Source: Oscillospiraceae bacterium (GTDB taxonomy: Bacteria > Bacillota > Clostridia > UBA1381). From it: 37,545 nt of DNA. Each line of letters begins with the position of its first letter. Within the stretch, counting starts at the first letter, position 1. This document shows positions 1 to 37,545 of the stretch, one piece after another. The translations under genes and the position numbers were made by a program. The DNA lies in NCBI GenBank assembly GCA_015068545.1, contig SVKH01000003.1, positions 1 through 37,545 of the forward strand. The letters run 5' to 3'. The notes under the pieces are model-generated. The model was not told the origin of the DNA. It saw only the letters and a list, made by a program, of their open reading frames with translations, and did not search any database.

Positions 1-37
1 ATTGTATTTTTTATTGTAACTGGCAGGTCACAATTTC

Positions 38-66
38 ATTATATACAATCGGAGCTTTTATGTCTA
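38..66 (-). promoter_or_regulatory. Putative sigma-A promoter firing leftward out of the window
   Basis: Minus strand TAGACA (66..61), 17-nt spacer, TATAAT (43..38), located beyond the tsf terminator. Confidence 0.5.
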
Positions 67-93
67 TCGCTCATCGGTAATAACCTATATTGA

Positions 94-120
94 ACCACGC
101 GACTATCGCGTGGTTTTCTT
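94..120 (+). terminator. Rho-independent terminator, plus strand (upstream gene outside window)
   Basis: Perfect 9-bp stem ACCACGCGA-CTA-TCGCGTGGT followed by TTTCTTTAT. Confidence 0.7.
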
Positions 121-124
121 TATA

Positions 125-156
125 CAAAAAAACGGCACCATTTTGGCACCGTTTTA
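125..156 (-). terminator. Terminator of the rpsB-tsf operon
   Basis: Minus strand AACGGUGCC-AAAAU-GGUGCCGUU (9 bp with two wobble pairs) followed by a U-tract, just downstream of tsf. Confidence 0.75.
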
Positions 157-176
157 ATAAGTTTAAGTTTTTATGA

Positions 177-1070
177 TTATTTAATCATTGAAGCAACTTC
201 GTCTGCGAAGTTTTCTTCCTTCTTAGCCAAGCCTTCGCCCTTTTCAAAACGAACGAAGTCAACTAGTGTAACGCCCTTTGATGCAAGGTACTTTTCTACC
301 TTTTGATCGCTGTCCTTAACAAATTCTTGTTGAAGCAAGCAGTTTTGCTCAAAGAACTTATTGATCTTACCATCAACCATCTTGTCGATGATGTTTTCTG
401 GCTTAGAAGCGTTTTTAGGATCTTCGTTGATCTGAGCCTTGATGATGTGTCTTTCATGTTCAACGTCCTCAGCTGGAACTACATCCTTAGAAAGGTACAT
501 TGGGTTGATAGCTGCGATTTGCATTGCAACGTCTCTTGCAGCTTCATAGCTGTCACTGTCAAGTGCGCCTTCTGCCTTTACAAGTACGCCAATTCTGCCA
601 CCGCCGTGTGAGTATGAGCAAACATTACCCTCGAAGCGAACAAATCTTCTGATCTTCATGTTTTCGCCAATCTTAGCGATAAGAGCGATCATTGCATCGC
701 CAACGTTATTTTCGCTGTCGAATGCAAGTGCATTTAGTGCATCAACGTCAGCAGGATTGTTGTCAGCGATAATCTTAGCAACGCTTGTTACAAATTCATT
801 AAACTCATCGTTTTTAGCAACGAAGTCTGTTTCTGAGTTAACTTCAAGAAGAACGCCTACCTTCTTGTCGTCTGACATATATACCTTAACGATACCTTCG
901 GAAGCAATTCTGCCTGCCTTCTTTGTAGCAGTAGCAAGTCCCTTTTCTCTAAGGAACTCAACAGCCTTGTCCATATCGCCGTCTGTTTCGGTAAGAGCCT
1001 TTTTACAGTCCATCATACCGCAGTTTGTCATTTCTCTAAGGGTTTTAACATCTTGTGCTGTGAATGCCAT
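177..1070 (-). CDS. tsf: Translation elongation factor Ts
   Basis: MAFTAQDVKTLREMTNCGMMDCKKAL...TDFVAKND, a classic EF-Ts sequence; directly downstream of rpsB. Confidence 0.98.
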   Translation of the reverse strand: MAFTAQDVKTLREMTNCGMMDCKKALTETDGDMDKAVEFLREKGLATATKKAGRIASEGIVKVYMSDDKKVGVLLEVNSETDFVAKNDEFNEFVTSVAKIIADNNPADVDALNALAFDSENNVGDAMIALIAKIGENMKIRRFVRFEGNVCSYSHGGGRIGVLVKAEGALDSDSYEAARDVAMQIAAINPMYLSKDVVPAEDVEHERHIIKAQINEDPKNASKPENIIDKMVDGKINKFFEQNCLLQQEFVKDSDQKVEKYLASKGVTLVDFVRFEKGEGLAKKEENFADEVASMIK

Positions 1071-1095
1071 AATATTTTACCTCCTAAAAGTGCGA

Positions 1096-1839
1096 TTATT
1101 CTTCTACTGTTTCTTCTACTTCTACTGCTTCTTCGTTAGCTACAACAGCGTCTTCGCCTTGTCTGCCTTCGATAATTGCGTTAGAGATAGTTGATGCGAT
1201 AAGCTTTACAGCTCTGATAGCATCATCATTACCAGGAATTACATAATCTACATCGTCAGGATCACAGTTTGTATCAACGATAGCAACAACAGGGATACCA
1301 AGCTTTTTAGCTTCTGTGATAGCGATGTGTTCCTTTCTTGGGTCTACTACAAATAGTGCACCAGGAAGCTTCTTCATATCCTTGATACCGCCAAGGTACT
1401 TTTCAAGCTTATCTCTTTGAGCCTTTAGCTTGATAACTTCCTTCTTTGGAAGTAGGTCAAATGTGCCTTCTTCTTCCATCTTGTTAATTTGAGCTAAACG
1501 GTCAATTCTCTTTTGAATTGTCTTGAAGTTTGTCATCATACCACCAAGCCATCTAGCATTAACGTAGTACATACCAACTCTCTCAGCTTCTTCCTTGATA
1601 GAATCCTGAGCTTGCTTTTTTGTACCAACGAAAAGGATATCCTCTCCGCTAGCTGCGATATCTCTGATGAAGTAGTAAGCTTCTTCGATCTTCTTAACAG
1701 TCTTTTGAAGGTCGATGATATAGATACCGTTTCTTTCTGTGAAGATGTATTCAGCCATTTTTGGGTTCCATCTTCTTGTTTGGTGTCCGAAGTGAACACC
1801 TGCTTCTAATAGTTGCTTCATAGCAATTACATTTGACAT
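1096..1839 (-). CDS. rpsB: 30S ribosomal protein S2
   Basis: [41 protein letters not shown] and [13 protein letters not shown] motifs. Confidence 0.98.
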
Positions 1840-1871
1840 TGTAAAATCCTCCTTGTTTTTTAATTTTCCTC

Positions 1872-1928
1872 CACAGCCGTCTTTTTAAACCGGAACCCAT
1901 AGGGCAACACCGATTTAATCGGACTGTG
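1872..1928 (-). promoter_or_regulatory. Structured 5' leader of rpsB (candidate autoregulatory r-protein leader)
   Basis: Outer stem CACAG(T)CC / GGCTGTG closing inner hairpins (CGATT/AATCG and CCC-TAT-GGG) between promoter and SD. Confidence 0.4.
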
Positions 1929-1972
1929 TGTGTATTTCGTTCAAATACATCTGAACAATGTCATACTGATAT

Positions 1973-2001
1973 ATTATACCAAAACTTTTCATGTATGTCA
2001 A
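1973..2001 (-). promoter_or_regulatory. Sigma-A promoter of rpsB-tsf
   Basis: Minus strand TTGACA (2001..1996), 17 nt, TATAAT (1978..1973). Confidence 0.85.
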
Positions 2002-2023
2002 GATTTTTCTTATATTTTTTGTA

Positions 2024-2051
2024 AAAAAGATGCCCCGAAAGGCATCTTTTT
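2024..2051 (-). terminator. Terminator of the 2055..5630 gene
   Basis: Perfect AAAAAGATGCC-(6 nt)-GGCATCTTTTT hairpin immediately after the stop codon. Confidence 0.85.
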
Positions 2052-2054
2052 CCA

Positions 2055-5000
2055 CTATTTATTTTCCTCTTCGGGTACGGGCAGAAATTCTGCATCTGCT
2101 ATCGGATACGCTGTAGCAAAATTTTCCCATACCATAATCGAAACCATATCAACAGCTTCCGTCATAGTTATATCTTCCTCATCTTTTGTATAAGGAATGT
2201 CCTTGACAGTAACAAGTCGTCCGTTTTTGTATCCGGCCACTAAAATGGTGCAGTTTTCCTCAATCCCGTAAAGCTTGGTATTAACAACACAGCCGGAATC
2301 GGTTTTTGAGATATTGCTTACCGTGCAAGGCATCGCCTTATATACCGGATAAAGAGTTGTATCTCCGGTAACCGTAACAGTGTCCTTTGTTCCGTAAACA
2401 ATGGTAGCTGTTTCCTCTGTATCAGACCAGCCAAGGAAAAGGTGTCCTTCCTTTTCAAATTCCTGCTCAAAGGCGTCAAGTCCAACCACTTCACCATTTG
2501 TAACAACTATCTGAGTAGCTTCGTCACCGTTCATTAAAGAAAGTAAGCAATGATAGTCAGGATCTTCCGCCCATTTTGCGTATAAGGTTACGTTATCTTC
2601 GATTGTGTCAGAGTCGAAGTCCCACTCTTTAGTAAGTTCGCTATCCTTGTACCAACCTTCGAATATAAATCCTGCGTAACTTGGGTCTTCTGGTCGTGCG
2701 ATGGTATCGCCTTTTTTTAGTTCCGACATCGATTCCACGGCACTTCCACCTGCAGATGCAAATACCGCTGTGTAGGACATTTCGATGGAAGCATCTTCAC
2801 AACCCTCTACCTTTAGATAACCGATGCCATCTTCTTCAGCATATGAAACAGCAATTTCATTTATATCATCAGAGATTTCGGTGATGATGTCATTGCTTTC
2901 ATAGTTCAAAGTGATTTTTGCACCTTTTAACGAACTATCAGAAGAAACTTCAACTACTCCATCTGCAGTTGGGGTCAACGTTAGCGTTTTTGTATTTGTT
3001 TCTACTAAAACGTTGTTCCATGGAATATCTGCATTTACAGTAATCCTAGCAGTTTTTTTACCCACCTCTGCCGATGTAATTGCAACCATTCCGTCCGGTG
3101 ACATACTAATAACCGGCTTTTTGTCTGACTCTGTATGAATCAGACTTTCGCTGGCATTGTAGACAATAGTTGTTTCGTAATTGTCCATGTCGGTGGCAGG
3201 AGAAACTGTATAAGAATTTTCATTTGCCAGCTGGTATGACAAAGTATTTGCACTAATATGTGAATATGATTCCGAAATATCAAGGTTTCCTGTGTGGTTT
3301 TCGCCTAAAACCTCGGCAGAATCCTCATCATCCGAAATTGTAAATTCAGGATAATTTGTTGTAAGCTCTGCCTTTTGCTCCACATCTGCAATATCAAATA
3401 GGTTTGGATTGTACATACTTCTACGTGATAAAAGTTCCTGTAAATTGTTTTTATCATACAAGTTAGTCCCTGCTAAAATGGAATGCAATCTAAGGGTCCC
3501 ATCGTTTGTTGAACGCATACCATCCACGCTATATGATACATTCTTAAAATCGTGTGAAATCTTCATTTCTTTTACTTTTCCCGTTTTATATACCGGCTTA
3601 CCTGGCTGACTTAAACTATCGTCAATTTGCACAAGACTATTCGGATCTGCAATTGTAACAATATATTCACTTCCATTATCCTCAACCTTGTATGCTAAGA
3701 CAGTGTGACCAATCCAACGCCCTGTCTTATTGTTCTCTCTGTATTTAAAATTTATGACAACAGGAGTTCCTGTAATATCAATACTTTTTAGAGAATTAAC
3801 CAATCGCTTCGCCACATTTGCAGATGAACCAGCTAGGAGAACCTCTGCATACTGTGAATACATATTCAAGTCTACATCAGGGAGATGTTGTGTGAGGAAA
3901 TAATAGTTTATGAGTGACTCTACCTTTGGATCTTTCTTCGGCCAAGGCAGTTCATATGGTGTATCTGCATTTTTACAAAAATACTCCGGATCAAGTCTGC
4001 CCACCTTCATCAAAGCCATAACTGCAACAATTCCAAAACAGTTCCCATCTTCTTTATTTTTCTTGTATTGACTCATTTGTATTTTTTGAAACCAATTCAA
4101 ATCCTTAGTTAGTATCTTGTAGTATTCGTCACTTATGTAGCAATCTTCGTGGAAAAATGGTGCACCATTTCCAAAGCTAAAAGTATCTACACCCCATTCA
4201 ATAAGGTCATTCTTTTTCCAACCGGCATACAAAGTCAAATTATTTGTTAAGGTTCTGTTTGTTATTCCTGCTGCCGAAATATACGGTGTACCTGTGCAAT
4301 TACGGTTAGCATACCAACCGGTAAAGGTGTAACCATCTCGTGTAGGTCTTGGCGGTGCCGGAACAAAGGTTCCCTCTTCAAGCTTCAATGATGAAATCAC
4401 ACAGCTTCCACCATTCGCATTGTATTTAATGGTATATTCCAAATTTGTACAATGAATTGTAGCATTGTATAGTTCTGGATCATATGAACGAATATTAATA
4501 CCTTCCCACTTTTTTTTACTTCCTCCATAATATATATCAGTTAAATTACTGCAACCTGCGAAAGCACTTTCACCAATGTAAACAACACTGTCAGGAATTC
4601 TTATATTTTTCATTTTGGTACAATTACAGAATGAGCAATCATAAATAGAAACCACTCCCTTAGGAATTATAATTGACTCTAAGCTACTGCATCCCAAAAA
4701 TAAACCATACCCAATAACAGAGATACTGCTAGGTATATTTATGGATGTGAGATTATTGCATCCTTCAAATGCAAAATCTCCTATGAAGGTTACACTATCC
4801 GGGATTTCTATTGAAGTTAGACTACTACATCTATTAAATGCATTATCCCCGATAGTAATAACACTATCAGGAATACTTATCTCGTTCAAGTTTATACAAT
4901 TAGTAAATGCACTCGTCTCAATAGAAACCACTCCATTCGAAATATTAATTGTTTTTAGACCCGTACAACCAGAAAATGCACCAGAACCAATGCTTATTAT

Positions 5001-5630
5001 ACTACCAGGAATATTGATGCACGTCAAGCTACTGCAATCGGAAAATGCCCGAAATCCAATCGAAGTAATGCTGTTTGGGATGGTGATGCGTTCCAGACTC
5101 TCGCAAAAACTAAATGCTTCTTCGCCAATGGAGGTAACGCTGCTTGGAATTGTAATATTTGTCAAACTATAACAATAAGCAAATGTACCATTATTTATGC
5201 TTTTTACACCGTTTGGAATGACAATACTTGTCAAACTGGTGCAAAAATCAAATGCCGATTCCCCAATGCTTGTTACGCTACTTGGAATGGTGATACTTTT
5301 CAGGTTTTCACAGCCACTAAATGCCGATTCCCCAATACTTGTTACGCTACTTGGAATGTTAACGCTTGTCAGATTTCTACAGCCACTGAATGCACCGACA
5401 GCGATACCTATTACAGGATAACCATCAAATACAGATGGTATAGTTATTGCACCATTACCATCTGGATCAAATCTTGTTATAACTGCCTTTCCGCTTGAAA
5501 TTTCATAATTATAACCGTTCGAGTAACCATAGTCTCCCCATGTTTCTGCCGATGCGGACATTGGCAGAACCGTAATCAGCGATGCTATTATACTAATCAC
5601 TAGCATCAGAGATAAAAGCCTTCTTTTCAT
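2055..5630 (-). CDS. Secreted BspA-type LRR_5 protein with InlB-type B-repeats and an internal papain-like cysteine-peptidase-like region
   Basis: Signal peptide MKRRLLSLMLVISIIASLITVLPMSASA; many IPxSVTSIGxxAFxxCxxL repeats; Y...GGxxxxxxxxxxGYTFTGWYxxxxCTG...LTLYAGW repeats; GNCFGIVAVMAL and GHTVLAYKV...IADPN motifs. Confidence 0.9.
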   Translation of the reverse strand: MKRRLLSLMLVISIIASLITVLPMSASAETWGDYGYSNGYNYEISSGKAVITRFDPDGNGAITIPSVFDGYPVIGIAVGAFSGCRNLTSVNIPSSVTSIGESAFSGCENLKSITIPSSVTSIGESAFDFCTSLTSIVIPNGVKSINNGTFAYCYSLTNITIPSSVTSIGEEAFSFCESLERITIPNSITSIGFRAFSDCSSLTCINIPGSIISIGSGAFSGCTGLKTINISNGVVSIETSAFTNCINLNEISIPDSVITIGDNAFNRCSSLTSIEIPDSVTFIGDFAFEGCNNLTSINIPSSISVIGYGLFLGCSSLESIIIPKGVVSIYDCSFCNCTKMKNIRIPDSVVYIGESAFAGCSNLTDIYYGGSKKKWEGINIRSYDPELYNATIHCTNLEYTIKYNANGGSCVISSLKLEEGTFVPAPPRPTRDGYTFTGWYANRNCTGTPYISAAGITNRTLTNNLTLYAGWKKNDLIEWGVDTFSFGNGAPFFHEDCYISDEYYKILTKDLNWFQKIQMSQYKKNKEDGNCFGIVAVMALMKVGRLDPEYFCKNADTPYELPWPKKDPKVESLINYYFLTQHLPDVDLNMYSQYAEVLLAGSSANVAKRLVNSLKSIDITGTPVVINFKYRENNKTGRWIGHTVLAYKVEDNGSEYIVTIADPNSLVQIDDSLSQPGKPVYKTGKVKEMKISHDFKNVSYSVDGMRSTNDGTLRLHSILAGTNLYDKNNLQELLSRRSMYNPNLFDIADVEQKAELTTNYPEFTISDDEDSAEVLGENHTGNLDISESYSHISANTLSYQLANENSYTVSPATDMDNYETTIVYNASESLIHTESDKKPVISMSPDGMVAITSAEVGKKTARITVNADIPWNNVLVETNTKTLTLTPTADGVVEVSSDSSLKGAKITLNYESNDIITEISDDINEIAVSYAEEDGIGYLKVEGCEDASIEMSYTAVFASAGGSAVESMSELKKGDTIARPEDPSYAGFIFEGWYKDSELTKEWDFDSDTIEDNVTLYAKWAEDPDYHCLLSLMNGDEATQIVVTNGEVVGLDAFEQEFEKEGHLFLGWSDTEETATIVYGTKDTVTVTGDTTLYPVYKAMPCTVSNISKTDSGCVVNTKLYGIEENCTILVAGYKNGRLVTVKDIPYTKDEEDITMTEAVDMVSIMVWENFATAYPIADAEFLPVPEEENK

Positions 5631-5762
5631 TTTCTTCCTCCTTCAAAATAAGATTACTGTATATTTACAAACCTTTTAATTATAAGATGTCTTTATTATA
5701 TCTCATAATTTTTTTACATCATACGCCAAAACAATAAAAAGGGTTTTTGTCCTTTCCTTTTA

Positions 5763-6605
5763 TCATTTTCCTATTAGTTTCAGCAAATACGGTATTGCCT
5801 TTTCAAATTGCACACTGTACCAGTGGTAATCCTTTTCCGGAAGAGTAATCTTAATGCATTCTACTACGAAATCTGCTGCAATCCTCAAGGCATCCTTAAG
5901 GTCGATTCCATTCATTAAAGCACCTACGCAGGCAGAAGAGAAAATGTCACCTGTGCCATGGAATTTGGCATCGACTTTTTCGTTAAAGTAGTAGTAAAAT
6001 TCGTCCTTTTCGCTATCATACATAGCCACACCCAGCTTGTCATCTTCAAAACCGACACCGGTGAGCACAGCCTTTTTTGCCCCCAAATCCACAAGCTTTT
6101 TAAGTACATCCTCGATGTATTCACGGTCATATCCGCTTTCCTTGTACTCTATACCTAGCATAAAAGCGGCCTCGGTGAGGTTAGGTACAATAACATCTGC
6201 CACAGAGCACAAGCTTGCCATATGCTTTGCAAACTCCGGTGTGAAGCCTGTATATAAAGAACCGTTATCACCCATAGCAGGATCTACAAAAGCAAGAGTA
6301 TCACTATCTCTTTTCATTATGTAATCACACATCATATCTATCTGACCAAACGAACCCAAATAGCCGGTATAGATAGCATCGAAATGCAGGTTTTCCTTTT
6401 TCCAATGGTCAAAAATCTCCGGAATATCCCCTGCAAGATCACGGAAAGTAAAGCCGGAAAATCCTCCTGTGTGAGTGGATAGTACCGCAGTCGGCACCAC
6501 CGCTGTTTCAACTCCCATGGCGGAAATTACCGGAAGTGCCACCGTTAGCGAACACTTTCCAAAGCATGATATATCCTGAATGGTAACGATTCTCTTCATA
6601 TACAT
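5763..6605 (-). CDS. Pyridoxamine/pyridoxal kinase (PfkB/ribokinase superfamily)
   Basis: VTIQDISCFGKCSLTVALPVISAMGVET..., D-x-A-M-x-D-x-G and GTGDIFSSACVGAL motifs typical of PdxY/PdxK-type kinases. Confidence 0.88.
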   Translation of the reverse strand: MYMKRIVTIQDISCFGKCSLTVALPVISAMGVETAVVPTAVLSTHTGGFSGFTFRDLAGDIPEIFDHWKKENLHFDAIYTGYLGSFGQIDMMCDYIMKRDSDTLAFVDPAMGDNGSLYTGFTPEFAKHMASLCSVADVIVPNLTEAAFMLGIEYKESGYDREYIEDVLKKLVDLGAKKAVLTGVGFEDDKLGVAMYDSEKDEFYYYFNEKVDAKFHGTGDIFSSACVGALMNGIDLKDALRIAADFVVECIKITLPEKDYHWYSVQFEKAIPYLLKLIGK

Positions 6606-6619
6606 TTCTCCTTTTTAGC

Positions 6620-6656
6620 ACAAAAAAGGTCGCTTTTTATAAAAAAAGCAACCTAG
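6620..6656 (-). terminator. Terminator downstream of rpsT
   Basis: Minus strand AGGTTGCTTTTT...AAAAGCGACCT stem followed by TTTTTT. Confidence 0.75.
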
Positions 6657-6662
6657 TTTGTT

Positions 6663-6929
6663 TTACGCATCAATTTTAGCAAGCTTTAGAGCAAGTTGTG
6701 ACTTCTTTCTTGCTGCATTGTTCTTGTGAAGGATACCTTGGTTTACGCTCTTATCAAGCTTCTTGGTAGCTTCGTTAAACAATACCTTTGCTTCCTCAAC
6801 ATTTTTGTTCTCAACAGCTTCGTTGAACTTCTTGATAGCTGTCTTTAGAGCTGTCTTGTGCATTTGGTTTACCAAAGTCTTCTTCTGGATAACCAAAACA
6901 CGCTTTTTAGCTGACTTAATGTTAGGCAT
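6663..6929 (-). CDS. rpsT: 30S ribosomal protein S20
   Basis: [35 protein letters not shown]...[19 protein letters not shown]. Confidence 0.96.
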
Positions 6930-7025
6930 AATTTCACCTCCGAATAGTTTAATACATAATACTCAACTATTCTATCACAGTCAAACAAAAAAATCAAGCA
7001 TTTTTTTCATATTTTTGAAATTTTT

Positions 7026-7523
7026 TTAATAGCCCATTTTCCCTATCAGGGATTCGTCATCTTCTACCCATGAATTTACCTCTATAATGCGAAATTCATC
7101 CATGGTATCCCTTATAACCACATTTTTTATTCCGGCATTTATCACCATTCTCTTACACATAGAGCAGCAACAGCTGTCCCTTATAATCTCACCTGTGGAC
7201 TTTTCCATCCCCACAAGATACAGCGTGGCATCAAGAAGCTCGTTACGCGAAGCGGAAATAATCGCATTTGCCTCAGCATGGACACTTCGGCACATCTCGT
7301 ACCTTTCGCCTCTTGGTATATTCATCTCCTGCCGTATGCAATATCCAAGGTCACTGCAGTTTTTTCTGCCCCTTGGTGCTCCCACATATCCTGTGGATAT
7401 AATCTCATCGTTTTTCACTATTATAGCACCGTAATTTCGTCTTAGGCAGGTGCCTCTCTCCGCTACCGTCTGGGCAATATCCAGATAGTAATTATGCTTG
7501 TCCCGTCTTGACATATGTATCAC
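7026..7523 (-). CDS. dCMP deaminase-type cytidylate deaminase (ComEB-like)
   Basis: CXXR...GAIIVKNDEIISTGYVGAPRG, SVHAEANAIISASR, CCCSMCKRMVINAGI zinc motifs. Actual start may be the Met at about 7514. Confidence 0.9.
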   Translation of the reverse strand: MIHMSRRDKHNYYLDIAQTVAERGTCLRRNYGAIIVKNDEIISTGYVGAPRGRKNCSDLGYCIRQEMNIPRGERYEMCRSVHAEANAIISASRNELLDATLYLVGMEKSTGEIIRDSCCCSMCKRMVINAGIKNVVIRDTMDEFRIIEVNSWVEDDESLIGKMGY

Positions 7524-8248
7524 TTCCTTTTAATTTTCTTGTAGTATTCTAAAGACTTGTATCTTTTCTCGGTTTTTGTAAGTAAATATTCCTGACACAA
7601 AGCAGAAAACTGCTTCTTCACATCCTCCGAAAGCTCAAAGGAAAAAACTTTTCTATCCTCAGCGTCCTGCACATATCTCATGGCAGCAATAGTGCCGGAA
7701 AGTAAATTGATGCTGCCTGCCGGTTTGCAGGCTTTGCAAAACAGTCCTCCTGACAGACTAAAATAAACCCCATCCTCTCCGCAGGCAGAGCATTTGGAAA
7801 TCTGCGGAGCATAGCCCATAAACATAGCCGTTTTAAGCTCAAAAGCAGCCTTTATAATGTCCGCATCCACATCCTTGTAAGCCAGCACATAAAGTCCACA
7901 AAGAAGCAAGGACAAAATTCGCTCATCACCCTCCGACAAAGCATCAGCGGCAACCTCCGTAAAGTAATTTGCAAGCGCCAGCTTTTCAAAATCTTCACAA
8001 AGCGGATAAAAGCTTTCTGCGATTTCCACAGTTTCCAGCCGATAAATCTCGCCATTTTTTCTGCTAAGCACAAAATCTCCCAAACAGAATTGCTGTGTGC
8101 CTGCTTTTAACTTGCTTTTTCCGCTTCTCACTCCGTAGGCGCACACCGATACGACTCCCAAATCCTTTGTGAGTACGGTCAGCATTGCATTTGATTCGCC
8201 GTAGTCTGCCCGTCTTGCGATAATACCTCTTGTTTTAACGGTGTCCAT
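7520..8248 (-). CDS. recO: DNA repair protein RecO
   Basis: MDTVKTRGIIARRADYGESNAMLTVLTKDLGVVSVCAYGVRSGKSKLKAG; CSACGE...FCKAC zinc motif; position after era. Confidence 0.93.
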   Translation of the reverse strand: MDTVKTRGIIARRADYGESNAMLTVLTKDLGVVSVCAYGVRSGKSKLKAGTQQFCLGDFVLSRKNGEIYRLETVEIAESFYPLCEDFEKLALANYFTEVAADALSEGDERILSLLLCGLYVLAYKDVDADIIKAAFELKTAMFMGYAPQISKCSACGEDGVYFSLSGGLFCKACKPAGSINLLSGTIAAMRYVQDAEDRKVFSFELSEDVKKQFSALCQEYLLTKTEKRYKSLEYYKKIKRK

Positions 8249-8337
8249 TCCATTTCCTCGTTCAATGTCTGTTTATACATAAGGTAGCTTTCTACACTAC
8301 CCGTTTTTTTAAACTCTTCCCAGTAATCTTTTTCCAT
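8179..8337 (-). CDS. yqzL: YqzL-like small protein (52 aa), overlapping recO
   Basis: ATG at 8337 preceded by SD AAGGGGGTAATTTCT; product MEKDYWEEFKKTGSVESYLMYKQTLNEEMEWTPLKQEVLSQDGQTTANQMQC; W..F..TG..E.YL.YK pattern and era-yqzL-recO synteny. Not in the supplied ORF track. Confidence 0.72.
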   Translation of the reverse strand: MEKDYWEEFKKTGSVESYLMYKQTLNEEMEWTPLKQEVLSQDGQTTANQMQC

Positions 8338-8393
8338 AGAAATTACCCCCTTTATGTATTTAGGTTTGGTAATTTCACCTGAAGATATACTTG

Positions 8394-9290
8394 TTACATT
8401 TTGGAATCGTATCCAAAGTTTTTCATCATACGTTCCGAGTTTCGCCAGTCATCCTTAACTCGCACCCAAAGCTCTAAATAAACCTGCTTGTCCAGCATTT
8501 CCTCTATATCTGCCCTTGCATATCTGCCGATTTTCTTCAGCATTTCACCATTTTTACCTATTATAATGCCTTTGTGACTTGCTTTTTCGCAATATATTAC
8601 TGCGTGAATATCGGTGATGGTTTCCTTTTCCTTCATGCTCTCAATCTCAACAGCTATGCCATGCGGCACTTCCTGATCCAAAAGGCGCAAAAGCTTTTCT
8701 CGGATAATCTCTGCCGCAATTTGCTTTTCCGGTTGGTCGGTAACCATATCCTCATAATAAAACTGAGGGCCTTCCTCAAGGTATTTTTCAATCTCGTTCA
8801 TCAATAGGTCTATTCCGTCACCCATCTTTGCACTTATGGGCAAAACTGCGTCAAAAGCATGTAGTGACGCATATTCCGCTATTATCGGAAGCAATAATTC
8901 CTTTTTGACTGCGTCCGCTTTATTTATTACCAAAATAGCAGGAAGACCTATTCTGCCTATATTTTCTGCTATTTCCTTTTCCATTTCGCTCATTTTTCGA
9001 GTAGCATCCACCACAAAGATGAGGATGTCGGTTTCGCTCATGGATTCCTTTGCCACCTTAACCATATACTCACCAAGCTTGGTCCTTGGTCTGTGAATAC
9101 CTGGGGTATCGGTAAATACCACCTGATAAGAATCTGTTGTATGTATTGCCAGAATTTTGTTTCGGGTGGTTTGAGGCTTTGGCGAAACTATCGCCACCTT
9201 TTGACCTGCAATTTTATTAAGCAATGTGGATTTACCAACATTTGGCATACCAATTATAGCGGCAAAGCCGGATTTGTAACTTTTACTCAT
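8394..9290 (-). CDS. era: GTPase Era
   Basis: GMPNVGKSTLLN, DTPGIHRP, NKAD; C-terminal KH domain (HKGIIIGKNGEMLKKIG). Confidence 0.98.
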   Translation of the reverse strand: MSKSYKSGFAAIIGMPNVGKSTLLNKIAGQKVAIVSPKPQTTRNKILAIHTTDSYQVVFTDTPGIHRPRTKLGEYMVKVAKESMSETDILIFVVDATRKMSEMEKEIAENIGRIGLPAILVINKADAVKKELLLPIIAEYASLHAFDAVLPISAKMGDGIDLLMNEIEKYLEEGPQFYYEDMVTDQPEKQIAAEIIREKLLRLLDQEVPHGIAVEIESMKEKETITDIHAVIYCEKASHKGIIIGKNGEMLKKIGRYARADIEEMLDKQVYLELWVRVKDDWRNSERMMKNFGYDSKM

Positions 9291-9739
9291 TTTTTATCTC
9301 CCTTTTTTCTTCCGCCAAAAAACAAAAACACTAGATCTGCTATACCTACTAAAAGGCACGGAATCAGCACCTTCGCATCCGAAAAAATGCGGTAAAGTGC
9401 ATCATAAATCCATCTGGTATCACCAAAAAGGCAAACTCCCACCAATACCGCACCAATAGCCGACATCAGTACAGCACCGGCTGATGCATCCTTGGCAAGC
9501 TTTGCAGTAGGTGAAATCTCGGTAGTGGCAGTATCTACTGCCCTTTCCACGGCGGTATTTATTAGCTCCGCTGTAATTACAGTAAAAATAGTTACAACCA
9601 AAGCCGCCCAGCCTGTCCGTTCAAGACCGTAAAAATATGCAAATATACATATTAGATTTGCTATAACCAAATGGAATCTAAGATTAAACTCTGTCCTTAT
9701 AGCATTATATATTCCCGTTATCGCGTAGATAAAGCTCAT
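9287..9739 (-). CDS. dgkA: Diacylglycerol/undecaprenol kinase family membrane protein
   Basis: NAIRTEFNLRFHLVIANLICI, ELINTAVERAVD, AKDASAGAVLMSAIGA motifs. Confidence 0.92.
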   Translation of the reverse strand: MSFIYAITGIYNAIRTEFNLRFHLVIANLICIFAYFYGLERTGWAALVVTIFTVITAELINTAVERAVDTATTEISPTAKLAKDASAGAVLMSAIGAVLVGVCLFGDTRWIYDALYRIFSDAKVLIPCLLVGIADLVFLFFGGRKKGDKK

Positions 9740-9740
9740 A

Positions 9741-10235
9741 TTACTCCCCTCTCGTTATGCCGATTTTATTAAGGATTTCCTCCTGTTTACCAAACATAAC
9801 CTTCTCATCTTCCTCACTTGTTACATGGTCATACCCCAATAGATGGAGCATGGAGTGGACTGTTAAAAAAGCCATTTCCCTTTTAAAACTGTGGCAGTAT
9901 TCCTCTGCCTGTGCTTTTGCGCGCTGAGCAGAAATCACTATATCTCCCAGAATTACAAAATCACCGTCCATATCATAGTCGGAATCAATTATATCCCCGT
10001 TTTCATCGAAAAACAGCATAGGAAAGGACAAAACATCCGTAGGCTTGTCTATGTCCCGTTGCTCTTTATTTATAAGACGAATCTCCTCATCGTCACAAAT
10101 AGTCACACTCACCTGAGCATCAAAGTCACAGCCTTCGAACTCTAGCGTCTTATCTATACACAGTTTAATCGTCTCTTTGATTTCTTCTTGTATTTCTATC
10201 TGCTCCCCGATATTCTCTATAATTACCTCTGTCAT
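9741..10235 (-). CDS. ybeY: Endoribonuclease YbeY
   Basis: TDVLSFP ... AQAEEYCHSFKREMAFLTVHSMLHLLGYDH (H-x3-H-x5-H). Confidence 0.95.
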   Translation of the reverse strand: MTEVIIENIGEQIEIQEEIKETIKLCIDKTLEFEGCDFDAQVSVTICDDEEIRLINKEQRDIDKPTDVLSFPMLFFDENGDIIDSDYDMDGDFVILGDIVISAQRAKAQAEEYCHSFKREMAFLTVHSMLHLLGYDHVTSEEDEKVMFGKQEEILNKIGITRGE

Positions 10236-11205
10236 TTTGGCGTTTCTTCTCCTGTTCCGTATCGTATTTTTCGTATGCTTTTATAATCTTTTGTACCAAA
10301 GGATGACGCACAACGTCCTTCTCTGTCATGATAGAAAATGCTATTCCCTCTATATTCTTAAGCACCTTCTGTGCTACTTTAAGTCCTGATTTTTTGCCGG
10401 TAGGAAGGTCTATCTGCGTAATGTCTCCGGTTACTATGGCACGAGAACCAAAGCCTATTCTTGTAAGGAACATTTTCATCTGCTCCGGCGTGGTATTTTG
10501 TGCCTCGTCCAAGATGATGAAGGCGTTATCAAGTGTTCTTCCTCTCATGTATGCAAGAGGAGCTACCTCTATCATACCCTTTTCCTGATACCGGCTGAAA
10601 CCTTCTCCTCCAAGCATTTCGTACATTCCGTCATAAAGAGGTCTAAGGTACGGATCTACCTTGTTTTGCAAATCTCCCGGCAAGAATCCCAGTTTTTCTC
10701 CTGCTTCTACTGCAGGTCTTGTAAGGATGATACGGTTAACCTCCTTATTCCTGAGGGCTGTAACCGCCTTTGCCACTGCAAGGTAGGTTTTTCCCGTACC
10801 TGCAGGGCCTATTCCGAACACAATGGTATTGTTATTTATATCCTCTATATATTGCTTCTGTCCAAGGGTTTTGGTCTTGATAGCCTGACCGCGATGATTT
10901 ACTGCAATGCAGTCATCCCCTAACATTTTTATGTCTATTCCGCCATTTTCCTGTACCATAGTTATGGCGTAGAGGATTTTTTGCTCGTCTATTTCCTCTC
11001 GACGCTCCAAAATCTGCATCAGGATGTTTATTACTTCTCCTGCTTTTTCGATATTATCATCCTCGCCGGAAATTTTTATCATATTATCACGGAAAGATAT
11101 ACCCACTCCCAGACTCTTTTCCAATAATTTCAGGTTGGCATCAAAATCGCCAAAAAGGCTCTGCAAGTCTAAATTTTCAGAAACCTCAATCTGTCTTTGG
11201 TTCAA
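10165..11205 (-). CDS. phoH: PhoH-family ATPase
   Basis: GPAGTGKTYLAVAKAV, RPAVEAGEKLGFLPGDLQNKVDPYLRPLYD, FIILDEAQNTTPEQMKMFLTRIGF. Confidence 0.95.
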   Translation of the reverse strand: MNQRQIEVSENLDLQSLFGDFDANLKLLEKSLGVGISFRDNMIKISGEDDNIEKAGEVINILMQILERREEIDEQKILYAITMVQENGGIDIKMLGDDCIAVNHRGQAIKTKTLGQKQYIEDINNNTIVFGIGPAGTGKTYLAVAKAVTALRNKEVNRIILTRPAVEAGEKLGFLPGDLQNKVDPYLRPLYDGMYEMLGGEGFSRYQEKGMIEVAPLAYMRGRTLDNAFIILDEAQNTTPEQMKMFLTRIGFGSRAIVTGDITQIDLPTGKKSGLKVAQKVLKNIEGIAFSIMTEKDVVRHPLVQKIIKAYEKYDTEQEKKRQNDRGNYREYRGADRNTRRNQRDD

Positions 11206-12385
11206 ATATTGTCACCTCTTCTATAAAATTCTCAGCACCGATCTGCTCCTCAAATTCCATGGTAAGCTTAACCGAAACTGTCTCCTCATCAATTACACTG
11301 CATGCCACATCCTCGCTTAGCTTTAAGGCTCCGGGAAGAAGCTCTCCTGCTATATCTGCCTCCATTTCATTTTTGGCAAATTCCACTAAAACCTCCCGTT
11401 GGATTGGCTCTCTTATTATATTATACTCAATATGGCTGATTTTTTCAAGTCCTATACCGATATAATTCTCATATCCCATAGAAATTTCATACTTTTTTTC
11501 CATAGTATCGTAAAATTTAAAGTCACTCTCCGCATTTTTGTACAGAGGTAATTCAAATGAAAAGATCTTTAGTTTAAAAAAATTACGTTTTCTGCCTGTG
11601 TACTTCTTGTGGTTTAGGTAAAGCTTATATATACCTTCCCTTTCGTAGGTTGTCTTACCTTTACAAATACCCGATGCATGAACATCATATCCACTGCCGT
11701 CACCAAACCTGACATTACCGCTTATAAGTAATTCTCCGCAGGATACCATACGATTATTCTCCGCTACACAAGTACCACGTTTTGTAATAATCTCGGTTAC
11801 AACAGCATCCTTTGCCGCTACTATATTACATGGAGTATCAGGATCTACAATCTGTGGCGGAAGAATATTTTCCCGAACCGAAACTATCGCTCTTGTACCC
11901 TTTATGTACACCCAGCACCAAGAAATTCCATCTGTGTGAGCAAGGATTGTGTTCTTAATTTCAAGAGGCTCATCAAGTTTTGCCTTGGGCATTCCAACCT
12001 TTATCCCAGCTAGTTTTGCAGCACTTTCCACCATCTGGATATTCTCCTGACTGACACCGTCATATTCCACAGTCCAGATAAATCCCGATCCCAGAAACAG
12101 CACTATAAAACCCATTACCAATCCAGCCAGAAGAACAGGATGCCTTTTTACCTTTTCAAGAAAAAAAGCTCCGCCAAAACCGGCAATGCGTGAATATTCC
12201 ACTCCGTCCAAAAGCCGGCAATCCCTCTGATCCACAGTGAGAATCACCCCATCTTCTACCGGCTTTATATTCCTTGGCACAGCACCTGATTTTCGAATTT
12301 TTTCCAAGTCTTTTTCTATATTATTTCCTGATAACTTCAGAATAACATATCCTTTGATAAATTGGAAGAATTTAGTTAAAAGCAT
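11186..12385 (-). CDS. yqfD: Sporulation protein YqfD
   Basis: YqfD-type sequence (GAVPRNIKPVEDGVILTVDQRDCRLL; RGTCVAENNRMVSCGELLISG); adjacent to yqfC and phoH. Confidence 0.88.
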   Translation of the reverse strand: MLLTKFFQFIKGYVILKLSGNNIEKDLEKIRKSGAVPRNIKPVEDGVILTVDQRDCRLLDGVEYSRIAGFGGAFFLEKVKRHPVLLAGLVMGFIVLFLGSGFIWTVEYDGVSQENIQMVESAAKLAGIKVGMPKAKLDEPLEIKNTILAHTDGISWCWVYIKGTRAIVSVRENILPPQIVDPDTPCNIVAAKDAVVTEIITKRGTCVAENNRMVSCGELLISGNVRFGDGSGYDVHASGICKGKTTYEREGIYKLYLNHKKYTGRKRNFFKLKIFSFELPLYKNAESDFKFYDTMEKKYEISMGYENYIGIGLEKISHIEYNIIREPIQREVLVEFAKNEMEADIAGELLPGALKLSEDVACSVIDEETVSVKLTMEFEEQIGAENFIEEVTIFEPKTD

Positions 12386-12400
12386 AGCCGTATCCTCCCT

Positions 12401-12667
12401 TTATATAACCCTGAAGCTTTTTAGTCTGCCGGAGATAATAATGTTTTTATCCTGCATACCAACTATTTCAAAATCTTCTCCGCAAAACTCCAAAAGTCCC
12501 ATTCCGGAAACAAGTTTAACGCTCTCCTTCTTATAATCTGCAATGGAGGTAAAATCCTCCACAAAAATCTGATTATTTCCCAGTATCATTATTTTCGGCA
12601 TACCAAAAACCACCTGCGGCACAATCCCAAAACTGCCGAAAACCGTATCGCTGATATTCAAAATCAA
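12401..12667 (-). CDS. yqfC: Sporulation protein YqfC
   Basis: Small YqfC-like protein (GNNQIFVEDFTSIADYKKESVKLVSG...IVGMQDKNIIISGRL) immediately upstream of yqfD; TTG start with AGAGGTG SD. Confidence 0.82.
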   Translation of the reverse strand: MILNISDTVFGSFGIVPQVVFGMPKIMILGNNQIFVEDFTSIADYKKESVKLVSGMGLLEFCGEDFEIVGMQDKNIIISGRLKSFRVI

Positions 12668-12780
12668 TCACCTCTTATCAATATATATGCCATTTTATTT
12701 AACTTAACCACCGTAATTTTTGGAATACTGCGGCACAACATATACTAAAATTAAATAAGCAGACATTTTAGGAGGTATTT

Positions 12781-13860
12781 ATGAAAAAGATTTTACTTTG
12801 GATTGGGTGTATACTGATTACAACCCTTATGCTCGCCTTCCCAACAGACAGCGTGGCTTATGCAAAAAAGGCATTGGATCTTTGCGGAGATACAGTCATA
12901 CCGTCACTTTTCCCGTTTTTTGTATGCTCCGGATTATTGGTTCATTCAGGTTTTTGCGGTACACTCTCCGCCCTTGCAAAACCTGTGATGAAGCCTCTTT
13001 TTAATGTAAATGAAAACGGTGCCGGTGCATTTATACTTGGAATAATCAGCGGTTATCCCTTAGGCGCAATCACAGCTTGTCAGCTATATGAATCCGGCTA
13101 TCTTTCAAAATATGAAGCAGAAAGATTACTGTCCTTTTGCAACAATTCCGGACCTTTGTTCATCCTTGGTGCTGTGGGAGTTTGTATGTATGCGGACACA
13201 AAAATCGGTTTACTATTATACATAGCACACCTTCTTTCTGCACTGACAGTAGGAGTAATTTTCCGATTTTACAAAAGAAACAAGCACACTGCACCAAAGG
13301 CAACTCTCACCACCTCAGAAAAGGACTTTTCCCAGATATATTCCTCTGTAATGCAAAGCTCGTTAAACAGTATTATCACCGTATGCGGTAGTGTGGTGTT
13401 TTTCGGGATGGCTACCGGTCTTATTGTGTCGCATCTGCCAATTGAGCCTGTGACACGGTCTTTACTTTTCGGCATACTGGAAATGACAGGCGGTGTTACT
13501 CAGGTAAGCAGACTTCACCTTGATATTACTCAAAAGCTGATGATGTCTGCGTTTTTGGTGGGATTTGCAGGTTTTTGCGTACATCTTCAGGTAATTTCCT
13601 CCATTTCGCGGTATAATCTCTCCCTTTTTCCGTACTTTTTCGGTAAAATCCTCCATGGAATTTTATCGGTGGTTTATATTTATCTGTTTTTGAAGTTCCT
13701 CCCTGTAAGCTGTGCTGTTTTTTCGCAACCTGTCAAAACCTACTCTCAAGGCTTCTTTGTTTCATCAATGTTCGCCTGCTTATCGGTAATATTCTTCCTT
13801 GCACTTTACCTGACATTCAAACTTAAAAGAACAACAAAAAAAGAACTGCAAAAAACTTAA
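12781..13860 (+). CDS. ylbJ: Sporulation integral membrane protein YlbJ / nucleoside recognition-type
   Basis: Multi-TM; PSLFPFFVCSGLLVHSG, GIISGYPLGAITACQLYESG, EAERLLSFCNNSGPLFILGAVG; SD AGGAGG. Confidence 0.88.
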   Translation: MKKILLWIGCILITTLMLAFPTDSVAYAKKALDLCGDTVIPSLFPFFVCSGLLVHSGFCGTLSALAKPVMKPLFNVNENGAGAFILGIISGYPLGAITACQLYESGYLSKYEAERLLSFCNNSGPLFILGAVGVCMYADTKIGLLLYIAHLLSALTVGVIFRFYKRNKHTAPKATLTTSEKDFSQIYSSVMQSSLNSIITVCGSVVFFGMATGLIVSHLPIEPVTRSLLFGILEMTGGVTQVSRLHLDITQKLMMSAFLVGFAGFCVHLQVISSISRYNLSLFPYFFGKILHGILSVVYIYLFLKFLPVSCAVFSQPVKTYSQGFFVSSMFACLSVIFFLALYLTFKLKRTTKKELQKT

Positions 13861-13885
13861 TATGTTTTCGCAGTCCTAATTTTTA
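13843..13885 (+). terminator. Terminator overlapping the ylbJ stop codon
   Basis: GAACTGCAAAAAAC-TTAATAT-GTTTTCGCAGTCC followed by TAATTTTT. Confidence 0.65.
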
Positions 13886-13976
13886 TAATACAGGGAATCA
13901 TGTAAATAGCAAAATTTGCATTTTGTTTCCAAATCCTATGGTAGTGCTTTAATTAAAGTCCAATCTTAATTTGGCT

Positions 13977-15677
13977 TTATTTTGCATACTCCCACGGTGC
14001 CCATGGGGCCATATCCGAAAGAGAATTCCATATCATTACCTTCGCCGTGGTATATTCTTTATCGGTAGTGTACGGAATAGGCTCGCCCTCATAAGTCTTC
14101 ACCATCACATCTACCAGCCTGTTTCCGTTATAAAGAGCAAGTACCATAGTATCTCCCGGATAAGATTTGGTATGATCTACCATAAAACTCTTATCATCCG
14201 GATCGGGCTCGTCACTGCCAATAAAGATAATTTCCTTACCAACCAGATTCCAGTCCTCATTATTTATGTTATTATACTCTTCCTCTGTTCCGTTGTAGTA
14301 GATTGTAGTTAGCGGACAATCAACAAACGCATATTCGCCGATATGTATAACACCACTTCCGATTACAAGAGTATTAAGGGAATCACACCCTGCAAAAGCG
14401 TAACCTCCAATATCCATCACACTATCCGGAATTGTGATACTTTCAAAAGCTGTACAAAAGCCAAAAGCCTCTTCACCTATCGTTTCAAGACTGCTAGGAA
14501 GATCGATTTCCGTAAGACTACGGCATTCCAAGAATGCATCCATTCTGATATAAGTAATGCTATCTGGAAGAATCACTTTTTCAAGACTTTCGCAGAACAG
14601 AAATGTTCCATATTGGATACCGTCCAAATTACCCAAAATCTCTACTGATACCAAATTTATACATCCTTCGAAGGCTAATGAACTAATGTATGTAATGCTT
14701 TCAGGCAGAACTATCTCTGTAAGCTCTTCGCATCCAGAAAAAGCACTATTTCCTATTATCTGTACACCCTCCGGTATTTCCACCTCACACAGGCAACTCC
14801 ACGAAAAAGCATGATCATCAATTGAAACCACACTGTTTGGCACACTGTAGCTCTCATCACTTTTTCCTGCAGGATAGTAAACTAATATCTCTTTATTTAT
14901 ATCAAAAAGAACACCGTTTTCCTGAGAGTAACAGCTGTTATTTGCATTCACATATATATTTTCAAGATTTGTGCTAGCATAAAAAGCTCCTGATTCGATA
15001 AATATCACACTTTCAGGAATTGTGTAACTTGTAGAAGGGTTTCCTGCAGGATATACTATAAGATCTGCTTTATCTTTGCTGAAAAGTACTCCGTTTTCTG
15101 AAGCATAGTTATTGTTATATGAAGATACGTTAATTGATTTCAGACTTTGACAGGTATAAAATGCATTACGTCCAATAGTTGTAACAGTGCTTGGAATATC
15201 TATACTACCCAAAAGTCTGCATGAAGAAAACGCACCAAATCCAATGGACACCAATCCTTCTCTCAAGTAAACACTTTCCAATCTTGAGCAAGCCTGAAAC
15301 GCCATGTCACCTATTGTTTCCACGCTAGGTGGAATACTGACTTCCTCAAGTCTTGTGTAAAAGAATGCACTACCTCCAATGCTTTTTAACGTATTTGGAA
15401 GGCTGACTCTTTGAACACCACAGAAATCAAACGCCTCGTCTGCGATGGAGGTAACACCATTACCTATTATGATCTCGGATATACTAAGATTATTCCAAGG
15501 CATATCATAATCTTCCTGCATATCGCCGGTACCGTTTATGGTAAGAACACCATTTTCGAATGTCCATGTGAGGTTATCTCCCCAAGTGCCACTCTCCGCA
15601 AGGACTGTCATGCCTCCCGGCACAAGCATCAGAATCATGCTAACAGCAATAAGCATTCCCAAAAATCTTTTTTTCAT
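13977..15677 (-). CDS. Secreted BspA-type LRR_5 protein
   Basis: Signal peptide MKKRFLGMLIAVSMILMLVPGGMTVLA; repeated IPxSVxxIGxxAFxxCxxL; C-terminal MVLALYNGNRLVDVMVKTY...AKVMIWNSLSDMAPW module. Confidence 0.9.
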   Translation of the reverse strand: MKKRFLGMLIAVSMILMLVPGGMTVLAESGTWGDNLTWTFENGVLTINGTGDMQEDYDMPWNNLSISEIIIGNGVTSIADEAFDFCGVQRVSLPNTLKSIGGSAFFYTRLEEVSIPPSVETIGDMAFQACSRLESVYLREGLVSIGFGAFSSCRLLGSIDIPSTVTTIGRNAFYTCQSLKSINVSSYNNNYASENGVLFSKDKADLIVYPAGNPSTSYTIPESVIFIESGAFYASTNLENIYVNANNSCYSQENGVLFDINKEILVYYPAGKSDESYSVPNSVVSIDDHAFSWSCLCEVEIPEGVQIIGNSAFSGCEELTEIVLPESITYISSLAFEGCINLVSVEILGNLDGIQYGTFLFCESLEKVILPDSITYIRMDAFLECRSLTEIDLPSSLETIGEEAFGFCTAFESITIPDSVMDIGGYAFAGCDSLNTLVIGSGVIHIGEYAFVDCPLTTIYYNGTEEEYNNINNEDWNLVGKEIIFIGSDEPDPDDKSFMVDHTKSYPGDTMVLALYNGNRLVDVMVKTYEGEPIPYTTDKEYTTAKVMIWNSLSDMAPWAPWEYAK

Positions 15678-15697
15678 AATACCGTTTCCTTTCTTTT

Positions 15698-17878
15698 TTA
15701 TATGTTTACTTTCACCGGTTCACAACATGGTTCACAGTTTTCAAGCTTTTCCCACACCATTACCCTCGCATCGGTGTAGGGCTCAGGTATATTGAAGGTC
15801 AGCATACTTCCCACAAAAGTTTTCCTTTGCATCCCCACAAATCTTTCGCCATCATATAAAGCCACAATAACATCCTTGCCACTTTCAATATTGATAGGTA
15901 GTGCCCTTATACGCTTACCACCAACAAGAGTAACCGTCTTTATATTCGGGATATAAATAGCATTGTTTTCAAATTCGTGATCCCACTCTTCTCCTACTTC
16001 CACACTATTTTTGTCTGCATAGATATTTATTGCCGACAAGCTATCACAAAGCGCAAAGGCTCTATCTCCTACATATGTAAGTCCTCTGCCTATTGTAACA
16101 TACGTAAGACTGTCACAATCGGAGAATGCACTTGTTTCGATATGGGTAACTCCATCGCCTATGGTTACAGTCTTAAGGTCTCTGCATTGATGAAAGGCGG
16201 CATTCCCTATCTGTTTTACGCTATCGGGGACAATAAGGCTTGTAATATCTGCGCCATAAAAAGCTCGTGTGCATATATATACCACACTATCTGGAATATG
16301 CACACCAGTAATAGTATTTAGCCAAAATGCTTCCTCTGCTATCAGCCTTGTACCTTCTTTTATGCGATATTCCCCTTCAACATCTTTTACCTCTATCAGA
16401 CAATTATCTATGTACAGAGCATCATCTTCCCAATTATCCTGATTATTATAGTATCCGGTTCCTTCAAAGGCATCATGACCAATATATGTCACACTCTCCG
16501 GAATATCCAACTCATTGATACCTGTACATCCGCTAAAGGCACTTATATGTATCTGAGTTATCTGCTCAGGGATATCTATACTCTCAATACTTCTGCAACC
16601 ATCAAATGTGGCATACTCAATGGAAGTTATACCGCTACCTATCAATACATCCTTCAGGTTTGAGCAGTAGCTAAATGCAGAACTTCCTAACTGGGTTACT
16701 CCGTCTGAAATCTCCGCTGACACAAGCTTATGGCACCCAGAGAAAGCTCCTACTCCCACAGTCTCTACCCAGTCCGGAATATATATTGTAGTAAGTCCTG
16801 AATATTCAAAGGCACGACGTCCCACAGCGGTTATGCCTTTGCCTATTTGTATGCCTCGAAGTCCTTTGCATCCTACGAAGTTCTCATCCTCAATTGCTAT
16901 AATACTATCCGGCATAACGTAGGAATCGTCCTCTCTACCCAGAGGATACATCATAACAAGGGTTATATCCTTATTATATAAAACGTTGTCAATGGCTGTA
17001 AAGTACGGATTTTCCGCATCCACGGTAATCTCTTTAAGTCCATAACATCCTTCAAAAGCTCCGCGATTTACACTCTGCATGGTAGACGGCAGATGAATAT
17101 TCTCAAGCATTGTACAATTATCAAATGCCATGTATCCAATTTCAGCTACACCTTCCGGAATGATAACCTGACTGAGACTTTCGCACTCAAAGAAAGTGTG
17201 ACCATAAATCACTTCGACTCCTTTGGAGAGCTTTACCGACTCCAGATTGTAACAGCAGAAAAAAGCACTTCCACCCAGATATGTGACGCTATCCGGAATA
17301 TCTACCTGCAAAAGCGAGGAACAAAATTGGAAAGCTCCTCCATTAATAGTCTTAAGATTATCCGGAAGGTCCAGATTTGTAAGCATCGAACAATCACTGA
17401 AGGCATTCTGATCTATCACCTCAAGAGCATCAGGGAATATAACATTTGTAAGCTCCTCGCAATTAGCAAAGGTATCCCTCTCGATAACAGTAACTCCTTT
17501 TGGAATCCGAATCTCCATCAGACTATCGCAGTAATCAAAGGCATATTTTCCTATATCGGTTATGGTATCCGCAAGGCTAACCTCCTCCACTATGTTGAAA
17601 TGTGAAAAAGCATAGGCAGATACAGATGTAACACCTTCGCTAACTACTATCTTCTCAGTATCTCTACTATAGTTATACCACGGATACTCTCTGCGAGAAT
17701 CGTACTCAGGCATATCACCAGTTCCGCTTATGGTAAGAGTGCCTGATGTTTCGTCAAATGTCCAGGTTAAATTATCACCGCAAGTACCGCTTTCGGAAGC
17801 AAAAACAGTGTTTACTGCACACAAGAGCATCAACATTATGCTAATAGTTATAAATAAACTGCAAACTTTCTTTGTCAT
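15698..17878 (-). CDS. Secreted BspA-type LRR_5 protein
   Basis: The Met at 17878 (MTKKVCSLFITISIMLMLLCAVNTVFA signal peptide; SD GGGAG upstream) is preferred over the ORF-track start at 17914; LRR_5 repeats; C-terminal VIVALYDGERFVGMQRKTF...ARVMVWEKLENCEP module. Confidence 0.9.
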   Translation of the reverse strand: MTKKVCSLFITISIMLMLLCAVNTVFASESGTCGDNLTWTFDETSGTLTISGTGDMPEYDSRREYPWYNYSRDTEKIVVSEGVTSVSAYAFSHFNIVEEVSLADTITDIGKYAFDYCDSLMEIRIPKGVTVIERDTFANCEELTNVIFPDALEVIDQNAFSDCSMLTNLDLPDNLKTINGGAFQFCSSLLQVDIPDSVTYLGGSAFFCCYNLESVKLSKGVEVIYGHTFFECESLSQVIIPEGVAEIGYMAFDNCTMLENIHLPSTMQSVNRGAFEGCYGLKEITVDAENPYFTAIDNVLYNKDITLVMMYPLGREDDSYVMPDSIIAIEDENFVGCKGLRGIQIGKGITAVGRRAFEYSGLTTIYIPDWVETVGVGAFSGCHKLVSAEISDGVTQLGSSAFSYCSNLKDVLIGSGITSIEYATFDGCRSIESIDIPEQITQIHISAFSGCTGINELDIPESVTYIGHDAFEGTGYYNNQDNWEDDALYIDNCLIEVKDVEGEYRIKEGTRLIAEEAFWLNTITGVHIPDSVVYICTRAFYGADITSLIVPDSVKQIGNAAFHQCRDLKTVTIGDGVTHIETSAFSDCDSLTYVTIGRGLTYVGDRAFALCDSLSAINIYADKNSVEVGEEWDHEFENNAIYIPNIKTVTLVGGKRIRALPINIESGKDVIVALYDGERFVGMQRKTFVGSMLTFNIPEPYTDARVMVWEKLENCEPCCEPVKVNI

Positions 17879-17904
17879 TATAGCCTCTTCATCTCCCTTT
17901 TTCA

Positions 17905-17938
17905 AAAACACCACCGCAACAGGGTATATGCGGTGGTG
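17905..17938 (-). terminator. Terminator downstream of gyrB
   Basis: Perfect 10-bp stem CACCACCGCA / TGCGGTGGTG with minus-strand T-run after the stem. Confidence 0.8.
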
Positions 17939-17985
17939 CTGATTATATTTTTATTGAAAATCCATTATAGTAGAAAATTACTTAT

Positions 17986-19911
17986 TTATATATCAAGATT
18001 TGATACGTACTTTGCGTGTTTCTCGATAAATTCACGTCTTGGTTCTACCTTGTCGCCCATTAAGATAGTGAAAATTCTGTCTGCTTCGATTGCATCATCA
18101 AGTGTAACACGAAGCATTGTTCTTGTTTCCGGATTCATGGTAGTTTCCCATAGCTCCGGTGGGTCCATCTCACCAAGACCCTTATATCTCTGCACTTTGG
18201 CACCTTGTCCCATTTCCTCCAAAAGTGCATTTCTCTCTTCGTCTGTGTAGGCAAATCTTTCCACTAGGTTTGCGTTTTTACCTTTGAAAACCTTATATAG
18301 AGGAGGCTGTGCAAGGTATACATTTCCGTTTTCTATCAAAGGTCTCATATAACGGAAGAAGAATGTTAAAAGCAGAGTTCTGATATGCGCTCCGTCTACG
18401 TCCGCATCCGCCATGATTACGATTTTGCCGTATTTTAGCTTTGTAATATCAAATTCATCTCCGATACCGGCACCAAGAGCCTGAATAACCGGAAGTAGCT
18501 TTTCGTTGGAATAAACCTTGTCAATACGAGATTTTTCTACGTTCAGCATCTTACCCCAAAGAGGAAGTATAGCCTGAAAGCGTCTGTTTCTTCCCTGCTT
18601 TGCAGAACCTCCCGCAGAATCTCCCTCGACGATATAGATTTCCGCGTAATCTGCACCTTCATCGGTACATTTTGCAAGCTTACCTAAAAGCGATGCGTTG
18701 CTTATACCGGAATTTTGACGGCTGGCTTCTCTTGCCTTTTGTGCAGCTACTCTTGCACGAGATGCAGAAAGAGCCTTTTCTATAATTGTCTTGGAAACCT
18801 TAGGATTTTCCTCCATATACTCGGCAAACTTGGTATTTAGCGCACTTTCCACAAGAGTTCTTGCGCCGGAATTTCCCAGCTTTGTCTTGGTCTGACCTTC
18901 AAACTGTGCTTCGGAAACCTTTACACTGATAACAGCCACCAAACCTTCTCTTGCGTCATCACCGGACAGCTTATCATCGCCGTCCTTCAGGAAGTTGTAC
19001 TTCTTACCATAGTCATTTATAACCTTAGTAAGACCGGACTTAAAGCCTGTTTCGTGCATACCGCCATCCACAGTTTTGATATTATTTGCAAAGGAAAGGA
19101 TATTTTCGCTGTACTGCTCGGTGTATGCCATAGCAACCTCCAGCATCATATCGTCCTTTTGCGCTTCAAAGTAGATGATGTCATCATGAAGCTTGTCCTT
19201 TTTACTGGCATCGCAAATAGCCTGAACATACTCTCTTATACCGCCTTCGGCGTATAGAGTAATGCTCTCCGGCTCTGCTTCCCTAAGGTCGGTAAATACA
19301 ATCCTGATACCCTTGTTAAGGTATGCCTGCTCCTCAAGTCTGGCTCTTAGGATATCTTTGCTGAATTCCAAGGTTTCAAAAATTTCTGCATCAGGCTTAA
19401 ATGTGATTTTTGTACCGGTCTTATCGGTATTACCGATTACTTTAAGGTCACAGGTTGGCTTACCGCGCTGATAGCTTTGGTAATGGATATGCGCGCCGTC
19501 AGAAACCTCAACCTCCAATTTTTCGGAAAGAGCGTTAACAACAGAAGAACCTACACCATGCAGACCTCCCGATACCTTGTATCCGCCGCCGCCGAATTTA
19601 CCGCCTGCGTGCAGAATGGTAAGTACAACCTGAACCGTCGGGATTCCCTCCTGAGGGTGAATACCAACAGGTATACCACGTCCGTTATCTATTACGGTAA
19701 CGGAATTATCAGGGTTTATGTTTACTATAATTTCGGTACAATATCCGGCAAGCGCCTCGTCTATGGAGTTATCCACAATCTCGTACACCAAGTGGTGAAG
19801 ACCTGCCGCTGATGTAGAGCCGATGTACATACCCGGTCTTTTTCTAACCGCTTCCAGTCCCTCCAGAACTTGTATTTGATTTTCATCATATTTGGTTTCT
19901 ACTTTTTGCAT
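17986..19911 (-). CDS. gyrB: DNA gyrase subunit B
   Basis: [103 protein letters not shown]. Confidence 0.98.
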
Positions 19912-19974
19912 TTTTTAAATATTCCTTTCCCGCCATAAGCGCAAATTCTCAGCCCGAACAAATTGTCCGGATAT

Positions 19975-20238
19975 TTAAATAATGATTTTTCCCGATTTTA
20001 CTCTTTTTAAAAGGGTTCTGGATGCCAAAGATGATATGTACACCTTTGTTTCTCCCTTTTCCCTCGCTACTACAAAGGATTTTGGCAAATCCTCGGTTGT
20101 GTCGGTAACACTTCCGTTTTTTTGTGCCATTGCTAAAAATCCTCTGGTTTGATGGGACACCGTTGTATTATCCATATCAAATATCCCGATAACATTATTC
20201 ATGTTTACTATAACGTCGTTACCTAAATGCAGATACAC
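19975..20238 (-). CDS. remB: RemB/YaaB-like DUF370 extracellular matrix regulator
   Basis: MYLHLGNDVIVNMNNVIGIFDMDNTT...KSFVVAREKGETKVYISSLASRTLLKR, located between recF and gyrB. Confidence 0.88.
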   Translation of the reverse strand: MYLHLGNDVIVNMNNVIGIFDMDNTTVSHQTRGFLAMAQKNGSVTDTTEDLPKSFVVAREKGETKVYISSLASRTLLKRVKSGKIII

Positions 20239-20252
20239 ACTAATGCCCCCTT

Positions 20253-21338
20253 TTATGTTAAAATTTTACCCTTTTCTACTTTGAACAGCTTTGTGCTTTC
20301 TCCTGTTTCCACCATGTCGCTGTCGGTACAGGTGATTATCACCTGCTTGCCCTTTATGCGATTAGCAAGATAAGTTCGTCTGGTGGTATCAAGCTCACTC
20401 ATTATATCGTCCAAAAGAAGCACAGGAAACTCATCCCTTACTTCCTTAATATAGTCCATCTGAGCCATTTTCAGGCTGAGGACTGTGGTCCTTTGTTGCC
20501 CTTGGGATGCGTATGTCCTTACTTCGTTATCGTTTATAAAAAACCTAATATCGTCTCTTTGAATCCCGTAAAGGCTGGCTCCGTTTTCTATTTCTCGCTC
20601 CTTTGCAGACTCTAGTTTTAAAAGGAATTTTTCCTTATCTATTATATCACAATCTATGCTTGGTGTATAGAGTAAATTCAAAATTTCTCCGCTGATTTCC
20701 TTATGAATTTTCCCTGCAAAACTACTGAGCTTTTCTATATATTCCTTGCGGTATAGCATGATTCTGTAACCATCCTCCGCAATCTGCTCGTTCCACACCG
20801 AAAGGGTGGCATCATCCATTTTACCGGCGAATTTCAGCTTTTTTAAAAGTGCGTTTTTTTGTGCCAGATTTTTATGGTATGAAATCAGCGACTTTAGGTA
20901 CGCAGGATACAGCTGACTAATCGCCTCGTCTAAAAATCGACGGCGCATTTGCGGTGCACCCTTTATTATTTCCAAATCCTCCGGAGAGAACATGACCACA
21001 TTAAGGTACCGCATCAGCATAGAAAGCTTGGTTATAGGGACGTTGTTTATCTTGACCGATTTTTTTAAATCTGCACCAATTTGCATAATAGCCTTATAGT
21101 CCCTGTCTTTATCGGAAAACTCGATACAAACCTTCATATACTTTTCGCCAAAGCGAATAAGCTCTCTGTCGGTTTTTGTGCGGTGGCTTTTTCCACTGGC
21201 AAAAAGATGAACTGCCTCTAAAAGATTAGTTTTACCTTGTGCATTATTGCCGTAAATCACGTTTGTACCGCTACCCAGCTCAATATGCTCTCTTTCGTAA
21301 TTACGAAAATTAACAACAGTAAGACTTTTTACAATCAT
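20253..21338 (-). CDS. recF: DNA replication/repair protein RecF
   Basis: LTVVNFRNYE, YGNNAQGKTNLLEAVHLFASGKSHR, YASQGQQRTTVLSLKMAQ, LLLDDIMSELD. Confidence 0.97.
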   Translation of the reverse strand: MIVKSLTVVNFRNYEREHIELGSGTNVIYGNNAQGKTNLLEAVHLFASGKSHRTKTDRELIRFGEKYMKVCIEFSDKDRDYKAIMQIGADLKKSVKINNVPITKLSMLMRYLNVVMFSPEDLEIIKGAPQMRRRFLDEAISQLYPAYLKSLISYHKNLAQKNALLKKLKFAGKMDDATLSVWNEQIAEDGYRIMLYRKEYIEKLSSFAGKIHKEISGEILNLLYTPSIDCDIIDKEKFLLKLESAKEREIENGASLYGIQRDDIRFFINDNEVRTYASQGQQRTTVLSLKMAQMDYIKEVRDEFPVLLLDDIMSELDTTRRTYLANRIKGKQVIITCTDSDMVETGESTKLFKVEKGKILT

Positions 21339-21563
21339 TTACTTCACCGTTATTTCAAAGCTTTCATCTTCAAATTCCGCCAAAACCACATCCCCGGGAC
21401 GGATTTTTTTGCCACGCATAGTGCATACCTCACCGTTTACCGAAACTATTTCGTCCCAAATCATTTTCTTTGCCATTGCTCCGTTTTCTGCAATCTGTGC
21501 AAATTTCAAAAGCTGGTCCAGTTTGATATATTCTGTTGTGATTTCAATTTCCATTTTTTCCAT
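21339..21563 (-). CDS. S4-domain RNA-binding protein (YaaA-like)
   Basis: [49 protein letters not shown], directly before recF. Confidence 0.9.
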
Positions 21564-21578
21564 AATAATCTCCAGACA

Positions 21579-23810
21579 TTAGTTTGTAGTTCTTTCCACA
21601 TTGGTGACTCCGGGAATCATGCGTATTTTTTCCATAGCCTTTTTCAGCTCCTCTGTATCGGATATTTCAAGACCAAAGGTCATTACGGAACTTCCGTCCT
21701 TTAAGCTTCTGGCATTTATGGAAACGCAGTTAATCTTCGCCTCGGCAAGAACAGTGGTAACACTCATCATCATTCCCGGACTATCCAAAGCCTCTACCTT
21801 AAGGGTAGCAATGTATGAGGAGTTTGAATAATTCTTTGCCCAGCTTACCTTGATAAATCTGTTTTTATCTTCTTCGGAAAGTGCTCCCGGCTGAATATTC
21901 GGACAGGTTGCAGTATGCACCGATACTCCTCTGCCCTTTGTGATAAATCCTACTATTTCGTCCCCCGGTACCGGATTACAGCACTTAGAAAGACGTACCA
22001 GACAGTTATCTATACCCTTTACCTCAATACCGCTTGTATTCTGTCTTTTCCGTGTAACATGGGTTGTCTTTGTCTTTTCAGGATTATTTTTCTTCTGCTC
22101 TTTTAAAAATTCCTCTCTAAGACGCATTACAACCTTTTGGGCAGATAAACCGCCAAATCCCACACTGGCATACAAATCATCCAGATCGTTCATGTTGTAC
22201 TTTTTGTACATAGGAGCCAGCCATTCTTCTCTAAACAGCTTTGAAAACGGCACATTAAGACGTTTTGCTTCCTTTTCCAGCATATCCTTGCCATGGACGA
22301 TATTTTCCTCGCGGCGTTCCTTTTTCAGCCACTGATTTATCTTGCTTTTTGCAAGGGATGTTTTTACTATTTTAAGCCAGTCACGGCTAGGGCCCTTTGC
22401 CTGAGGTGATGTGAGAATTTCGATAATGTCACCATTTTGAAGCTTGTAGGAGTTTGGTACAATTTTGCCGTTTGCCTTGGCTCCTACCATCTTGCTTCCT
22501 ACCTGAGTGTGAATGGTGAACGCAAAGTCGATACAGGTAGAGCCGTTTGGAAGAGGTATTACCTTTCCCTGTGGTGTGAACGCAAATACCTGATCCGAGA
22601 ACATATCTATCTTCAAGCTGTTCATGAATACATCTGCGTCCATTATATCCGCCTGAGTTTCCATCAAGGATCTAACCCACTCCAGTTCCTTATCCATAGC
22701 GTCCGCACCGGACTTACCTTCCTTGTACTTCCAGTGAGCTGCGATACCTTCTTGGGCAACCTTGTGCATATCCCAAGTACGAATCTGGATTTCAAAAGGA
22801 GTTCCGTCACTACCTACAACGGTGGTATGAAGTGACTGGTACATATTTGGCTTTGGCATAGCCACATAGTCCTTAAACCTCATAGGAAGCGGCGTGTACA
22901 TATCGTGGACTATTCCAAGCACAGCGTAACACTCTGCCACGGTGTTTACTATAATTCTCACCGCAAACAGGTCGTAGATTTCGTCAATTGTTTTGTTTTG
23001 AGCATACATTTTACGGAAAATACTGTAAAAATGCTTTGCTCTTCCTGTAATTTCACAGGTAATGGAGTTTTCCTCCATTCTTTCCTTCAAGGTTTCGATT
23101 ATATCAGAAACATAAGCTTCTCTTTCCGCCTTTTTTCGATTGATACTGTCGGCAATTTCTTCATAAGCTACTGAATCAAGGTATTTTAGGGACAAATCCT
23201 CCAGCTCCGACTTAATCTTGGAAATACCCAGTCTATGCGCAAGAGGAGCATACACATCCAGCGTCTCCTTTGCAATATAGAGCTGCTTCTCCTTTGGCAT
23301 AAACGCAAGAGTTCGCATATTATGAAGGCGGTCTATAAGCTTTATCATTACCACGCGGATATCCTTGCTCATGGCAAAGAACATCTTTCTTAAATTTTCC
23401 ACCTGCTGTTCCTGATGGTCACGGTACTGAATTTTTTTAAGCTTTGTTATACCGTCCACTATCTCCGCCACAGATTTCCCGAAAAGTGTGGCTATATCGT
23501 CAAAATCGTATGCTGTATCCTCTATTACATCATGAAGAAGTCCTGCGCATATTGCGATGTGGTCCATGGAAAGCTCTGCGGCAATATAGGCAATCTGCAC
23601 CGGATGGATGATGTAAGGTTCTCCGGATTTTCTGTATTGATTTTTATGCGCCGATTTTGCCAGACGATATGCTACGTCTATCATATCTGTGTTGGCATTG
23701 GGGCTGTACGACTTTACCATTTTTATGATTCTTTCTACAATGGCATCAGTGTCCTCAGCTATATTTGGCAACACTTCGGTATTATTAAATACTACCTTGT
23801 TATCTTTCAT
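21579..23810 (-). CDS. relA: Bifunctional (p)ppGpp synthetase/hydrolase (RelA/SpoT family)
   Basis: HD domain (HPVQIAYIAAEL...AGLLHDVIEDT), synthetase FYSIFRKMYAQNKTIDEIYDLFAVRIIV, TGS and ACT domains. Confidence 0.96.
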   Translation of the reverse strand: MKDNKVVFNNTEVLPNIAEDTDAIVERIIKMVKSYSPNANTDMIDVAYRLAKSAHKNQYRKSGEPYIIHPVQIAYIAAELSMDHIAICAGLLHDVIEDTAYDFDDIATLFGKSVAEIVDGITKLKKIQYRDHQEQQVENLRKMFFAMSKDIRVVMIKLIDRLHNMRTLAFMPKEKQLYIAKETLDVYAPLAHRLGISKIKSELEDLSLKYLDSVAYEEIADSINRKKAEREAYVSDIIETLKERMEENSITCEITGRAKHFYSIFRKMYAQNKTIDEIYDLFAVRIIVNTVAECYAVLGIVHDMYTPLPMRFKDYVAMPKPNMYQSLHTTVVGSDGTPFEIQIRTWDMHKVAQEGIAAHWKYKEGKSGADAMDKELEWVRSLMETQADIMDADVFMNSLKIDMFSDQVFAFTPQGKVIPLPNGSTCIDFAFTIHTQVGSKMVGAKANGKIVPNSYKLQNGDIIEILTSPQAKGPSRDWLKIVKTSLAKSKINQWLKKERREENIVHGKDMLEKEAKRLNVPFSKLFREEWLAPMYKKYNMNDLDDLYASVGFGGLSAQKVVMRLREEFLKEQKKNNPEKTKTTHVTRKRQNTSGIEVKGIDNCLVRLSKCCNPVPGDEIVGFITKGRGVSVHTATCPNIQPGALSEEDKNRFIKVSWAKNYSNSSYIATLKVEALDSPGMMMSVTTVLAEAKINCVSINARSLKDGSSVMTFGLEISDTEELKKAMEKIRMIPGVTNVERTTN

Positions 23811-23824
23811 AAAACCATTCCCAT

Positions 23825-25528
23825 CTACATTTTTACATCTTTCAAAACAAGCTGCAGATTTTCTGCACCGTTATACTCATTTATGCTGATATTGTAAGCT
23901 ATGCTCACGGTCTCACCGCACTTAAGCTCACCAACCATATTCCCCATATTAAACCCGATACCGTTAAAAGTATTCTTGCCATCGGACATATACAGCTTCA
24001 GGTGACGGTTATCTGCGCCTATGGTACGGACTGTTATCAGTCTCATACCCTTTGACGAAAACACCGGAGTTTCGTTACTCATCCCAAAAGGCTCTAATTT
24101 CGACAAAATCTTTGCCGCATTTAGTGTGATGTCCGAGGTTGCAAGAGGACAATCTATATATATTTTAGGAAGGAGTGTTTTTCCTTCAAAGCATTTTTTT
24201 GCATATTGATTTAATCTTACTCTAAATTCTTCAATATTGCTTTGATTTATGCCAAAGCCTGCTGCCTGAGAATGCCCGCCAAATTCCGAAAGGATGTCAT
24301 CACACTCCGAAAGGGCAGAAAATAAATTCATTTCCTCTATGGACCTTCCCGATGCCTTTCCCTTTCCGTTCTGACAGGAAATCAAAATACATGGACGGTA
24401 GAACTGTTCACAAAGTTTGGAGGCAACTATGCCTATTACTCCGCTGTGCCAGTTTTCTGACCATAAAACATATGCAGACTGCTGGGTATCAAAGCTTTCT
24501 ATCTGCTTTAGAGCTTCTTTATATATTTCCTGCTCTATCTCCTGACGTTTTTTATTAAGGTTGTCAAGATATGTGGCTATTTTTAGGGCTTCGTCATAGT
24601 CCTCCTCTATCAGAAGGCGTACAGCAGTCTCGGCACTTTCCATTCTGCCTGCCGCATTAAGCCTTGGTGATATGGCAAATGCCACACTTTGCGCATCCAA
24701 TGTTTTACCACCCAGACCGGAAATACTAAGCAGAGCTTTTATACCGCAGTTTTTTGTTTGGGATAGCTTGGCTATGCCCTTTTCCACTATAACGCGGTTT
24801 TCACCCAAAAGCGGTACTACATCGGCTATTGTGCCTATTGCGACTAAATCTGCATATTCCATAAATATATTCTTGGTGTCCAGCTCCATCTTTATGCTGA
24901 TACCAAGTACTAGCTTAAAAGCAACTCCAACCCCTGCCAAAAACTCAAAACCATAGGTCGTATCCGGCTTTTTGGGATTGATAACGGCAACCGCCCTTGG
25001 AATCTCTTCCTTGCAGGTGTGGTGGTCTGTTATGATGAAATCTGCGCCCATAGTCTTAGCAAATTCCACTTCGCCCACACTGGTTATACCGCAGTCTACG
25101 CTTATAATAAGCTTTGCTCCATTTTTTATCAGTCGGTTAATTGCAGGGATGTTTAGTCCGTAGCCCTCCTTGTGTCTGTCGGGTATGTAGAACTCTACAT
25201 CAGCACCAACGCTTTTTAAGAATTTATAAAGGACTGCTGTGGCTGTTATACCATCTACGTCATAGTCACCGTAGATTATGATTTTCTCATGGCTGTCCAC
25301 CGCCTTTTTTATCCTGGCGACAGCTACTTCCATATCTTCAAAATTAAATGGGCTGTTTATAGCGGCAAGACTTTTCCTAAAATAAGCCGAAACCTCCGCA
25401 TCCTCTGTTATGCCGCGGTTTAAAAGCAAACAGGCAACAACAGGCGGCAGCCCATGCTTGTTACCGAAAGCAGTGATGTCATCTTTATTTAAATGTCTGC
25501 TCTTGTATTCCCATATTTTACTCTGCAT
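23825..25528 (-). CDS. recJ: Single-stranded-DNA-specific exonuclease RecJ
   Basis: IIIYGDYDVDGITATAVLYKFLKSVGADVEFYIPDRHKEGYG, ISVDCGIT, ITDHHTC, GGHSQAAGF. Confidence 0.97.
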   Translation of the reverse strand: MQSKIWEYKSRHLNKDDITAFGNKHGLPPVVACLLLNRGITEDAEVSAYFRKSLAAINSPFNFEDMEVAVARIKKAVDSHEKIIIYGDYDVDGITATAVLYKFLKSVGADVEFYIPDRHKEGYGLNIPAINRLIKNGAKLIISVDCGITSVGEVEFAKTMGADFIITDHHTCKEEIPRAVAVINPKKPDTTYGFEFLAGVGVAFKLVLGISIKMELDTKNIFMEYADLVAIGTIADVVPLLGENRVIVEKGIAKLSQTKNCGIKALLSISGLGGKTLDAQSVAFAISPRLNAAGRMESAETAVRLLIEEDYDEALKIATYLDNLNKKRQEIEQEIYKEALKQIESFDTQQSAYVLWSENWHSGVIGIVASKLCEQFYRPCILISCQNGKGKASGRSIEEMNLFSALSECDDILSEFGGHSQAAGFGINQSNIEEFRVRLNQYAKKCFEGKTLLPKIYIDCPLATSDITLNAAKILSKLEPFGMSNETPVFSSKGMRLITVRTIGADNRHLKLYMSDGKNTFNGIGFNMGNMVGELKCGETVSIAYNISINEYNGAENLQLVLKDVKM

Positions 25529-25704
25529 TTTATAAGTCTCCGCAACACAATATTTTTTAGTCTTTTTCTTAAAAAAACACTACCCATTTTATATTATAAC
25601 TTATCTATCATATTATATCATTTTTATATTATTTTTTCAAGTAAATTTGCATAAAAAATATAGATTTACACAATATAAAATTACACAGAAAGGAAGTGAT
25701 ATTT

Positions 25705-25830
25705 GTGTCAAACAATAATCAAAATCAAAACAAGAATAACCAGAACAAAAACGACAATAAGAACCAGAATCAAAACAAGAATAACCAAAATAAGAACGAT
25801 AATAAGAACGATAATAAGAAGCAATACTAA
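25705..25830 (+). CDS. 41-aa Asn/Gln/Lys-rich small protein of unknown function
   Basis: GTG start with SD AGAAAGGAAG 8 nt upstream; MSNNNQNQNKNNQNKNDNKNQNQNKNNQNKNDNKNDNKKQY*; all six differences between its two 45-nt repeats are synonymous in this frame; followed by a strong terminator. Confidence 0.75.
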   Translation: MSNNNQNQNKNNQNKNDNKNQNQNKNNQNKNDNKNDNKKQY

Positions 25831-25836
25831 AATACG

Positions 25837-25880
25837 AAAAATGAGCTGTGACAACAAATCACAGCTCATTTTATTTCTTT
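25837..25880 (+). terminator. Terminator of the small Asn/Gln/Lys-rich gene
   Basis: Perfect 11-bp stem ATGAGCTGTGA-CAACAAA-TCACAGCTCAT with flanking A/T runs. Confidence 0.88.
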
Positions 25881-25983
25881 ATAGGAAACTGCGTTCCCGT
25901 AAAGAAAAAAATAATCATACTGCCGTGCAATTTTTTTTGAAAAGCTTTAGCTTTTCAAAAAATGCACATGGCATAAGAAAAGC
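25877..25983 (+). repeat. Composite hairpin element, left inverted copy
   Basis: CTTTATAGGAAACTGCGTT...TGCCGTGCAATTTTTTTT-GAAAAGC-TTTA-GCTTTTC-AAAAAATGCACATGGCATAAGAAAAGC; inverted homolog at 27774..27881. Confidence 0.85.
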
Positions 25984-26034
25984 AAAATTGCTTCGGCCTT
26001 CCGCCGTAGGCGGTGCAGCGAAGCTGCTTTTCTT
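25975..26034. repeat. GC-rich nested palindrome adjoining the left element
   Basis: AAGAAAAGCA ... TGCTTTTCTT outer 10-bp stem, GCTTCG/CGAAGC middle, CCGCC-GTA-GGCGG tip. Confidence 0.75.
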
Positions 26035-26042
26035 GTTACAAG

Positions 26043-27644
26043 TTATAAGCCCTTCACAAACCGAAAATCAGTATCACTTTCCTCTCTTGTTACTTCTGCA
26101 GTTACCGTGTCATTTATAAGGTTTTGGGTTACAACATTATCAACTATCATTATCTTTACTTTTTTTATTTCTCCGGGATCAGGGGCAACGAGGTAAGCTT
26201 CCTGCGCCTCAGATGTTACGCGGTAGGTTCCTACTCCTAAAACCTTATCATTTAAATTACGGAACAAGCCTATTATGGTAACATCGGAATTATCCTCACC
26301 AAGCTTTACATAAACTCCGATGCTGTCTCCAAACGCATCGCATTCAGCCTCAAGCACAGGTGCTGATGGCTTATACTCATAGTGTATTTTAGACTCATGC
26401 AACTCTTCATTTCCGACACCTATTTCAATATTTTTCCACTGCTCTTCTGTTCCCGTGTAATATACATCGTCAATCCCGAGAATTGAACTGAAAGCATAAT
26501 CGCCAATAAAGGAAATGCTCTTAGGTATAGTAATACTTGCAAGTCTTATACATTGCGAAAAGGTGTATGTTCCGATGGAGGTAATACCATCGCCAATGAT
26601 TACACTTTCAAGATATTCGCAACTAGAAAACGCAGAATCGCCAAGACTTGTAACACTATCAGGTATTGTTATGCTTTTAATGCTGCTGCAAAAGTCAAAC
26701 GCACCACTGCCTATAGATGCAACGCCATTACCCAAAATCACTCTTTTAAGGTAATGGCAGCTACGAAACGCATCCTCATCAATAACTGTGCCATTACCCC
26801 CTGCTATGCTTACAATTTTCAGACTATTGCAATCACAAAATGCTTTCTTCCCAATGTATTCAATGGTTTTCGGGAAGATTACGCCTTCAATATTTTCATT
26901 ACCCCAAAATGAATAGCTTCTGACAGAGGTAACTCCCTCAGGTATGATAAGTGTTTTATCCTCCTTTCCCAAGGCATACTGGATAAACTCGGTTTTGTCT
27001 TTGCTATAAAGATTTCCGTCAAGGGATGATAAGTGCATATTATCTTCATCTACCTCTATGCTTGTGAGTGCCTCACATCTATCAAAACACATCTCTCCCA
27101 CAGATGCACAGCTCTTGCCAAGGACTACTTTTTCAAGCCTATCGCAGCCATAAAACATCCTTTCACCAATAGACTGAACACTATCAGGAATGGTAATGGT
27201 CTTAATCATATCACAACCCGCAAACACACCTCCGCCCATAGAGATAACGCTGTTTGGTATGCTTATTTCTACAAGACTATCACATCCATTAAATGCCGCT
27301 TCCCCAATATCAGTAACACCTTCATGTATGGTAATACTTTCAATTTTCTTACAACCCGAAAAAGCACGCGAACCAATGCTGGTAATACTACCCGGTATTG
27401 TTAAGCTTTTAATCCTATCGCATTTAAAAAAAGCATCTGAGTCAATAGCGGTAACAGGGTATCCCTCAATGGTATCAGGAATAACCATCTCTCCGGGTGT
27501 AGAATCTATACAGTCGGTGATTGTAACCTCTCCATTATTTACCTTGTAGCTCCAGCATTCGTATTTTTCTACAGCCGCAAAGCTTGTTTCCACAGCAAAA
27601 ACACCTGTGATAATCGTAAGTATCACAAACAATATTTTTCTCAT
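26043..27644 (-). CDS. Secreted BspA-type LRR_5 protein
   Basis: Signal peptide MRKILFVILTIITGVFAVETSFAA; IPDSVTSLGDSAFSSCEYLESVIIG-type repeats. Confidence 0.9.
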   Translation of the reverse strand: MRKILFVILTIITGVFAVETSFAAVEKYECWSYKVNNGEVTITDCIDSTPGEMVIPDTIEGYPVTAIDSDAFFKCDRIKSLTIPGSITSIGSRAFSGCKKIESITIHEGVTDIGEAAFNGCDSLVEISIPNSVISMGGGVFAGCDMIKTITIPDSVQSIGERMFYGCDRLEKVVLGKSCASVGEMCFDRCEALTSIEVDEDNMHLSSLDGNLYSKDKTEFIQYALGKEDKTLIIPEGVTSVRSYSFWGNENIEGVIFPKTIEYIGKKAFCDCNSLKIVSIAGGNGTVIDEDAFRSCHYLKRVILGNGVASIGSGAFDFCSSIKSITIPDSVTSLGDSAFSSCEYLESVIIGDGITSIGTYTFSQCIRLASITIPKSISFIGDYAFSSILGIDDVYYTGTEEQWKNIEIGVGNEELHESKIHYEYKPSAPVLEAECDAFGDSIGVYVKLGEDNSDVTIIGLFRNLNDKVLGVGTYRVTSEAQEAYLVAPDPGEIKKVKIMIVDNVVTQNLINDTVTAEVTREESDTDFRFVKGL

Positions 27645-27675
27645 AGACCTTTCCTCTTTTTCCTCTTTTTCTCTG

Positions 27676-27704
27676 ATTATACCACCTAAAAAGGGATTTG
27701 TAAA
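27676..27704 (-). promoter_or_regulatory. Sigma-A promoter of the 26043..27644 gene
   Basis: Minus strand TTTACA (27704..27699), 17 nt, TATAAT (27681..27676). Confidence 0.75.
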
Positions 27705-27773
27705 GGCTTATAAGCATCCCGCTTCATTTTAAAATCAAACCGTTCACATAAAGCAAGCAAAGCGGAGTAATTC

Positions 27774-27881
27774 GCTTTTCTTATGCCATGTGCATTTTTG
27801 AAAAAGCTAACGCTTTTTCCAAAAAAAATTGCACGGCAGTATAATTATTTCTGCTTTATCAAAACGCAGTTTCCTATAAAG
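27774..27881 (-). repeat. Composite hairpin element, right inverted copy
   Basis: Reverse complement matches 25877..25983, with identical blocks CTTTATAGGAAACTGCGTT, TGCCGTGCAATTTTTTTT and TGCACATGGCATAAGAAAAGC. Confidence 0.85.
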
Positions 27882-27916
27882 CAAAAATACGACAAAGCCC
27901 ATAGCTATGCCGTATT
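27882..27916 (-). terminator. Terminator downstream of the SLOG gene
   Basis: Minus strand ATACGGCA...TGTCGTAT stem (one G-U pair) followed by TTTTT. Confidence 0.65.
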
Positions 27917-27920
27917 ATAT

Positions 27921-28403
27921 CTACATATTTTTGAATAAATTTATAACCTCTATTCCCTTTTCCTCTGCCATCCTAACCGTCTGCCCTGTACCGCTTTTCG
28001 GGTTCTTTAAATAGCAGATGCAGTAGTCGGATGCTTCCACCATTGCCATATTACGCTTTTTCATAAGATGTGGTGACCTGCTCTTTTGACTGGTGTAGAG
28101 TACCTCATCAGCAGAAGCCAGTATCCTGTTATACACTTCCACATCTTCTTCCTGCCAGTCATAGGCTTGGTCAGGGCAAGGCAGATACAAGCAAAGCGTG
28201 ATATCATAGCTTTTTTTCAGCTTTAAAACAGTTTCAGCGGCGAGGGTATCAAAACCCAAAGCGCCGCCGCATATAAACACTTTTACATCATTTTCAATCA
28301 TATCCAGAATGCTTTTTTCAAGTCTGGGTAAAATGGCAGATTTTTCAAAATCCTCCATCACTCTGTGACCTGTAAAAAAGCAGGCAAGAGGTATCAGATT
28401 CAT
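27921..28403 (-). CDS. SLOG-superfamily DUF1273/YpsA-like protein
   Basis: CFFTGHRVMEDFEKSAILPRLEKSI...FICGGALGFDTLAAETVLKLK...DYCICYLKNPKSGTGQTVRMAEEKGIEVINL. Confidence 0.82.
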   Translation of the reverse strand: MNLIPLACFFTGHRVMEDFEKSAILPRLEKSILDMIENDVKVFICGGALGFDTLAAETVLKLKKSYDITLCLYLPCPDQAYDWQEEDVEVYNRILASADEVLYTSQKSRSPHLMKKRNMAMVEASDYCICYLKNPKSGTGQTVRMAEEKGIEVINLFKNM

Positions 28404-29161
28404 ATTATTTCCCCTATCAGGCTATTCATATCATAAAGACCTTTCGGCTTACCCTTCATAAACTTTGCAGCACGAATACTACCTACCGCAAAGACCTCCT
28501 TGGAGGTTGCCTGATGCTTAAGCTCAACTACTTCGTCCTTGCCTGCAAATATAACGCTGTGCTCGCCTACAATAGTACCGCCGCGTATAGCATGGATTCC
28601 TATTTCGTTATTTGTCCTCTTTTTACGAACACTGTGACGGTCATACACATACTCAGGTGAATTATCAAGCACAGAGGATATGCTGTCTGCAAGTGCTAAT
28701 GCTGTACCGCTTGGCGCATCTATCTTTTGGTTATGATGCTTTTCGATTATTTCAACGTCAAAATCTCCCCAAAGAAGCGACGCAGCCTTTTTACAAAGCT
28801 GAGTTAAAAGGTTAATGCCCAGACTCATATTAGCGGAAAAGAACACAGGGATTTCACTTTGTGCTGAAAACAGCTCTGCCTTTTGCTCATCACTAAGGCC
28901 TGTGGTAGCTTCAATCAACGGAATATTCTTCCGTTTTGCAAGAGCTATTGAGCCTGATAGTGCAGACGGATGGGAAAAATCTATGATAACATCCGCTTCC
29001 ACATCGCAAAGACTTCCGTCAGTAAACACAGGATAGCTGTTTTCTATCCCATCGGAAACATCTACACCTGCTACAATTTCGCAGTCTTGGTCAAACTCGG
29101 TAAGGGCAGTTATAACTCTGCCCATTTTTCCGTTACAGCCAACTAAAATTATATTCGTCAT
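28400..29161 (-). CDS. dapB: 4-hydroxy-tetrahydrodipicolinate reductase
   Basis: VGCNGKMGRVI, DFSHPSAL, ATTGLSDEQ, EKHHNQKIDAPSGTALALAD. Confidence 0.96.
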   Translation of the reverse strand: MTNIILVGCNGKMGRVITALTEFDQDCEIVAGVDVSDGIENSYPVFTDGSLCDVEADVIIDFSHPSALSGSIALAKRKNIPLIEATTGLSDEQKAELFSAQSEIPVFFSANMSLGINLLTQLCKKAASLLWGDFDVEIIEKHHNQKIDAPSGTALALADSISSVLDNSPEYVYDRHSVRKKRTNNEIGIHAIRGGTIVGEHSVIFAGKDEVVELKHQATSKEVFAVGSIRAAKFMKGKPKGLYDMNSLIGEII

Positions 29162-29174
29162 TGGTTTTTTCCTC

Positions 29175-30065
29175 TTACAGTTTTTTTACACCGTATTCCT
29201 TCATAGAATTTTCCAGTATTTGTCTGTTTTTCTCTTCCATAGCGCAAAGAGGAAGTTTTACAGGGCCTACTTCATAACCCAGAATATTCATTGCCTCTTT
29301 AACAGGGATAGGGTTTACTTCGATAAACAGATTGTTTATTACATCCAGCATTTCCAGTTGCAAATCCAAAGCCTTGCCAACCTCACCCTTTTCGTAATAC
29401 TCGCAAATATTGTGAGTTTCCTCAGGAAGAATGTTTGCAACAACAGAAATTACACCCTTTCCGCCAATTGACATAATAGGCACAATAAGGTCATCGTTAC
29501 CGGAATACATATGAAGCTCCGGTACTTCTCTTCTTATCTGAGTTGCATAGCTCATATTACCGCTTGCTTCCTTGATAGCAACGATATTCTCCACCTTTGC
29601 AAGCTCCTTAAGAGCAGGGATGGATATAGTCATACCCGTTCTGGATGGTACATTATACAAAATTACAGGAATTTTTACAGAATTTGCAATAGCTTTAAAG
29701 TGTTCTACCACACCCTTTTGAGTTGTCTTGTTGTAATAAGGAGTTACGCACAAAATACCGTCACAGCCGTACTCTTCTGCTTTTTGAGAAAATTCAATTG
29801 CGTGGTCTGTGTAGTTACTTCCTGTTCCGCCTATGACAGCAATTCTGCCGGCAGCCTTTTCTACTGTATATCGAATAAGCTCCAGATGCTGATCATCAGG
29901 AAGAGTGGATGCCTCTCCTGTTGTACCGCAGATTACAATAGCATCGGTTTTGTTTGCTATGTGCATCTGGATAAGCTCGTTTAATTTATCATAATTCGGA
30001 GTTCCGTCCTCGTAAAACGGAGTGACAATCGCCACACCGGAACCGGTAAATGGTAACTTTTTCAT
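29175..30065 (-). CDS. dapA: 4-hydroxy-tetrahydrodipicolinate synthase
   Basis: GSGVAIVTPFYEDG, VICGTTGEASTLPDDQH, LYNVPSRTGM, IKEASGNM, SGNDDLIVPIMSIGGKGVISVVAN. Confidence 0.97.
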   Translation of the reverse strand: MKKLPFTGSGVAIVTPFYEDGTPNYDKLNELIQMHIANKTDAIVICGTTGEASTLPDDQHLELIRYTVEKAAGRIAVIGGTGSNYTDHAIEFSQKAEEYGCDGILCVTPYYNKTTQKGVVEHFKAIANSVKIPVILYNVPSRTGMTISIPALKELAKVENIVAIKEASGNMSYATQIRREVPELHMYSGNDDLIVPIMSIGGKGVISVVANILPEETHNICEYYEKGEVGKALDLQLEMLDVINNLFIEVNPIPVKEAMNILGYEVGPVKLPLCAMEEKNRQILENSMKEYGVKKL

Positions 30066-30090
30066 AAAATATCAGTCCTTTCAAAAGTTA

Positions 30091-31173
30091 TCAGTCAAAA
30101 TATCCCTTTTTAGTCAACAATTCAGCAAGAAGCAGTCCACCGCCTGCAGCACCTCTTAAAGTGTTGTGTGAAAGGCACACAAACTTGTAGTCATATTGCT
30201 TATCTTCACGAAGTCTGCCTATGGAAACAGCCATACCGCCTTCCAGCATTCTGTCCTCCTTAGCCTGAGGTCTGTTATCTTCTTCAAAGTAGTTCAAGAA
30301 TTGCTTTGGTGCGTGTGGCAGGTCAAAATCCTGTGGCTCGCCCTTAAAGTTCTTCCAATCTTCCTTGATTTGCTCGATAGTTGGTTTATTTTTGAATGTT
30401 ACAAAAACAGCCGCTGTGTGACCATCAGATACCGGTACTCTCAAGCACTGAGTTGTGATTGATGGGCTTTCGGCATCGATAATCTCGCCATTTTCTACCT
30501 TACCCCATACTTTTAGTGGTTCGATTTCGGATTTCTCTTCCTCACCACCGATGAAAGGAATAAGGTTATCTACCATTTCCGGCCATGTTTCAAAGGTTTT
30601 TCCTGCGCCGGAAATTGCCTGATATGTTGTAGCAAGCACTTTTTCTACACCGTACTTCATAAGAGGGTGAAGCGCCGGTACATAGCTTTGGATAGAGCAG
30701 TTTGACTTAACTGCAATAAATCCTCTCTTTGTGCCAAGTCTTGCTCTTTGAGCTTCTATTACCTCAAGATGCTCAGGGTTTACTTCCGGAATAATCATAG
30801 GAACATCCGGTGTATGACGGTGAGCAGAATTATTAGATACCACAGGACATTCCAGCTTTGCATATTTTTCTTCCAAAGCCTTTATATCGTCCTTTTTCAT
30901 ATTTACTGCACAGAAAACAAAATCTACCATAGATGCAATTTTTTCCGCATCAGCTTCTGCATCCATTACAGTCATTGTCTTGATATTTGCAGGGATTTCT
31001 GTCTTCATTGCCCACTTATTCCCTACTGCTTCCTCGTAGGATTTTCCTGCACTTCGTGAAGATGCAGCCAAAACCTCTACACTGTACCAAGGATGGCCGT
31101 CCAAAAGCTCTATAAATCTCTGACCCACCATACCTGTTGCACCGATTATACCTACTTTATAATTATCTTTCAT
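30091..31173 (-). CDS. asd: Aspartate-semialdehyde dehydrogenase (archaeal/fungal-type subfamily)
   Basis: GATGMVGQRFIELL, VSNNSAHRHTPDVPMIIPEVNPEHL, KSNCSIQSYVPALHPL, RVPVSDGHTAAVFV. Confidence 0.93.
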   Translation of the reverse strand: MKDNYKVGIIGATGMVGQRFIELLDGHPWYSVEVLAASSRSAGKSYEEAVGNKWAMKTEIPANIKTMTVMDAEADAEKIASMVDFVFCAVNMKKDDIKALEEKYAKLECPVVSNNSAHRHTPDVPMIIPEVNPEHLEVIEAQRARLGTKRGFIAVKSNCSIQSYVPALHPLMKYGVEKVLATTYQAISGAGKTFETWPEMVDNLIPFIGGEEEKSEIEPLKVWGKVENGEIIDAESPSITTQCLRVPVSDGHTAAVFVTFKNKPTIEQIKEDWKNFKGEPQDFDLPHAPKQFLNYFEEDNRPQAKEDRMLEGGMAVSIGRLREDKQYDYKFVCLSHNTLRGAAGGGLLLAELLTKKGYFD

Positions 31174-31217
31174 TTCAAATCAACTCCGTTTCCAAAAAGG
31201 GTTTATCTCATATATTT

Positions 31218-31246
31218 ATATTATCATTTTTTAAATTTTATGTCAA
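31218..31246 (-). promoter_or_regulatory. Putative internal sigma-A promoter of asd
   Basis: Minus strand TTGACA (31246..31241), 17 nt, TAATAT (31223..31218), between lysA and asd. Confidence 0.55.
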
Positions 31247-31259
31247 TACAGACAAGGTG

Positions 31260-32558
31260 TTAAATATCGTTTCTTACTATGTCCTCTAAGGTTTCTCTCT
31301 TTACTGCAACATAGTCCCTATCACCTGCAAGCATTACCACAGGCGGTCTTGGGATACGATTATAGTTTGATGCCATTGAGTAGTTGTAGGCACCTGTTGT
31401 AAGTACAGCAAGGATGTCGCCTTCCTCCGGCTTTGCAATATGCACATCTTCCTGAATGATGTCACCGCTTTCGCAGCACTTTCCAACTATTGTGCAGCGG
31501 TAAAGCTTTGGTGCATCAGCTTTTACAGCATTCATTACCGTGTACTCTGCATCATAAAGAGCAAATCTTGGGTTATCGGTCATACCGCCGTCGATTGCCA
31601 CATAGTTTTTGAAGTTTGTAATCTTTTTAACTGTACCTACTGTATAAAGTGTCATACCTGCATCTGCAACTATGCTTCTGCCCGGCTCCATAAGGATTTT
31701 TGGCTTTTCCATACCAAGCTCCTGACACTTTTGAGTAAGAGCCGCGCCAACCTCGCGGATAGTGCTTGCTATATCGATATCTGCCTGACTTGCCACATAT
31801 CTTACGCCAAATCCACCGCCAAGGTTCATATACTCAGGAACATATCCGATTTCGTTTTTAACCGCATAGGCAAAGTCCATCATGATATCAACAGCATCGA
31901 TAAATGTACTTGCGTCAAATACCTGAGAGCCAACGTGGCAGTGATATCCAACAAGGTCAAGATTTTTATAACCTATGGCAACCTTTACAAAGTCAACAGC
32001 CTGACCGGTAACTATCGCCATACCGAACTTGGAATCTACGTTACCTGTTGCAATCTTTTTATTGGTGTGAGTATCGATACCGGGTGTGATACGAAGCAGA
32101 ATCTTCTGCTTTTTACCTTGTCTTTCCGCTTCTCTATCTACCATATCAAGCTCGGACACAGAATCCACTACGAAGTATCCTATGTTGTTTTCTATCGCAA
32201 AGGAAATCTCGTCAATAGTCTTATTATTACCATGGAAGAATGCGTTTGAAATATCGTATCCTACTGACAGTGCCGTGTAGATTTCGCCTGCGGAAACCAC
32301 GTCAATGCTCATATCCTCTTCCTTTGCAATACGGTAAATCTGCTTAAAGCTGGCAGCCTTACTTGCAAAAAGCGGAATACTTTCCTCGCCAAAGTATCTT
32401 TCCATAGCACTTTTGTATGTACGAATTTTTTCTCTAATCTTGCCTTCATCCATCAGGTACAGCGGTGTGCCGTACTTTTTGGCAAGCTCCAGGGTATCTC
32501 TTCCTGCGAAAGTCAGGTGTCCCTTTCCGTTGATGTCGATGTTGTTGCAAATCTGCAT
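31260..32558 (-). CDS. lysA: Diaminopimelate decarboxylase
   Basis: PLYLMDEGKIREKIRTYKSAM, FASKAASFKQIYRI, GYHCHVGSQVFD, LNLGGGFGVRYV-like motif (MNLGGGFGVRY), EPGRSIVADAG, CESGDII. Confidence 0.97.
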   Translation of the reverse strand: MQICNNIDINGKGHLTFAGRDTLELAKKYGTPLYLMDEGKIREKIRTYKSAMERYFGEESIPLFASKAASFKQIYRIAKEEDMSIDVVSAGEIYTALSVGYDISNAFFHGNNKTIDEISFAIENNIGYFVVDSVSELDMVDREAERQGKKQKILLRITPGIDTHTNKKIATGNVDSKFGMAIVTGQAVDFVKVAIGYKNLDLVGYHCHVGSQVFDASTFIDAVDIMMDFAYAVKNEIGYVPEYMNLGGGFGVRYVASQADIDIASTIREVGAALTQKCQELGMEKPKILMEPGRSIVADAGMTLYTVGTVKKITNFKNYVAIDGGMTDNPRFALYDAEYTVMNAVKADAPKLYRCTIVGKCCESGDIIQEDVHIAKPEEGDILAVLTTGAYNYSMASNYNRIPRPPVVMLAGDRDYVAVKRETLEDIVRNDI

Positions 32559-32612
32559 TTTTAAAAATCCTCCTACCTTTTTTGTTGTTTCAAGGCATAT
32601 TCAAAAACAAAA

Positions 32613-32644
32613 CTTTTTTAGAAAACTCAGGTTTCCTATGAAAG
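32613..32644. repeat. Short palindrome related to the tail of the inverted elements
   Basis: CTTTTTTAGAAAAC-TCAG-GTTTCCTATGAAAG; similar to CTTTATCAAAACGCAGTTTCCTATAAAG at the end of the right element. Confidence 0.5.
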
Positions 32645-32674
32645 AAAAAATGATAGCCTTATGGTAGGCTATCA
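32641..32674 (-). terminator. Riboswitch-controlled terminator upstream of lysA
   Basis: Minus strand TGATAGCC-TACCATAA-GGCTATCA followed by TTTTTTCTTT. Confidence 0.8.
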
Positions 32675-32705
32675 GAATAATGTTTCCTAATACTAAAAAA
32701 ACAAT

Positions 32706-32882
32706 ACGGATAGCTCTCCGTGCCATATGACACGACAACCGGATGAATCTTATTTCACCCAGCCGGATACGGTCTTTGACATTACCGCCCTCGGCACCTG
32801 CACCTTTCACCTGCGGCATCACACTTGTCGATGCTATAATATCCGCAAGATACTGATTACAAAATGCACCTCTACCAAATAC
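32706..32882 (-). ncRNA. Lysine riboswitch (L box)
   Basis: Minus strand GGTAGAGGTGCATTTTG...AGTATC...GCAGGTGAAAGGTGCAGGTGCCGAGGGCGG...GGCTGGGTGAAA...GGCACGGAGAGCTATCC matches L-box landmarks (AGAGGTGC, AGTA, GGTGAAAGG..GCCGA, GGAG.GCTATC); upstream of lysA. Confidence 0.88.
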
Positions 32883-32889
32883 TGGCGAT

Positions 32890-32918
32890 ATTATACCACA
32901 GCACAGACGGTTTGTCAA
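32890..32918 (-). promoter_or_regulatory. Sigma-A promoter of lysine riboswitch/lysA
   Basis: Perfect TTGACA (32918..32913), 17 nt, TATAAT (32895..32890) on the minus strand. Confidence 0.9.
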
Positions 32919-33201
32919 TACAAAATCCTCACATTTTCACTTAATATTGGATTTTTTTATATATTTTGTTTGTAAAGTGATACTTTATAACAAAACACAA
33001 GGGGTAATGCCTATACCTAAATAACAAAAGGTAATAAACATAGCCCCTTATTTTAATTCATTTGCACTTAAAAGTCAGTTTTTCCGTCAAGCATTCCTCA
33101 AGCTTTTATTATGTAGAAAACTACTACCTTTATGTTGTAAATTCCGGAATAACAAAACTGTATTTCTACTCCGGCAGGTATAGCTTTTATTAAACAGCTT
33201 T

Positions 33202-34311
33202 TTATAAATCCAAGGCATCGTACACAAGATTCCTTATAGTAGGATGAACCTCGCTGGAAAGGAAGCTATGCTCGCTCGCCATGTGCGTTGCATAGAATAA
33301 CGCAAGATGGTTTTCGGTATCTATAAGGTAGTAGCATCCCATAGCACCGTCCCAACCAAACTCACCGATAGGGCTCTTTTGAGCATAATTCTTAGTAACC
33401 AGAGTACGGAATCCCAGTCCGTAGCTGTAGCCCTTTTCGTGCATTCTGCCTTCTCTGGTGTCGCCATACATGGTATCCATCTTGAACTTTTCCACCGATT
33501 CCGGTTTTAAGATGCGATTTCCCGTAGCACCCATACCCCCGTTTGCCAAAGCATCCGGCAGTTTGGAATACTCTGCAACACTGGCAATAAGTCCTGCTCC
33601 GCCACTTTCGTAAAGAGGTCCCAGCTTATACGCATTATTAAGAGGAATGTCGGTAAAGCTTCCGTCTTCGTTATACAAAAACTGAGATGCAAACCTTTCC
33701 TCTTCGCCATCTTCGTATCTGAACTTTACATCCTTTATACCCAAAGGCTCAAAGATATTCTTTTTTACATATTCCCCAAAGCTCATACCTGACACAACCT
33801 CAACTACTCCCGCCAAGATATCGTGACACAGGCTGTATTCGTACATATCACCAGGATGGAACAAAAGCTTTTTCTTTGCCATAGCCTTTACATAATCCAG
33901 TGTAGTTGCATCGGGATTCTTTTTTACATCCTCCAGACATTCATCAAGATCGTAATTGAATCCACCACGCATGGACATAAGATGGAATATGGTAAGAGGA
34001 CGCTTTGCTTCCTCGCCGTTTTTAAGGTAAAGATGCTCAAATTCCGGTATGAACTTGCTTACATTATCCTCAAGGCGCATAGCACCTCTTTCTATTAGTT
34101 GCATTGCCGCAACACAGGTTGTCATTTTGCTTGCAGAAAAGATATAATACCATTCGTCACCCTTTAGAGGTATCTTTTTTTCAGGGCTTTTGTAGCCCGC
34201 CTGTTTTCTGTACACAACCTCATGGTCCTTTAGGACAATAAGGTCACTCATGCCCACGCCTTTAGTGTCGCACAGGCTGTCTAGATAAGCTGTAACTTTC
34301 TCAAAATTCAT
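33202..34311 (-). CDS. Serine hydrolase, beta-lactamase class C / penicillin-binding-like family
   Basis: YIFSASKMTTCVAAMQLIERGAMRLEDNVSKFIPEF (SxxK), YSLCHDILAGVVEVVSGMSFGEYVKKNIFEPLGI. Confidence 0.9.
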   Translation of the reverse strand: MNFEKVTAYLDSLCDTKGVGMSDLIVLKDHEVVYRKQAGYKSPEKKIPLKGDEWYYIFSASKMTTCVAAMQLIERGAMRLEDNVSKFIPEFEHLYLKNGEEAKRPLTIFHLMSMRGGFNYDLDECLEDVKKNPDATTLDYVKAMAKKKLLFHPGDMYEYSLCHDILAGVVEVVSGMSFGEYVKKNIFEPLGIKDVKFRYEDGEEERFASQFLYNEDGSFTDIPLNNAYKLGPLYESGGAGLIASVAEYSKLPDALANGGMGATGNRILKPESVEKFKMDTMYGDTREGRMHEKGYSYGLGFRTLVTKNYAQKSPIGEFGWDGAMGCYYLIDTENHLALFYATHMASEHSFLSSEVHPTIRNLVYDALDL

Positions 34312-35294
34312 TAGTTTTCTCCCATGTATATTCCTTCATGTTTTGTAACTTCAACATTATATTTATCCGTCCACATGGACATTCTTTCCTCTACCTTTTC
34401 GCTTAGGATTTCATCCTCTATAAAGGTAACCAAATCCTCGTATCTCAATGGCAGTCTTATAATTATATGGTATCCATGTTCAGATTCACAGTAGGAAATC
34501 TCTTCGTATATAGAGTACTTTACCGCTTCCTCAAATTCCTTTACCATTTCACCTTCGGTGAACACATATCCGTTAGGATAATTAGCAAGGCCTGGATCCT
34601 GAGAATACTCTCTCATTAAAGCATCAAAATCCTCACCGGCTTTTACCCTCGCCAAAACACTTTCGGACTGATGCTTTGCCTTTTCTATTTCTGCTTTTGT
34701 AAGCGGAAGACCGTTTGCAGGGTTAGAAGTCAGAAACAGGATGTGCTTTGCCTTCATATATGTGGTTTCAAGTTCTTCACGGTTGGCTTCGTAATACGCA
34801 CGAAGATCATTTTCAGAGACTGGATAATTTTGGCTAATCTGGTACTTAATTTTATTAAAGTAGGTAGTTGACTGGCACATCATATCTATAAATCTGTCTG
34901 TGATGCCATGCTCCTTTAAATACTTGTCGTACTCGCTCTTTCCACCGTAGCCTGCAATAAGCTGATTCTTCATCTGACTGACCATACCTCTGTCAGTTTG
35001 GTCAAGCTCAATACCGGCAGCCTTTGAAGCTTCGATATATATAGCATTCTTAATAGCAATGTCAACGGCTCTTTCCTTTGCAACATCAATAGCCTTTCTG
35101 CCTTCTATCTCCTGTGTTTCCCAGTCGGCATCTGTTTCAAGCTCAGTACCTTGCATTTCTTCCTTTATTGTATCAAGATAAAATCCTAATTCCGCCTCGG
35201 TTATTTCTATCCCTCCTACCGTGATGACAGGCTCTTGTTTGCAGGAAGATAGCATCATCACCATCGCCAAAACCACAGGCAATAATTTCCTCAT
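34311..35294 (-). CDS. Peptidylprolyl isomerase / foldase lipoprotein (PrsA/SurA-like)
   Basis: MRKLLPVVLAMVMMLSSCK lipobox; parvulin-type AKHILFLTSNP...VKAGEDFDALMREYSQDPG...YVFTEGEMVKEFEEAVKYSIYEE...SEHGYHIIIRL. GGAGG SD supports the start at 35294 rather than 35309. Confidence 0.9.
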   Translation of the reverse strand: MRKLLPVVLAMVMMLSSCKQEPVITVGGIEITEAELGFYLDTIKEEMQGTELETDADWETQEIEGRKAIDVAKERAVDIAIKNAIYIEASKAAGIELDQTDRGMVSQMKNQLIAGYGGKSEYDKYLKEHGITDRFIDMMCQSTTYFNKIKYQISQNYPVSENDLRAYYEANREELETTYMKAKHILFLTSNPANGLPLTKAEIEKAKHQSESVLARVKAGEDFDALMREYSQDPGLANYPNGYVFTEGEMVKEFEEAVKYSIYEEISYCESEHGYHIIIRLPLRYEDLVTFIEDEILSEKVEERMSMWTDKYNVEVTKHEGIYMGEN

Positions 35295-35345
35295 ATATAA
35301 TTCCTCCATTGTCGTGTCTATATCATATTCTAAATATATTATACA

Positions 35346-37545
35346 TTATTTTTTTTCGGTATGCAATCCATTTAACTGTTGTAATAAAAACTTAATATTT
35401 GCCAGAGGAGTATCCCCTGCTCGGTACTTTATCACAGGCTTCGTCTGAGAGGAAATTACAGTATTTTTCGGGTGATTTGTCACCAAAAACTGGACAATCT
35501 CAGGGGTAAGTCTGCCCTGAGCAAACTCCATATGCACAAATTCCCCTTTTCGCGATATATCACAAATACCAATGTTATTCCCCAATGCCTTTATCAGCGC
35601 AATCTCAAGCAGATTATTAACTGCCTTTGGAAGATCTCCAAACCTATCAATAAGCTCATCTATAATAGCGGAGGAATCCTCCTCATCACGGATGGATGCA
35701 ATCTGCTTGTAGGTATCAATCCTTACAGTATTACTCTTAATATACCTTTCCGGTATAAAGGCATCTACTCCCATATCTATTGAGGTTACCACTTCTTCTT
35801 TTTCCTCACCGCCGGATAACTCACGCACGCTGTCTGCCAGAATTTTGCAGTACATATCATAGCCCACGCTATCTATGTGCCCATGCTGCTCCGCACCTAA
35901 AATATCTCCGGCACCACGGATTTCCAAATCCTTCATGGCAATTTTAAAGCCTGAACCAAACTCGGTAAATTCTCTTATAGCACTAAGTCTTTTTTCCGCA
36001 GTTTCGGAAAGGATTCCATCACGTTTATAGGTAAGGTATGCATATGCGCTGCGCTTTGAACGTCCTACTCTGCCCCTTAGCTGATAAAGCTGGGAAAGTC
36101 CCATTCTGTCGGCATTCTCTATTATAATAGTATTTGCGTTTGGTATATCAAGGCCTGTTTCTATAATAGTAGTACATACTAAAATATCCACCTTGCCGTT
36201 TACCGTATCGTACATTATATCCTCAAGCTCATCTTCCTGCATCTGCCCGTGACCTACCGCAACATTAGCATCAGGAAGGCTTGCCTTTATCCACTCTGCC
36301 ACACGATATATACCTCTCACGCGATTATACAGATAGAAAACCTGACCTCCGCGAGAAAGCTCCTTTTTCATCGCATCTATCAAAACCTCCGGATTATGCT
36401 CCAGAACATATGTGCTTACCGGATATCTGTTTTCCGGCGGAGTTTCCAAAAGGCTCATATCCCTTACCGAAACCATAGCCATATGCAGTGTTCTCGGGAT
36501 TGGCGTTGCACTCATGGACAAAACATCCACATTCTTTTTTATTTCCTTCAGGCGTTCCTTGTGAGCTACTCCGAATCTTTGCTCCTCGTCTATTATCAAA
36601 AGTCCCAGATCCTTAAATTCCACATCCTTTTGCAGCAGCTTATGAGTTCCGATAACTATATCTACTTCTCCGGTTTTTAGTTTTTTTAGAATATCAGCTT
36701 GCTGTTTCCCTGTTCGGAATCTTGACAGCATTTCTATTTTAATCGGAAAATCACTCATCCTGTTTTTAAATGTTTCGTAGTGTTGCATGGCAAGGATTGT
36801 GGTAGGACAAAGATATGCCACCTGCTTTCCGTCTGTGGCAGCCTTAAACGCAGCGCGAAGAGCCACCTCGGTTTTGCCGTAGCCTACGTCACCGCAAAGC
36901 AGTCTGTCCATAGGCTTGTCGCTTTCCATATCCTTTTTAACTTCCTCAATAGACCTTAGCTGGTCCTCAGTTTCCTGATACAGGAAAGTATCTTCAAAAT
37001 CTCTCTGCCATGGTGTATCTTCCGAAAAGGCATAGCCTTTGGTTGCGGCACGCTGAGCGTAAAGCGTTACAAGCTGTTTTGCCATGTCACGGGTGGCAGA
37101 TTTTACCTTCTGCTTTGTCTTGTTCCACTCCGTTCCGCCAAGCTTGGAAAGCCTTAACTCCTTCTCGGTGTTTCCCGAATATTTATACAGCATATCCAGC
37201 TGATCAACAGGAACATACAAGCTGTCTGTACCGCGATAGGCTATGTGCAGATAGTCCTTGGAAACGTTACCTAAGGACATCTTCTTTATACCCTTGTACA
37301 TACCTATTCCATGGGCCCTGTGAACCACATAGTCTCCTACGTTTATATCATTATAGGATTTTAACCGTTTGGCATTTTCCACCTTTCTGCGGCTTTTTCT
37401 CTTGCCTGCGTCAAATATCTCTCTGTCCGAAATCATGGTAAAGTTAAGGTCAGGATACTCAAATCCTTTGCTCTGCTCACCTCGGACTATGACAATTTCA
37501 CCCTTTTTAAATTCGGCATCATCGTGAATATAACGGCAGTTAATT
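35346..37545 (-). CDS. mfd: Transcription-repair coupling factor Mfd (partial; 5' end beyond window)
   Basis: DYVVHRAHGIGMYKGI, GDVGYGKTEVALRAAFKA, DEEQRFGVAHKERLK, SATPIPRTLHMAM, YQLRGRVGRSKRSAYAYL. The frame stays open to the edge (...INCRYIHDDAEFKKGEIVIVRGEQSKGFEYPDLNFTMISD). Confidence 0.98.
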   Translation of the reverse strand, partial: INCRYIHDDAEFKKGEIVIVRGEQSKGFEYPDLNFTMISDREIFDAGKRKSRRKVENAKRLKSYNDINVGDYVVHRAHGIGMYKGIKKMSLGNVSKDYLHIAYRGTDSLYVPVDQLDMLYKYSGNTEKELRLSKLGGTEWNKTKQKVKSATRDMAKQLVTLYAQRAATKGYAFSEDTPWQRDFEDTFLYQETEDQLRSIEEVKKDMESDKPMDRLLCGDVGYGKTEVALRAAFKAATDGKQVAYLCPTTILAMQHYETFKNRMSDFPIKIEMLSRFRTGKQQADILKKLKTGEVDIVIGTHKLLQKDVEFKDLGLLIIDEEQRFGVAHKERLKEIKKNVDVLSMSATPIPRTLHMAMVSVRDMSLLETPPENRYPVSTYVLEHNPEVLIDAMKKELSRGGQVFYLYNRVRGIYRVAEWIKASLPDANVAVGHGQMQEDELEDIMYDTVNGKVDILVCTTIIETGLDIPNANTIIIENADRMGLSQLYQLRGRVGRSKRSAYAYLTYKRDGILSETAEKRLSAIREFTEFGSGFKIAMKDLEIRGAGDILGAEQHGHIDSVGYDMYCKILADSVRELSGGEEKEEVVTSIDMGVDAFIPERYIKSNTVRIDTYKQIASIRDEEDSSAIIDELIDRFGDLPKAVNNLLEIALIKALGNNIGICDISRKGEFVHMEFAQGRLTPEIVQFLVTNHPKNTVISSQTKPVIKYRAGDTPLANIKFLLQQLNGLHTEKK

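Follow-up and report, generated by a model that had tools for sequence, protein, structure and literature searches.

A recJ-divergent gene for a short Asn/Gln/Lys-rich protein in Clostridia, and its possible role as a forespore protein that works like the gamma-type SASPs

The stretch of DNA that we analysed, 37,545 nucleotides from an Oscillospiraceae bacterium (hereafter the window), has next to recJ a short reading frame whose product would consist largely of Asn, Gln and Lys. This raises the question whether such a low-complexity frame is a gene at all and, if so, what its product does. The features on which the first part of the answer depends are the following.

25705..25830, plus strand: gene for a 41-aa Asn/Gln/Lys-rich protein, GTG start and TAA stop, with recJ-divergent counterparts in relatives
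25717..25806, plus strand: two 45-nt units (25717-25761 and 25762-25806) that encode the same peptide with six synonymous differences
25689..25696, plus strand: Shine-Dalgarno sequence AAAGGAAG, kept as AAAGGAAGTGAT ahead of the start in genus relatives
25838..25872, plus strand: intrinsic terminator with a 14-bp stem, a 7-nt loop and a T-rich tail

The frame from the GTG at 25705 to the TAA ending at 25830 is open throughout its 41 codons, and the product is MSNN-(NQNQNKNNQNKNDNK)x2-NDNKKQY, with a net charge of +5, no internal Met and no Cys. The preliminary description, made from the window alone, had the two-unit layout right but dropped one Asn by beginning the formula with MSN. Its statement that the units differ by six synonymous third-position changes was exact, and these changes lie at 25719, 25722, 25743, 25746, 25749 and 25755. 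It had also reported the ribosome binding site and the stop, both of which we located, and a perfect 11-bp-stem terminator; the terminator stands but its stem has 14 bp, and the fold has an energy of -19.3 kcal/mol (z -7.8). Since an alternative GTG at 25696 falls within the Shine-Dalgarno sequence itself and the genus relatives keep AAAGGAAGTGAT followed by a start 3-9 nt downstream, the start was assigned to 25705. In a genome of the same size and composition as few as 25 consecutive A/C-A-N codons would arise by chance about 1e-15 times. The next gene on the 3' side is on the opposite strand, and the small gene is predicted to be monocistronic.

The same DNA can be read in a competing frame beginning at 25703, which across 43 relatives has 0-2 stops and no sign of selection. 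That this frame is open is a by-product, because codons with A or G at the second base cannot give a stop in it. Third-position changes of the Asn/Gln frame become second-position changes when read in the 25703 frame, and between six pairs of close relatives codon positions 1, 2 and 3 of the Asn/Gln frame differ 20, 20 and 75 times, so that 75 of the 115 differences are at the third position. Two outcomes had been named beforehand as refuting, disruption of the GTG frame by frameshifts or stops and conservation confined to the 25703 frame. Neither was seen, since the differences gather at third positions of the Asn/Gln frame; moreover, position and composition are kept in 29 recJ-linked relatives. 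The gene at 25705..25830 is real.

A protein search of the genus with the 41-aa peptide returned only the window itself, and searching the order with a profile gave three weak matches. These direct searches fail because the peptide is of low complexity and is filtered, and not because relatives are absent, as the 29 found by synteny make clear. For the synteny search the divergent neighbour was used as anchor across 70 genomes of the same family.

23825..25528, minus strand: recJ (Pfam DHH, DHHA1 and RecJ_OB)

A small Asn/Gln-rich ORF divergent from recJ, at the same place and in the same orientation, was present in all nine genus genomes and in 29 of the 70 family genomes; these ORFs have their composition in common and a different sequence in each. 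Four further family genomes carry such an ORF away from recJ. In many genera of the family no copy was detectable, which may reflect a less extreme composition. A scan of 388 Clostridia genomes for the codon pattern, with inspection of the results, added about 17 such ORFs from five or six other families, beside varied genes; the 12 that were measured have 26-72 aa. One of these copies immediately precedes spoIVB in the same orientation and another, in a different genome, follows sigE. As a separate observation, one recJ-unlinked ORF (L126, G064:C29) lies about 1.6 kb from an alpha/beta-type SASP gene on the same contig.

The 43 proteins contain 49% Asn, 21.5% Gln and 11% Lys and almost no hydrophobic residues, with a median length of 42 aa and a median net charge of +3, a composition that predicts disorder and solubility. 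A single Cys, usually close to the C-terminus, is found in 16 of the 43 (L004, L006-L008, L010, L011, L013, L015, L016, L019, L022, L039, L049, L068, L132 and L159). Pfam and NCBIfam searches, including hmmscan, of 31 members gave no family match. The gamma-type SASP profile (SASP_gamma, PF04259) matched in none of the 70 family genomes and did match in the B. subtilis control, and a GPR-like cleavage motif, in a pattern written from general knowledge, was found in none of the 43 proteins; the earlier remark that the known gamma-type motifs are missing thus holds. The proteins likewise have no Pfam match to the alpha/beta-type SASPs (PF00269), a conserved group of DNA-binding proteins that carry a GPR site and have no sequence relation to them; the window genome has its alpha/beta-type SASP gene elsewhere, on contig C56.

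What the small ORFs do have in common with the alpha/beta-type SASP genes of the same genomes is the promoter architecture. The SASP genes carry GNATA-N17-CAAAATA, and GNATA-N17/18-(C/N)ANNATA is found upstream of many of the small ORFs, between -53 and -63 in most of the family; GAATA-N17-CATAATA and GAATA-N17-CAAAATA are among the near-perfect sites. The window has such a site.

25649..25677, plus strand: predicted forespore (sigmaG-like) promoter, -35 GCATA (25649-25653), 17-nt spacer, -10 CAATATA (25671-25677) followed by A

A weight matrix trained only on alpha/beta-type SASP promoters of the same family scored this site at 13.1, a value reached in two of 422 ORF upstream regions. A comparison with dinucleotide shuffles gave p=0.02 for the site. 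Scores of at least 9 were obtained for 11 of 31 upstream regions in the family and 6 of 12 in other families as compared to 11 of 422 in the background (p 1e-8 and 1e-6, the relatives not being independent) and 7 of 149 in an AT-rich background (p 1e-5 and 6e-5, respectively). When each lineage was represented by a single sampled member, a mean of 6.4 among 14 lineages scored above the 95th percentile, a weaker result that is on average still significant. These p-values are somewhat optimistic because the motif was first seen by eye in these sequences, although the matrix was trained elsewhere, and the motifs are short and AT-rich. No convincing forespore promoter was found in genus g6, L006 or L060, and it is missing or weak in several members outside the family. 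In C. difficile a G before the -10 marks a sigmaF site and an A after it a sigmaG site (PMC3789822). By this rule the CAATATA of the window, followed by A, fits a sigmaG-type site, and GGGCAAAATA of genus g7 fits a sigmaF-type or dual site.

An alpha/beta-type SASP is present in the window genome and in 60 of the 70 family genomes. Outside the family, where the presence of sigmaG is a better test than that of alpha/beta-type SASP, all 18 carriers have a sigmaG-family match; it is clearly sigmaG in 17, and the weaker match in the remaining one (G369) could belong to a different sporulation sigma factor. Among the putative non-sporing controls, three of four have no sigmaG match and the fourth has one weak match; two small-genome controls (G099 and G137) have a sigmaG match and no detected Asn/Gln ORF. 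Alpha/beta-type SASP is no more frequent among the outside carriers (11 of 18) than in the Clostridia genomes as a whole (262 of 388), which counts against the forespore assignment. The sigG of the window genome itself was not clearly found in its incomplete (75%) metagenome assembly; genus members have sigG.

Based on these findings, we propose that the gene probably codes for a forespore protein, disordered and located in the spore core, whose function resembles that of a gamma-type SASP although it is not one. RNA polymerase with sigmaG (or sigmaF) would transcribe it from GCATA-N17-CAATATA during sporulation, and the product, a small, basic and intrinsically disordered protein, would be kept in the forespore; therefore, we infer, it would end in the spore core. 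There it could fill the core and serve as a soluble store of amino acids, rich in nitrogen and quickly digested, that is consumed in outgrowth. Selection would then maintain composition, size and expression and not sequence, which would be why homologues are not detectable. The forespore timing is well supported by inference from the promoter resemblance, the sigmaG of the carriers and the neighbouring genes, whereas storage of amino acids and nitrogen is suggested by analogy only, and the lack of a GPR cleavage site counts against it. The preliminary description had considered a spore, coat or phase-separating role. Of these, the spore is retained, now as forespore and core, and the coat is disfavoured because of the promoter, the sigmaG of the carriers and the spoIVB and sigE neighbours, coat proteins being made in the mother cell.

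The likeness to the gamma-type SASPs (SspE, PF04259, Bacillales) lies in small size, richness in Asn and Gln, repeated units, a very variable sequence, a forespore-type promoter and expected disorder and solubility. Unlike them, the proteins described here are about half as long, far more extreme in composition and have neither a PF04259 match nor the GPR motif, and since membership fails on profile and cleavage site we say only that they work alike. The minor Bacillus SASPs (SspK to SspP and Tlp) are likewise short, made in the forespore and frequently overlooked by annotation, but the 31 members searched match no Pfam or NCBIfam family.

The main alternative, which we regard as unlikely, is that the Asn/Gln-rich chains self-assemble in the forespore into gels or condensates that give order to the core or adjust germination, as GerG of Clostridioides difficile might suggest. 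GerG is also Asn-rich, repetitive, spore-associated and without homologues, and its Asn-rich repeats gel in vitro (PMC5241399); Asn and Gln make up 71%, and the single Cys of 16 of the 43 proteins could cross-link. However, the chains are short (26-72 aa), carry Lys at regular intervals and are almost devoid of aromatic residues, and Cys is absent from the window protein. GerG, moreover, is much longer, Met-rich, found in C. difficile only and expressed from sigmaE in the mother cell, and can fulfil its germination function without the repeats (PMC5241399), whereas the window protein has 41 aa and a forespore-type promoter.

Less probable still is that the protein is made from an ordinary vegetative promoter and has nothing to do with spores. 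Chance matches do arise in AT-rich upstream regions, and the genus g6 copies have no forespore motif, but the scan placed its only plus-strand sigma-70-like matches farther upstream, at 25569-25616, and the forespore-type site is found repeatedly, in different lineages, at a single distance. An attenuator leader peptide sensing the supply of Asn and Gln, in which the AAY/CAR codon run and the hairpin control a downstream gene, agrees with the strong terminator after the codon run but is rejected as very improbable because most genes downstream are convergent with it, the next one lying on the other strand in the window as in most relatives; the neighbours also vary by family (prfB-like, phosphoglycerate mutase-like, murD-like and glyS-like, recognised by eye) and no alternative antiterminator was seen. 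Equally remote is neutral, microsatellite-like DNA that is open by chance: slippage expands such repeats and the family is patchy, but the fixed site beside recJ across many genera, the conserved Shine-Dalgarno sequence and promoter position, the terminators of several relatives and the mixed synonymous codons in place of pure repeats all speak against it.

The gamma-type SASP of B. subtilis has been hypothesised to be an amino-acid reservoir and is described as not found in Clostridia (PMC8452069), an absence also reported elsewhere (PMC3533761). This raises the question of what, if anything, is the protein reserve of their spores. Our literature search found no Asn-rich proteins under sigmaG control. 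A more tentative proposal, which we put at slightly less than an even chance, is that a widespread class of Clostridia forespore proteins, convergent or diverged beyond recognition, functionally replaces the gamma-type SASPs; as it is set by composition and promoter and not by sequence, such a class is invisible to homology databases. A family that searches do not see, together with a predicted promoter and a recipe of composition, synteny and promoter, makes the question of the reserve testable in cultured gut Clostridia, and it is a warning that low-complexity genes are overlooked by ORF tracks and profile libraries.

Two further elements were noted on the 3' side of the gene. The convergent gene at 26043-27644 (minus strand) codes for a 533-aa BspA-type leucine-rich repeat protein (Pfam LRR_5). 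Between it and the small gene, at 25905-26045, lies a dispersed repeat of about 130 bp with two hairpins (single-stranded DNA fold z -6.9), which is REP/MITE-like. A partial copy is at 27771-27850 on the minus strand of the window, and the 1.45-Mb draft genome has about 30 copies of the repeat; a core 20-mer of the repeat occurs in no locus fetched from other genomes.

Follow-up and report, generated by a model that had tools for sequence, protein, structure and literature searches.

Inverted repeats around a BspA-type LRR gene as probable independent insertions of a non-coding three-hairpin element behind intrinsic terminators

MITEs, such as BOX/RUP-like elements, are short, non-coding, intergenic repeats present in high copy number. 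In IS608, the target stays in the left flank of the element and is read by pairing with a guide at the left hairpin (PMC5934647), and group IIC introns use intrinsic terminators as insertion sites, entering in a single orientation (PMC4424553). Here we describe a repeat pair in a 37,545-nucleotide stretch of DNA (the window) from an Oscillospiraceae bacterium of the gut, whose metagenome-assembled genome (MAG; G000) comprises 1.45 Mb and is about 75% complete. A preliminary description had presented the two repeats as the ends of a mobile or invertible cassette packaging one LRR gene. The features of the locus are:

25703..25831, plus strand: small ORF rich in Asn, Gln and Lys (43 codons read), divergent from recJ; congeners carry a like ORF and terminator upstream of recJ
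25838..25872, plus strand: intrinsic terminator of the small ORF, serving copy 1 as insertion target; perfect inverted repeat of 14 bp (I5), fold -19.3 kcal/mol
25874..26036, plus strand: copy 1 of the three-hairpin element; copies 96-98% identical elsewhere in the genome, structure covarying across genera
25874-25907, 25922-25972 and 25973-26036, plus strand: hairpins H1, H2 and H3 of copy 1, from its fold
26043..27644, minus strand: BspA-type LRR protein gene, 533 aa (LRR_5, PF13306, E 1.2e-77)
27676..27704, minus strand: LRR gene promoter, TTTACA-17-TATAAT, from the sequence
27771..27884, minus strand: copy 2, with H1-H2 kept and H3 lost, replaced or degenerate; 87% identity to copy 1, covariance model R1 E 3e-11
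27887..27915, minus strand: intrinsic terminator of the ypsA/dap operon and insertion target of copy 2; flank (locus L023) fold -14.2 kcal/mol

Much of the preliminary description of this layout was borne out. An inverted-repeat search (pairs I1-I3) and BLAST, in which copy 2 matched copy 1 with 87% identity over 113 nt (query 3-115, E 8e-33), placed the repeats face to face across the LRR gene; the promoter ascribed to that gene is present on the minus strand, and the terminators reported outside each repeat correspond to the hairpins at 25838-25872 and 27887-27915. Scanning 28 window proteins revealed no recombinase or transposase, again as described. The repeat itself stands, while its length of ~107 bp does not: the unit measures ~163 bp, and the third hairpin, recognised by folding and flank comparison, had been overlooked. 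For the small ORF there was no Pfam match and no known family. An Rfam scan of the window returned a lysine riboswitch (RF00168, E 1.6e-20; 32703-32882, minus strand, between the lysA ORF and the next gene upstream) as the sole match above gathering score, and the element matches no known Rfam RNA at that threshold.

Copy 1 folds into three hairpins with z-scores of -6.7 as RNA and -6.9 as DNA. Across 12 sequences from four genomes, 95% of cells in the H1-H2 structure are paired and ten pairs are changed on both sides, versus 3.7 in shuffles; with H3 added, 13 pairs show compensated changes, and such compensation in the stems extends across genera. H2 does not resemble H3, and the two ends of the element (5' TTxCTTTATAGG versus 3', as reverse complement, AAGAAAAGCAGC) do not form terminal inverted repeats. 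Single copies in G020, a genome of an independent genus, have differing outer H1 stems (ATTGTATAGG, TATCATAGG and others) in which the 3' arms match. G020 also contains a long form whose H1-to-H3 length is ~288 bp, against ~176 bp in the usual one; a structured insert of 106 bp lies within the 5' part of its H3 (loci C62:29762, C64:2685, C99:15961, C110, C123, C124, C126, C141 and C35).

Searching the rest of the genome with BLAST, a check suggested by the preliminary description, revealed about 30 copies in the MAG: 28 good copies by BLAST and 30 by model R1, four of whose matches are too diverged for BLAST. The flanks of these copies are mutually unrelated, and nearly all copies have a hairpin and T-tract immediately before their left end. 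The placements behind terminators are in one orientation, and at its right end the element has a hairpin of its own with a T-rich stretch after it. By a strict automatic test that scored 1.6% of random positions and 8.4% of TTTT-matched positions as terminators, 20/27 left flanks and 0/23 right flanks in G000 were positive (binomial p about 2e-16 for the left flanks), and the seven left flanks failing it were mostly near misses or tandem copies on the H3 of the previous copy, which serves as their target. The same test in G020, which has more than 60 copies (74 H1 sites, 84 H3 sites), gave 23/32 on the left and 0/32 on the right. One pair of paralogous loci in G020 carries one copy versus two, and the distribution of the element is patchy within a genus. 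No target-site duplication was consistent across the copies read, where T-rich sites make duplication ambiguous. A second element of ~107 bp, starting at about TTATATAGGAAATTACAACATTTATGTTGTAATTTC and ending in a hairpin and TTTT, also lies behind terminators, often directly 5' of the three-hairpin element (L178 and L059 in G020; L009, L014 and L024 in G000; L094 in G003).

Model R1 also matched elements that have the same central hairpin, GCCCGTGCGAAATTTTC..GAAACGCACATGGGC, combined with other H1 and H3 parts; H2 is what this superfamily shares. Of 391 Clostridia genomes, 16, belonging to 11 genera, contain a match to a pattern made from H2 alone, and the reversed control matched none. All 30 H2 loci that were read fall into three classes, with 6 behind terminators, 13 behind Shine-Dalgarno (SD) sequences and 11, including one degenerate locus, behind a -10 box. 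Each class has its own copy of the target signal at the 3' end and a complementary stretch adjoining the first hairpin. The SD class is laid out as GGAG../AACGTGAAAGTTCCTTTCACGTT-ATGCCTCCGG..H2..GGCGGAATGGAGATTATTATG, and 20 of its 22 copies end in an SD-like GGAG, GGTG or GGAA located a few bases ahead of an ORF's ATG; the genes behind it are unrelated, resembling by sequence LeuC, the ATP synthase c subunit, CobD, a serine recombinase and others. The -10 class reads TGnTATAAT/arm-loop-arm-ATTATA..H2..palindrome ending TGnTATAAT, with TATAAT at both ends in 10/10 copies and tandem copies placed behind the TATAAT of the previous one. The n of TGnTATAAT agrees between the ends in 8/9 copies (p 0.0045 by shuffles, which leave common descent in), and part of the signal agreement within classes may come from common descent.

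In two genera, an SD-class element (L142 in G055, L145 in G012) stands ahead of a serine-recombinase-like gene (MQFFNYKDSVAIYLRKSRMDPDDES...) that is near-identical between the two, and such genes are possible carriers of the element between species. Searches of viral, phage and plasmid sequences returned no full element; viral matches to the H2 pattern were rejected as family members since they look like coding coincidences. The SD-bearing end alone also occurs in a Roseburia plasmid and in phage contigs. There the segment CATTACTATTTGTGCCGCC..GGCGGCGGAATGGAGATTATTATG, joined to another front part, is present in L264 (Roseburia sp. 831b plasmid, 2501-2553) and L265 (phage contig MT836273), and the Roseburia segment adjoins an IS110 transposase gene.

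The window pair consists of two ordinary copies of what appears to be a mobile non-coding three-hairpin element. We further propose, with a probability of roughly three in four, that they are independent insertions of a non-autonomous element, the terminator class of the H2 superfamily, which would be guided by base pairing and moved in trans by an enzyme. This proposal draws, from sequence comparison, on the number of copies, on their fixed orientation and placement behind a signal, on the restatement of that signal at the 3' end, on the paired structure and on sites that are empty in relatives. The left end of the element would insert directly 3' of an intrinsic terminator, and the sister classes 3' of an SD or extended -10 sequence. 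The target would be found through the stretch 3' of H1, pairing an A-run with the T-tract, CCTCC with GGAGG or ATTATA with TATAAT, and in every class the 3' end, which repeats the signal, pairs with the 5' foot of H3. Complementarity between target and guide is clear class by class; copy by copy it is strong just for the two base pairs adjoining H1 in the SD class, with columns 3-8 marginal (p 0.02-0.24), and we therefore infer the guiding rather than observe it.

The enzyme acting in trans would most likely be a single-strand HUH transposase of the IS200/IS605 kind, and none could be tied to the element. Y1 transposases are present in G000, G003 and G020 and absent from G022, which has copies; the Y1 genes examined in G000 and G020 have no flanking element and none has element ends. 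Pairing H1 with H3 sites in G020 to look for an autonomous, Y1-bearing copy gave just the ~176- and ~288-bp units, the unpaired G020 sites that were read showed no transposase-bearing unit, and orphan ends in G000 (L029, L031) and G020 are truncated or variant copies with no autonomous partner. A RAYT-like Y1 transposase of 312 aa on contig C92 of G000 (L120) is flanked by short repeats of its own (GGGGACGTAGCACTTTTT, about 610-670 and 1650-1700), one of which seems to be the target terminator of element copy L025. Identity of the element with an attC site or an IS91 end was considered and dropped, as was a dif/Xer-like site, for which the H1 spacer is too variable in length.

In the cassette interpretation, the repeats would bound a unit, mobile or invertible, that contains the LRR gene. 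The convergent copies do enclose a single gene with its own promoter, and the stretch separating two conserved gene blocks is specific to the species; the description of the repeats as mobile-looking also holds, given their many copies and a locus that varies among relatives. The copies nevertheless each follow the single-copy terminator rule, copy 2 is without one end structure, and wherever else two copies lie close together in the genome they are in direct or tandem arrangement. At least five other LRR genes in the genome have no flanking repeat, including three BspA-type genes that lie among housekeeping genes in the window (2055-5630, 13977-15677 and 15698-17914). The bracketing of a gene thus recurs neither at other LRR genes nor at other repeat pairs, and since those LRR genes are unflanked the cassette or invertible-unit reading is not supported; we regard it as very improbable. 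The inward-facing layout instead arises because two neighbouring units, the small ORF (plus strand) and the dap operon (minus strand), converge, each with a terminator and a copy.

Two blocks are conserved, that of recJ and that of lysA-asd-dapA-dapB-ypsA, but they are apart in the congeners read, where neither adjoins an LRR gene; the junction in the window is therefore specific to its species, the only one among those congeners to have the two blocks side by side (23825-29161). The segment between the repeats coincides with this synteny break, and the repeat is often found at contig ends in this MAG. Rearrangement mediated by the repeat or a mis-joined, chimeric contig is thus possible at the junction, yet that either produced the inverted pair as a by-product appears unlikely, as copy 2 is diverged (87%), its flanks obey the ordinary insertion rule and other LRR genes lie on the same contig. 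Comparison of occupied with empty sites, a further check proposed for the locus, covered the conserved recJ-side terminator, which is followed by the three-hairpin element in G000, by the different short element (L094) in G003 and, in several further congeners, by no element of the kind; the site is empty in most congeners. Those sites weigh against the copies being conserved structured RNAs, acting as 3'-UTR or leader regulators under selection, rather than mobile DNA. The strongly compensated structure would suit such RNAs, as would the other classes, where structure would mask the SD or overlap the promoter; the unrelated host genes, the patchiness within a genus, the tandem copies and the one-versus-two-copy paralogues do not, and we consider this explanation unlikely. 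RNA-mediated insertion by group IIC-type reverse transcriptase machinery would fit the highly structured element and its one insertion orientation, and group IIC introns also use intrinsic terminators (PMC4424553). Against it, no reverse transcriptase gene was matched in G000 or G003, no group II intron was found by Rfam in the window or among the weak matches around copy 1, and the target signal of the -10 class is not itself transcribed, which makes this route a distinctly poor candidate.

For the wider set of elements, we lean slightly towards one superfamily of tiny non-coding mobile elements in three classes, inserting behind an extended -10, a ribosome-binding site or a terminator. Each would identify its signal through base pairing and bring along a replacement for it at the far end, such that insertion even between the SD and start codon of housekeeping-type genes could be tolerated. 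If this is true, these elements are natural selfish DNA aimed at gene-expression signals and mending what insertion breaks. Target choice, apparently encoded in a short complementary stretch, would then constitute a reprogrammable insertion system, and the superfamily would supply mobile promoters, ribosome-binding sites and terminators and would account for crowded intergenic repeats in uncultured gut Clostridia. A literature search found no description of the family, which is apparently undescribed, with the insertion rule and the restated signals as its interesting part.

Like MITEs, the element is short, non-coding, intergenic and present in high copy number, but it has no terminal inverted repeats and shows no consistent target duplication at its ambiguous, T-rich sites. 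It resembles the REP/REPIN and RAYT systems in forming many short hairpin repeats between genes, and differs from them in that the RAYT-like gene of G000 has different repeats of its own and no element nearby. With group IIC introns it shares insertion at terminators in a single orientation, whereas at 163 bp it is without ribozyme, reverse transcriptase or splice ends and has sister classes that target SD and -10 sequences. In comparison with IS200/IS605 elements and their non-autonomous PATEs, the element differs in that its target would be paired through a whole extra hairpin (H1), in having expression signals as targets and an H2 unlike H3, and in having no linked cognate Y1 transposase. 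It is like them in its oriented insertion 3' of a short sequence retained in the left flank and in having hairpins at both ends without terminal inverted repeats; the target-complementary stretch between H1 and H2, clear at the level of classes, may be a counterpart of the IS608 guide.
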